In this document: positions 1 to 47,673 of the stretch, piece by piece
How the letters are laid out: every line of letters starts with the position of its first letter
Position numbering within the stretch: the first letter of the stretch is position 1
Assembly (NCBI GenBank): GCA_963204715.1
Contig: CAUJHK010000038.1
Span: 1-47,673, forward strand
DNA length: 47,673 nt
Origin: Pseudomonadota bacterium
GTDB lineage: Bacteria; Pseudomonadota; Alphaproteobacteria; Micavibrionales; Micavibrionaceae
Reading direction: 5' to 3'
Notes under the pieces: model-generated
The model's input: only the letters and a program-made list of their open reading frames with translations
Told to the model about the DNA's origin: nothing
Databases searched by the model: none
Position numbers and translations under genes: made by a program

Positions 1-123
1 TTCTATGTCCACATGGCGTGGGGATGGCGGGTGAAGCACCAGCCCTACAAAATCCGCACCACCATAAATTGCGGCCTCCATGGCATCGGGCGTTTTGATA
101 CCGCAGATTTTAATCTTGGTCAT
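1..123 (-). CDS. trpF: Phosphoribosylanthranilate isomerase, N-terminal part (runs off left edge)
   Basis: Reverse-strand translation from 123: MTKIKICGIKTPDAMEAAIYGGADFVGLVLHPPSPRHVDIE; KICGI motif and F/VGLV..PSPR are typical of TrpF. Start codon overlaps pyrF stop (TAATG). Confidence 0.9.
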   Translation of the reverse strand, partial: MTKIKICGIKTPDAMEAAIYGGADFVGLVLHPPSPRHVDIE

Positions 124-827
124 TATTGTGCCAATGAGGCGTAAATATCACGGACCGCTGCTTCCGGGTCTTTGGCACCCGTAATGGGTCTTCCAACCAC
201 CAGATGGCTGGCGCCGGCATCCATCGCCTCTTTGGGTGTCATCACGCGCTTCTGGTCCCCCACATCTGCACCAGCAGGTCTGATGCCTGGCACCATCAAA
301 ACAAAGTCTTTGGGAAGGGCGTTTCGTAATGTCTTGATCTCGTGTGCGGAGCAAACGACACCATCAAGGCCGCAGGCGTGGGTGAGCCTAGCCAGACGTT
401 CTACCTGCGCCGCTGGGTCACGACCCTGACCCACTGCTTCAAGGCCATCGGCATCAAGAGATGTAAGAACTGTCACGGCCAAAAGCTTGGTTTTTGGGGC
501 GCAGGCGGCCTTGGCTTGGCGCATCATCTCTGCGCCACCAGACGCATGAAGGTTTAAGAAATAAATATCTAAGCTCGACACGGCACGTATCGCAGAGGAG
601 ACTGTGTTGGGTATGTCATGATATTTTAAGTCTAAAAACATGAATCGATTGACACGCAAAGATAGGATGTCGTGAACCCCTTGTGGACCAAATTTGTTAA
701 AAAATTCAAGACCTAATTTGATGCCACAACCCGCATCCGATAACGCAACGGCTAGTTCCGAAACGCGCCCCATGTCGGTTGAATCAAGTGATGCATAAAT
801 AAGGGGTGGGTTCATATCATGGGTCAT
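123..827 (-). CDS. pyrF: Orotidine 5'-phosphate decarboxylase
   Basis: ASLD, KLGLEFF, FLDLKYHDIPNTV and MVPGIRP motifs; 234 aa. Confidence 0.95.
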   Translation of the reverse strand: MTHDMNPPLIYASLDSTDMGRVSELAVALSDAGCGIKLGLEFFNKFGPQGVHDILSLRVNRFMFLDLKYHDIPNTVSSAIRAVSSLDIYFLNLHASGGAEMMRQAKAACAPKTKLLAVTVLTSLDADGLEAVGQGRDPAAQVERLARLTHACGLDGVVCSAHEIKTLRNALPKDFVLMVPGIRPAGADVGDQKRVMTPKEAMDAGASHLVVGRPITGAKDPEAAVRDIYASLAQ

Positions 828-828
828 T

Positions 829-1176
829 TTATTTTCTTCCTAATAACTTTAAGGGGGTGATGGCATAGTTGTGCCGTGTGGGTTCAAGGTTTTTTACATC
901 CTCAAGTTGTTTTTCCAGAAGTTTTATTTTCTTGGCTTTGGCGCGGGCTTTGCTACGAAGCCGTCCCATTGCCGCCCATGTCATAATCGCACCGAATATA
1001 AATCCGATGCCTATGGCAAAAAGTACGGGCACGTACACAGGCATGGTAACAGCGTCTTTAAACGGGTTGTAAATAACGGGCACGTCCTGTCCGTTATAAA
1101 CGGCAAAGGTGATTGCGCCTATGAGAAACGGCAATGTCAAAAGCCAGGCCAGTAAAGTGAAAAGAAAATCTTTCAT
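829..1176 (-). CDS. LapA/DUF1049-type inner-membrane protein
   Basis: MKDFLFTLLAWLLTLPFLIGAITFAVYNGQDV...; two TM segments and a basic coiled tail; next to ihfB as in many Proteobacteria. Start chosen at internal Met of the 829..1236 ORF. Confidence 0.75.
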   Translation of the reverse strand: MKDFLFTLLAWLLTLPFLIGAITFAVYNGQDVPVIYNPFKDAVTMPVYVPVLFAIGIGFIFGAIMTWAAMGRLRSKARAKAKKIKLLEKQLEDVKNLEPTRHNYAITPLKLLGRK

Positions 1177-1217
1177 ATCGTCCTTTTTAATGCGCCGCGC
1201 GGGGTGTGTCCAGACAA

Positions 1218-1250
1218 CAAAAAAGGGAAGCCGCAAAGACTCCCCCTTTT
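1218..1250 (-). terminator. Rho-independent terminator downstream of ihfB
   Basis: Minus strand GGGGGAGTC-TTTGC-GGCTTCCC followed by TTTTTT. Confidence 0.6.
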
Positions 1251-1273
1251 AAAATTTATCCTGTAAGGAAGGC

Positions 1274-1582
1274 TTACTCATCCTCACCATGGTCATGGCC
1301 GCCGTTTAAACGCTCCCGCAGGCCTTTGCCTGTTTTAAAGAAGGGCAGGCGTTTGGCATCCACTTTTACGGTTTCGCCCGTGCGCGGGTTGCGGCCAATA
1401 CGCGCATCGCGTGATTTTACGGAGAATGCGCCAAAGCCACGAAGCTCCACACGGTCACCCTTGGCCAGCGCGCCAGATATTTCATCAAAGACGGTATCTA
1501 CCAGTTTTTCAACATCGCGTAAGAACAAATGGGGGTTGCGGTCCGCCAGTTTTTGTATGAGTTCGGATTTGGTCATGTCCAA
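1274..1582 (-). CDS. ihfB: Integration host factor subunit beta
   Basis: [17 protein letters not shown]...[33 protein letters not shown] signature; downstream of rpsA. Confidence 0.93.
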
Positions 1583-1723
1583 ATAACTCCTTTAAATGCC
1601 TGATATAGCTTTAGAATGACGCAAAACCACCCCCACCGTCAAGTAAAAGCTTGAAGGAGAAGGCTTTTTTGAAGATTGTCTGGCTAAAATCCTTTGTTTT
1701 CTGCGGATGATGTTGTTTTTTGT

Positions 1724-1751
1724 AAAAAAACCGCCCCTGTTCATGGGGCGG
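1724..1751 (-). terminator. Rho-independent terminator downstream of rpsA
   Basis: Minus strand CCGCCCC-ATGAACA-GGGGCGG-TTTTTTT; perfect 7-bp GC stem. Confidence 0.88.
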
Positions 1752-1779
1752 GCTAAATGGTTAATGGAAGGAAAGCGGA

Positions 1780-3567
1780 TTATTCGGCTTTGTCTTCGCT
1801 GCTTGCGTCTGCGTCATCGGTCTTTTTGGCTTTTTTGGCCGCTGGCTTTTTGGCAGGAGCTTTCTCCGCTTTTGGCTCAGACTTGCCAAGGGCTGCGCCC
1901 AAGATGTCGCCAAGGCTTGCACCAGATTCGGTAGAACCGAATTGCTCTAGTGCTTGCTTGTCCTCATCCAGCTCGCGTGCCTTGATAGAAAGGAGTGCAT
2001 GCTTTTTCTTCTTGTCGAACGACAAGACTTTTGCATCCACTTTTTCGCCAACGGCAAAACGGTCGGGGCGTTGTTCTGATCTCTCGCGTGACAGGTCGGC
2101 CTTTTTAATGGTGCCGGTCATGTCATCCGCCAAGGATACTTCGATGCTGTTTGCGGTCACTTCCGTGACAGTCCCAGTTACCACTGCGCCTTTAGGCAAG
2201 CCTTTTCCGGTGCCTTCAGGTTCAGCTACCAGCTGTTTCATGCCCAATGCAACACGTTCTTTTTCCGCATCGATATCAAGGATTTTAACCTTCACAGTGT
2301 CGCCCTTTTTGTAGTTTTTAAGGACGTCTTCTGACTGGTCTTCCCATGATATGTCAGAGAGGTGAACCATGCCGTCGATGTCATCATCAACACCCACGAA
2401 CAAACCAAACTCGGTAATGTTGCGGATTTCGCCTGACAGCTCATCGTTGACCTTGTGCTTGTCGGCAAAGGTCGCCCATGGGTTTTCCTGACATTGTTTG
2501 ATGCCAAGGGAAATGCGGCGTTTTTCCAAGTCCACTTCCAAAACCTGAACTTCTATTTCCTGTGATGTGGAAACGATTTTTCCAGGGTGGACGTTTTTCT
2601 TGGTCCATGACATTTCGGACACGTGAACAAGGCCTTCGATTCCATTTTCCAGTTCCACAAACGCGCCGTAATCGGTGATGTTTGTGATACGGCCTTTGAA
2701 ACGAACGCCCACAGGGTATTTGGATACAACACCTTCCCATGGGTCGCTTTCCAGCTGTTTCATGCCCAAAGAAATACGGCCATTTTCCGCATTGTAGCGG
2801 ATAACCTGCACATCCACGGTCTGACCAACGGACAAGACTTCGGATGGATGGTTGACGCGTTTCCAAGATATGTCGGTAACGTGCAACAATCCGTCCACGC
2901 CGCCAAGGTCAATAAACGCACCATAATCGGTGATGTTTTTAACAAGACCTTGAACAACAGATCCTTCCTTGATGGTTTCAAGCAGGTCTGTGCGTGCCAC
3001 ATCACGTGATTCTTCCAGCACCGCACGGCGGGAAACAACAATGTTTCCGCGTTGACGGTCCATTTTCAAAATCAGGAATGGCTGTGGTGTGCCCATCAAA
3101 GGGCCAACATCGCGCACGGGGCGAATGTCCACTTGTGATCCAGGCAAGAACGCAACCGCGCCGCCAAGGTCAACCGTAAATCCGCCTTTAACGCGGCCAA
3201 AGATAACGCCCGTAACGCGTTCTGCCTTGGTTGATGCTTTTTCAAGGTCAATCCAGACTTCTTCGCGGCGTGCTTTTTCGCGGGAAAGAACAGTCTCTCC
3301 ATCGCGGTTTTCCATGCGGTCAACATACACTTCAACAATGTCGCCCACGCGGATTTCAGATTCTTGACCTGGTGTTGTGAATTCGCGAAGCGCCACACGG
3401 CCTTCGGATTTCAAACCCACGTCGATAATCACGGCGTCGTCTTGTACTTCAATAACTCGTCCTTTTACAACGCTGCCCTCAATTTTACCTTGGTTGGTTT
3501 CATTCAGTAGCGCTGCAAAGTCGATTGAATCGCTGTTGTCAGCGATTTTCATAGATGCTTTACCCAT
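1780..3567 (-). CDS. rpsA: 30S ribosomal protein S1
   Basis: 595 aa with repeated S1 domains (ITDYGAFVDLGG..GLLHVTDISW, ITDYGAFVELENGIEGLVHVSEMSW). Confidence 0.97.
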   Translation of the reverse strand: MGKASMKIADNSDSIDFAALLNETNQGKIEGSVVKGRVIEVQDDAVIIDVGLKSEGRVALREFTTPGQESEIRVGDIVEVYVDRMENRDGETVLSREKARREEVWIDLEKASTKAERVTGVIFGRVKGGFTVDLGGAVAFLPGSQVDIRPVRDVGPLMGTPQPFLILKMDRQRGNIVVSRRAVLEESRDVARTDLLETIKEGSVVQGLVKNITDYGAFIDLGGVDGLLHVTDISWKRVNHPSEVLSVGQTVDVQVIRYNAENGRISLGMKQLESDPWEGVVSKYPVGVRFKGRITNITDYGAFVELENGIEGLVHVSEMSWTKKNVHPGKIVSTSQEIEVQVLEVDLEKRRISLGIKQCQENPWATFADKHKVNDELSGEIRNITEFGLFVGVDDDIDGMVHLSDISWEDQSEDVLKNYKKGDTVKVKILDIDAEKERVALGMKQLVAEPEGTGKGLPKGAVVTGTVTEVTANSIEVSLADDMTGTIKKADLSRERSEQRPDRFAVGEKVDAKVLSFDKKKKHALLSIKARELDEDKQALEQFGSTESGASLGDILGAALGKSEPKAEKAPAKKPAAKKAKKTDDADASSEDKAE

Positions 3568-3768
3568 AATGGTAGTTCCTTTTCTCGTATTTTTGATAGA
3601 TCCTTAAAATCGCCCGTTACCCCGTAAAGACGGCAGACGATGGGATCTTCATATCCCCCATAGAACGCCTTGGCGTTTTGGATTTATGAGGGATGAGGGG
3701 TTTTTAGGGGTTTTGGCAGCCAAAAGCAAGGGGTTTTTGCAGAGTTCGAAAAAACAAAACCCTGGTTT

Positions 3769-4434
3769 TCAAGACCGTTGCAAGCCCTTAAGAACAATAG
3801 CAAGGGCGGCGGCAAAGGCGGCGTCCGCATCCAGCATGCTGGTGTCCAGAATATGGGCGTCCTCGGCGGGTTTTAAAGGCGCGGTATCACGCCCTGAATC
3901 TCTTGCATCCCGCTCGGTCATGTCGGCCATCACAGCCTCCATGGAGGTTTTAAGGCCTTTGGCCGTCAGTTCAAGATAGCGGCGTTTGCTGCGCACTTCG
4001 GTGGACGCCGTGACAAACAATTTTACATCCGCATCAGGGCAAATGACGGTGCCAATATCACGCCCATCCATCACAACACCCGCAATACCTTCAGGCGGGC
4101 TTGCTGCAAAATCCTTTTGAAATTGCAGCAAAGCCTCTCGCACTTGCGGATATTTCGCAACCTTTGAGGCATCCTGCCCTGCTTCATCCGTGCGAAGGGC
4201 AGGGTTTTGCAAATCTTCGGCTTTAAGGCTATGTGCAAAGTTTTGTGCAGCAAAGACAGCATCGGATTCAAACTCGGGGTTTCCGCCCCCATCGCGCACA
4301 GCCTTTCCCACGGCGCGGTACAGCGTGCCCGTGTCCAGATAGGCAAATCCCAGATGCCGTGCCAGCCGCCGTGCCAGTGTGCCTTTGCCGCTGGCCGCAG
4401 GGCCGTCAATCGCTATAACATAATGTGCGCTCAT
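3769..4434 (-). CDS. cmk: Cytidylate kinase
   Basis: VIAIDGPAASGKGTLARRLA P-loop, YLDTGTLYRAV, VVMDGRDIGTVICPDADVKLFVTAS. Confidence 0.96.
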   Translation of the reverse strand: MSAHYVIAIDGPAASGKGTLARRLARHLGFAYLDTGTLYRAVGKAVRDGGGNPEFESDAVFAAQNFAHSLKAEDLQNPALRTDEAGQDASKVAKYPQVREALLQFQKDFAASPPEGIAGVVMDGRDIGTVICPDADVKLFVTASTEVRSKRRYLELTAKGLKTSMEAVMADMTERDARDSGRDTAPLKPAEDAHILDTSMLDADAAFAAALAIVLKGLQRS

Positions 4435-4530
4435 GGGGTGGCATCATAGGGTGCAACATGGCGGTCATAAAGCAAAAAATGAAGAGGGTGCGCAAAACAT
4501 GGCTTTGCTTGCAACTCTGGCCATGGCAGG

Positions 4531-5157
4531 ATGGCGCCCATGAAACATCGGGCGCGTATTTTCTGGATAGTCTTTTTTGCTGCGTTATTGGCGGGGTGTG
4601 CTACAGGCATCGACACGCAGAAATATAATGTACGCTCCAGCACGCCTGAATCCTTTACGATATGCCATGGCTATAGCTGCACGCATAAATCCAAGACTGG
4701 ATTTAACGATAAAGAATGGAAGAAAATTGCTGCAATATTTAAAAACAAGCCTGCCAAGGATGAAGCCTTAGAGCGCAGCAAAATAGGCAAAGCCATCGCA
4801 ACGATGGAAGGCATCACAGGCGCGAAAACGGGCACGTCCGTTGACATGGGACAGGCCGTGTCGTTCAAGGAAAATATCTATCAGCTTGACTGTATTGATG
4901 AAACCGTCAACACATCGCAATGTGTCGCGATGTTGCAGCATGCAGGGCTTTTAAAGTTTTATGAAGGCGCGCTTCCCACGCACCGCGGCTATTTCATAGA
5001 TGGCCGCTGGCCGCACAATACGGCTGTTATAAAGGGGATTAAAAGCGGTGATTTATGGGCGGTGGATTCGTTCTACCGCGCCAATGGGCAAGAGCCGTAT
5101 ATTGTGCCGCGCGCAGACTGGCTTTCTGGCTGGCGGCCCCCAGGCGCGACGCAGTGA
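4531..5157 (+). CDS. Hypothetical lipoprotein, possible papain/transglutaminase-like cysteine hydrolase
   Basis: Signal peptide with lipobox (FFAALLAGC); C/H/D arrangement QLDCIDETVNTSQC...GRWPHNTAVI...WAVDSFYRANGQEPYIVPRADWLSGW. Start could be Met at 4540. Confidence 0.7.
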   Translation: MAPMKHRARIFWIVFFAALLAGCATGIDTQKYNVRSSTPESFTICHGYSCTHKSKTGFNDKEWKKIAAIFKNKPAKDEALERSKIGKAIATMEGITGAKTGTSVDMGQAVSFKENIYQLDCIDETVNTSQCVAMLQHAGLLKFYEGALPTHRGYFIDGRWPHNTAVIKGIKSGDLWAVDSFYRANGQEPYIVPRADWLSGWRPPGATQ

Positions 5158-5164
5158 TGCGTGA

Positions 5165-6547
5165 TTATTGAATCACCTTATCATGGGCCAGCCCATTTAT
5201 CAGGCTCACAAAATTTGGAAAACTTGTCGCCACGGGGGATATGTCGTCGATGCTGATGGGCTCATCACTGGCCAGCCCCAGCACCAAAAAGCTCATAGCG
5301 ATACGGTGGTCAAGCGCGGTTTTTATGGTGGTGCCTCCCTTTGGGGGCTTGCCGTGGCCGTGGATGGTCAGGGATGCTTCACCCATCTCGCAGTCCACGC
5401 CGCAGGCTTTAAGACCTTCATACATCATCAAAAGCCTGTCGCTTTCTTTCACCCGCAGCTCATCCAAGCCCGTTAAATAGGTTGTGCCGTTTGTGCATGC
5501 CGCCGCGACGGACAAAATGGGGATTTCATCAATCATGCTCGGCACGCGCAATGCGGGGACGGTAATACCTTTTAAGGTTTGACTGGCCTTGATGCGCAAA
5601 TCGGCCACAGGTTCGCCCGCTTCAATCCGCTGGTTTTCGAAGGTTATGTCCGCGCCCATCTCCCCCAGAGTCACAAAAACGGCATTGCGGCGCGGGTTCA
5701 TGCCTATGCGGGGCAAAAGGATGTCAGAGCCACCTACGATAAGGGCCGCCACGGCAGGAAAGGCGGCAGAGCTGGGGTCGGATGGGACGTATATGTCTGC
5801 GCCTTTTAAACCCTGTCCCCCTTTTAAATGAACAGCCTGCGCACCATCTTTTAAATCTTCAACATCCACGGTCACACCAAAATGGCGGAGCATGTTTTCG
5901 GTATGATCGCGGGTAGGGATGGTTTCAATGACGGTTGTCACGCCATCGCCGCAAAGCCCTGCGAGCATGATGGCAGATTTCACTTGCGCCGACACGACGG
6001 GTAATTTGTAGTAAATGGGCTTTGGTTTGGCCGCACCATATATGGTCATTGGAAGCTTGCCGCCTTCGGCCGCTTCAAACGTCGCGCCCATGTCTGATAG
6101 CGGGGTAATAACGCGTCCCATCGGGCGTTTGGACAAGGACGCATCGCCAGTAAAGGTCGCTGTAATATCATGTCCCCCTATAAGACCTGCCAAAAGCCTT
6201 GTAGATGTGCCACTATTGCCCATCTCTAAGGCGTGGGCGGGGGATTTGAGGTTGCCTATGCCAACGCCTTCGCAAACCCATGTGCCGTCGGCCATTTTGT
6301 CTATTTTAGCGCCCATGGCACGCATGGCGGCGGCGGTGTTCAAAACATCCTCGCCTTCCAAAAGCCCATGAACCACCGTTTTCCCGCTGGCAACCCCGCC
6401 CAGCATTAGGGATCGGTGGGAGATGGATTTATCACCTGGAATAGGGGCCGTGCCGCTCAAAGGCTTGGCGCGAGAGGATGTCGCAGGTTTTTGGGGCGCG
6501 TTATGTGTCATGCGCCTTGTTTTAAAGAGATTGCCCGCGCCTGACAA
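5165..6547 (-). CDS. aroA: 3-phosphoshikimate 1-carboxyvinyltransferase (EPSP synthase)
   Basis: PGDKSISHRSLMLG, GNSGTSTRLLAGL, DPSSAAFP, DHRIAMSF motifs. Confidence 0.96.
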   Translation of the reverse strand: MSGAGNLFKTRRMTHNAPQKPATSSRAKPLSGTAPIPGDKSISHRSLMLGGVASGKTVVHGLLEGEDVLNTAAAMRAMGAKIDKMADGTWVCEGVGIGNLKSPAHALEMGNSGTSTRLLAGLIGGHDITATFTGDASLSKRPMGRVITPLSDMGATFEAAEGGKLPMTIYGAAKPKPIYYKLPVVSAQVKSAIMLAGLCGDGVTTVIETIPTRDHTENMLRHFGVTVDVEDLKDGAQAVHLKGGQGLKGADIYVPSDPSSAAFPAVAALIVGGSDILLPRIGMNPRRNAVFVTLGEMGADITFENQRIEAGEPVADLRIKASQTLKGITVPALRVPSMIDEIPILSVAAACTNGTTYLTGLDELRVKESDRLLMMYEGLKACGVDCEMGEASLTIHGHGKPPKGGTTIKTALDHRIAMSFLVLGLASDEPISIDDISPVATSFPNFVSLINGLAHDKVIQ

Positions 6548-6565
6548 GGGGATGGGCTTAGAGTT

Positions 6566-8779
6566 TTATTTATCAAAAACCGACAGGCTGCCTTTGTAGG
6601 ATTTAATGAATTTTACAAAGTCATCCACGGGGATTGGTTTGGAATAACGGAAGCCTTGCACCTCATCGCATTTTTGGGCGAGCAGGAATTGTTCATGCTC
6701 CTTGGTTTCCACACCTTCAGCGATAACTTGCAAATTTAAGGAGTGGCCAAGGTTTACAATGGTGCGGGCAATGGCCGCATCATCGGAATTGTTCAGCGCA
6801 TTGCGGATAAAAGACTGGTCAATTTTCAAGCGGTCAATCGGGAATTGGCGCAAATAAGACAAGGATGAATAGCCCGTACCAAAGTCATCAATCGCCAGCT
6901 CAACGCCCAGTGCGTGAAGCTTTTGTAAAGTTTCTATTGTGTGGTTGATGTCGTCCATAAAGACGCTCTCGGTAACTTCCAGCTCAAGGTTGTGGGGCTT
7001 CAGACCAGTTTCTTTTAGGCATCGCGCCACCGAGGCAACAATGTCAGACTGGTAAAACTGCGCGCCTGATACGTTCACGGCCACGCGGATATTGTGCCCA
7101 GCCTCTTGCCATTTCGCGGCCTGAATACAGGCATATTCCAAAACCCATTCGCCAATGGGCACAATAAGACCAGATTGTTCGGCAATGGGGACAAACTCGG
7201 CAGGAGATATAAATTGCCCGCCCTGTTTGCTATCATCTTTTTTAAACCAGCGCAGCAATCCTTCCGCGCCGATAATTCTGCCGTTGTTCAAATCAAATTG
7301 TGGCTGGAAATAAAGCATCAACTCTTTTGCTTCAAGCGCATCGCGCAAATCACGCAAAAGCTGGAATCGAAGCTGCACGGCTCTGTCGAAATCTTCAGAA
7401 TATTCCTTGATGGTGTCGCGTCCTTCTTCCTTGGCGCGGTTTAAGGCTATGTCGGCGTTTTTCAAAACCTGGTCGGGGTCCATCCCATCATCGGGGAAGG
7501 TTGACACACCCACAGAAGCCCGCACCTGAAAGCTTTCATTGAACACTTTAAAGGGCTCGGACTTGATGACGCTCACAACTTTTTCGGCAATGTCGCGGGC
7601 TGTGTTTATGTCAGTGGACAAAGGCATGGTGATGGCAAATTCATCCTCACCTGATCGCGCGACCACGGCGCTTTCGGGCAAGGCGGCACGCAGGCGTTTT
7701 CCCACACCGCGCAAAATCGCATCACCAATATTATGGCCCATGGAATCATTGATATCTTTAAAATGGTCAAGGTCTAGTGCGATAACGGCAAAGCGTTTGG
7801 GGCTTCTGGTGTCATCATCATTGGCCGTGCGGGCAAGGTCAGTAAGCTTTTGCAAAAACTGGATACGGTTTGGCAGGCCTGTCAGCTGGTCATAGTAAGC
7901 AAGTTTATGAATTTTATCTTCAGCTGCAGATTTTATCTGACGGATGTTGTCGGCATTTTGTTGAATCAGGGATTGCGCCATGGAGATGGCGCCGCCCACC
8001 TCGTCATTAATATCAAAGGGAGAGGGCTTTATGTCAGGATTTTCAGGATTTTCAGACGCTGCCAGCAAATTGTCACGCATAAACAAGATAGGCTCCAAAA
8101 GCCATTTGGACAAAGATATCATCAAAACAGCCGTCACAAAGGCGGATAGCAAGAACATAATCGCCAACGATTTGTTCACAAATGACAAAAGCGCAGGCAC
8201 AACATTGGTAGAAGATAGCTTGGCCACAACAACATAGGGGCGTCTTAAGTCTGTGGATGTGTAAACCACTTCATAGCTGTTGCCATCAACACTTCTATAG
8301 CTTTTATCAAGGCTGGCCATGTCCAGCATAACCATGGAAACAGGCTCGCCATAGCTACCCAGAAACGTAAGATCCGCCGAGTAAACAGTAAAGCCATCGA
8401 TAATAGTGGAGCCATTGATACGCGCTGCCTGTTCTTGCGTGATGGGGGATTGCAACATATCACTCACTTCGCCAATGGCAGGGGAGAGGATAGAGCGGCC
8501 AATTCCTTTGACCTCATCCAAAAGCATGGCTTCTTGCTCTTTAAAGCTGGCAATCAAAATGGCACTTTGAATAACAAGGATGGTCAAAAACGCACTCAAG
8601 GCAATGCGCCAGCTGATCTTTGATCGCCAGATATTGGTTGTTGCCGCGCGGCCTAAAAACGCCCCGACGCCAGATTTTTCTTTTGCGCGCTGTGCCATGC
8701 CGTTCGTTGTGCCGCTTAATCCCTGCGCCCTTGTAAAAGCCATTAGAAACCCTATAAAATTTTGTGATACCTGCCCCAT
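6566..8779 (-). CDS. Membrane GGDEF/EAL-domain protein
   Basis: Two TM helices flanking a periplasmic region; AYYDQLTGLPNRIQFLQ (GGDEF start), ARSGEDEFAI, IIGAEGLLRW, LEVTESVF, IDDFGTGYSSLSYL. Confidence 0.92.
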   Translation of the reverse strand: MGQVSQNFIGFLMAFTRAQGLSGTTNGMAQRAKEKSGVGAFLGRAATTNIWRSKISWRIALSAFLTILVIQSAILIASFKEQEAMLLDEVKGIGRSILSPAIGEVSDMLQSPITQEQAARINGSTIIDGFTVYSADLTFLGSYGEPVSMVMLDMASLDKSYRSVDGNSYEVVYTSTDLRRPYVVVAKLSSTNVVPALLSFVNKSLAIMFLLSAFVTAVLMISLSKWLLEPILFMRDNLLAASENPENPDIKPSPFDINDEVGGAISMAQSLIQQNADNIRQIKSAAEDKIHKLAYYDQLTGLPNRIQFLQKLTDLARTANDDDTRSPKRFAVIALDLDHFKDINDSMGHNIGDAILRGVGKRLRAALPESAVVARSGEDEFAITMPLSTDINTARDIAEKVVSVIKSEPFKVFNESFQVRASVGVSTFPDDGMDPDQVLKNADIALNRAKEEGRDTIKEYSEDFDRAVQLRFQLLRDLRDALEAKELMLYFQPQFDLNNGRIIGAEGLLRWFKKDDSKQGGQFISPAEFVPIAEQSGLIVPIGEWVLEYACIQAAKWQEAGHNIRVAVNVSGAQFYQSDIVASVARCLKETGLKPHNLELEVTESVFMDDINHTIETLQKLHALGVELAIDDFGTGYSSLSYLRQFPIDRLKIDQSFIRNALNNSDDAAIARTIVNLGHSLNLQVIAEGVETKEHEQFLLAQKCDEVQGFRYSKPIPVDDFVKFIKSYKGSLSVFDK

Positions 8780-8932
8780 TGCCGTCCGTAAGACACACAG
8801 ATACGTGATTTAGTTTAAAGCAGGATACTTAAGAAGATGTTACCAAAACCCTGTGGAATCAAGGCTCATAAGCAAAGTCTAATCCGATAACACCTTCGTT
8901 TAAAAGGTTTTTTTTGACTACAAGTGTCATGG

Positions 8933-8966
8933 AAAAATTTTTATTAAAATTTTTATTAAAATTTTT
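8933..8966. repeat. Short AT-rich tandem repeat (about 12-bp unit aaaatttttatt)
   Basis: Direct reading: aaaaattttt attaaaattttt attaaaattttt in the hisI / GGDEF-EAL intergenic region. Confidence 0.85.
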
Positions 8967-8981
8967 GTATAATTTGTAGCA

Positions 8982-9356
8982 TTACGGGTCAAAAACAAGT
9001 GTTGTCGTGTCCTCGCTAGGGCAGGTTATTTTTCTATAAAAGCAATGCGGACGTCCTGTATGGCAGGCGCCTTTGTGGGTTTCCACCAGCATCAAAATGG
9101 CATCTTGGTCGCAATCAACGCGTATTTCACGGATTTTCTGGATGCCGCCACTGGTCGCGCCTTTGTGCCATAGCTGGTTGCGGGAACGGCTCCAATAATG
9201 CGCTTCGCCCGTTGCTAGGGACTTTTTCAAGGCCTCCTCGTTCATCCAGGCCAGCATTAAAACCTGTTTGGTCTGCCAGTCTTGTGCGATAGCGGCAATA
9301 AGACCATCCTTGTTATAATTGGGGGACAGTGTGATTGTTTCATCCAATGGGATCAC
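8982..9356 (-). CDS. hisI: Phosphoribosyl-AMP cyclohydrolase
   Basis: VLMLAWMNEEALKKSLATGEAHYWSRSRNQLWHKGATSG, RVDCDQDAILMLVE, ACHTGRPHCFY. GTG start (9354-9356) overlaps pyrC stop (GTGA). Confidence 0.93.
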   Translation of the reverse strand: MIPLDETITLSPNYNKDGLIAAIAQDWQTKQVLMLAWMNEEALKKSLATGEAHYWSRSRNQLWHKGATSGGIQKIREIRVDCDQDAILMLVETHKGACHTGRPHCFYRKITCPSEDTTTLVFDP

Positions 9357-10438
9357 AATAAAACGCTCCACTCCAAAGATTTCTGGCCAAGACCCAGCGG
9401 CAAGGGCATCACAGCTCCGTCTGGTGTTGGCACAGCGCAAACCTCTTGCGACTTTTTGATGAGGGTAAAGGTTTTTTGTGGCGCGGGAAGGTTATAGAAA
9501 GCTGCTCCGTTGTGACATAAAAAGGCTTCAAAAACACCCTGTCCCTTTTTTAAATCAAATGATTGTATATAGAGTTGTGGGGCTACACCGCCCGTAAAAC
9601 AGCCTGCGGCACATCCACACTCTGTGGCTTTGGTGGTGTGTGGCGCGCTGTCTGTTCCGGCAAAAAACTTTGTATTTTTGTCACTGTTGACGGCACTCAA
9701 CAAGGCCTCGCGGTCTTCTTCAAACTTTACCAACGGCAGACAGTAAAGATGGTATTTCAAACCTTGCAGTAAGTCTGCCACCGTAAACATCAGATGCTGG
9801 GGCGTGATGGTTGCGCCAATGTTGTTGTCGGACTGCGCCACAAAATCCGCCGCCGTTTTTGTGGTGATGTGCTCACACACTATTTTTAACTTGGGGAATT
9901 TGTCGCGCAGGCGGGGCATGCGCTCGCGATAAAAATAATCTTCCGCGTTGGAGTTTTTACCAAAGTAGGACTCTCCGCTTAAACCGTGTTCTTCACCATG
10001 GACGCATAATATAACGCCCATTTCTTCCATCGCGGCCAAAACACCATTGCTCATAAAGCTTTCCAGAGGACGGCCATGGTCCGCGTTGGTCGTGCCGTGG
10101 GGTGGGTAGTATTTGGCTGCTTGAAGGAGGCCAGAGCCCACTCCAGATTTTATCATGTCCCCTGATGTATCCCCCGTAAGGTAAAGAGGAGTTAATAAAA
10201 CATCGAATTTATCCCCCCCAGCCGTCAAAATCATGGAGCGGTATTCTTCTATGCTCCAATAAGGCAAAGAATCTTTTTGGTGGATTTTGCCCACGGGTGG
10301 CTTGGTGTTTGGCATGGCCAAAAGGCCTGCGCAGCCCATGGAAATATGAGCGTTTACATAGGCTTGCATGGACTGCCCTTGGCGTAAATGGACGTGCAAA
10401 TCATACCAAAGGGGTAGGGTAATGGATTCTATACTCAT
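9353..10438 (-). CDS. pyrC: Dihydroorotase (E. coli PyrC-like class)
   Basis: YDLHVHLRQG, AMPNTKPP, CVHGEEHG, CEHITTKTAADFV, FAGTDSAPH, CGCAAGCFT. Confidence 0.93.
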   Translation of the reverse strand: MSIESITLPLWYDLHVHLRQGQSMQAYVNAHISMGCAGLLAMPNTKPPVGKIHQKDSLPYWSIEEYRSMILTAGGDKFDVLLTPLYLTGDTSGDMIKSGVGSGLLQAAKYYPPHGTTNADHGRPLESFMSNGVLAAMEEMGVILCVHGEEHGLSGESYFGKNSNAEDYFYRERMPRLRDKFPKLKIVCEHITTKTAADFVAQSDNNIGATITPQHLMFTVADLLQGLKYHLYCLPLVKFEEDREALLSAVNSDKNTKFFAGTDSAPHTTKATECGCAAGCFTGGVAPQLYIQSFDLKKGQGVFEAFLCHNGAAFYNLPAPQKTFTLIKKSQEVCAVPTPDGAVMPLPLGLGQKSLEWSVLL

Positions 10439-10550
10439 GCCCTGACTATCGTCGTTGTGTCATTTTTTTTCAAGATGTAAACACTTTTTTAACTTTTCAA
10501 CCATAGATTACATAATATCTTAATTCTGAAACCTTGTGGGGAGGTCTGTG

Positions 10551-11459
10551 ATGAAGGTTATTACTGAAACTGCTGAACACTGCTTTTTAAACTTTTTGGA
10601 CAAATTAAATAAAAATCCATCGGGATGGGTGGCCTTTACATTCCCATTCTCAAAAAAATTACAACATGATGTGGTGATGCGGGGGCGTTTGGCCATTCAA
10701 GAGGAGCTTAAACGTGCAGACCTTGAGGCAACAGCCTTTTTGGAAAAAATGCAACCCGTGTGTGTGGGTTTTACAAACCTTGTGACCTACCGTTTTGCTG
10801 ACAATGACATTCTATTGATGTGCCGTCCCAAAGACGAGGCAGAGCAAAAGAAAGTTAAAGAGGCTTTTCAAAAACTATCTAAAAATGATTCAGATTGTGT
10901 TGGAAGTTATGGCCATCTGACCAAGGATTTATATATTTTCCAAAAGCTGGCAGATCATAAGCTTTTAAGTGCAAAGAAAATTGAAGCCTATATGGAACTT
11001 GCAAACGAAGATGTTGTGGCCAGCTTGCCCCTACGCAGAAACAAAAGGGAACAGCCTCTTGTGCTGGTCGTGGAGGATGACCGCTTTAGCTCCTCTTATA
11101 TAACAGGGTTTTTAAAGGATTATGATGTCGTTGTGGCGCGTACAGGTGAAGAGGCCATTTTAAAATATATTGAAGAAGCGCCTGATGCGGTGTTTTTGGA
11201 TGTACATTTGCCAGGCTTGAACGGCCATCAAGTGCTACAAGCCATCAAGGGCATGGATTCGGAGGCTTTTGTGGTGATGTTGAGCGTTGACACGGTGCAA
11301 TCCAGCATTATGGCCGCAAGCCGCAATGGTGCTATCAGCTATTTGAAAAAGCCGTTCAGCCGTGAGCGCGTTCTAAACACCTTGCGCCTGTCACCTTTTA
11401 TCCGCGATAGCATTGGCGTTTTGCCCTATAGTGTTACACAAACAAGTGGTCGCCTATAG
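10551..11459 (+). CDS. Response regulator: unknown N-terminal domain plus C-terminal REC domain
   Basis: REC: LVLVVEDDRFSSSYITGFL...DAVFLDVHLPGLNG...VVMLSVD...YLKKPF. Start at Met preceded by GGGGAGG. Confidence 0.85.
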   Translation: MKVITETAEHCFLNFLDKLNKNPSGWVAFTFPFSKKLQHDVVMRGRLAIQEELKRADLEATAFLEKMQPVCVGFTNLVTYRFADNDILLMCRPKDEAEQKKVKEAFQKLSKNDSDCVGSYGHLTKDLYIFQKLADHKLLSAKKIEAYMELANEDVVASLPLRRNKREQPLVLVVEDDRFSSSYITGFLKDYDVVVARTGEEAILKYIEEAPDAVFLDVHLPGLNGHQVLQAIKGMDSEAFVVMLSVDTVQSSIMAASRNGAISYLKKPFSRERVLNTLRLSPFIRDSIGVLPYSVTQTSGRL

Positions 11460-12444
11460 CGGGTATTAAAAACTGATTGTCGGCTATTTTGTGTATGTCT
11501 AGCATTTGCACAGTTCGCTTTCGCGGGTCATCAAATCCTTCATCGGTGAGCTGAAACACCTCAAAGTGAAAGCCCATAGATTTTTTCGCTTTTAAAATTT
11601 TATGGGCAGAGATGGCGTCTTCAGGATTCATATGGGCATAGGCCATAAACCATCTTGGCGCATACGCCCCAATCGGCAAAAGGGCAATATCTGGCGCACC
11701 GTGGCGTTTGTGAATATCTTCAAACACATGGCTGTGGAATCCTGTGTCACCTGCAAAATAAACGCGGTGCCCGCCAGATTCTACAACACACCCGCCCCAT
11801 AGATCGCGGTTGGTATCGCTAAAGCCCCTGCGCGACCAATGCTGCGATGGCGTCAGGGTCAAAGACACACCATCGCCCAAATCCGCACGATCATGCCAGT
11901 CCATCGCCGTGATGGGCTGGTCACCCACCACCAGTTTTATCAAACGCGGATTGCCAAGGGGGGTATAGAAATGCGGTTTTTTGTTTGATGCCAGCCACGA
12001 TAGGCTGGCCAAATCCATATGGTCATAGTGGTTGTGGCTGACAAAAACGGCGTGAATGTCGGGCAAGGACTCCATGGAAAAAGCAGGACTGGTCACTCTT
12101 TTAGGGCCAGCAAAGCCAAACGGGCTGGCACGCATGGAAAAAACGGGGTCAATCAGGATGTTTTTGCCTCTGACCTGCAGCAAAAAACTGGCATGGCCAA
12201 TATAGGTTACTTTTAAGGCATCAGATACTGGTTCAGGCGCAGGCTTTTCAGGCAGGTTTACAAAGTCAGGCCATGGCGCGCGGTTTCCTTCCATCCGCCA
12301 TTTTAAAACATCCCACAGGCCCTTCTTGGGCTTGGGGTTCCAAGGGTTGAAGAATTGTGTGCCATCAAAATGGTCTGATACCGCGCCTTTGTAATAATCA
12401 TCGTAGGTTTCGCTGATATTCTTGCTTGTGCTTTGCTCAGTCAT
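11434..12444 (-). CDS. Metallo-beta-lactamase-fold hydrolase (NAPE-PLD/UlaG-like)
   Basis: VTYIGHASFLLQVRGKNILIDPVFS, VFVSHNHYDHMD, WGGCVVESGGHRVYFAGDTGFH. Confidence 0.87.
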   Translation of the reverse strand: MTEQSTSKNISETYDDYYKGAVSDHFDGTQFFNPWNPKPKKGLWDVLKWRMEGNRAPWPDFVNLPEKPAPEPVSDALKVTYIGHASFLLQVRGKNILIDPVFSMRASPFGFAGPKRVTSPAFSMESLPDIHAVFVSHNHYDHMDLASLSWLASNKKPHFYTPLGNPRLIKLVVGDQPITAMDWHDRADLGDGVSLTLTPSQHWSRRGFSDTNRDLWGGCVVESGGHRVYFAGDTGFHSHVFEDIHKRHGAPDIALLPIGAYAPRWFMAYAHMNPEDAISAHKILKAKKSMGFHFEVFQLTDEGFDDPRKRTVQMLDIHKIADNQFLIPAIGDHLFV

Positions 12445-12479
12445 TGAAATCCTTTGTCATTTTGTGCCAGTGTGGGGGC

Positions 12480-13859
12480 ATGAGCCTTCTTGAAATGAAA
12501 TTATATAACTCACTGACCCGCGAAAAACAGGTCTTTGCCCCCATTGACCCCAGCCATATCCGCATATATGCCTGCGGGCCAACGGTTTATAACTATGCCC
12601 ATAGCTGCAAAGCGCGCATGGCGGTGGTGTTTGAACTGCTCGCCCGCGTTTTAAAAACGCTTTATCCGCGCGTGACCTACGCCTCCAACATCACCGATAT
12701 TGATGATAGAATCATGGAAGCGGCGTTGGAGTCGGGTGAGGACATCTCTTCCATCACCCAAAAATACACAAAGATTTACAATGATGATATGGCAAGCCTT
12801 GGCGCCGCCATGCCCGACATTCAGCCAAAAGCTACTGAACATCTGCCAGAGATGATTTCATTGATGGAAAATCTTATTGCAAAAGGCCATGCCTATGAGG
12901 CGATGGGTCATGTCTTGTTCCATGTGCCTTCCGACCCTTCTTATGGCGTGCTGTCGGGGCGTTCCCGCGATGAGCAGATTGCAGGCGCGCGCGTGGAAAT
13001 ATCTCCTTTTAAAAAAGACCCAGCGGATTTTGTGTTGTGGAAGCCCTCAACGCCTGACCAGCCAGGCTGGGACTCCCCATGGGGGCGTGGCCGCCCAGGC
13101 TGGCATATTGAATGCTCCGCCATGGTGGAAAAGCATCTTGGCCTGCCCTTTGATATCCATGGCGGCGGGGCGGATTTGAAGTTCCCGCACCATGAAAATG
13201 AAATCGCCCAAAGCTGCTGCGCCCATGGTACGCAAAATGACCCATCTTCTTTTGCAAAATTCTGGGTTCATAATGGCTTTGTCACCGTGAATGGAGAGAA
13301 GATGTCAAAATCTCTGGGCAACTTCACGCTCGCCCATGACCTGATAAAAACCCACAAAGGAGAGGTGTTGCGCCTAACGCTTCTAGGGGCGCATTATCGC
13401 CAGCCGCTGGACTGGTCGGACGAGGCCATTCATCAGTCGCAAAAACAGCTTGATGGGTTTTATAGCCAGCTCCACGCGCTTGAAAATGTTGCGCCATCCA
13501 AGGAGGATGTCCCCACCGACATTCTGGAAGCACTGTATGATGATTTGAACACGCCGCTCGCGGTGTCGCGCATCCACACGCTCATAAAGGATGAAACATC
13601 AAAAGAGGCCTTGAAAGGCAAGCTTTTGGCCGTAGGAAAGCTTCTGGGTATTTTGCAAGAAGACCCCGCAAAATGGCTGGGCTATGGTCAGGATGTTGCA
13701 GGTATTGATGGTGCGGAGATAGAATCTTTGCTGCAGAAAAGGGCGGAAGCTAAAACAGCCAAGGATTTTGCGCTGGCAGATTCCATCCGCAAAAAGCTTG
13801 ATAATATGGGCATCGCCATTGAGGATACGCCGCAAGGGCCAAAGTGGAAGAAAAAATAG
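12480..13859 (+). CDS. cysS: Cysteinyl-tRNA synthetase
   Basis: YACGPTVYNYAHSCKARMAVVFELL, SNITDIDDRI, WHIECSAM, IHGGGADLKFPHHENEIAQS, MSKSLGNF. Confidence 0.96.
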   Translation: MSLLEMKLYNSLTREKQVFAPIDPSHIRIYACGPTVYNYAHSCKARMAVVFELLARVLKTLYPRVTYASNITDIDDRIMEAALESGEDISSITQKYTKIYNDDMASLGAAMPDIQPKATEHLPEMISLMENLIAKGHAYEAMGHVLFHVPSDPSYGVLSGRSRDEQIAGARVEISPFKKDPADFVLWKPSTPDQPGWDSPWGRGRPGWHIECSAMVEKHLGLPFDIHGGGADLKFPHHENEIAQSCCAHGTQNDPSSFAKFWVHNGFVTVNGEKMSKSLGNFTLAHDLIKTHKGEVLRLTLLGAHYRQPLDWSDEAIHQSQKQLDGFYSQLHALENVAPSKEDVPTDILEALYDDLNTPLAVSRIHTLIKDETSKEALKGKLLAVGKLLGILQEDPAKWLGYGQDVAGIDGAEIESLLQKRAEAKTAKDFALADSIRKKLDNMGIAIEDTPQGPKWKKK

Positions 13860-13860
13860 T

Positions 13861-14535
13861 CTAGCGGGCGATGAGAACTTTATAAAAATTCCCAGAGCTT
13901 CCATCATCCATGCAGCCTGAAGCTTTTCCTGCGTAGATAGAGCTTACATCATCACCAATACCATCGGCGATACTAGACGCAAAACTTCCTTGAAAGTCTT
14001 GTGTGGCTGTCCCTACACTTTCTGGCCAAGGGTCTTGGCCCATCAACATCTGGTTTATTTCTTGGCAAACAGTGGGTTTTAAGCCAACCACCCACAGAAC
14101 AAGATCCACATTTGCGGTTCCAATATCCTGCACAATAAATTGTGAGTTGAACCAGTAATGCTCCCATGCCCCAGTCACTTGATAATCGGGATTCACAGCC
14201 GTGTAATTTACTTTGCCGCCAGTGGTTTTGAATATATCGCAACTTCCATCCGCGGGCGCGCCTGCGTTGGCAAAAATGCCAGCTGTTTGCGGCGTATCAA
14301 AATTAAGCTGGGTTTCATTACATCCAGTAAGTCGTAATTTGTTTACGGCTGTGCCTATGGAATCTGCCATGGAGATAAGCTCTTGCGCGGCAAGCTTTGA
14401 TTGCTCTTTGGTCAAGGAGGACTCTCCTACACGTGATCCTTGCAAAACGGCATAGCTGAGAGCCGAGAACATTACAATCGCGAGTAAAATCATTACAAAG
14501 ATAGAGCCGCGCTGGTTTTTTTGTGAAGGCGTCAT
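13861..14535 (-). CDS. Hypothetical prepilin/pseudopilin-like secreted protein
   Basis: Short basic leader QKNQRGSIFVMILLAIVMFSALSYAVLQGSR, then Cys-containing globular region; resembles type IV pilin N-terminus. Confidence 0.55.
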   Translation of the reverse strand: MTPSQKNQRGSIFVMILLAIVMFSALSYAVLQGSRVGESSLTKEQSKLAAQELISMADSIGTAVNKLRLTGCNETQLNFDTPQTAGIFANAGAPADGSCDIFKTTGGKVNYTAVNPDYQVTGAWEHYWFNSQFIVQDIGTANVDLVLWVVGLKPTVCQEINQMLMGQDPWPESVGTATQDFQGSFASSIADGIGDDVSSIYAGKASGCMDDGSSGNFYKVLIAR

Positions 14536-14558
14536 GGGTAAAGTTTACACCAGTTTGC

Positions 14559-14954
14559 TTAAGAGGCTATAAAATCTTTGAAATCCTTGGTGCAGGATTT
14601 GGGGATGTGGACTTGAACATTTTTGGCACCAAGACTGGCCAGCGTTAAAAAAACCTCGCGCCCCGCGCCAATTTCCACATTGTCCATGATCCCAATGCCA
14701 AGGACAGGGCGGTCGAGAGGCGCGTGGCGGCTCAACGCTTTTTCGACGGCTGCGCGCTTGTCATGCTCTTTTAAGGGAAGATCGTCCAGTGTGCGGACGC
14801 TGCCATCCTCCGCCAGCCATTCAAAGCTGAAGAGGGAGGCTTTCCAGCTTTTTATAACTTTGCTGCAATCCACAAAGACAACGTCATACCGTGCTTCCTT
14901 GCCCTTGATGGCAGGGTTATCGTTAAAACGGGGTAATGGTGCAGTTTTGGTCAT
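14559..14954 (-). CDS. Conserved-looking hypothetical protein
   Basis: 131-aa ORF, well-behaved composition, in a gap between neighbours. Confidence 0.6.
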   Translation of the reverse strand: MTKTAPLPRFNDNPAIKGKEARYDVVFVDCSKVIKSWKASLFSFEWLAEDGSVRTLDDLPLKEHDKRAAVEKALSRHAPLDRPVLGIGIMDNVEIGAGREVFLTLASLGAKNVQVHIPKSCTKDFKDFIAS

Positions 14955-15013
14955 CTCGTATCAAGGCTCTTGCGGTTTTTCCAAACCCACTTTAAATTGA
15001 AACTGGATAACAA

Positions 15014-15208
15014 ATGGTTAAAGACAAGATGGTTCGCCCTATGACACAACCCCCTGAAGTGATTGAAGTTTCTGCCGATGTGGATTCTGTGAAATGCAAT
15101 GGCGGCAATGGCGCGCTGGGTCACCCTGTGGTCTGGTACAGCTTTGATGGCAAATCGCAGGTGGAATGCGCTTATTGTGACCGCCTGTTCTTGAAAAAAT
15201 CTGCATAA
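15014..15208 (+). CDS. Zinc-finger protein, NDUFS6/zf-CHCC-like
   Basis: VKCNGGNGALGHPVVWYSFDGKSQVECAYCDRLF: C...GHP.V.....V.CPYC pattern. Confidence 0.83.
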   Translation: MVKDKMVRPMTQPPEVIEVSADVDSVKCNGGNGALGHPVVWYSFDGKSQVECAYCDRLFLKKSA

Positions 15209-15229
15209 ATATTATATTATGGTTTTACA

Positions 15230-15286
15230 GGGCGCTGCACGGTGCGGGCCTTTAAACATTGCTCGCTTGTATGAGGAGTAGACATG
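15230..15286 (+). promoter_or_regulatory. Candidate ROSE-like RNA thermometer in hsp20 5' UTR
   Basis: TTGCTC (15259-15264) can pair with Shine-Dalgarno region GAGGAG (15273-15278) through an internal G-G opposition, as in the UYGCU/SD helix of ROSE elements; ATG at 15284. Confidence 0.5.
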
Positions 15287-15733
15287 ACCACACGTTTATC
15301 TGTTTTTGACAGTCCATTGTTTTTGGGTTTTGACCAGTTTGAAAAGACGGTTGACCGCATGCGTAAAACTGCCGCCGAAGGCTATCCGCCCTATAATATT
15401 GAGCAGGTGGGAGATCATGGCCTGCGCATCACGCTTGCCGTCGCTGGCTTTTCCATGGATGAGCTTGATATTGAAATTGAGAAAAACCAGCTCAACATTC
15501 GCGGTCGCCAAAAAGAAGAAGAGGGGCGCGTGTTTCTTCATCGCGGCATTGCTGCCCGCCAGTTCCAGCGCAGCTTTGTACTGGCCGAAGAGATTGAGGT
15601 ATTGGGGGCAACGCTGGACAACGGCCTGCTTCACATTGATATGAAGCGGCATGAGCCCGAAAGCATTGTCCGTAAAATCCAGATTTCTGGCAAATCACAT
15701 CAAGAACCCGTTGGCATCGAGAACAAAGAATGA
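15284..15733 (+). CDS. Small heat-shock protein, Hsp20/IbpA family
   Basis: YPPYNIEQVGDHGLRITLAVAGFSMDELDIEIEKNQLNIRG...FLHRGIAARQFQRSFVLAEEIEV. Confidence 0.94.
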   Translation: MTTRLSVFDSPLFLGFDQFEKTVDRMRKTAAEGYPPYNIEQVGDHGLRITLAVAGFSMDELDIEIEKNQLNIRGRQKEEEGRVFLHRGIAARQFQRSFVLAEEIEVLGATLDNGLLHIDMKRHEPESIVRKIQISGKSHQEPVGIENKE

Positions 15734-15767
15734 CACAATGTAAGGGTGTGTTAATCTTTTTTGGCCT

Positions 15768-16034
15768 ATGATGCACGAAAGGCAAGATAATATGAACAAC
15801 AACACATCACAAGACACAGTGCGCGAGCTTTTGAAAAGCCTTTCCGCCCGTGATTTTCTTAAAATTGGCATGGATGAAATAGCCTATGTGCGCCCTGTGA
15901 CACTCTCGGGGCATAACAAGCCCGCCTATGGCGTCTATGCGGCAGACGGCACGCAGCTTTCTGTTCTTGATAATATGGACATGGCCATGGCCACCTTGCG
16001 GCACAATGATTTGCTGGCTGTGACATTGCATTAA
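15768..16034 (+). CDS. DUF1150-family protein
   Basis: LGMDEIAYVRPV..YGVYAADGTQLSVLDNMDMAMATLRHNDLLAVTLH pattern; directly after hsp20 as commonly seen in Alphaproteobacteria. Start may be at 15792. Confidence 0.85.
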   Translation: MMHERQDNMNNNTSQDTVRELLKSLSARDFLKIGMDEIAYVRPVTLSGHNKPAYGVYAADGTQLSVLDNMDMAMATLRHNDLLAVTLH

Positions 16035-16040
16035 AATTAA

Positions 16041-16063
16041 AAACAGCCCTTGGGGGCTGTTTT
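16041..16063. terminator. Bidirectional terminator between convergent genes
   Basis: AAACAGCCC-TTGGG-GGCTGTTTT hairpin between the DUF1150 gene (+) and ptsN-like gene (-). Confidence 0.85.
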
Positions 16064-16070
16064 CTTATCT

Positions 16071-16553
16071 TTACGCCGCAATCTTTTTGGAAGGTGAGGG
16101 ATTAAAGATGGCCTTAATTTCTTTTTCATCCACCGCATTCCTGATTTTTTTGCACAAATCACCATCACGCAGCGTGCGTGACAAACGGGCAATGGTCTGA
16201 AGGTAGGATGATCCTTCGCGCTCAGGGGTGAGGATAAGGCACAAGATATCGACGTTTTTGTTGTCGGGCGTGTTCATGGCTATGGCATTTTTTATGCGCA
16301 CAAAAACATTCAGGTTTTTTTGCAGACCACTCATTTGTAAATGCATGATGGCAAGGCCGTTGCCGTTGGCGGATGGATTGCTTTTTTCTTTTTCTACAAA
16401 GCGATCACACAAAATTTTCTCGTTGATACCAATGCTGGCGGCAACGCTTTTGGCTATGGCGGCAAAGGCCTGTTTTTGGTTGGCAACCGCCAGACAGGGA
16501 ATAATCAGGCCAAATTCAATGCTTATCGGGCTTTGCGCGTTTGATGTGTTCAT
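16071..16553 (-). CDS. ptsN: PTS EIIA (fructose/nitrogen-type) protein, divergent PtsN
   Basis: EIIA-like layout: E..NPSANGNGLAIMH.. active-site His region, LILTPER..SSYLQTIARLSRTLRD; downstream of hpf/rpoN region. Confidence 0.75.
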   Translation of the reverse strand: MNTSNAQSPISIEFGLIIPCLAVANQKQAFAAIAKSVAASIGINEKILCDRFVEKEKSNPSANGNGLAIMHLQMSGLQKNLNVFVRIKNAIAMNTPDNKNVDILCLILTPEREGSSYLQTIARLSRTLRDGDLCKKIRNAVDEKEIKAIFNPSPSKKIAA

Positions 16554-16734
16554 AGAAATTTCCCCTTACTTCTATGCGGGTGTTTAAACTGATTTGCTTT
16601 GATCCCAAAACAGTTTTTGACGTTTCAGCAAAAAATTTTTCAGTTTTTTTTCAATGGGTATTTTTACCAAAATAGACTTAAGTTTTGGTTAAGCGTGATG
16701 TTTAGGAAAAGAAATAAAAGAACATATTTTTGTA

Positions 16735-17262
16735 TTATTCGTTCACGCGGCCAATGGTCATCAAAATCTGTATGCCGTTGGGGCGGGGAGAATCGGAGGC
16801 GGTGACCAGAATTTTAACAGCGCCATTGATATCGCCCGCAAATTCGGTTTTGGTGATTTTATGCTCATCATCATGCTTTTCCTTAATCAGGCGGAAGCCT
16901 TTGGCGGATGAGAAGAAAGAATAGAGGGCGGCTTTGTATGCTTGGATGTCTGTTTTGTGAATGGCAATGCTGCACACGGTTTTAAATTGCGGGTTGGTGG
17001 TTAAAACAGCCGCACCATTCACGTTTGGCAGGCCAAAAACCTTGCCGCCATCAGGTGAAAATTTTCTGGCATCCTCGGGCGATATTTCGGGAAGTTTTTT
17101 TTCGGCGGCAAAGCTTTCAATGGTTTTTCCTTCTTTCAAAGCGCCCATGCAATAGCTGTCCATGTGATTGAACACGGCCTTTGCACTCGCCCCGCCTTGC
17201 GCCGCCATCACATGCAAGGGCATAAACAAAACCGCGCAAAAAACAATAAGGTGCTTCATCAT
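16735..17262 (-). CDS. Hypothetical secreted protein
   Basis: Signal peptide MMKHLIVFCAVLFMPLHVMAAQG; remainder not recognised. Confidence 0.65.
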   Translation of the reverse strand: MMKHLIVFCAVLFMPLHVMAAQGGASAKAVFNHMDSYCMGALKEGKTIESFAAEKKLPEISPEDARKFSPDGGKVFGLPNVNGAAVLTTNPQFKTVCSIAIHKTDIQAYKAALYSFFSSAKGFRLIKEKHDDEHKITKTEFAGDINGAVKILVTASDSPRPNGIQILMTIGRVNE

Positions 17263-17308
17263 GAAAACACCTTATTGCAAAAGACATTCAACGTAAATTG
17301 GCGAAGGG

Positions 17309-17902
17309 TTATTTCCCCAGCTTTGTGGTTTTCCCATCAGGGTCTACCCAGCCGACATTTCCGTCTTTGCGCAAATACACCATGTTCAGGCCGCCATGCT
17401 GGGCATTGCGGAACATCAGGGCTGGCAGGCCAGACAAATCAAGGCGCATGGCTGCTTCGGAAGGTGACATGGTTTGAATCTGCGTGGTCATTTCCGCAAT
17501 CACAAGGTGGTCGGCCACTTCTTCTTCGTTGTCCTGTTCTGCGGTCAGGGTATAGTCTAGCGCAGGCAGGGGCGCAGATTCGGATGACACATCCTCGCTG
17601 CGCTCATGGTGGTCACGCAGGCGGCGTTTATAACGGCGCAGCTGTTTGGCCACTTTTGTGGCCGCACTGTCAAAGGACACATAGGGGTCGTTCTCTGTGG
17701 CGTCTGAAATCACCATAATGTCCTTGCCCACACGGATGGAGATGTGGGTTTTTGTAAAGGCATGGCCTTCTGGTGAAAATGTCACAATCGCCTCTATTGC
17801 GCGGTTGAAGTATTTTGCGTTCATATCCTCCAGCTTGCCTTCCACATGCGTGCGAAGGGCTTCGCCAAGATCCATTTGTTTGCCTTGTACGGTTAATTGC
17901 AT
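17309..17902 (-). CDS. hpf: Ribosome hibernation promoting factor, long form
   Basis: MQLTVQGKQMDLGEALRTHVEGKLEDMNAKYFNRAIEAIVTFS (RaiA) and C-terminal domain EAAMRLDLSGLPALMFRNAQHGGLNMVYLRKDGNVGWVDP. Confidence 0.94.
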   Translation of the reverse strand: MQLTVQGKQMDLGEALRTHVEGKLEDMNAKYFNRAIEAIVTFSPEGHAFTKTHISIRVGKDIMVISDATENDPYVSFDSAATKVAKQLRRYKRRLRDHHERSEDVSSESAPLPALDYTLTAEQDNEEEVADHLVIAEMTTQIQTMSPSEAAMRLDLSGLPALMFRNAQHGGLNMVYLRKDGNVGWVDPDGKTTKLGK

Positions 17903-18046
17903 GGTTTCACCTTTTGTGTTTTTCATTATGAAGCCCGCCAAAGGACTGGGCACGCGCAAAAAAGCCACGTTGTGCCATCTCCTTAGGGGGTATAGATATA
18001 GTATAGTGCTTTTTGGTTAATAAAAAAAGGATGATGCTTTAAAATC

Positions 18047-18190
18047 ATGAAAAAAATTAAAAAGATAGGCGTGTTTGATTCAGGCCTTGGCGGGCTTTTT
18101 ATAGCACAATCAATAAGAAAACGCTCATTCTCCTGTATAATTACGTCTAACCAAATTTTAAAACGCCCGCCACATTGTGGATGGAATTAG
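18047..18190 (+). pseudogene. murI: Truncated 5' fragment of glutamate racemase
   Basis: Translation MKKIKKIGVFDSGLGGLFIAQSIRK... carries the hallmark IGVFDSGLGGL of MurI, then diverges and stops after 47 codons. Confidence 0.75.
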
Positions 18191-18938
18191 CACGATACAT
18201 TTCATCCATAATTGTGCTGTCGTTGTCATTCGACGGAATTCCTGATGATTTATCAAATTTTCTTTTCAACCGTTCCCCATCTTCTTTGACCAACTGGCCT
18301 TGCATATGGTCTAAACGTGATAACACAGCCTTTTTCTCATTCTCATCACCCACATCGCAGGCGATTTTAAAATCCTGCGCCACTTCGTTTTCGCCAATCG
18401 CGATAAACACGGCCGTGATGGCCGCGTGGTGAATTTCACGCCCTGATAATTGTTCATCGCGCGGCAAATGTTTGTTATTCCCGCGAAGGCGTTTAATGGT
18501 GTCTGTGCGGATGGATTGGTAATAGGATAAGGGGTAGCCATTAATATCTTCCACACATTTGGCACGCAGAACGGCCTGAATTTCCTTGGAACGAAAAATG
18601 GATTCACTTGTTGCCCCACAAACAAAGGTCTTGATAGACCCGTCAATGTTCAGGCAGTAACGAATAGAAGAACTGATCCAGATTTTTTTCAAATCAGTGT
18701 CAGAATATCCTTCTATGAATCTTCGGTCTGGAATATCTAGAAATACTCCACCTTCTGTCTTAAAAACAGGATACATGCCGTTTTGTTCAGCAAATTTATG
18801 AGCCAAATTCCAGTTATCAAATTTTCCTTGACGGTCAATGCCAGCAAAAAGCATGGCCTTTCTAAACGATTCAAAAGATAGAATACGTAACTGCTTACGA
18901 TCATTGCTGTAAGTTGGTTGGGTCGGGTTCTGGGTCAA
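18147..18938 (-). CDS. Hypothetical protein, no recognised family
   Basis: 263-aa ORF, coherent composition; overlaps upstream ORF by 38 nt (same strand). Confidence 0.65.
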   Translation of the reverse strand: MTQNPTQPTYSNDRKQLRILSFESFRKAMLFAGIDRQGKFDNWNLAHKFAEQNGMYPVFKTEGGVFLDIPDRRFIEGYSDTDLKKIWISSSIRYCLNIDGSIKTFVCGATSESIFRSKEIQAVLRAKCVEDINGYPLSYYQSIRTDTIKRLRGNNKHLPRDEQLSGREIHHAAITAVFIAIGENEVAQDFKIACDVGDENEKKAVLSRLDHMQGQLVKEDGERLKRKFDKSSGIPSNDNDSTIMDEMYRANSIHNVAGVLKFG

Positions 18939-19320
18939 TTTTTAATCTCCATTTACCGCGCCAATTTTCTTCAAAGTCTTTTTCAAGAGACGAAACGATA
19001 TGGTTATAAATTTTGTAAGTTAAATCAGAATCACCTAAAAAATTATCTTTAAGTTTTCCTAAAATCCATTTCTCAGAAATACCAATAACCGTTTGCCCTG
19101 TTACCTCATCTAAACTCATTTTGGCATTAAGCTTTACAGTCATAGAACCAAAAGAAGCAGTCATTCCAAGGTAATTACCCCATGATTCCTCTTCCAAAAT
19201 ATTAAACTTCACATCGGGCAAAACGCCATAGGACATTTTTCGTTTCATATCCTCGATGGCCAGTTCTTTTTGCCGTCTTTGGCTTTCTTCTGCAAGGTTC
19301 GCTACGTTTAACGGTATCAT
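18901..19320 (-). CDS. Hypothetical protein, no recognised family
   Basis: 139-aa ORF immediately upstream of and overlapping 18147..18938. Confidence 0.65.
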   Translation of the reverse strand: MIPLNVANLAEESQRRQKELAIEDMKRKMSYGVLPDVKFNILEEESWGNYLGMTASFGSMTVKLNAKMSLDEVTGQTVIGISEKWILGKLKDNFLGDSDLTYKIYNHIVSSLEKDFEENWRGKWRLKIDPEPDPTNLQQ

Positions 19321-19493
19321 CGTTCATCTCTTAAAGTTCTTTGTGGAATGGCGCAAATAGTACCACAACAACCTTCAAGACAAAAGATTATTATCGCAAA
19401 TCATTTAAGAAATAATTAATGACAAATATTTTTAAAAAAACAAATAAAAACAAATGGTTAGTATATGATATCTTTATAGTAAGGGATAAAACT

Positions 19494-20954
19494 TTAACGC
19501 GCTTTTTGCTTCCTACGCTGGACGCTGGAAGGGATGTTCAGCATATCGCGGTATTTTGCAATGGTTCTGCGCGCGATATCAATGCCTTCTTTTTGCAGCA
19601 ATTCCACAAGCGCATCATCCGATAAAACATCATCTGGCTTTTCATCATCGACCAACGATTTAATCCGCGCCTTGATGGATTCAGAGGAGTAGGATGTGCC
19701 GTCTGCTGACACAAGGGCGGTGGAAAAGAAATATTTCAGCTCAAAAATACCGCGCGGCGTACCGATATATTTGTTGGTGGTCACGCGGGATACCGTGCTT
19801 TCATGCATATCAATAGCCTGCGCAATATCTTTAAGCGTCAGCGGCCTTAAAAATTCAATGCCGAAATTAAAAAAGGCGTCCTGCTGCTCCACCAGCTCAG
19901 AAGCCACTTTCAAGATGGTTTGCGCCCGCTGGTCGAGTGATTTGACAAGCCAGTTCGCGTTGTTCATCTGTGTGGTGATATATTCGCGGTCTTTCTTGTC
20001 CTTGGTGGAGTTTGACACCAGCGTGTAATACTCATTGTTGATAAGCACGCGGGGGAGGGTTTCGGTGTTCAGCTCCACGCGCCAGCCCCCACCCAGATGC
20101 TTGGCCTGCTTTTTCATCAAAACGTCGGGAATGGCCGTTTGCACAACCATATGGTCGAAGTCAGAGGCAGGCTTGGGGTTTAAGGATTTGATATCGCCTA
20201 TCATGTCCAGAAGATAGAGCGTGTTCACATCACATTTTTTGGCAAGCTCGTTCATGTCATGGCTGGCTAGCAAATGCAGGTTTTCCAAAAGCTTTCTCAT
20301 AGGCTCATCCAGCTTGCTTTGGTCTTCAAGCTGCAGGGCAAGGCAATCTTTCAAATCCTTGGCAAAGACGCCTGCGGGGGAAAACTTTCTAAGCTTGTCC
20401 ATCAGGGCTTCTATGCGCGCGCCTTCAGTGCCCAACTTTTGCGCCAGTGCTTGCGTGCCTTCGCGCAAATATCCTGCCTCATCCACCATATCAATCAACA
20501 AGGCGCCAATCATGCGGTCTTTGGGGTCATCAAAGGTTACGTTGAGTTGTTCCAAAAGGTGGTCGCGTAAAGTTTCTTGCTTGGCGAGGCTGCTTTCGAA
20601 GCCTTCATCCATGGAATCAAAATTGCGGTTGCCGCCCGCGCCCACTTGCGCGGTGCCTGCATCAAAATCAGATGTTGCGCCCGCGGCCTTGGTGTCTTCC
20701 CCGCTCCATTCCCCATCAAAATTATCTTCGAGGGAATCGCGCTCACCCTCTGCAGCATTCTCTTGAATCGGAGTTTCAGACTCGCCCTCGCTGGCCTGTT
20801 TTTCAAGAAGGGGGTTTTGCGCAATTTCAGAATCAATAAATTCGGCCAGCTCAACATTGTTCATCTGCAAAAGCTTGATAGCCTGTTGCAGTTGGGGGGT
20901 CATGACAAGGTTTTGTGACTGGCGCAGATCAAGGCGCTGGTTGATATTGCTCAT
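19494..20954 (-). CDS. rpoN: RNA polymerase sigma-54 factor
   Basis: LDLRQSQNLVMTPQLQQAIKLLQMNNVELAEFI, DIAQAIDMHESTVSRVTTNKYIGTPRGIFELKYFF, IARRTIAKYRDMLNIPSS. Confidence 0.97.
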   Translation of the reverse strand: MSNINQRLDLRQSQNLVMTPQLQQAIKLLQMNNVELAEFIDSEIAQNPLLEKQASEGESETPIQENAAEGERDSLEDNFDGEWSGEDTKAAGATSDFDAGTAQVGAGGNRNFDSMDEGFESSLAKQETLRDHLLEQLNVTFDDPKDRMIGALLIDMVDEAGYLREGTQALAQKLGTEGARIEALMDKLRKFSPAGVFAKDLKDCLALQLEDQSKLDEPMRKLLENLHLLASHDMNELAKKCDVNTLYLLDMIGDIKSLNPKPASDFDHMVVQTAIPDVLMKKQAKHLGGGWRVELNTETLPRVLINNEYYTLVSNSTKDKKDREYITTQMNNANWLVKSLDQRAQTILKVASELVEQQDAFFNFGIEFLRPLTLKDIAQAIDMHESTVSRVTTNKYIGTPRGIFELKYFFSTALVSADGTSYSSESIKARIKSLVDDEKPDDVLSDDALVELLQKEGIDIARRTIAKYRDMLNIPSSVQRRKQKAR

Positions 20955-21018
20955 GGGGTTATTGTATCACGGGGCAGGGCAAGGTCAAAGGTTTGAAGGC
21001 GGTAAAAGGGGGGGTGGG

Positions 21019-21762
21019 CTAAAGCGAAAAGCTGTCGCCCAGATAGACGCGTTTGACATCCTCGCTGGCAATAATTTCGTCGGCCGTGCCTTCCATCAAC
21101 ACCTTGCCATCATGCAAAATATAGGCGCGATCGACAATATCAAGACAGTCCCGCACGTTGTGGTCGGTGATGAGAACACCAATCCCCTTGGTTTTTAGGT
21201 ATTTGATAAGGGTTTTGATTTCGCCAACGGCAATGGGGTCAATCCCCGCCAAAGGCTCATCCAAAAGCATGAATTGCGGGCGGCAGGCCAGTGCGCGGGC
21301 AATCTCCACGCGGCGACGCTCCCCGCCCGATAAGGCTATGGCGGGCGTCCTGCGCAGGTGCGAGATGTGGAATTCGCCCAAAAGCTCTTCCAAAAGATGT
21401 TCTTGTTCTTCTTCGCTCAGGCTTTGCGCCTGCAAAACGGCTCGGATATTGTCTTCGACGTTCAGCCCGCGAAAGATAGAGCTTTCTTGTGGCAGATACA
21501 CCATGCCCATGCGGGCGCGGCGGAACATGGGCAGCGTGGTGATATCCTGCCCATCGAGCATAATCTCCCCCGCATCGGCGTGAGAGAGACCCGTGATAAT
21601 GTAAAAGGAGGTTGTTTTGCCTGCGCCGTTCGGGCCCAAAAGCGCAACCGCTTCCCCGCGCTGGACATTCAGGCTGACATCCCGCAACACAGGTCGTTTT
21701 TTATAGCTTTTGGCCAGATGTTTTGCGACCAGCCCTTTGGAAACTTCTTTTAAATAAACCAC
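21019..21762 (-). CDS. lptB: LPS export ABC transporter ATP-binding protein
   Basis: [63 protein letters not shown]. Confidence 0.96.
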
Positions 21763-21771
21763 GTTTAATCT

Positions 21772-22827
21772 CTAATATGCTACGCGAGGGCTCACCCTAG
21801 CAGGCGCGGATGCCCCCGCAAAGGGGGAATCAGTGGACGTTTGCGCTTTGGGGGGTGCTACTGGCGGGTTTGCAGGGCTTTGCGGCTCTGCTACAGGGGC
21901 GGTCGCAGGGGCTGTTTGCGTCACGGGCGCGGTTTTTGGGGCTGCAGGCGTGGTGGCGGGCGCAGATTGCGGTTTTGCTGTCTTTTTGTCTGAAGGGTAG
22001 AAAACCCCGCGCACCCGCTCGCCCTGCTTGTCAGACCCAAACATTTTGCTCACGTTGGTGGTCAGGTTCACTTCGGCCCTCGCGCCTTCCAGTACGTTTT
22101 TGTCCCGCTCCACCCGCACCTTGCCAATCAGCTCTGCGGTGTTGGTTGCGGCCTTGTAAATGGCTCTTTGTCCATAGAGGGTTTCTGTGGGCGTTTTGAT
22201 TATGACGTTGCCGTCCGCTTCCAGCCTGTCCAGTGCGCCAGACCCGCCCAGGGGGCTTGTGCCTCCTCCTTGCGTTGCGGACGGTTTTGCTGCGCTACCA
22301 TCCTCTTTAAAAAAGGCCGTGATGGTGCTGGCGGTCAAAGTGTCATTGGCTCTTATAACCTTGGCATGGCCCACCGCGCGGGCCTTTTTTTCATTGGCAA
22401 AATATTCCATTTTTTCAACGGCGGTGACGGTCTGGTCAGGGGATACCAGCTTTAAATTGCTGCCCGTCAATGTGGCAACGCCCGTGTCCACGTCATAGAC
22501 GCCCATGTCACCATAGGCCGTGTTTTTGTCATCGGCGATGGTGACATTTCCTTGTGCGCTCAACTGCCAAATTTCCATGGATGATGTTGCGCCCTCGCGG
22601 TAGTCGGCGGTTAAAAGATCAGACTTTATGGTGACGCTGTCTTGCGTGACCACAACATTTTCACGTGCCACATATTGCTTGTCGTTGCGCATCCAGTCCA
22701 CGCTCTTGCTGGCGGTAATTTCAATGGGCTGGCCAGCATTGGAGGGGGCTTCTTGCGCATGGCTAATGCTGCAGCAAAAAAGGGCAGGCAATGCACAAAA
22801 CCATATAAAATAAGAGGGTAATCTCAT
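21772..22827 (-). CDS. lptA: LptA/OstA-like LPS transport protein with Pro/Ala-rich C-terminal tail
   Basis: Signal peptide, OstA-like domain (SKSVDWMRNDKQYVARENVVVTQDSVTIKSDLLTADYR...), between lptC and lptB. Confidence 0.88.
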   Translation of the reverse strand: MRLPSYFIWFCALPALFCCSISHAQEAPSNAGQPIEITASKSVDWMRNDKQYVARENVVVTQDSVTIKSDLLTADYREGATSSMEIWQLSAQGNVTIADDKNTAYGDMGVYDVDTGVATLTGSNLKLVSPDQTVTAVEKMEYFANEKKARAVGHAKVIRANDTLTASTITAFFKEDGSAAKPSATQGGGTSPLGGSGALDRLEADGNVIIKTPTETLYGQRAIYKAATNTAELIGKVRVERDKNVLEGARAEVNLTTNVSKMFGSDKQGERVRGVFYPSDKKTAKPQSAPATTPAAPKTAPVTQTAPATAPVAEPQSPANPPVAPPKAQTSTDSPFAGASAPARVSPRVAY

Positions 22828-23528
22828 GGTGTTTTTCCTTTGGACTCAAACATATTATTGGTGCTTTTCAAAACAATGCGGGCAGGGCCTGTAAAGACAA
22901 TGATTCCTTGTTCCTCATCGCCTTCCAGCCCTTTGGCTTCAAGCGTGCCAGCAGTGCCCTCCACCAAAACATCTTTGGCGGAATAGGCTTTGCGGGCTTG
23001 CATGTCCACCCGCAATTCAGGGGTTTTCAAGACATAACCTTCGGAGTAATGTAGTTCAACATCCCCCGACAGGTTTAGCTTTTTGGTCTTTTGCTCATAC
23101 ACGCCGTTTAAGGCTTTGGCATCCAGCGTTGTGTTGTTGTTTTGCGTTAAGGTCGCCGTGGGGTTTTGCAAATCCAGCAAATCAGGGCTTGTGCGGCTTT
23201 GTGTGGCTTTGTCCGCGCTCACGCTGTAGGGCTGGTTTTTGTCATCGACACTGTTGAACACGGGTTTGACCAGTTCGTTTTCAATGTTCTGGGAGGCGGG
23301 GATAACATCTTCCTTTTTCAAAGGCGCAACTTTTTGCCCGCCCTCATTCCATGTCAGGATAATAACGGTCATAACAAGGGCTATAAAGGGCAGGATAAAG
23401 CGCAGGTTTTTAATGATTTTTGATCGCCTGCCCGTCAGGGCGGTGCGGCGGTGCGCCTCCACCGAAAGCTGGCTTAAACGCCCGTCGGGTGTTTTGGTGG
23501 TTTCATCCAAATCAAGGTCATCATTCAT
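22824..23528 (-). CDS. lptC: LPS export system protein LptC
   Basis: Single N-terminal TM, beta-rich LptC-like region; 4-nt overlap with lptA. Confidence 0.87.
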   Translation of the reverse strand: MNDDLDLDETTKTPDGRLSQLSVEAHRRTALTGRRSKIIKNLRFILPFIALVMTVIILTWNEGGQKVAPLKKEDVIPASQNIENELVKPVFNSVDDKNQPYSVSADKATQSRTSPDLLDLQNPTATLTQNNNTTLDAKALNGVYEQKTKKLNLSGDVELHYSEGYVLKTPELRVDMQARKAYSAKDVLVEGTAGTLEAKGLEGDEEQGIIVFTGPARIVLKSTNNMFESKGKTP

Positions 23529-23557
23529 GCCCTATTGTGTTACCCCAAATAATAGGG

Positions 23558-24568
23558 TCAGGCAACGCCGCGTTGCAGGCAGTCTTGCAAACGGATCAGG
23601 CCGCACAGCCCGCCATTGTCGTCGACTACGACAAGGCTGGTGATATAGTGACCAGGTATTTTGGTCATGATGTTCAAGGCCTCTACGGCCAGCGCGCCCT
23701 GCTTGATAAATTTGGGAGAGGTGCTCATAATGTCGTGCGCTGATTTTTGCAGCAAATCTGCCGCCATGTGGCGTTTTAAATCGCCGTCCGTGACAATACC
23801 CTTTAAGGCTTCGCCCTCCATAATCAAAACACAGCCAAGGTTTTTTTGCGTCAGTTGCACAATCACATCCTGCATCTTGGCGGTGGGGGGCAAAATAGGC
23901 AAAGCGTCTTTTTTGTGCATGATGTCGGCCACGGTCAAAAGCTTCTGGCCCAGCTTACCGCCGGGGTGGAAGACGCGAAAATCTTCTGGTGTTAAGCCCA
24001 TTCTTTGCAGCAATGCCACGGCCAGAGCATCCCCCATCGCCATCATCATGGTGGTGGAGGTTGTGGGCGCAAGACCATTGGGGCACGCTTCGGGAGATCT
24101 AGGCAGCAGCAAAACAATATCCGCATGTCTGGCAAGGTTGCTTGTCGGCTTGCTGGTCATGGCAATAAGCTTGATGCCAAAGCGGCGGGTGTAATGGATA
24201 AGGTCTGATAACTCCGCATTCTCGCCTGAATAAGAAAGCATCAAAACAACATCCCCTTCCATCACCATGCCAAGGTCGCCATGGCTGGCTTCACCAGGGT
24301 GCACAAAGTGTGAGGGCGTGCCTGTAGAGGCCAGCGTGGCCGTTATCTTCTTGCCCACATGGCCGCTTTTACCAATGCCTGCAACAATAAGCCGCGCGCG
24401 GCGCTCCATTTTCATGGTGTGGATGGCATCGACGGCTTGCACAAAATTTTGGTCAAGAGACTCGGCAAGGTCTTTTAAGCCTGCCATCTCGGTTAAAATA
24501 GCCGTGCGGCCAACCTCAAGGTCGGCCTCATGTTGCGCTGTGTTTTTAGTGTGCGAAGATGTCGACAT
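23558..24568 (-). CDS. kdsD: Arabinose-5-phosphate isomerase KdsD/KpsF family (SIS + CBS)
   Basis: IVAGIGKSGHVGKKITATLASTGTPSHFVHPGEASHGDLGMV, SYSGENAEL, APTTSTTMMMAMGDALAVALL, CBS domains. Confidence 0.94.
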   Translation of the reverse strand: MSTSSHTKNTAQHEADLEVGRTAILTEMAGLKDLAESLDQNFVQAVDAIHTMKMERRARLIVAGIGKSGHVGKKITATLASTGTPSHFVHPGEASHGDLGMVMEGDVVLMLSYSGENAELSDLIHYTRRFGIKLIAMTSKPTSNLARHADIVLLLPRSPEACPNGLAPTTSTTMMMAMGDALAVALLQRMGLTPEDFRVFHPGGKLGQKLLTVADIMHKKDALPILPPTAKMQDVIVQLTQKNLGCVLIMEGEALKGIVTDGDLKRHMAADLLQKSAHDIMSTSPKFIKQGALAVEALNIMTKIPGHYITSLVVVDDNGGLCGLIRLQDCLQRGVA

Positions 24569-25157
24569 CCGCCCAGCCTTCCAAATCCAGTTGTGCGCGC
24601 ACAGGCAAAAAGTCGAAGATAGATTGCGCCAGTTCTGTGCGGTTTTCACGCGCCAGCATATCGTCCAGCCGCGCCTTTATTTTGTGCAAGTACAAAACAT
24701 CGCTCGCAGCATAGGCCAACTGGTCTTGTGACAAATCAGCCGCGCCCCAGTCGGAAGATTGCTGCTGTTTGCTCAGCTCAACGCCAGCAAGCTCTTTGCA
24801 CAATTCCTTTAGGCTGTGGCGGTCTGTAAAGGTGCGGGTCAGGCGGGAGGCAATTTTTGTGCAGTAAACAGGGCTGCAATCCACGCCCAGATACGCCTTG
24901 ATGGAAGCAATATCAAACCGTGCGAAGTGGAACAGCTTTAAAGTTTTCGGGTTGTTCAGCACGGCCTTTAAGTTTGGCGCGTCATACTCGCCTGCCGCAA
25001 ACTGCACAAGGTGCGCGTTTCCATCCCCTGATGACAGCTGGATCAGGCATAAACGATCACGCACGGGGTTTAATCCCATGGTTTCAGTGTCAATCGCAAT
25101 AGAGGGTCCAAGGTCAAGAGCTCTGGGGATGTCGCCTTTATGCAGTGTGATGGTCAT
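24546..25157 (-). CDS. rnd: Ribonuclease D-like 3'-5' exonuclease
   Basis: IAIDTETMGLNPVRDRLCLIQLSSGDG, FHFARFDIASI, YAASDVLYLHKI; short form lacking HRDC. Confidence 0.9.
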   Translation of the reverse strand: MTITLHKGDIPRALDLGPSIAIDTETMGLNPVRDRLCLIQLSSGDGNAHLVQFAAGEYDAPNLKAVLNNPKTLKLFHFARFDIASIKAYLGVDCSPVYCTKIASRLTRTFTDRHSLKELCKELAGVELSKQQQSSDWGAADLSQDQLAYAASDVLYLHKIKARLDDMLARENRTELAQSIFDFLPVRAQLDLEGWADVDIFAH

Positions 25158-25176
25158 GACTTGCTTTCTGTTTTTG

Positions 25177-25263
25177 TGGTGCCCATGAGAGGACTCGAAC
25201 CTCCACGACCTTGCGATCACCAGCACCTGAAGCTGGCGCGTCTACCAATTCCACCACATGGGC
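25177..25263 (-). tRNA. tRNA-Leu (anticodon CAG), CCA encoded
   Basis: Minus strand GCCCATGTGGTGGAATTGGTAGACGCGCCAGCTTCAGGTGCTGGTGATCGCAAGGTCGTGGAGGTTCGAGTCCTCTCATGGGCACCA; class II variable arm, GTTCGAGTC T-loop. Confidence 0.96.
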
Positions 25264-25468
25264 CAAACGTGGTTGTTTTTTATAACAAGGGACAATCTAT
25301 GTCAAACCCTTGTTTTTACGTGGTTGAAAGTTAAAAAGTCGTTATTTCGTAAAGTAAAGAAGTGGGCTTCTGGGCTTAAAATAAGCAAATCTTTCATTTA
25401 TTTTTTACCATTCGCAGGTCACAATGGTCAAAGCTCTATCAAGCCTTTTTGCCGTTCGGAAACTTCTC

Positions 25469-26308
25469 ATGAAAATCCTTATTATTGACCGTGACACTAT
25501 GTTCTCCAGTCTGCTGGCCGCCAAAATCAAGGCCGCAGGGCATGACGTATTCGAAACCGCCATCAAGAATGACGGGATAGAGCAGATTAATACCCAAAAG
25601 ATTGACGCGGTGTATTTTGACCCCGCACCCTTGTCAGACCCCAAATCCATCATCTTGCAGGTGCGCCGCATGGTGCCCAATTTTGTCTATCTGGTTTTGA
25701 TGGGCGCGGATGTGGATCGCGCCAGCGTTATTAAAAGCAGTTGCCATGATGGCCTTTCCAAACCGCTGGACCCGCAAGCGCTGGCCAAAACTCTGGACAA
25801 TGCGCAAAGGCTTGGCGCCCTCGTCAAAAAGCTGGCGGATGATAAAATTGACTTTCCCAGTGCAGGCGGCGTGATTTCAAAATCAGCCTTCAACCAGCTT
25901 TTCTTGTCCTCCATGGACAGGATTTCGCGCTATGGCGAAAACTCGCAAGCCATTTTTATCTCTATTGCCAATTATGATGACATTAAAATAGACAGCGGAA
26001 AATATGCGGCAGACTTCGCGGCATCAAAACTTGCACAAACGCTTTCAAAGGTGCGCCGCCAGTCAGACATTCTGGCGCAGACAGGCGTGAATGAATATGC
26101 GCTGCTTATATTAAGCCCGCAGCAACCGCATGAGGCCGTGGAAGCAGCGCGCCGTTTTGCTTCCATCTTGCAAGAGGATTCTGGTATGGCCGATGGCGGG
26201 GTGGCAAATCTGCAGCTAAAGGTCAGTCTTGTCAGCCTGCCATCAGGCTCTGAAGACTTCCAAAATATCTCCCACCTCAAAGGCCCGCTTGCGCAATCGG
26301 CCGTTTAA
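25469..26308 (+). CDS. REC-domain protein with degenerate GGDEF-like C-terminal domain
   Basis: MKILIIDRDTMFSSLLAAKIKAAGHDVFE...AVYFDPAPL; C-terminal layout of a GGDEF domain but signature replaced by QTGVNEYALLI. Confidence 0.75.
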   Translation: MKILIIDRDTMFSSLLAAKIKAAGHDVFETAIKNDGIEQINTQKIDAVYFDPAPLSDPKSIILQVRRMVPNFVYLVLMGADVDRASVIKSSCHDGLSKPLDPQALAKTLDNAQRLGALVKKLADDKIDFPSAGGVISKSAFNQLFLSSMDRISRYGENSQAIFISIANYDDIKIDSGKYAADFAASKLAQTLSKVRRQSDILAQTGVNEYALLILSPQQPHEAVEAARRFASILQEDSGMADGGVANLQLKVSLVSLPSGSEDFQNISHLKGPLAQSAV

Positions 26309-26342
26309 AATAAACCCGCCATATTTGATAACGGGTTTAAAG

Positions 26343-26543
26343 CTAGACTGTTTTCTTGTTGTCATTGGTGGCTTCATCATGCGCCATTTCACAAAGGATG
26401 ATGGCGACTTCCAAATCCTTGAACGGCACAGAGTCCATCAAAGGGTATAAATATTGCGTGCGCGGTTTCATTCTTTTAATATCACCCAGTTTTTTGATAA
26501 GACAGCGATATCGCATCAAATAGGTCTTGTCTGGTTTTCCCAT
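26343..26543 (-). CDS. Small hypothetical protein
   Basis: 66-aa ORF, TAATG overlap with upstream small ORF. Confidence 0.5.
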   Translation of the reverse strand: MGKPDKTYLMRYRCLIKKLGDIKRMKPRTQYLYPLMDSVPFKDLEVAIILCEMAHDEATNDNKKTV

Positions 26544-26770
26544 TATGCCGCCCTCCGTACCAAACCCAGTTGTGCGCGATAGGCTTCATCCATCGCCTTG
26601 GCGCGGTTTTCGATCTTTTTATACGCTCGTAGCGCGTTGCGCGCCTTTGCCTTTTCCTCATAGGCCTGGTTGTAAAGCTGTTTTACATCAAAGAACGATA
26701 TGTCCCTTTTAGAGGCCTTCACCCGCAAAACCCTTTGAATCCCTTGTTTTAGTCCCCACATTTTAACCAT
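26543..26770 (-). CDS. Small basic hypothetical protein
   Basis: 75-aa ORF, divergent from the XRE gene, coupled to 26343..26543. Confidence 0.5.
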   Translation of the reverse strand: MVKMWGLKQGIQRVLRVKASKRDISFFDVKQLYNQAYEEKAKARNALRAYKKIENRAKAMDEAYRAQLGLVRRAA

Positions 26771-26840
26771 TGAATGCTCCTTCTTTTATTACGCAGTTGT
26801 TTACACCGTGCTAGTTATAGCAATCAAAAGTTAATTTAAG

Positions 26841-26895
26841 ATTAAAAAAAATGATTTTAATTGTGTTTTAAATAAAAATCGTTTTAATAGACGAT
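26841..26895. promoter_or_regulatory. Operator-like dyads upstream of XRE gene
   Basis: ATTAAAA-N7-TTTTAAT (26841-26861) and ATCGT-N8-ACGAT (26878-26895); also 14/17 direct repeat AAAAATGATTTTAATTG / AAAAATCGTTTTAATAG. Confidence 0.5.
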
Positions 26896-26909
26896 ATAAA
26901 GGGTTAAAA

Positions 26910-27548
26910 ATGATTTCAGGTGAACAAATTAGAGCGGCAAGGGCTTATATGGGTTGGTCACAAACAGAGCTTGGTGAGAGAGCCAATTGCTCTTTATCTA
27001 CCATTGCCAAGATTGAAAGGCTTGAGGGGGACGTTGGGTCAGACATCCTTGAAAAGATTAAATACGCTTTTGAAAAAGAAGGAATGTTTTTCACCGATGA
27101 TGGCCTGATTAAAAGAAGTGCCTCTATGTATGAGATTGAAGGTGATGGTTGGTGGCTTCGTGTGTTGGATGATGTCTATAAAACCATGATTGATAAAAAA
27201 GGCGCGGAGATACTTTTGTTTTGTGCGGACGATAGAGAGTCTCCAGCAGAGGTTAATAAGGTTTGGTCAAAAATACGGAACGCTGGCATAGGCATGCGTC
27301 AATTGGTTCGTGAAAGTAACACATACCTAATGGGGCCAACAAAAGAGTATCGTTGGATACCAAAGGAATACTTTGAAAATTATGTGACCATGGTTTACGG
27401 CGACAAGGTTTGTTTTTGTGCCGAAAATAATACCAAAGCCGTGATATTTAGGGATCGTCGACAAGCAAACACAATGCGAAACCTATTCAACCTTCTTTGG
27501 AACAAATTGGAAGAGCCAAGTGAAAGTACTGCACCAGATCGCTTCTGA
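26910..27548 (+). CDS. XRE-family HTH regulator with TrmB/PLD-like C-terminal domain
   Basis: EQIRAARAYMGWSQTELGERANCSLSTIAKIERLEGDVGSD HTH; C-terminus YVTMVYGDKVCFCAENNTKAVIFRDRRQANTMRNLFNLLWNKL resembles TrmB-type sensor domain. Confidence 0.82.
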   Translation: MISGEQIRAARAYMGWSQTELGERANCSLSTIAKIERLEGDVGSDILEKIKYAFEKEGMFFTDDGLIKRSASMYEIEGDGWWLRVLDDVYKTMIDKKGAEILLFCADDRESPAEVNKVWSKIRNAGIGMRQLVRESNTYLMGPTKEYRWIPKEYFENYVTMVYGDKVCFCAENNTKAVIFRDRRQANTMRNLFNLLWNKLEEPSESTAPDRF

Positions 27549-28149
27549 TTACCGTGTGACGGTAAATGGAAAATATGGCTCTCGCCCTTCTGATAAGGCG
27601 CGGATACAAATTAGTATTGGCAATCCAAAATATGAAAGCGCGAAAATGCTTACCCTAACTCGGTGGTGCGCCTCTCGGTTTAAAGAAACTGAAATCATTG
27701 TGAGTGATACGTTACAAAGGCATAATCTTACAAATACGGATATGTCTAACGCTTGGAATATAACCCGTGAAGAAGGTGAAAAGTGGTTGCGACGTAATGC
27801 AGTGGCATTAGAGGGCTTTACAATCACCCGTTGGGATTCACTTTTGCATCATCATAACTATGCCATCTCTTTGGACGTTATTGAAGAAAATCTAAAGAGT
27901 GACAAAGCCAATAAAAGCTTTATGGACATGGCACAAGAATTTTCAATACGTCGTAAGGTTCCCATAGAAAATTGCAGGGCCTTTTTAAAAGAAGAGTTGG
28001 CTATCTTTTATTTTATGATGCAAGAACCCGCCGTGGATATTTATGCAGGATCTTGGATTTCAAATATCTTTGAAACCCTCTCACTTCCTGTTTTTAAAGA
28101 TTTACATTGTTTAGAGGTAGATTTTGAAAAACTAAAGCAGAATCGTTAG
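27520..28149 (+). CDS. Divergent tRNA-dependent cyclodipeptide synthase (CDPS)-like protein
   Basis: RIQISIGNPKYESAKMLTLTRWCASRFKETEIIVSDTLQRHNL matches CDPS pattern GIS..NSYF...L..WA..RF....VVV.DT; CRAFLKEELAIF matches the Y-x3-E-L/A-P region. No database search run. Confidence 0.7.
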   Translation: MKVLHQIASDYRVTVNGKYGSRPSDKARIQISIGNPKYESAKMLTLTRWCASRFKETEIIVSDTLQRHNLTNTDMSNAWNITREEGEKWLRRNAVALEGFTITRWDSLLHHHNYAISLDVIEENLKSDKANKSFMDMAQEFSIRRKVPIENCRAFLKEELAIFYFMMQEPAVDIYAGSWISNIFETLSLPVFKDLHCLEVDFEKLKQNR

Positions 28150-28352
28150 ATAAAAAATACCAGATTTTAGGGTTGAACATCTCGCCCGCAAAATCGCCTA
28201 ACACTCCTCATAAATTTCATCCACAAAAATGAATCTTAATCAAACCAAGGGTTTGAAGGGGATGGGGGTTTTCGCCTCTGTTCAGGGCAGGTTTTTTTGT
28301 TTTAGATGGATTATCACATTTGAAAATAAAAAATCTTTTAGGACTTTCGCTT

Positions 28353-28763
28353 ATGGCCAAACCTTCGTCCACTCGTTTTTGCCGCAACAATATCTGTGTA
28401 ACACTGGCCTTTGGGTTTGTGTTTTTCTCGCTGTTTGCGGGGGTGTTTTTTTGCATGCTTAAAAACCCGCGCGCGCTGGCGCAAGACTATGCAAAGCTTG
28501 CAACCATAGCCTTGTCTTACGGTGATGTGGTGGGCGCAAAAGCGGCGGCAGAACAATCCTTAAAACAAAACCCGACCTCCAGACAAAGCTGGGAGGTTAT
28601 GGCGAAAATCCTCCTTGAGAGTGGGGATTCGCGCGGCGCGCAAAAAGCAGCGCGCATCGCAAACGCGCTTGGCCATCCTGCGGGCGGGCAAAACCTTCTT
28701 TACGCCATGCCGGCAGAGTTGCGGCTTAGCTTTTTGGCCATGAGCGATAAGGACATCCGCTAA
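28353..28763 (+). CDS. Membrane-anchored TPR-like protein
   Basis: N-terminal TM then YAKLATIALSYGDVVGAKAAAEQSLKQNPTSRQSWEVMAKILLESGDSRGAQKAARIANALG. Confidence 0.65.
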   Translation: MAKPSSTRFCRNNICVTLAFGFVFFSLFAGVFFCMLKNPRALAQDYAKLATIALSYGDVVGAKAAAEQSLKQNPTSRQSWEVMAKILLESGDSRGAQKAARIANALGHPAGGQNLLYAMPAELRLSFLAMSDKDIR

Positions 28764-29740
28764 TGGTGGCTCCTTACGGCTATGCCTTCACATTTGTGAT
28801 GGGCGTGTTCTCTGTTTTGCTTTTGGGGTGGGATGGCTTTCAGTCTTATTCGTCTGGCTGGGTGTTTGGTTTTCTGGCGGTTATCTGGTCATTGCTGATG
28901 ATGATGCGGCTGATGTCGCTGGCCACGCCAGCGCGGGAGGATAAAACACCATCAAGCACCCTTGCTCAAAAAATTCTCAATTCTTTTTATGAACGGCAAG
29001 AAGAACGCCACCATTATGTTTTGATGAAGTCTATGGGCGGTTCGTTCGTGTTGTTTTTTGCAGGCTTGCTGTGCTTTTTGGGCTGGCAGATATTTTGCGC
29101 GCTCGCCCCCTCCCAAAAGTCTTTTATGGATGGGTTTATGCAGTCCATTTCCGCCTTTCAAGATGGCACATCCTCTAATTTCCGTGCGGTCTATGACTGG
29201 GGGCAAATGTTTATGCTGGCGCTCTCGCTGTCCATGATGGCGTTTGTTTTGCGCACCCATGCGCCCAGCCGCGCGCCCACGCGCTCGATGATGATTGTGG
29301 TGGCCTCTTACGCGGTGGCGGGGCTAATTACGTTTTTGGGTCTTTCGGTGGAGCATGCCGCCAGTTTTTCCCAAAGCGTTTCAAACCCCGATGTAGCAGG
29401 CAGCGGGGCGGGGACGGGCCTGTGGCTGGCGGGTGCTTTATATGGGGATGGCGCGCCCACCATGTTTGAATTGCTGCTCATTGAAACAGGCATCGGCGGG
29501 GTGGCTATGGTGGCCTTTATGATGTTTGTCCCCTTGGGGGCTATCACGCTGGGTGCCCCTTCCAAAAGGGTGGATTCGCTTGTTCTTTCTTGCGCCATGA
29601 TCATTGGCATCTGTTTGATTATCAGTGTCTTTTTGCCCATGTCGCCAGCGCTTGGGGCTTATATGCTGCTCTGTCTGATGGGGCTGTTTTTGGCATGGGG
29701 CGCGGCTGAAATAGGGGTTTACACCCCGCAGCGCGCCTAG
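28763..29740 (+). CDS. Hypothetical polytopic membrane protein
   Basis: 325 aa with many hydrophobic segments; TAATG coupling to the TPR gene. Confidence 0.7.
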   Translation: MVAPYGYAFTFVMGVFSVLLLGWDGFQSYSSGWVFGFLAVIWSLLMMMRLMSLATPAREDKTPSSTLAQKILNSFYERQEERHHYVLMKSMGGSFVLFFAGLLCFLGWQIFCALAPSQKSFMDGFMQSISAFQDGTSSNFRAVYDWGQMFMLALSLSMMAFVLRTHAPSRAPTRSMMIVVASYAVAGLITFLGLSVEHAASFSQSVSNPDVAGSGAGTGLWLAGALYGDGAPTMFELLLIETGIGGVAMVAFMMFVPLGAITLGAPSKRVDSLVLSCAMIIGICLIISVFLPMSPALGAYMLLCLMGLFLAWGAAEIGVYTPQRA

Positions 29741-29783
29741 TGGTTGACAAGCTTCAAAAAATAGAATATATTCCTAAATAGAA

Positions 29784-29808
29784 AAGGCCGAATTGCGCCT
29801 TCTTTCTT
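29784..29808 (+). terminator. Terminator-like hairpin after membrane-protein gene
   Basis: AAGGC-CGAATTGC-GCCTT-CTTTCTTT. Confidence 0.45.
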
Positions 29809-29817
29809 TTGTTTCAC

Positions 29818-29849
29818 CCCGCTGATGCCCTCATCATGCGGGTTTTTTT
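29818..29849 (+). terminator. Rho-independent terminator
   Basis: CCCGC-T-GATG-CCCT-CATC-AT-GCGGG-TTTTTTT. Confidence 0.8.
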
Positions 29850-29875
29850 ATTTTTACATCAAAGGAGTTTTTGAT

Positions 29876-30220
29876 ATGCCCACCCTTCTTCCCACCGATG
29901 CCGACAACAACCCCATCCCCGCCTTGCGCCTAAAATCAGGCGCGGCGCACAGCATTGCGGCAACCACCACCTCCGCCCGCAACACAACCGCCTTTAATGC
30001 GGCGACAAAAGTGGTCAGCTTGTATGCCACCGCGCCCGTCTATGTGCGTTTTGGAGATTCCACTGTTACGGCGGCCGCGACAGACCATTACTTCCCCGAA
30101 GGCTTTTATTATGATTTTGCCATTTCCAGCGGCAGCAATAACAAAGGCGCACGCGCAAGCCATGTGGCCGTGATGGCGGTAACGGGGACAGCCAGCGTTT
30201 ATATCTCGGAAAAAGAGTAA
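29876..30220 (+). CDS. Small phage-like hypothetical protein
   Basis: MPTLLPTDADNNPIPALRLKSGAAHSIAATTTSARNTTAFNAATKVVSLYATAPVYVRFGDSTVTA...; strong RBS AAAGGAG; Thr/Ala-rich beta-type composition like phage structural proteins. Confidence 0.6.
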   Translation: MPTLLPTDADNNPIPALRLKSGAAHSIAATTTSARNTTAFNAATKVVSLYATAPVYVRFGDSTVTAAATDHYFPEGFYYDFAISSGSNNKGARASHVAVMAVTGTASVYISEKE

Positions 30221-30224
30221 AGTG

Positions 30225-30818
30225 TTACAGGCGCGCGCGGGATTTCATGGCGGTGGAGATTGTTCCATCATCTAAAAATTCCAGCGCGCCTCCTACGGGC
30301 ACGCCATGCGCAAGACGGGTGATGTGAAGGTTTAACCCTTCCATATGGTCCATTAAATAATGCGCGGTGGACTGCCCATCCACAGTCGCGCTCAGCGCCA
30401 GAATAACCTCATGGACAACGCCTTCCCGAAGGCGTGTTATCAAAGGCTCTATCGAAAGCTCTTCAGGGCCAACGCCATCCAGCGCGGATAAAACACCGCC
30501 CAGCACATGATACTGTCCTTTGAAAGACCCTGTGCGCTCCACCGCCCACAGGTCAGCAACACTCGCCACCACGCAAAGTGTCTTTTTGTCGCGGCTCACA
30601 TCGCGGCACACACGGCAAGGGTTGTGGGAATCAAGGCTGCCGCACACATCGCAGGTGGTGATAGATTTGGAAGCCTCATCCAGCGCGTTTAAAAGGCTTT
30701 GCAGTTTTTGCCCCTTCGCGCTCAGCAGGTGCAAAGCAATGCGTCGCGCTGAACGGCTGCCAAGGCCAGGCAAGGCGGCCAGCTGTTTGACCAGAATATC
30801 CAATGGGCCATCAAACAT
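30225..30818 (-). CDS. recR: Recombination protein RecR
   Basis: LAALPGLGSRSARRIALHLL, CDVCGSLDSHNPCRVCRD, CVVASVADLWAVERTGSFKGQYHVLGG. Confidence 0.96.
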   Translation of the reverse strand: MFDGPLDILVKQLAALPGLGSRSARRIALHLLSAKGQKLQSLLNALDEASKSITTCDVCGSLDSHNPCRVCRDVSRDKKTLCVVASVADLWAVERTGSFKGQYHVLGGVLSALDGVGPEELSIEPLITRLREGVVHEVILALSATVDGQSTAHYLMDHMEGLNLHITRLAHGVPVGGALEFLDDGTISTAMKSRARL

Positions 30819-30832
30819 TGTACGCTACCATT

Positions 30833-31438
30833 TTAGTTGTTAAACGCTTTGCGGCCCTTGGGGTTGATATAGGCAAACAATCCGTCTTTTTTAAATTTCA
30901 CATCTGTTTGCAGGTTTTTCAAAACCACTTCGGTCACTTCGTTTTGCGCATCCACCACGCGCCACTTTGCAAGGGCGTAAGGGGCTTCGTTGAAAAACAG
31001 CTCCACATAGCCCGCGCCAGGTTCGTCTTTTTGCGCAACGCTCATGACAATCTGCCCGTCTTTTTTATAAAGCTTTGTGACTTGTAAATCTTTCGTCAGG
31101 CTTAAATCTTCCCGCAGCAAAAAATCAGCCAGCGTCTGGCCAATGGGCGCGTTGGACTGCTCCCCCAGCTGGGAATCATAGAAATAAACAAACACACCGT
31201 CCGCCACGATAAAATCTTTGGACTCGTTATAGTCAAAGCGCATCTTCCCCGGGCGGTCGAGGTAGAACTGGCCAGAAAGGCGAGAGCCAAGCGATGAGCT
31301 TTGCGTAAAATCCGCCTGCGCGGTGTGCAGGCCGTTTAAATATTTTTGCGCGCGGATAACCTCAGGGTCACGCACCTGCGCATAGGCTTGGGGGGACAAA
31401 AGGATAAACGCCGCAAGGGCCATAAGGATGTATTTCAT
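30833..31438 (-). CDS. lolA: Outer-membrane lipoprotein carrier protein LolA
   Basis: Signal peptide; YLNGLHTAQADFTQSSS..SGQFYLDRPGKMRFDYN...DGVFVYFYDSQLGE. Confidence 0.9.
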   Translation of the reverse strand: MKYILMALAAFILLSPQAYAQVRDPEVIRAQKYLNGLHTAQADFTQSSSLGSRLSGQFYLDRPGKMRFDYNESKDFIVADGVFVYFYDSQLGEQSNAPIGQTLADFLLREDLSLTKDLQVTKLYKKDGQIVMSVAQKDEPGAGYVELFFNEAPYALAKWRVVDAQNEVTEVVLKNLQTDVKFKKDGLFAYINPKGRKAFNN

Positions 31439-31500
31439 ACCCTTATTGATAAAAGAGAATCACGCCCAAAGAAAGGCGAAAAGATGGTATAAAAATTGTT

Positions 31501-31797
31501 CTATTCAGGTTTGGCTATCAAGGCGCACAATATGGGCTTTAATTCGTCAAGAATGGGAAGCGCTTCTTTTTCCCCAAAAACATCATGGACGGTTTTTGTC
31601 AGGGTTGCGGGTGTAAGATATTTTGCGGTGCTTGAAACAATTCTGTTTGTGGCAATGTTAAGGTTTCCACCAATATCGGTGTCCACACCGCCTAATTCAT
31701 TGGCGCGTGCAAAGGCTTTGTCTGCAAACTCTGTACGAAGTTTTTGCTGCTCTGGCGGCAATTCGGAATATCTGGAAACGGTTTCAATTTTTGTCAT
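31501..31797 (-). CDS. Hypothetical protein
   Basis: About 98-aa ORF; no recognised family. Confidence 0.5.
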   Translation of the reverse strand: MTKIETVSRYSELPPEQQKLRTEFADKAFARANELGGVDTDIGGNLNIATNRIVSSTAKYLTPATLTKTVHDVFGEKEALPILDELKPILCALIAKPE

Positions 31798-31847
31798 AAG
31801 CATCGATTATACAAAATATTATGACATTGCAAGAGAAAAAATTTATG

Positions 31848-31869
31848 AAAAAAAGTGGACTTAGTCCAC
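31848..31869 (-). terminator. Rho-independent terminator downstream of PfkB-family gene
   Basis: Minus strand GTGGAC-TAA-GTCCAC-TTTTTTT. Confidence 0.75.
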
Positions 31870-31977
31870 CAACATTAACCTTTTGCGCAGGCTCTTTGCC
31901 CTTGGCCTGTGAGGCTTTTTCAAAAAACGCCAAACGAACTATTGAACACATAACAACGCATTGAAAACAAACACTAT

Positions 31978-32943
31978 TTAAAATCGTATGGAATGGCGGT
32001 TCACCAGTGGCGGCCTTGCTGTGTCGTGCATCAAAATCACGCGCGCGCAGTTGGAGGCAAATTCCATGGTTTCGGGGATAGGCTTGCCATCCAGCTTGCC
32101 CATAATGAAGCCAGCCATAAACTGGTCGCCCGCGCCCGTTGTGTTTTTGGGGTGTTCTACGGCTTCCACAGGCTGGTGGTGCACATAGTCTTTAAACACA
32201 TAGTACGCGCCCTCGCGGTTGTGGGTCAGCACGCTATCGCATTTTAGGGTTTTTAGTTTTTCTATCGTGTCGTCTATGCCCTTGGTGCCAAACAGATAGG
32301 GCAGGTTGAAATGGTTGCCAATCAAGGTGGTGATAATGCCCGCATCCACAAGGGCGTGGATTTTCTGGGCATAGTGCCGCCCGAAATCTTGGTCCATAAT
32401 TTTCATGATGTGCGGAATTTTATGCTCTTGCACACATTCGAACACGCATTTGGAAACCTCGCTGTTCTGGCCAAACCCATACATATAAATTTCACTGACA
32501 ATCATGCGGGCGGATTTTAAGGAGTCTGTGGTGATGTCCTGCGCGGTTAAATCCCAGCTCGCCCCATCCATATAGGCAAAGGACCGCTCACCATCTGGCG
32601 TGACCAGCACAGCGCACTGTGATGATTCCTTGCGCCCTGCGTTGACATCAGACTTTACGTCAAAATCATTGAAGGAGGATTGCCACAAAGCTTGGAAAGA
32701 ATCATCACCGATCTTGCCAAAAAATTCTGTCTGTAGCCCCATGGTGGCAAGTCCGCACAACACATTGGCGGAACATCCGCCTGGTATAGCATCAAAGCGC
32801 GGCAAGGCTGATCGCAGGCGTGCAAAGGATAAATCATCCATCTTGTGCGCGCGGCCTTTGATAACTTTATGATTGGCCAAAAACGCATCGCTGACATGGG
32901 CGACTAGGTCAATATTGGCAAGGCCTATTCCAACGACATCCAT
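31978..32943 (-). CDS. PfkB-family carbohydrate/adenosine kinase
   Basis: GGCSANVLCGLATMGLQTEFFGKIGDD; NTTGAGDQFMAGFIMG. Confidence 0.92.
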   Translation of the reverse strand: MDVVGIGLANIDLVAHVSDAFLANHKVIKGRAHKMDDLSFARLRSALPRFDAIPGGCSANVLCGLATMGLQTEFFGKIGDDSFQALWQSSFNDFDVKSDVNAGRKESSQCAVLVTPDGERSFAYMDGASWDLTAQDITTDSLKSARMIVSEIYMYGFGQNSEVSKCVFECVQEHKIPHIMKIMDQDFGRHYAQKIHALVDAGIITTLIGNHFNLPYLFGTKGIDDTIEKLKTLKCDSVLTHNREGAYYVFKDYVHHQPVEAVEHPKNTTGAGDQFMAGFIMGKLDGKPIPETMEFASNCARVILMHDTARPPLVNRHSIRF

Positions 32944-32948
32944 CTACA

Positions 32949-35435
32949 CTACCTTTGTCCGACCAGAACTTCACGCTTGCCGACATGGTTTGATTTTCCA
33001 ACCACGCCCTGCTTTTCCATTTCTTCAATAATGCGGGCAGCGCGGTTGTAGCCAATCTGCAAATGACGCTGGATAAAGCTGGTGGAGGCTTTTTGCTCAC
33101 GCGCGACCAAGGCAACGGCTTCGTCGTATAGCTCATCACAGGCTTCGCCGCCACTGCCGCCTTCACCATCGCCGCCTTCAAAATCACCTTCGGTGATGTC
33201 TTCAAGGTAGCTTGGCTCACCTTGGGATTTGAGGAAGTTGACGACGTTCTCAACATCAGAATCAGATGTGAACGGCCCATGCACGCGGGTGATGCGTCCG
33301 CCTGCGGCCATGTAAAGCATGTCGCCCATGCCCAACAACTGCTCCGCGCCGCCCTCATTCAAAATGGTGCGGGAATCGATTTTGCTTGATACGGCAAAGG
33401 ATATACGGGTTGGGAAGTTCGCTTTGATAACGCCCGTGATAACATCCACCGATGGTCGCTGTGTGGCCATGATAAGGTGAATACCTGCCGCCCGCGCCAT
33501 TTGCGCAAGACGCTGGATAGCACCTTCAACATCTTTTCCGGCCACCAGCATCAGGTCGGCAAATTCATCGACGATAACGACAATGTAGGGAAGGTCGGTC
33601 AGGTCAAGCGGTTGTTCTTCGTACACAGGCTTGCCTGTTTCGGGGTCAAACCCTGTTTGCACTTTGCGCATCAACACTTCGCCCTTTTTGCGCGCTTCGG
33701 CAAGGCGGGCGTTATAGCCATCTATGTTGCGCACGCCGAGCTTGGACATGGCGCGGTAACGCTCTTCCATCTCATTCACGGTCCATTTCAAGGCGACCAC
33801 GGCTTTGCCGGGTTCGGTGACGACAGGGGCCAGCAGGTGCGGAATGTCGTCGTAGACGGATAGTTCCAGCATCTTTGGGTCAATCATAATGAAGCGGCAT
33901 TTTTCAGGCGGCAGGCGGTACAGCAATGATAAAATCATGGTGTTCACACCCACCGATTTACCAGACCCTGTTGTCCCTGATACCAGCAGGTGCGGCATGC
34001 GCGCAAGGTCGGCGATAATGGGTTTGCCGCCAATGTCTTTGCCCAATATCAAGGGCAATGCTGCGGTATGCTTCTCGTAATCGCGGGTTGATAGCATGTC
34101 ACGCAAATAAACCGTCTGGCGGATTTTGTTGGGAAGTTCAATCCCGATCACATTGCGCCCTGGCACCACGGCGGCGCGCACAGATATGGCAGACATGGAT
34201 CGGGCGATATCATCAGCCAGTCCAATCACGCGTGATGTTTTTGTTCCTGGCGCGGGTTCGAGTTCATACAACGTGACAACAGGCCCGGGGCTAATGCTTT
34301 TAATCTCGCCCTTGACGTTAAAATCATTGAGTACGTTTTGCAGCAAGGTTGCGTTCATCTGCAAAACTTTTTCATCCACCTTCTGGTTTGTGGGGGTTTC
34401 TTCTGGCTCGCTCAAAAGGTCAAGCGTGGGGAATTCCCACTCGCCACCATCAAATAGCTGGAATCTTTTCTGGCGGGCTTTCACGCCTTTGCCTTTTTCA
34501 AGCTGTCTGGATTTGTTGACGCGGATGGCGGCTAGCGGGCGCTCGTCTTCATCCTCATCCTCTTCTTCGTCACTATCTTCCTCTTCTTCTTCCTCATACT
34601 CATCGGTTTCTTCCTCCTCTTCCTCCTCTTCCTCCTCGTCTTCTTCGTCATCCTCGGTTTCGAGAACATAGTCACCATCATCTTCCATTTGCGGGATAAT
34701 GGGCTTTCTGGCTTTGACGGGCTTTTTCGCAGGGATGTAATCAGAATCCGCGTAATGGTGTACCCAGTCTATAAAGGCTGTGACCTTGTCGTGAATGTAA
34801 TAGCCGCTCGCCATGACAATATTGGCAATCAGCACACACACCCATTTTATTTCATACCATCCCAGAGAGAACGCAACGCATGACAGCGCAAACGCAATCA
34901 CTCCCCACGCGCTTGCCATCAGGCCAAAGCTTCCCAGCGTGCCAGCCATGTCTGTCGTGGCCTGCAAAATTTTCATACCGCCGCTGCCGCCCATATGGGG
35001 CTGCGCCAGCCAGTCGCCTGATGGAATGCGGGCAAAAGCGGCAGAGGCCGCCACAGCTCCAAACACCATCGCGGCAAAGCGCAACCAGAAAGGCGAAAGG
35101 CTTCTGCGCATCAAAAGACATGTGCCCCAGGCAATAAAACCAAAAGCAAAAACCAGCGCGCCAAGGCCTATGGACTGCAGCAATATATCCGCCCATGCCG
35201 CGCCAGAGGCGCCCATCCAGTTCTGGACAGGGGTTGAGGATATGCCCGCCGTGTTGAACGAAGGGTCTGCGCGATTGTAGGAGGCAAGGGAGAGCAAAAG
35301 AAATCCACCCACCACTAGGGAGATGACACCAACCGAATCCACAATCCTGCGCGCCACAAAGGCTTGCGCGCTATCAGGGAAAAGGCGGGTAAGGAAGGTT
35401 TGATTGCTGCGTTTGACTTTATACTTTTTTGCCAT
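32949..35435 (-). CDS. ftsK: DNA translocase FtsK
   Basis: TM N-terminus, very acidic linker, [21 protein letters not shown] Walker [27 protein letters not shown], gamma winged helix. Confidence 0.97.
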
Positions 35436-35560
35436 GGATCATACTTTTCGCATAAATGCCCAAAGGGAAGCGGGCGGGAGAATCATTTACCCTATTGTAA
35501 CTGCGCAAGGGCCTTTGCTCAAGGAAACACCTGCAAGAAAATGATGAGATTGCCCTATAT

Positions 35561-35585
35561 CCGTTAAGTTTTTATTAACGGTTTT
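35561..35585. terminator. Hairpin CCGTTAA/TTAACGG followed by T-run
   Basis: ccgttaa-gttttta-ttaacgg-tttt in the ftsK / 35648 ORF divergent intergenic region. Confidence 0.4.
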
Positions 35586-35647
35586 GCCTGTACCTTCAAG
35601 GGAACGAAGCGTTTTTAGTCCTCACCGCCCAAACGAGGGGAGCGTCC

Positions 35648-35980
35648 ATGGTACATAACAGCAGTTTCCAGACAGTGTATATCATATATACATTTGACAA
35701 ATATGGTTGCGGGCAAAACTGGAAAAAGCACGCGGAAACGTCCGACCACGCAAAAGCAATGGCCGAATCACAAACCCTCTTTGACACCAAAAAATATAAA
35801 AGGGTGGAGTTAAAGCAAAAATCCTTTAACCCCCACACCTCGCAATGGACAGCGCAAACCACCCATAGCTGGGGGGATAACAAGGGCAAGGCAAAACAGG
35901 TCTTGCTGTCATTTTTAAAACTATGGCTGGGCGCGCTCGGCGCTATGACGGCAGGGTTTTTTCAAACCCAGAAATCCTAG
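35648..35980 (+). CDS. Hypothetical protein
   Basis: 110-aa ORF; no recognised family. Confidence 0.5.
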   Translation: MVHNSSFQTVYIIYTFDKYGCGQNWKKHAETSDHAKAMAESQTLFDTKKYKRVELKQKSFNPHTSQWTAQTTHSWGDNKGKAKQVLLSFLKLWLGALGAMTAGFFQTQKS

Positions 35981-35992
35981 TCTTTTAAAAAC

Positions 35993-36169
35993 CTATTCGT
36001 CCGCAATCACACCCGTCGGGTCTTGTTCCACAAGGTCTGCCACTTGTTCAAAGACATTGGCGTTTTCATCCATCTGGATTTTCAAAGGCGGATTCTGGTC
36101 ACCAATGGTGCGGAAAAAGACGGCTGCATCGCGCAGCAATTTGGCTGATAATTGGGCGTGTGAAATCAT
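35993..36169 (-). CDS. 58-aa hypothetical protein (below ORF-track cutoff)
   Basis: Reverse-strand translation MISHAQLSAKLLRDAAVFFRTIGDQNPPLKIQMDENANVFEQVADLVEQDPTGVIADE*, preceded by AAGGATATTTT. Confidence 0.6.
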   Translation of the reverse strand: MISHAQLSAKLLRDAAVFFRTIGDQNPPLKIQMDENANVFEQVADLVEQDPTGVIADE

Positions 36170-36244
36170 AAAATATCCTTATCACTCTTAACAAAGTACA
36201 TTCAACTATGGCGCAGGAAAGATAGCAACCCCGCCACCCTTTTT

Positions 36245-37099
36245 TTAAAGTCCGCGCCTTGGATGTGCTTCATACGTGCCAAGCACACTGACATCCTTGG
36301 CATAAAAAGCCAACTCTTCCATCGCCAGTTTTAAGCTGGTTTCATCAGGGTGTCCCATGACCTCTACATAAAACTGCGCCACCTGAAACTGTGGGTTCAC
36401 GTAAGATTCCAGCTTGCCCATGTTAATGCCATTGGTGGCAAATCCGCCCATGGCCTTGTAAAGCGCTGCGGGGATGTTGCGGACACTAAAGATAAAACTT
36501 GTGATAAAGACTTTTCCGTCTTCTAACGGCGGCACGTAGGCCTGCGGCGACAAAACCACAAAGCGGGTGGTGTTGTGGTCAGCGTCCTGCACATTGGGGC
36601 GCAGGATATCAAGGTTGTAGATTTGTGCCGCCAGGGTAGAGGCAATAGCGCCATGCGCTTTGTCCATGCGCGTTGAAATTTCCTGCGCTGCGCCCGCCGT
36701 GTCGGCATGGACATGGGGCGTTAGCTTCAGTTCCTTGATGATGTTTTTGCACTGGGGCAGGGCGTGAATATGGGAGTGGACATGTTTTAAGTCCTCGATG
36801 CGTGCGCCCTTGATGCCCAGCAAGGCATGCTCAATTTTTAAAAAATGTTCCCCCACAATAGACAGGCCGCTTTTGGGCATCAGGTGGTGAACATCCGCCA
36901 CACGCCCTGCCAGCGTGTTGTCGATGGGAATCATGGCCAAATCGGTTACGCCTGTCTGCACGGTGGTAAACGCATCTTCAAAGGTGTGACATGGCACAGT
37001 TTCAAGATTCGGGAACATCTCTCGGCACGCAAGGTCAGAATAAGCCCCATGCGCCCCTTGAAACGATATTTTCTTTGCGTTGTTTTTGATGAAAGTCAT
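36245..37099 (-). CDS. pheA: Prephenate dehydratase
   Basis: ISFQGAHGAYSDLACREMFP, MIPIDNTLAGRVADVHHLM, NTTRFVVLS, LESYVNPQFQVAQFYVEVMGH (ACT). Confidence 0.95.
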   Translation of the reverse strand: MTFIKNNAKKISFQGAHGAYSDLACREMFPNLETVPCHTFEDAFTTVQTGVTDLAMIPIDNTLAGRVADVHHLMPKSGLSIVGEHFLKIEHALLGIKGARIEDLKHVHSHIHALPQCKNIIKELKLTPHVHADTAGAAQEISTRMDKAHGAIASTLAAQIYNLDILRPNVQDADHNTTRFVVLSPQAYVPPLEDGKVFITSFIFSVRNIPAALYKAMGGFATNGINMGKLESYVNPQFQVAQFYVEVMGHPDETSLKLAMEELAFYAKDVSVLGTYEAHPRRGL

Positions 37100-37231
37100 T
37101 CCGTCCTTGATTTTTATCTGCTCTAAATTTACACCCTAAATACCGTGTGCACCCCTTGGCGGGGGTCGTACTCTGGTATAGTCTTAAAAAGCAAGCATTT
37201 GCAAGTGGTTATGAAATAAGGAGTGTCCGTT

Positions 37232-37927
37232 ATGGGCGGTATGGAGTTTAACAAGATTTTCGCGGCCATTTTGGTGGCTGGTATTGTGGCCATGTTTGGG
37301 GGCTTTGTCGCCAAACAGCTGGTGCATCCTGTGGAATCTGAGGAATTTGCGTTCAAAATTGAAGCCGCTGAAGCGTCTGAAGGCGGCGCGGCGGCAAAGC
37401 CTGCGGGGCCAGACCCAATCTTGGCTTTAATTGCGACGGCGGATGTGGGCAAGGGTGAGAAAATAGCCAAGGCCTGCGCGGCCTGCCATACATTTACCAA
37501 AGGCGGCCCTGCGGGCGTTGGTCCTAACTTGTGGGGTGTTCTTGGTGGCCCTAAAGACCATATGCAAGGCTATGCCTATTCAGGCGCACTTCTTGAAGTG
37601 GGCGGCAAAACCTGGACCTATGCTGAGCTAAACAAGTTCCTGTGGAAGCCTAAGGCCTATGCCGCTGCCACCAAAATGAGCTTTGCGGGCGTGAAAAAGC
37701 CTGAAGAGCGCGCGGCCTTGCTGGCATGGCTTCGCACGCAAGCAGATTCGCCAAAGCCACTACCTGCCGAGGCGGACATTGCGGCGGAGAATGCTGAACT
37801 GGCGCCACCTGCTGCAACGGAAGCAGCCCCTGCGGCTACAGATGCAGCCGCGCCAGTTGAAGGCGCAGCGCCTGCTGCTGTGGATGCGGCCGCACCAGCG
37901 ACAGCTGAGAAACCTGCGGCCCATTAA
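37232..37927 (+). CDS. Membrane-anchored c-type cytochrome with Ala/Pro-rich C-terminal tail
   Basis: N-terminal TM; ACAACHTF heme motif (CxxCH); GVGPNLWGVLGG; TKMSFAGVKKPEERAALLAWLR. Confidence 0.92.
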   Translation: MGGMEFNKIFAAILVAGIVAMFGGFVAKQLVHPVESEEFAFKIEAAEASEGGAAAKPAGPDPILALIATADVGKGEKIAKACAACHTFTKGGPAGVGPNLWGVLGGPKDHMQGYAYSGALLEVGGKTWTYAELNKFLWKPKAYAAATKMSFAGVKKPEERAALLAWLRTQADSPKPLPAEADIAAENAELAPPAATEAAPAATDAAAPVEGAAPAAVDAAAPATAEKPAAH

Positions 37928-37956
37928 AGACAATACCCACTCTTTAAAAAATTACA

Positions 37957-37987
37957 AAACCCCCGCGATGTTTGCTCGGGGGTTTTT
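37957..37987 (+). terminator. Rho-independent terminator after cytochrome c gene
   Basis: AAAACCCCCG-cgatgtttgct-CGGGGGTTTTT. Confidence 0.9.
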
Positions 37988-38019
37988 GTTACCAGAGAAT
38001 CTGGGGGTGAAGGCTTTGC

Positions 38020-38472
38020 TTATGCCTTTTGTTCCCACCCGCCTTGTGGGCCTTGTTGCCAGTAGGTGACGGTGTGCCCAGCGTCTTTGTAGGCTTTCCA
38101 ACGCTCCCGCGCGGCCTCAATAGACTCATCATCCTGCCCATCCAGAAAATCACAAACCAAAGAAAAATCATCAGTATTTTCAGGGACGGGGTGAACATTG
38201 CACAGGGCCAGCATATCCGCATTGTTGGGGTTTTCAGGCTTTGTCGTCAGATAGAGAGGCTGAAGCGCGGCATGCCCGTCTTTTTCAGTGCCATGTGGCA
38301 AAAAGCCATCCGCCCGCGCGGTCCATAGAACATCATCATATCGCGCCACATCTTTGGCATGGTTACACATCAGCACAATTTTATGGCCTTGCGCGAAAGC
38401 TTTGGCCAAAAGGGCGGGGACGGCTTGTTCCAAAGGCTGCGTAGTCACGTGGTAAAAGCGGATGTCGGCCAT
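38020..38472 (-). CDS. holC: DNA polymerase III subunit chi
   Basis: MADIRFYHVTTQPLEQAVPALLAKAFAQGHKIVLMC...LDDVLWT-type layout; near pepA. Confidence 0.87.
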   Translation of the reverse strand: MADIRFYHVTTQPLEQAVPALLAKAFAQGHKIVLMCNHAKDVARYDDVLWTARADGFLPHGTEKDGHAALQPLYLTTKPENPNNADMLALCNVHPVPENTDDFSLVCDFLDGQDDESIEAARERWKAYKDAGHTVTYWQQGPQGGWEQKA

Positions 38473-38473
38473 G

Positions 38474-39457
38474 TTACTCTTCTCTTTTTGGCGGGTAGGC
38501 GTGATGAACGCCGTTATAATCTTCAATCGTATAATTCCCATGCGCATCTTTTTGCAGGGAGCTTGGTGTTAAAGGCATTTTGCCATAACCCCCGGGGATA
38601 TCGAGCACATAATGGGGTTGTGCCAAACCACTCACCCGCCCGCGTAAGTCTTTCATAATGTCCTGCCCTTTTTCAAAACTTACTTGAAAATGCCCGCTAC
38701 CTTTGACCAGATCTGGATGGTGGAGATAGTAGGGCTTTACGCGCAAGGAGAGTAGTTTTCGAAACAGGGCTTCCAGTGTTTGGGCAGAGTCATTAACGTC
38801 TTTCAACAAAACAGATTGTGACAAAAGAACAGCCCCCGTACGGGACAGCTTTAAAAGAGCCTCTTGTACCTCAGCATTAATTTCCTGTACGTGGTTTACA
38901 TGTATGACAAGGTACAATGCTTTTTCAAGTCTGGAAAAAACCTTTGCCATGTCAGTGTCCACTCTGCTTGGCTGGACAACGGGAATGCGCGTATGAATGC
39001 GAATTATATCAAGGTGGGCAATGGCTTCCAGCTGTTCTAACAAAGCGCCCAGTCTTGTTGTGTCCAGCGTTAAAGGATCGCCGCCTGTTAAGATAACCTC
39101 GCGTATGGCGGGGGTGGTACGCAAGTAGGACAGGGCAGATTCAAGAGTGTCTTGCGGCAGTACACCAGACTCTTCTTGCAGCATTTCCTTTCGAAAACAA
39201 TAGCGGCAGTGCACGGCGCATATATCCGTTATTTTCAAAAGTGCCCTGTCTGGGTAACGGTGCACAATGGCTGGTACGGGTGAGTGAGCATTATCGCCTA
39301 TGGGGTCATAGCGCTCATTCACGTCCAATATATCTTCGCGGACATCATAAAGATATTGCAAGGCGACAGGGTCTTTTGCGTCTGTCCCTTTGATGGTCGC
39401 GCGAACCTGCCGCGTCAGCTTTTCCTGAAAAAGCGGTTTTACAGCGGCTTTGCTCAT
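38474..39457 (-). CDS. KamA/EpmB-family radical SAM lysine 2,3-aminomutase-like protein
   Basis: CAVHCRYCFRKEM (CxxxCxxC), ILTGGDPLTL, RIHTRIPVVQPSRV, YYLHHPDLVKGSGHF, LDIPGGYGKMPL (PLP Lys region). Confidence 0.92.
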   Translation of the reverse strand: MSKAAVKPLFQEKLTRQVRATIKGTDAKDPVALQYLYDVREDILDVNERYDPIGDNAHSPVPAIVHRYPDRALLKITDICAVHCRYCFRKEMLQEESGVLPQDTLESALSYLRTTPAIREVILTGGDPLTLDTTRLGALLEQLEAIAHLDIIRIHTRIPVVQPSRVDTDMAKVFSRLEKALYLVIHVNHVQEINAEVQEALLKLSRTGAVLLSQSVLLKDVNDSAQTLEALFRKLLSLRVKPYYLHHPDLVKGSGHFQVSFEKGQDIMKDLRGRVSGLAQPHYVLDIPGGYGKMPLTPSSLQKDAHGNYTIEDYNGVHHAYPPKREE

Positions 39458-41016
39458 ACGCAGTAATGGTCCATCACCAGCTTGTAAAGCAGGCGTACGC
39501 CAAAGCCTGACCCGCCTTTGGGAACGGTTGGCTTATCAGACTTCCACCAAGCTGTCCCCGCAATATCAAGATGCGCCCAGGGCGTTTTTCCTTCGATAAA
39601 ATGCTCCAAAAACCCTGCCGCGGAACAGGCCCCGCCATAACGGCCAAGATTGCCTAGATTTTGCAAATCCGCCACTTTGCTTTTCATTTCCTCGCGGTAC
39701 GCCTCATCCAGCGGCATGCGCCACAGTTTTTCGCCAGAGGCCGTACTGGCGTTGCTAAGCTGTGACCAGAGCTTGTCATCATTGACGAACGCGCCTGCGT
39801 ACTCATATCCCAGTGCCACCATAATGGCGCCCGTCAGTGTGGCTAGATCCACAATCATTTTGGGTTTGTCGGTACGCTGTATGTATGTCAGCGCATCACA
39901 CAACACCAGCCGCCCTTCGGCGTCTGTGTTTAACACTTCAATGGTTTTGCCCGACAGGGATTTGACAATATCGCCTGGCCTGTACGACCTGTCGGATGGC
40001 ATATTTTCAGCCAGCCCGACAATGCCGACCACATTCACTTTTGCCTTGCGGGCGGCCAGTGCGCGGATGAGCCCCACCACAGCGGCAGAGCCGCCCATAT
40101 CCATTTTCATCTCTTCCATTCCCGCCGCGGGCTTGATGGAAATGCCGCCTGTGTCAAACGTCACACCCTTGCCGACAAAGGCAATGGGAGCGTCCGCCTT
40201 GGAGGGTTTCGCGCCTTTGCCACTGCCTGTAGCGCCAGACGTACCGTTCCAGCGCATAATCACAACGCGCGGCGGACGGATAGAGCCCATGCCGACCGCA
40301 AGGTGCGCGCCAAAGCCCAGTTTCTCCATTTTTTTGTCGTCCAGAATCTCTACCTGTACGCCCAAGGCGCCCAGCTCTTTTTTTATGATGGCGGCATAGC
40401 TTTGCGGGTAGAGAACATTCGCAACCTCATTCACAAGGTCACGCGCCAAATGTACGCCTTGTGCCAAAGCTTCCTCATCTTTGAACAGAGCTTGGGCTTT
40501 TGCACTGGCTGTTGTAACGATTGTGACGGAGGATAAAGTTTTCGATTTCTTCCTGTCCCCAGATAAATCCTTTGATTTGTATTTATCAAAGTTATAATCA
40601 CGCAGCCGTACGCCCGCCGCCAATGCGCTTGCGGCTTCGGCCTCGCTTGTTTTTGTATTTTTGGGCATGTCTAGCAAAAGGCTGGCAGACTCTGTACTGA
40701 TAGATTTTAAGGTCGTCAGGATTTTACCACCCAGATTTTCAAATGCTATGACATCCAGCTTTTCAGCCGCGCCCATGCCCACAACCAGAACCTGATCAAA
40801 CCCTGCGCCCTTGGGCAGGATAACGCTTAATACATCGCCGTGCTTGCCCTTAAAACCTTCTCTGACACGTAAAGCAGAGGCTATAAGCCCGCCCGCCTTT
40901 TTGTCCAGAGCCGCCGCCTGATCTGTCAACGCACCGCCTTCCATAGCAAAAACCACGGCGGTATCAGACTTTGGCTTGGCTGATTTTGAGAAGGAGAGGA
41001 CTACTTGTTTGGTCAT
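39454..41016 (-). CDS. pepA: Leucyl aminopeptidase
   Basis: VGKGVTFDTGGISIKPAAGMEEMKMDMGGSAAVVG, NTDAEGRLVLCDALTY. Confidence 0.96.
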   Translation of the reverse strand: MTKQVVLSFSKSAKPKSDTAVVFAMEGGALTDQAAALDKKAGGLIASALRVREGFKGKHGDVLSVILPKGAGFDQVLVVGMGAAEKLDVIAFENLGGKILTTLKSISTESASLLLDMPKNTKTSEAEAASALAAGVRLRDYNFDKYKSKDLSGDRKKSKTLSSVTIVTTASAKAQALFKDEEALAQGVHLARDLVNEVANVLYPQSYAAIIKKELGALGVQVEILDDKKMEKLGFGAHLAVGMGSIRPPRVVIMRWNGTSGATGSGKGAKPSKADAPIAFVGKGVTFDTGGISIKPAAGMEEMKMDMGGSAAVVGLIRALAARKAKVNVVGIVGLAENMPSDRSYRPGDIVKSLSGKTIEVLNTDAEGRLVLCDALTYIQRTDKPKMIVDLATLTGAIMVALGYEYAGAFVNDDKLWSQLSNASTASGEKLWRMPLDEAYREEMKSKVADLQNLGNLGRYGGACSAAGFLEHFIEGKTPWAHLDIAGTAWWKSDKPTVPKGGSGFGVRLLYKLVMDHYCV

Positions 41017-41150
41017 AATAACATTTTTCTTTCTTTGAATTTAGAAGTGCCCGATAGACGAACACACAATATAAAGCTATGAGATATCATAAATCTTTTT
41101 TACAACTCTGCCAGTGGCCAAGGCCATAAAACCCCTGTTTTTTAAAGACA

Positions 41151-42278
41151 ATGATATTTGACCGCTACCTATTGAAAAACCTTTTTATTGCGACGCTGTT
41201 TACGGCCATTTCGCTGGCGGCGATTATCATGCTCACGCAGTCTTTGCGGTTTTTGGAGCTGATTATCAATTCTGGCGCTTCTGGCCTGTCTTTCTTTGCG
41301 CTCACGTTTTTGGCACTACCGCGGTTTTTTGAGGTTATTCTTCCCATCGCGCTGATGATAGGCACCGTGTTTATCTATAATAAGATGACAGCGGATTCCG
41401 AAATGGTGGTCATGCGCACATCGGGTTTTTCGCCTTTGCGTATGGGGCGGCCAGCTCTTATGTTGGGTTGCTTAATAGCAGTCACAATCTTCATTATAAC
41501 GGCGTGGATATCACCCTTATCCTTATCCAAAATGCAGGTCATGCGTGTGACCATCAAGGCACAATTTTCCAACCTTTTGCTGCGCGATGGAATCTTTAAC
41601 CAGGTGGGTAAGGATTTGACGGTCTATATCCACAATCGCGGCAATGGTGGAGATTTGGAAGGGTTGCTCATACATGACACGCGAGATAAAACCCAGCCGC
41701 CTGTGACGGTTTTGGCCAAGCGCGGGGTGATTGTCAGCGATGATGACAAGCAGCAGGTGGTTATTTATGATGGATCTCGCCAGCAGGTCAGCCCGCAGAC
41801 AGGGGCCTATAACAGGCTTGACTTTGATCGCTATACCATAGATTTGCCCGATGCAGGCCCTGTGCAGCAAAGATGGAGAGAGCCTGATGAACGCACGCTT
41901 CTTGAACTAATGTTTCCCGATGAGGAAAGCAAAAAAGACGCCAAAACCATGCGCGAATTCAAAACCGAAATTCACCGCCGTTTTGTCAGTCCTTTTCTGG
42001 CCATCACCTACACGCTGATATCACTTTGCTGTCTTTTGCTGGGGGATTTAAACAGGCGCGGCCTTGGCCTTCGCATCATCATTGCAACGGGGTCGGTTAT
42101 CATATTACAAGGCCTTTATCTTGTGGCCTATAACCTTGCCAAAGAAAGCATGATGGGCCTTGCCTTGATGTATGGCGTAACCTTCGTGCCCCTTATGGCC
42201 GCATACTATCTTTTAACGCCTGCCTCTTACGCGGTGCGCCAGAAAATAAAGCAGCAATGGGCGGGGATGATGTCATGA
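41151..42278 (+). CDS. lptF: LPS export permease LptF
   Basis: YjgP/YjgQ family: IFDRYLLKNLFIATLFTAISLAAIIMLTQSLRFLELIINSG; followed by lptG. Confidence 0.93.
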   Translation: MIFDRYLLKNLFIATLFTAISLAAIIMLTQSLRFLELIINSGASGLSFFALTFLALPRFFEVILPIALMIGTVFIYNKMTADSEMVVMRTSGFSPLRMGRPALMLGCLIAVTIFIITAWISPLSLSKMQVMRVTIKAQFSNLLLRDGIFNQVGKDLTVYIHNRGNGGDLEGLLIHDTRDKTQPPVTVLAKRGVIVSDDDKQQVVIYDGSRQQVSPQTGAYNRLDFDRYTIDLPDAGPVQQRWREPDERTLLELMFPDEESKKDAKTMREFKTEIHRRFVSPFLAITYTLISLCCLLLGDLNRRGLGLRIIIATGSVIILQGLYLVAYNLAKESMMGLALMYGVTFVPLMAAYYLLTPASYAVRQKIKQQWAGMMS

Positions 42279-43378
42279 TAAAAAGCCTCTTTCCTTCTAC
42301 CTTAAGCCGTTATCTGGCACGGTTTTACGCGGTGTCTTTCCTGCAACTTCTGGGCATTTTGCTGGGCATTGTGTATTTGTTTGAAACGGTGGAATTGCTC
42401 CGCCGTGCAGCAAAATATGAGAACGTACCTTTGTCACTGGTCTTGCAGATGGGGCTTTTGAAGCTTCCCGATGTCGGGCAGATCGTCTTGCCCTTTGCCA
42501 TACTTTTTGCTGCACTTTACACTTTTTGGTCGCTGGTGCGAAAGCAAGAGCTTGTGATCGTGCGTTCTGCTGGGCTTTCGGTCTGGCAATTCCTAACCCC
42601 CATTCTAGGCGTTGCCATGCTGGCGGGGGTTGTGCACATGACGGTTTTAAATCCTTTAAGTGCCATGCTTATTACGCGCTACCATGCCATGGAAATGGAA
42701 TATTTAGGAAGCAAAGAAAACACCATCTCTGTGGGAGAGCAGGGGCTATGGCTAAGGCAAAAAACTGATGATGGCGGTGTTATTTTGCATGCGGACAAGG
42801 TGCGGATGCCACAATGGGAGCTATCAGGTGTGAGCGTCTTTTACTTTTCTAAAGAGGGGGCGTTCGTCAAAAGGCTTGATTCCAAAACAGCCTATCTGGA
42901 AGCGGGGCAGTGGGTGTTTAAAACCCCCACCGTCAATGGGGAGGGCGCAACGCCTTCGGTTAAGCCTATAGAAACCCTTGCTACCAGCCTAACGGTCAAC
43001 GAAATTGAAGAAAGTTTTTCCACGGCTGAGCAAACCCCCTTCTGGTCCCTTCCAGGCTATATTAAGACCATGGAGGCCACGGGCTTTGATTCCCGAAAAT
43101 TGCGCATCCATTTTCAAAGCCTTTTGGCGCAGCCTTTGCTTTTTGCGGCTATGGTGGTGCTGGCGGCCACAGTGTCTTTGCGGACGGGCCGCATGCAGGC
43201 GACAGAGCTTTTGATAGGGCTTGGGGCAGGCATAGGATTTTTGGTCTTTTTTATCACCAGTTTTTTGCAGGCTTTGGGGGCTTCTGACCAAATCCCTGTG
43301 GGCGTTGCCGCATGGTTTCCGCCCATTATAGCCATGGCGCTGGGGATTAGTGTCATTCTTACAACAGAGGATGGATGA
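42275..43378 (+). CDS. lptG: LPS export permease LptG
   Basis: YjgP/YjgQ family: LSRYLARFYAVSFLQLLGILLGIVYLFETVELLRRA; ATGA overlap with lptF. Confidence 0.93.
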   Translation: MIKSLFPSTLSRYLARFYAVSFLQLLGILLGIVYLFETVELLRRAAKYENVPLSLVLQMGLLKLPDVGQIVLPFAILFAALYTFWSLVRKQELVIVRSAGLSVWQFLTPILGVAMLAGVVHMTVLNPLSAMLITRYHAMEMEYLGSKENTISVGEQGLWLRQKTDDGGVILHADKVRMPQWELSGVSVFYFSKEGAFVKRLDSKTAYLEAGQWVFKTPTVNGEGATPSVKPIETLATSLTVNEIEESFSTAEQTPFWSLPGYIKTMEATGFDSRKLRIHFQSLLAQPLLFAAMVVLAATVSLRTGRMQATELLIGLGAGIGFLVFFITSFLQALGASDQIPVGVAAWFPPIIAMALGISVILTTEDG

Positions 43379-43567
43379 TTTGTATAAAAATCACCTTTGG
43401 GGCTTGAGGTCGTGGGGCAGTCGTGCGAAATCTGTACTGTTTTACTGTTAAAACCCCATTATTTTACAGAATGAATATTTGCAAATTTCCCGTTAACGGG
43501 CTGTAAAGACAGGGTTGATAAGATGTAGCAGGGGCAGGGTATGCCCAAAATATTTTGAGAGAGAACC

Positions 43568-44344
43568 ATGGGATTTAAAAAATTGAAAATATCGTTGCTT
43601 GTTGTTGTGGCTTTGGCCTCTATGGGTCTGGCTGGTTGCTCAACCAGCAACAAAGGGGAAGCTGTTGTTGTGGGGGGGGAGCAAATCAGCGACCCGTTTG
43701 AAGGCACAAACCGCACCATTTTGTCTATCAACGAAGATATTGATAAAGCTGTGCTGGAGCCAGTGGCACGCGGCTATCGCTATGTTGCACCAAAGCCAGT
43801 GCGAAGCAGTGTTCGCAATTTTCTACGCAACTTGAAAAGCCCCGTCATTATGGGGAACGAGTTGTTGCAAGGCGACTTCACAGGCCTTGCCAATGCCACA
43901 GGCCGTTTGATTATCAACACGCTTCTTGGCGTTGGTGGTTTGTTTGATGTGGCAGACATGGGTGGCATTCCCTACCAGCCGGAAGACTTTGGCCAAACGC
44001 TTGCCACTTGGGGCGTTGGAAACGGCCCATACTTTGTTGTGCCGCTATTAGGCCCCTCGACCTTGCGTGATGGTACAGGACTGTTGGTTGACAGCTTCTT
44101 AGACCCCGTGCGTATTTACATGTTCAACAATGACCTTGAATGGCTGCACTACACACGTGTCGGCGTGGGTATTATTGACCAGCGCGAAGAACTTTTGGAT
44201 GTTATTGATGATTTACGCCGCAACTCGTTTGACTACTATGCTGCGTTGCGCAGTGCGTATTATCAACGTCGTCAGGCATTGGTCAATGACATGGGGGCGG
44301 ATTCGTCTGCCGCTGGCCCAGAAATACCAGACTACGACAACTAG
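43568..44344 (+). CDS. mlaA: MlaA/VacJ outer-membrane lipoprotein
   Basis: Lipobox LAGC; DPFEGTNRTILSINEDIDKAVLEPVARGYRYVAP, FLRNLKSPVIMGNELLQG, DFGQTLATWGVGNGPYFVVPLLGPSTLRDG. Confidence 0.95.
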   Translation: MGFKKLKISLLVVVALASMGLAGCSTSNKGEAVVVGGEQISDPFEGTNRTILSINEDIDKAVLEPVARGYRYVAPKPVRSSVRNFLRNLKSPVIMGNELLQGDFTGLANATGRLIINTLLGVGGLFDVADMGGIPYQPEDFGQTLATWGVGNGPYFVVPLLGPSTLRDGTGLLVDSFLDPVRIYMFNNDLEWLHYTRVGVGIIDQREELLDVIDDLRRNSFDYYAALRSAYYQRRQALVNDMGADSSAAGPEIPDYDN

Positions 44345-44396
44345 GAAAAGGCCGCCGTCACAGTTTTGACAGGATTGGCCGCTAAACTTTTATTTG

Positions 44397-44437
44397 AAAA
44401 AGCCTGATGCTACACTAATAAGTAGCTCAGGCTTTTT
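44397..44437 (+). terminator. Terminator-like hairpin between mlaA and mlaC
   Basis: AAAAAGCCTGA-N19-TCAGGCTTTTT; 11-bp symmetric stem and T-run. Confidence 0.78.
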
Positions 44438-44468
44438 CCTGAAGATTGATTGTTTAAGGAAAGAAGAC

Positions 44469-45125
44469 ATGAAAAACAAACGCACCCCTTTATACGCACT
44501 CCTGCTTTCGGCGGCTTGTGTTTTTGCAGCCTCTGCGGGGAGCGCGGCGGCTGACTTGCGCATAGCTGCGCAAAGCACGCCGATGCTGTACCAGGTAGCA
44601 GATGTGGCAGAAGATGTTGGTGCCAAAAACTTTATCTCCAGTATGGGTGAGCGCGGTATTAATTTCCTTGGCAATCAGGCCATGTCTGAATCTGCAAAAA
44701 AGGCCGAGTTTAAAAAGCTTTTGAATGACAGCTTTGATATGAACACCATCGCGCGTTTTTCTCTGGGTTCTTCTTGGAAGACCGCGACACCTGCGCAGCA
44801 AAAAGAATATCTTTCTTTGTTTAACGCCATGATCATCAAGGTTTATTCCAAGCGCTTCTCTGATTACAAAGGGCAGACATTCGAAGTAAAATCATCGCGT
44901 AAGCAAAACGACAAGGATTCAGTGGTCACGTCCTTTATCGTCCCCGATGATGGCGCAAAGGTTCAGGTGGACTGGCGCGTGCGCAACAAAGGCGGCAGCT
45001 ATAAGGTAGTTGATATTGTTGTGGAAGGGGTCAGCATGTCCCAGACCCAGCGCGCAGATTTTGCAAGCGTTATCCAGCGCGGCGGCGGAAAAATAGAAGC
45101 GTTGCTGGAATATTTGCGCAAATAA
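44469..45125 (+). CDS. mlaC: MlaC/Ttg2D-family phospholipid-binding protein
   Basis: Signal peptide; FKKLLNDSFDMNTIARFSLGSSWKTATPAQQKEYLSLFNAMIIKVYSKRFSDY, YKVVDIVVEGVSMSQTQRADF. Confidence 0.93.
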   Translation: MKNKRTPLYALLLSAACVFAASAGSAAADLRIAAQSTPMLYQVADVAEDVGAKNFISSMGERGINFLGNQAMSESAKKAEFKKLLNDSFDMNTIARFSLGSSWKTATPAQQKEYLSLFNAMIIKVYSKRFSDYKGQTFEVKSSRKQNDKDSVVTSFIVPDDGAKVQVDWRVRNKGGSYKVVDIVVEGVSMSQTQRADFASVIQRGGGKIEALLEYLRK

Positions 45126-45146
45126 GCCCGTCTTAAAAACGAATTT

Positions 45147-45183
45147 AAAAACCCGCCAGGCTTTGATGTCTTGCGGGTTTTTT
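45147..45183 (+). terminator. Rho-independent terminator after mlaC
   Basis: AAAAACCCGC-N16-GCGGGTTTTTT. Confidence 0.85.
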
Positions 45184-45200
45184 AATGCAGATAAAAATCT

Positions 45201-47673
45201 CTAACGGAAAAAGCCAAAGCCTGCACCGCCGTCTTTAAGTTTTCCGCCTATTGTGGCCGCTCCGCCAGCAACATTTCGGACCATATTGTCCGCAGGGTCG
45301 CCATCTTGTGATCCGAAGGTGGCAAGGCCGTTGCGCAACCAGCGTGATACGACCTGATCGGGAATCATGTCCACCAGTTTGAAACACGGTAGAGCTATCA
45401 AATACACTATGATTGTATAGACAACGGTAAAGAAGAATTCATCAATGGTGCCACGCTTGTAGGCGACCTCCGTCACGCCTGGGGGCGCTGCTCCTTGCGG
45501 CGGGGCAAAGCAGTTGGTGGTGGAAGCGCCAGGCGTGTGACCAGACAGGTTGCTTAAGACCAGATAGAAAATCTGGTTTAAAACTTTAACCATAGATCCA
45601 AAGATAATAATCGCTCCAAGGAAGCTGATGATGATGACAATGGGCCTTAGGAAAATTTCGAGAATGTAGAAATAACCAGATTCGGCTGAATCCCCGGGCA
45701 TGCCATCGCTGTCGATGCGCAAATGCGCCAAGGCCCACAAGGGCATCCCCACCATGGCTTCAAAAATACTTTTTACCCATGTCATGACGGCAAAGAAGAA
45801 ATAAATAAAAGGAATCATAGGCAACACATAGAAAAGGATAAAACCCAGAATAAGCCCTATGGATGCGATGTTGATGAAAAAACCTGTGGCGGCCTGAAGC
45901 GCCGCGCCCAAGGACTTGTCAAACAGTCCTGCAAGCCCGCCCACAACACCCACGCCTGCCGCAATGCCGAAGCTGCGGATGGAGTGTTCAATCAGGCCGC
46001 GTCCCAGCGCGGACAATTGCGCCAGCGGGTGGATGTTTGTGTTTTTACACATATCAAATAAACCTTGCGTACCCATGACAAGGTTGATGGTGTCTATAAT
46101 AATATTGCCTGTGTTTCCTGTGTTGTGGGATACGGGGTTGGCAAGGTAAAATGCCATAGTTTGGTCACTGGCCCAGTAACGAAATTGTTGATTGAGGACA
46201 CGGACAACCTGCAAGTCCTCGGGCACTTCAAAATCCACAGGGGTTCCATCAGACAAAAAGGGTGTGTAAGTGTCCAAAAAGGGGACGTTCGTATCCTGCC
46301 GCTCTTTTTCTTTTTTCACCCACTCCATGGTAGAGGGCATCAGGCGTATCTGCGGTTCGTTAAAAATGGCTGAAGTTATGGCGCCGTTTTGTTCGGCCAC
46401 TTTGTTAAACCAGATTCCCGCGCCGCCCCAGCCCAGCAAAGGCGCGTTCGGGTTGGCAAAACTGTTGGCAGCCGTGGGGCTGGAAGGCGGGTTTGTCTGC
46501 TGTGTTATGGCGTTGGCCAGTGTGGTTTTAAAACTGTTGTTCAAAGACATGACCACAAAAGTGCGAAGGCTTTGCCCTGTAATATTGGTCATGGGTGGAA
46601 AATCGTTATAGGGCGGAACGCGGCCATATTTTTCGGTAAAGCCTTGGCCAATCATGTCAAAGCGGTTTCCAAGATTGCACTGGAAGGCAGACCCGCTTGT
46701 GCCACTCCACATACAATCCACCATTTCAATATAGGCCTGCTGGATATAGGCCGCGCCTGGCTGTGCCTGATCGACAATGGGCAAAACCAGTTCCCCGCAA
46801 TAAGGTTTAATGGCTCCTGTTTCATCCAGATATTTGACGGGGTCTTTTACGCCAAAACGGAATGAAACATTGCCGCCTTTCACATTGCTGACAATGGTGG
46901 AAAAGGCGGGCGCGCTGGAAAGCGGCGCGCTCTGTGCCGCAGTTTTACCATAGACAATATAGGGCTGGATATCACGCCCGTTGTGGCGTCCCTCCGCCCA
47001 TGAACACATTTTGGCCAGCACCATAAAGGACGCGAAATTTGTAAAGTCTGGAATATTCGGTTCTGCTATCAGCTGGTTGGGGTTTCCAAGATAGGCGGAT
47101 TTTGAAGTGCTATCAAAGGTAATCCACGCGTTGCTGGCCACGTTGGAGCCCAGCATGGCGGCATTCAGGACAAGATATTGCGCAAGGTTAATCCCTTGTG
47201 GTGTGGGCAGTAAAAGACCAAAGAACAAAACAACCCTGATGGCCGCCCATGATTTGTTAAAACGCTTGCCAAAAGGGATGCCGGATTCAGCTGTTTCAAG
47301 AACAACGGCAATGGCAAGGTATATAAGAATAATGGTTGCTATCAAAAGCATGCCAAAGGAATAAAATTGAAACAGCGCGTGCAGACCGCTGTGAAAGGGG
47401 GTTGTTCCCATGTCTTTGGAGTTAAAGATGTTGGGGATACCAAAGACCAGATCCAAAAGCCGAAACGCTATGTCGTCTTGCGTGTTGGGGTTGTTGAAAA
47501 AGGCACCAACCGTTGTGGGGCCAAGGCCAGGGCCATTATACGCAAAAGCCCGACCCGAAAACAACGCCAGCACAAGAAGAAAAATCTGCATAACCACCAT
47601 GGCAATGCCCGTCAGGACAACGCCAAAGATGGCTATTTTATCAATGTTTTTTTTGTTAAAGGGGATATGGTTT
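45201..47673 (-). CDS. DotA/TraY-family protein (type IVB secretion/IncI-conjugation-like), open at right edge
   Basis: Signal-peptide-like N-terminus, FGIPNIF, multiple TM segments, WAAIRVVLFFGLLLPTPQGINLAQYLVLNAAMLGSNVASNAW, C-terminal TM cluster FFFAVMTWVKSIFEAMVGMPLWALAHLR. Frame has no stop between 47600 and the window end, so the start is not fixed. Confidence 0.85.
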   Translation of the reverse strand, partial: NHIPFNKKNIDKIAIFGVVLTGIAMVVMQIFLLVLALFSGRAFAYNGPGLGPTTVGAFFNNPNTQDDIAFRLLDLVFGIPNIFNSKDMGTTPFHSGLHALFQFYSFGMLLIATIILIYLAIAVVLETAESGIPFGKRFNKSWAAIRVVLFFGLLLPTPQGINLAQYLVLNAAMLGSNVASNAWITFDSTSKSAYLGNPNQLIAEPNIPDFTNFASFMVLAKMCSWAEGRHNGRDIQPYIVYGKTAAQSAPLSSAPAFSTIVSNVKGGNVSFRFGVKDPVKYLDETGAIKPYCGELVLPIVDQAQPGAAYIQQAYIEMVDCMWSGTSGSAFQCNLGNRFDMIGQGFTEKYGRVPPYNDFPPMTNITGQSLRTFVVMSLNNSFKTTLANAITQQTNPPSSPTAANSFANPNAPLLGWGGAGIWFNKVAEQNGAITSAIFNEPQIRLMPSTMEWVKKEKERQDTNVPFLDTYTPFLSDGTPVDFEVPEDLQVVRVLNQQFRYWASDQTMAFYLANPVSHNTGNTGNIIIDTINLVMGTQGLFDMCKNTNIHPLAQLSALGRGLIEHSIRSFGIAAGVGVVGGLAGLFDKSLGAALQAATGFFINIASIGLILGFILFYVLPMIPFIYFFFAVMTWVKSIFEAMVGMPLWALAHLRIDSDGMPGDSAESGYFYILEIFLRPIVIIISFLGAIIIFGSMVKVLNQIFYLVLSNLSGHTPGASTTNCFAPPQGAAPPGVTEVAYKRGTIDEFFFTVVYTIIVYLIALPCFKLVDMIPDQVVSRWLRNGLATFGSQDGDPADNMVRNVAGGAATIGGKLKDGGAGFGFFR

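Follow-up and report, generated by a model that had tools for sequence, protein, structure and literature searches.

Cyclodipeptide synthases (CDPSs) are known from clusters such as those for albonoursin, pulcherriminic acid, mycocyclosin and bicyclomycin, in which they build the scaffold from aminoacyl-tRNAs. These clusters carry oxidases, P450s or methyltransferases beside the synthase, and an XRE/TrmB-like regulator is not reported for them in the part consulted of a survey that covered 721 CDPS clusters in 2018, which describes PAS-domain neighbours, proposes signalling and, in that same part, leaves a regulator pairing unmentioned (PMC5767969). Adjacent genes for a signal synthase and a ligand-responsive transcription factor that move as a unit are familiar from LuxI/LuxR-type pairs. 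On the sensory side, archaeal TrmB proteins are sugar sensors, and they share with TrmBL2 a degenerate PLD-like sensor fold. We describe here a two-gene cassette that joins an XRE/TrmB-fold regulator to a CDPS (Table 1). It lies in a window of 47,673 nucleotides, the whole stretch of DNA analysed, from an alphaproteobacterium of the Micavibrionaceae. Its synthase would resemble those of the known clusters in using aminoacyl-tRNAs, but the cassette has none of their tailoring genes and does have the regulator. CDPSs and TrmB-fold sensors are each already known; a literature search for XRE- or TrmB-CDPS pairs, a swappable cassette family and Micavibrio cyclodipeptides, in which few subscription journals and preprints were covered, found no description, suggesting that the pairing of an XRE/TrmB-fold regulator with a CDPS is apparently undescribed.

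Table 1. Features of the regulator-synthase cassette and its surroundings, in window coordinates.
Feature	Position	Strand	Description
Regulator ORF	26910-27548	+	ATG start, 212 aa; XRE HTH at about residues 4-55, TrmB/PLD-fold sensor domain at about residues 72-200
Synthase ORF, XYP-like CDPS	27520-28149	+	GTG start, 209 aa
Shine-Dalgarno-like GGAAGAG	27509-27515	+	Within the regulator gene, 4 nt ahead of the synthase GTG; read from sequence
AT-rich upstream region, presumed cassette promoter/operator	26771-26909	+	Intergenic; from 26860 on alike in the cassette of a congener
Inserted AT-rich segment, approximate extent	26310-28320		40% GC; missing at the matching place in two congeners

The regulator begins with a lambda-repressor-like HTH of the XRE family that scores above the Pfam cut-offs (PF01381, HTH_3, 26.8 vs 23 bits; PF13560, HTH_31, also passed). 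Its AlphaFold (AF2) model has a pLDDT of 91.8, and in a Foldseek search the C-terminal domain of this predicted model matched TrmBL2 (E 4e-6), the PLD-family nuclease Nuc (3e-5) and TrmB (9e-4), which bears out the XRE HTH and TrmB/PLD-like C-terminal region that had been proposed from sequence alone. In Pfam, NCBIfam and PDB sequence searches the C-terminal domain had no relative, and only the HTH was matched. The protein is set apart from TrmB and TrmBL2 by this lack of detectable sequence similarity, by its bacterial origin and by its tie to a synthase gene. It also has an XRE HTH instead of a TrmB-type winged helix, and with a C-terminal domain that Pfam does not recognise it falls outside the TrmB family proper (PF11495). 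The closest match by fold, TrmBL2, has been described as a chromatin protein, hence the fold alone is no proof of ligand binding. An orthologue in the same genus is 81% identical.

The second gene had been read as a CDPS from its sequence pattern, and the structural comparison run on it agrees. The synthase model matched the CDPS 5ocd in Foldseek with an E value of 2e-12 and a TM score of 0.8, followed by AlbC, Rv2275 and then TyrRS; the TM scores for 5ocd, 5mlq, AlbC and Rv2275 were 0.6-0.8, and the protein has the class Ic aaRS/CDPS Rossmann fold. At the sequence level, phmmer found 5mlq at 1e-10, and a profile of close canonical homologues matched 5ocd among the solved CDPSs at 3e-50. By profile and Foldseek the nearest enzymes are CDPSs of the XYP subfamily (Fluoribacter dumoffii 5ocd, Nocardia brasiliensis 5mlq, Rickettsiella grylli 5mlp), which the window synthase resembles in fold, length, the Ser nucleophile and the positions of Glu182 and Tyr202 (AlbC numbering). 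Aligned with AlbC, it keeps Ser37 (S32), Glu182 (E159) and Tyr202 (Y175), whereas position 178 is Phe (F155) instead of Tyr and the XYP signature (X40-Tyr202-Pro203) is broken by A176 at position 203, its clade reading Y-A. Its fold, its descent and three catalytic residues make the enzyme a CDPS, and it derives from XYP enzymes although it lacks the Pro. Tyr178, the XYP proline and a curated score (single-sequence scores of 22.8 vs 27 bits for PF16715 and 32.5 vs 45 bits for TIGR04539) are all missing, and we therefore file it as a CDPS variant.

In active CDPSs, Ser37, Tyr178, Glu182 and Tyr202 hardly ever vary (PMC7566563), and AlbC is substantially impaired by Y178F (PMC5935735), so the window enzyme may be slow or yield another product. 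The residue table has Phe at position 178 in the window and in L052, L053 and L054. Phe178 and Ala203 are common to the window, G001, G025 and G022, which form one clade (bootstrap 100/98), while the table shows Tyr and Pro for all 14 remaining canonical homologues. This remodelled active site (Y178F, P203A) had been missed by the sequence-only reading, as had the presence of the regulator in many other enzyme cassettes. Between the window and the congener, pN in the CDPS gene is 0.28 and pS 0.75, with silent sites saturated; a pN so far below pS points to strong constraint, which argues against decay. In a divergent subgroup of paired CDPSs outside the order (L077 and L078, from G076 and G200), Phe likewise occupies the Tyr178 position (FVLEE) and Tyr-Pro is kept, hence the Tyr178-to-Phe substitution seems, by sequence comparison, to have arisen more than once. 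The window's own genome encodes a second regulator-CDPS cassette (G000:C13, L105:4509-5902), whose divergent CDPS-like protein carries Cys in the position of the catalytic Ser37 and Trp directly following Tyr202; the only relative seen, in G034 (L106:3581-5046), has the same two changes. Apart from this two-member Cys variant, the catalytic Ser is kept in the homologues of the order.

When the synthase profile was run by itself, and thus independently of the regulator, over 58 genomes from the same order, it recovered 23 CDPS genes, spread over 17 of these genomes. Directly upstream and on the same strand, the regulator is present at every one of these loci (23/23), and most pairs overlap, usually by 4-29 nt (commonest 14 nt). 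The sequence-only reading had described two same-strand ORFs overlapping by 29 nt in different frames; both ORFs exist, the 29-nt overlap is found in the window and the congener, and because the same layout is found again at 23/23 loci it is not a chance arrangement. In the congener the synthase start is kept at the -29 position, as an ATG with a GGAG-like site. Promoter scans found no sigma-70 match above chance in the upstream region, and promoter and terminator scans gave no signal exceeding chance. In a sample of the class outside the order, five of the six strongest CDPS matches are paired too, one of them with a remnant of the regulator where the contig ends; unpaired CDPSs were found in G406, a Caedibacter record and a gammaproteobacterial MAG. 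Around the 23 loci no third gene recurs beyond neighbours common to closely related or syntenic sites. The expectations of a conserved pairing and of a cassette free of tailoring genes have thus held, and the two findings named beforehand as damaging, a missing CDPS fold and homologues that consistently lack both the partner and the catalytic Ser pocket, were looked for and neither overturned the reading. CDPS relatives were absent from the viral contigs searched. On plasmids, the regulator search gave partial HTH matches only, and the CDPS search led to four plasmids, all from a single sponge symbiont, on which the CDPS gene follows a hypothetical gene of 1.5 kb, far longer than the regulator. 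One CDPS relative annotated as hypothetical (L265, MK748464.1) is located on the renieramycin plasmid of Candidatus Endohaliclona renieramycinifaciens and adjoins a putative sensor histidine kinase.

The cassette is inserted as a unit. At the window site it is flanked by a GGDEF-like gene and by a TPR gene with its downstream gene, and in two congeners, G001 (C152) and G002 (C17), these flanking genes adjoin with no cassette between them, leaving an empty site in both. G001 carries a cassette at an unrelated site, and there only positions 26860-28129 are alike (67%, blastn). The inserted segment has 40% GC, whereas the window as a whole averages 49% (sd 3.2% when cut into 1.9 kb windows). Neither an integrase nor convincing boundary repeats were seen at the insertion. 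The cassette apparently is a mobile two-gene unit, and its occurrence at different sites as two genes fits the proposed lack of tailoring functions. Two short ORFs (66 and 75 aa; 26343-26770, minus strand) lie beside the cassette within the inserted segment, one of them with a weak DUF4709 match. A second AT-rich stretch of the window (17851-19750; 39.6% GC, the window minimum) contains ORFs at 18150-18938 and 18904-19320, which match no Pfam family over cut-off, and adjoins a ribosome hibernation factor-like gene (Ribosomal_S30AE, 17312-17968).

The regulator family reaches beyond CDPSs. We examined 129 regulators of the family in the same genomes; the next gene downstream is EgtD-like (Methyltransf_33) for 34, the largest class, and a CDPS for 23, followed by LPG_synthase_C (9), GNAT-like (8), other SAM methyltransferases (7), formyltransferase-like (4, a weak assignment with Formyl_trans_N at E 0.02) and single FemAB-like, PALP and SHMT genes. 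For 24 of the 129 the next gene is on the opposite strand. One EgtD-like partner matched a solved EgtD at 2e-7. On the regulator tree, regulators with the same type of partner cluster strongly, with 26 changes of partner type compared to 71.7 in shuffles (0/200 as low), and a tblastn search behind regulators with other partners revealed no relic CDPS; its one match, at L065, is a genuine CDPS. Counting the window's own genome in each sample, the sensor domain is present in 25/385 genomes of the class and in 4/249 of the phylum.

Sensor and synthase vary together. Over 20 pairs, regulator and synthase distances correlate with an r of 0.785 when kinship is ignored (0/5000 permutations as high). 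When the regulator was split (18 pairs), the sensor domain followed the synthase with 0.79 and the HTH with 0.27, the partial correlations being 0.77 and 0.13, and sensor sub-windows matched in length to the HTH still gave 0.63-0.73. Such a pattern is expected if what the sensor detects is particular to the synthase, and it lends indirect support to the proposed signalling or self-sensing, although recombination that swaps HTH parts could produce an equal pattern without any co-evolution with a ligand. The same test on EgtD-type cassettes gave 0.16 and -0.04, a weak or absent co-variation, and we therefore do not generalise the effect beyond CDPS cassettes.

We propose that the cassette is an autoregulated diketopiperazine synthase in which the sensor reads the product or its synthesis, a reading to which we give about an even chance. 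Its observed basis is the folds, the gene order and pairing, the overlap geometry, insertion as a unit and sensor-enzyme co-variation, whereas activity, product, ligand and direction of control are what we infer. Regulator and synthase would be made from one mRNA by translational coupling. The synthase would then take amino acids from two aminoacyl-tRNAs, with Ser32 as nucleophile, Glu159 as base and Tyr175 as cyclisation relay, and release a diketopiperazine without tailoring. The TrmB-like domain may bind this diketopiperazine or a reporter of its synthesis, and binding would alter the contact of the XRE part with its operator, and in this way the cassette would monitor its own output and keep it under control. 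The logic would be akin to a LuxI/LuxR pair or to product-feedback control. Likeness to LuxI/LuxR is one of working only: the protein families are unrelated, we claim no family membership, and a signalling role of the cassette is putative. Few diketopiperazines have an assigned biological role, and a two-gene system of this kind makes the old idea of cyclodipeptides as signals directly testable. In addition, the Phe178/Ala203 and Cys37 variants could be used to probe which CDPS residues are truly needed.

Several other readings have to be weighed against an autoregulated synthase. The cassette could be an ordinary biosynthetic gene with its pathway regulator, where an external cue, for example a nutrient, an amino acid or a metabolite from prey or host, turns on a secreted diketopiperazine and no self-sensing takes place. 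The sugar sensing of archaeal TrmB proteins fits such an arrangement, and so does the position of the regulator family ahead of unrelated enzymes (EgtD-like, LPG/Fem-like, GNAT, formyltransferase-like), as would be expected from general regulators of small-molecule genes. The clustering of partner types on the regulator tree and the much closer match of the sensor domain than of the HTH of the same protein to the synthase sequence speak for partner-specific sensing, and we regard an external cue as somewhat unlikely. A loss of cyclisation is a further option, with the synthase degenerate or repurposed and now forming an aminoacyl-enzyme or a linear dipeptide, or serving the regulator as a sensor of charged tRNA. 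Y178F and P203A throughout the four-genome clade (bootstrap 100), the strong impairment of AlbC by the first of these changes (PMC5935735) and the Cys for the catalytic Ser in the second CDPS-like protein of the genome all point this way. Ser, Glu182 and Tyr202 are retained, however, the gene is under purifying selection, and both substitutions are derived and jointly fixed, whereas decay would have scattered them, which makes a repurposed enzyme unlikely in our judgement.

Quite improbable, we think, is a toxin-antitoxin or tRNA-tapping module in which the XRE protein would repress or neutralise a synthase that depletes charged tRNAs. The overlapping genes, the mobility and patchy presence of the cassette and the aminoacyl-tRNA-using or -modifying members of several partner classes (CDPS, LPG/Fem, GNAT, formyltransferase) would suit such a module, and the XRE part does resemble the HTHs of type II antitoxins, albeit in a generic way. 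CDPSs are routinely expressed in E. coli, though, and a minimal antitoxin would lack the full TrmB-like domain that the regulator possesses. Moreover, the largest partner class, the EgtD-like methyltransferases (34/129), is no obvious toxin type, and PADLOC and PHROGs searches with both proteins returned generic HTH matches for the regulator and no match for the synthase.

Beyond the single autoregulated cassette, the regulator copies that head varied enzymes make up a swappable sensor-enzyme architecture. It is possible, and we say so tentatively since we would sooner bet against it, that the family forms a class of mobile sensor-enzyme cassettes not described so far, found in Micavibrio-like Alphaproteobacteria and others with small genomes, with a common XRE/TrmB-fold sensor, interchangeable amino-acid or aminoacyl-tRNA enzymes (CDPS, EgtD-like, LPG-synthase/Fem-like, GNAT, formyltransferase-like and PLP enzymes) and each sensor reading the product of its own enzyme. 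If so, one genome would hold several private chemical circuits, including the CDPS variants with Phe178/Ala203 and with Cys for the catalytic Ser, and the wider family would supply natural biosensor-enzyme pairs. Paralogues of the regulator that head other enzymes are found at L108, L109, L112, L115, L119-L124, L126-L128, L132-L136, L139, L140, L142 and L144. At the last of these loci (G028 contig C14, 1-7291), three such regulators lie within 7 kb, with PALP-family and SHMT-like enzymes as partners.
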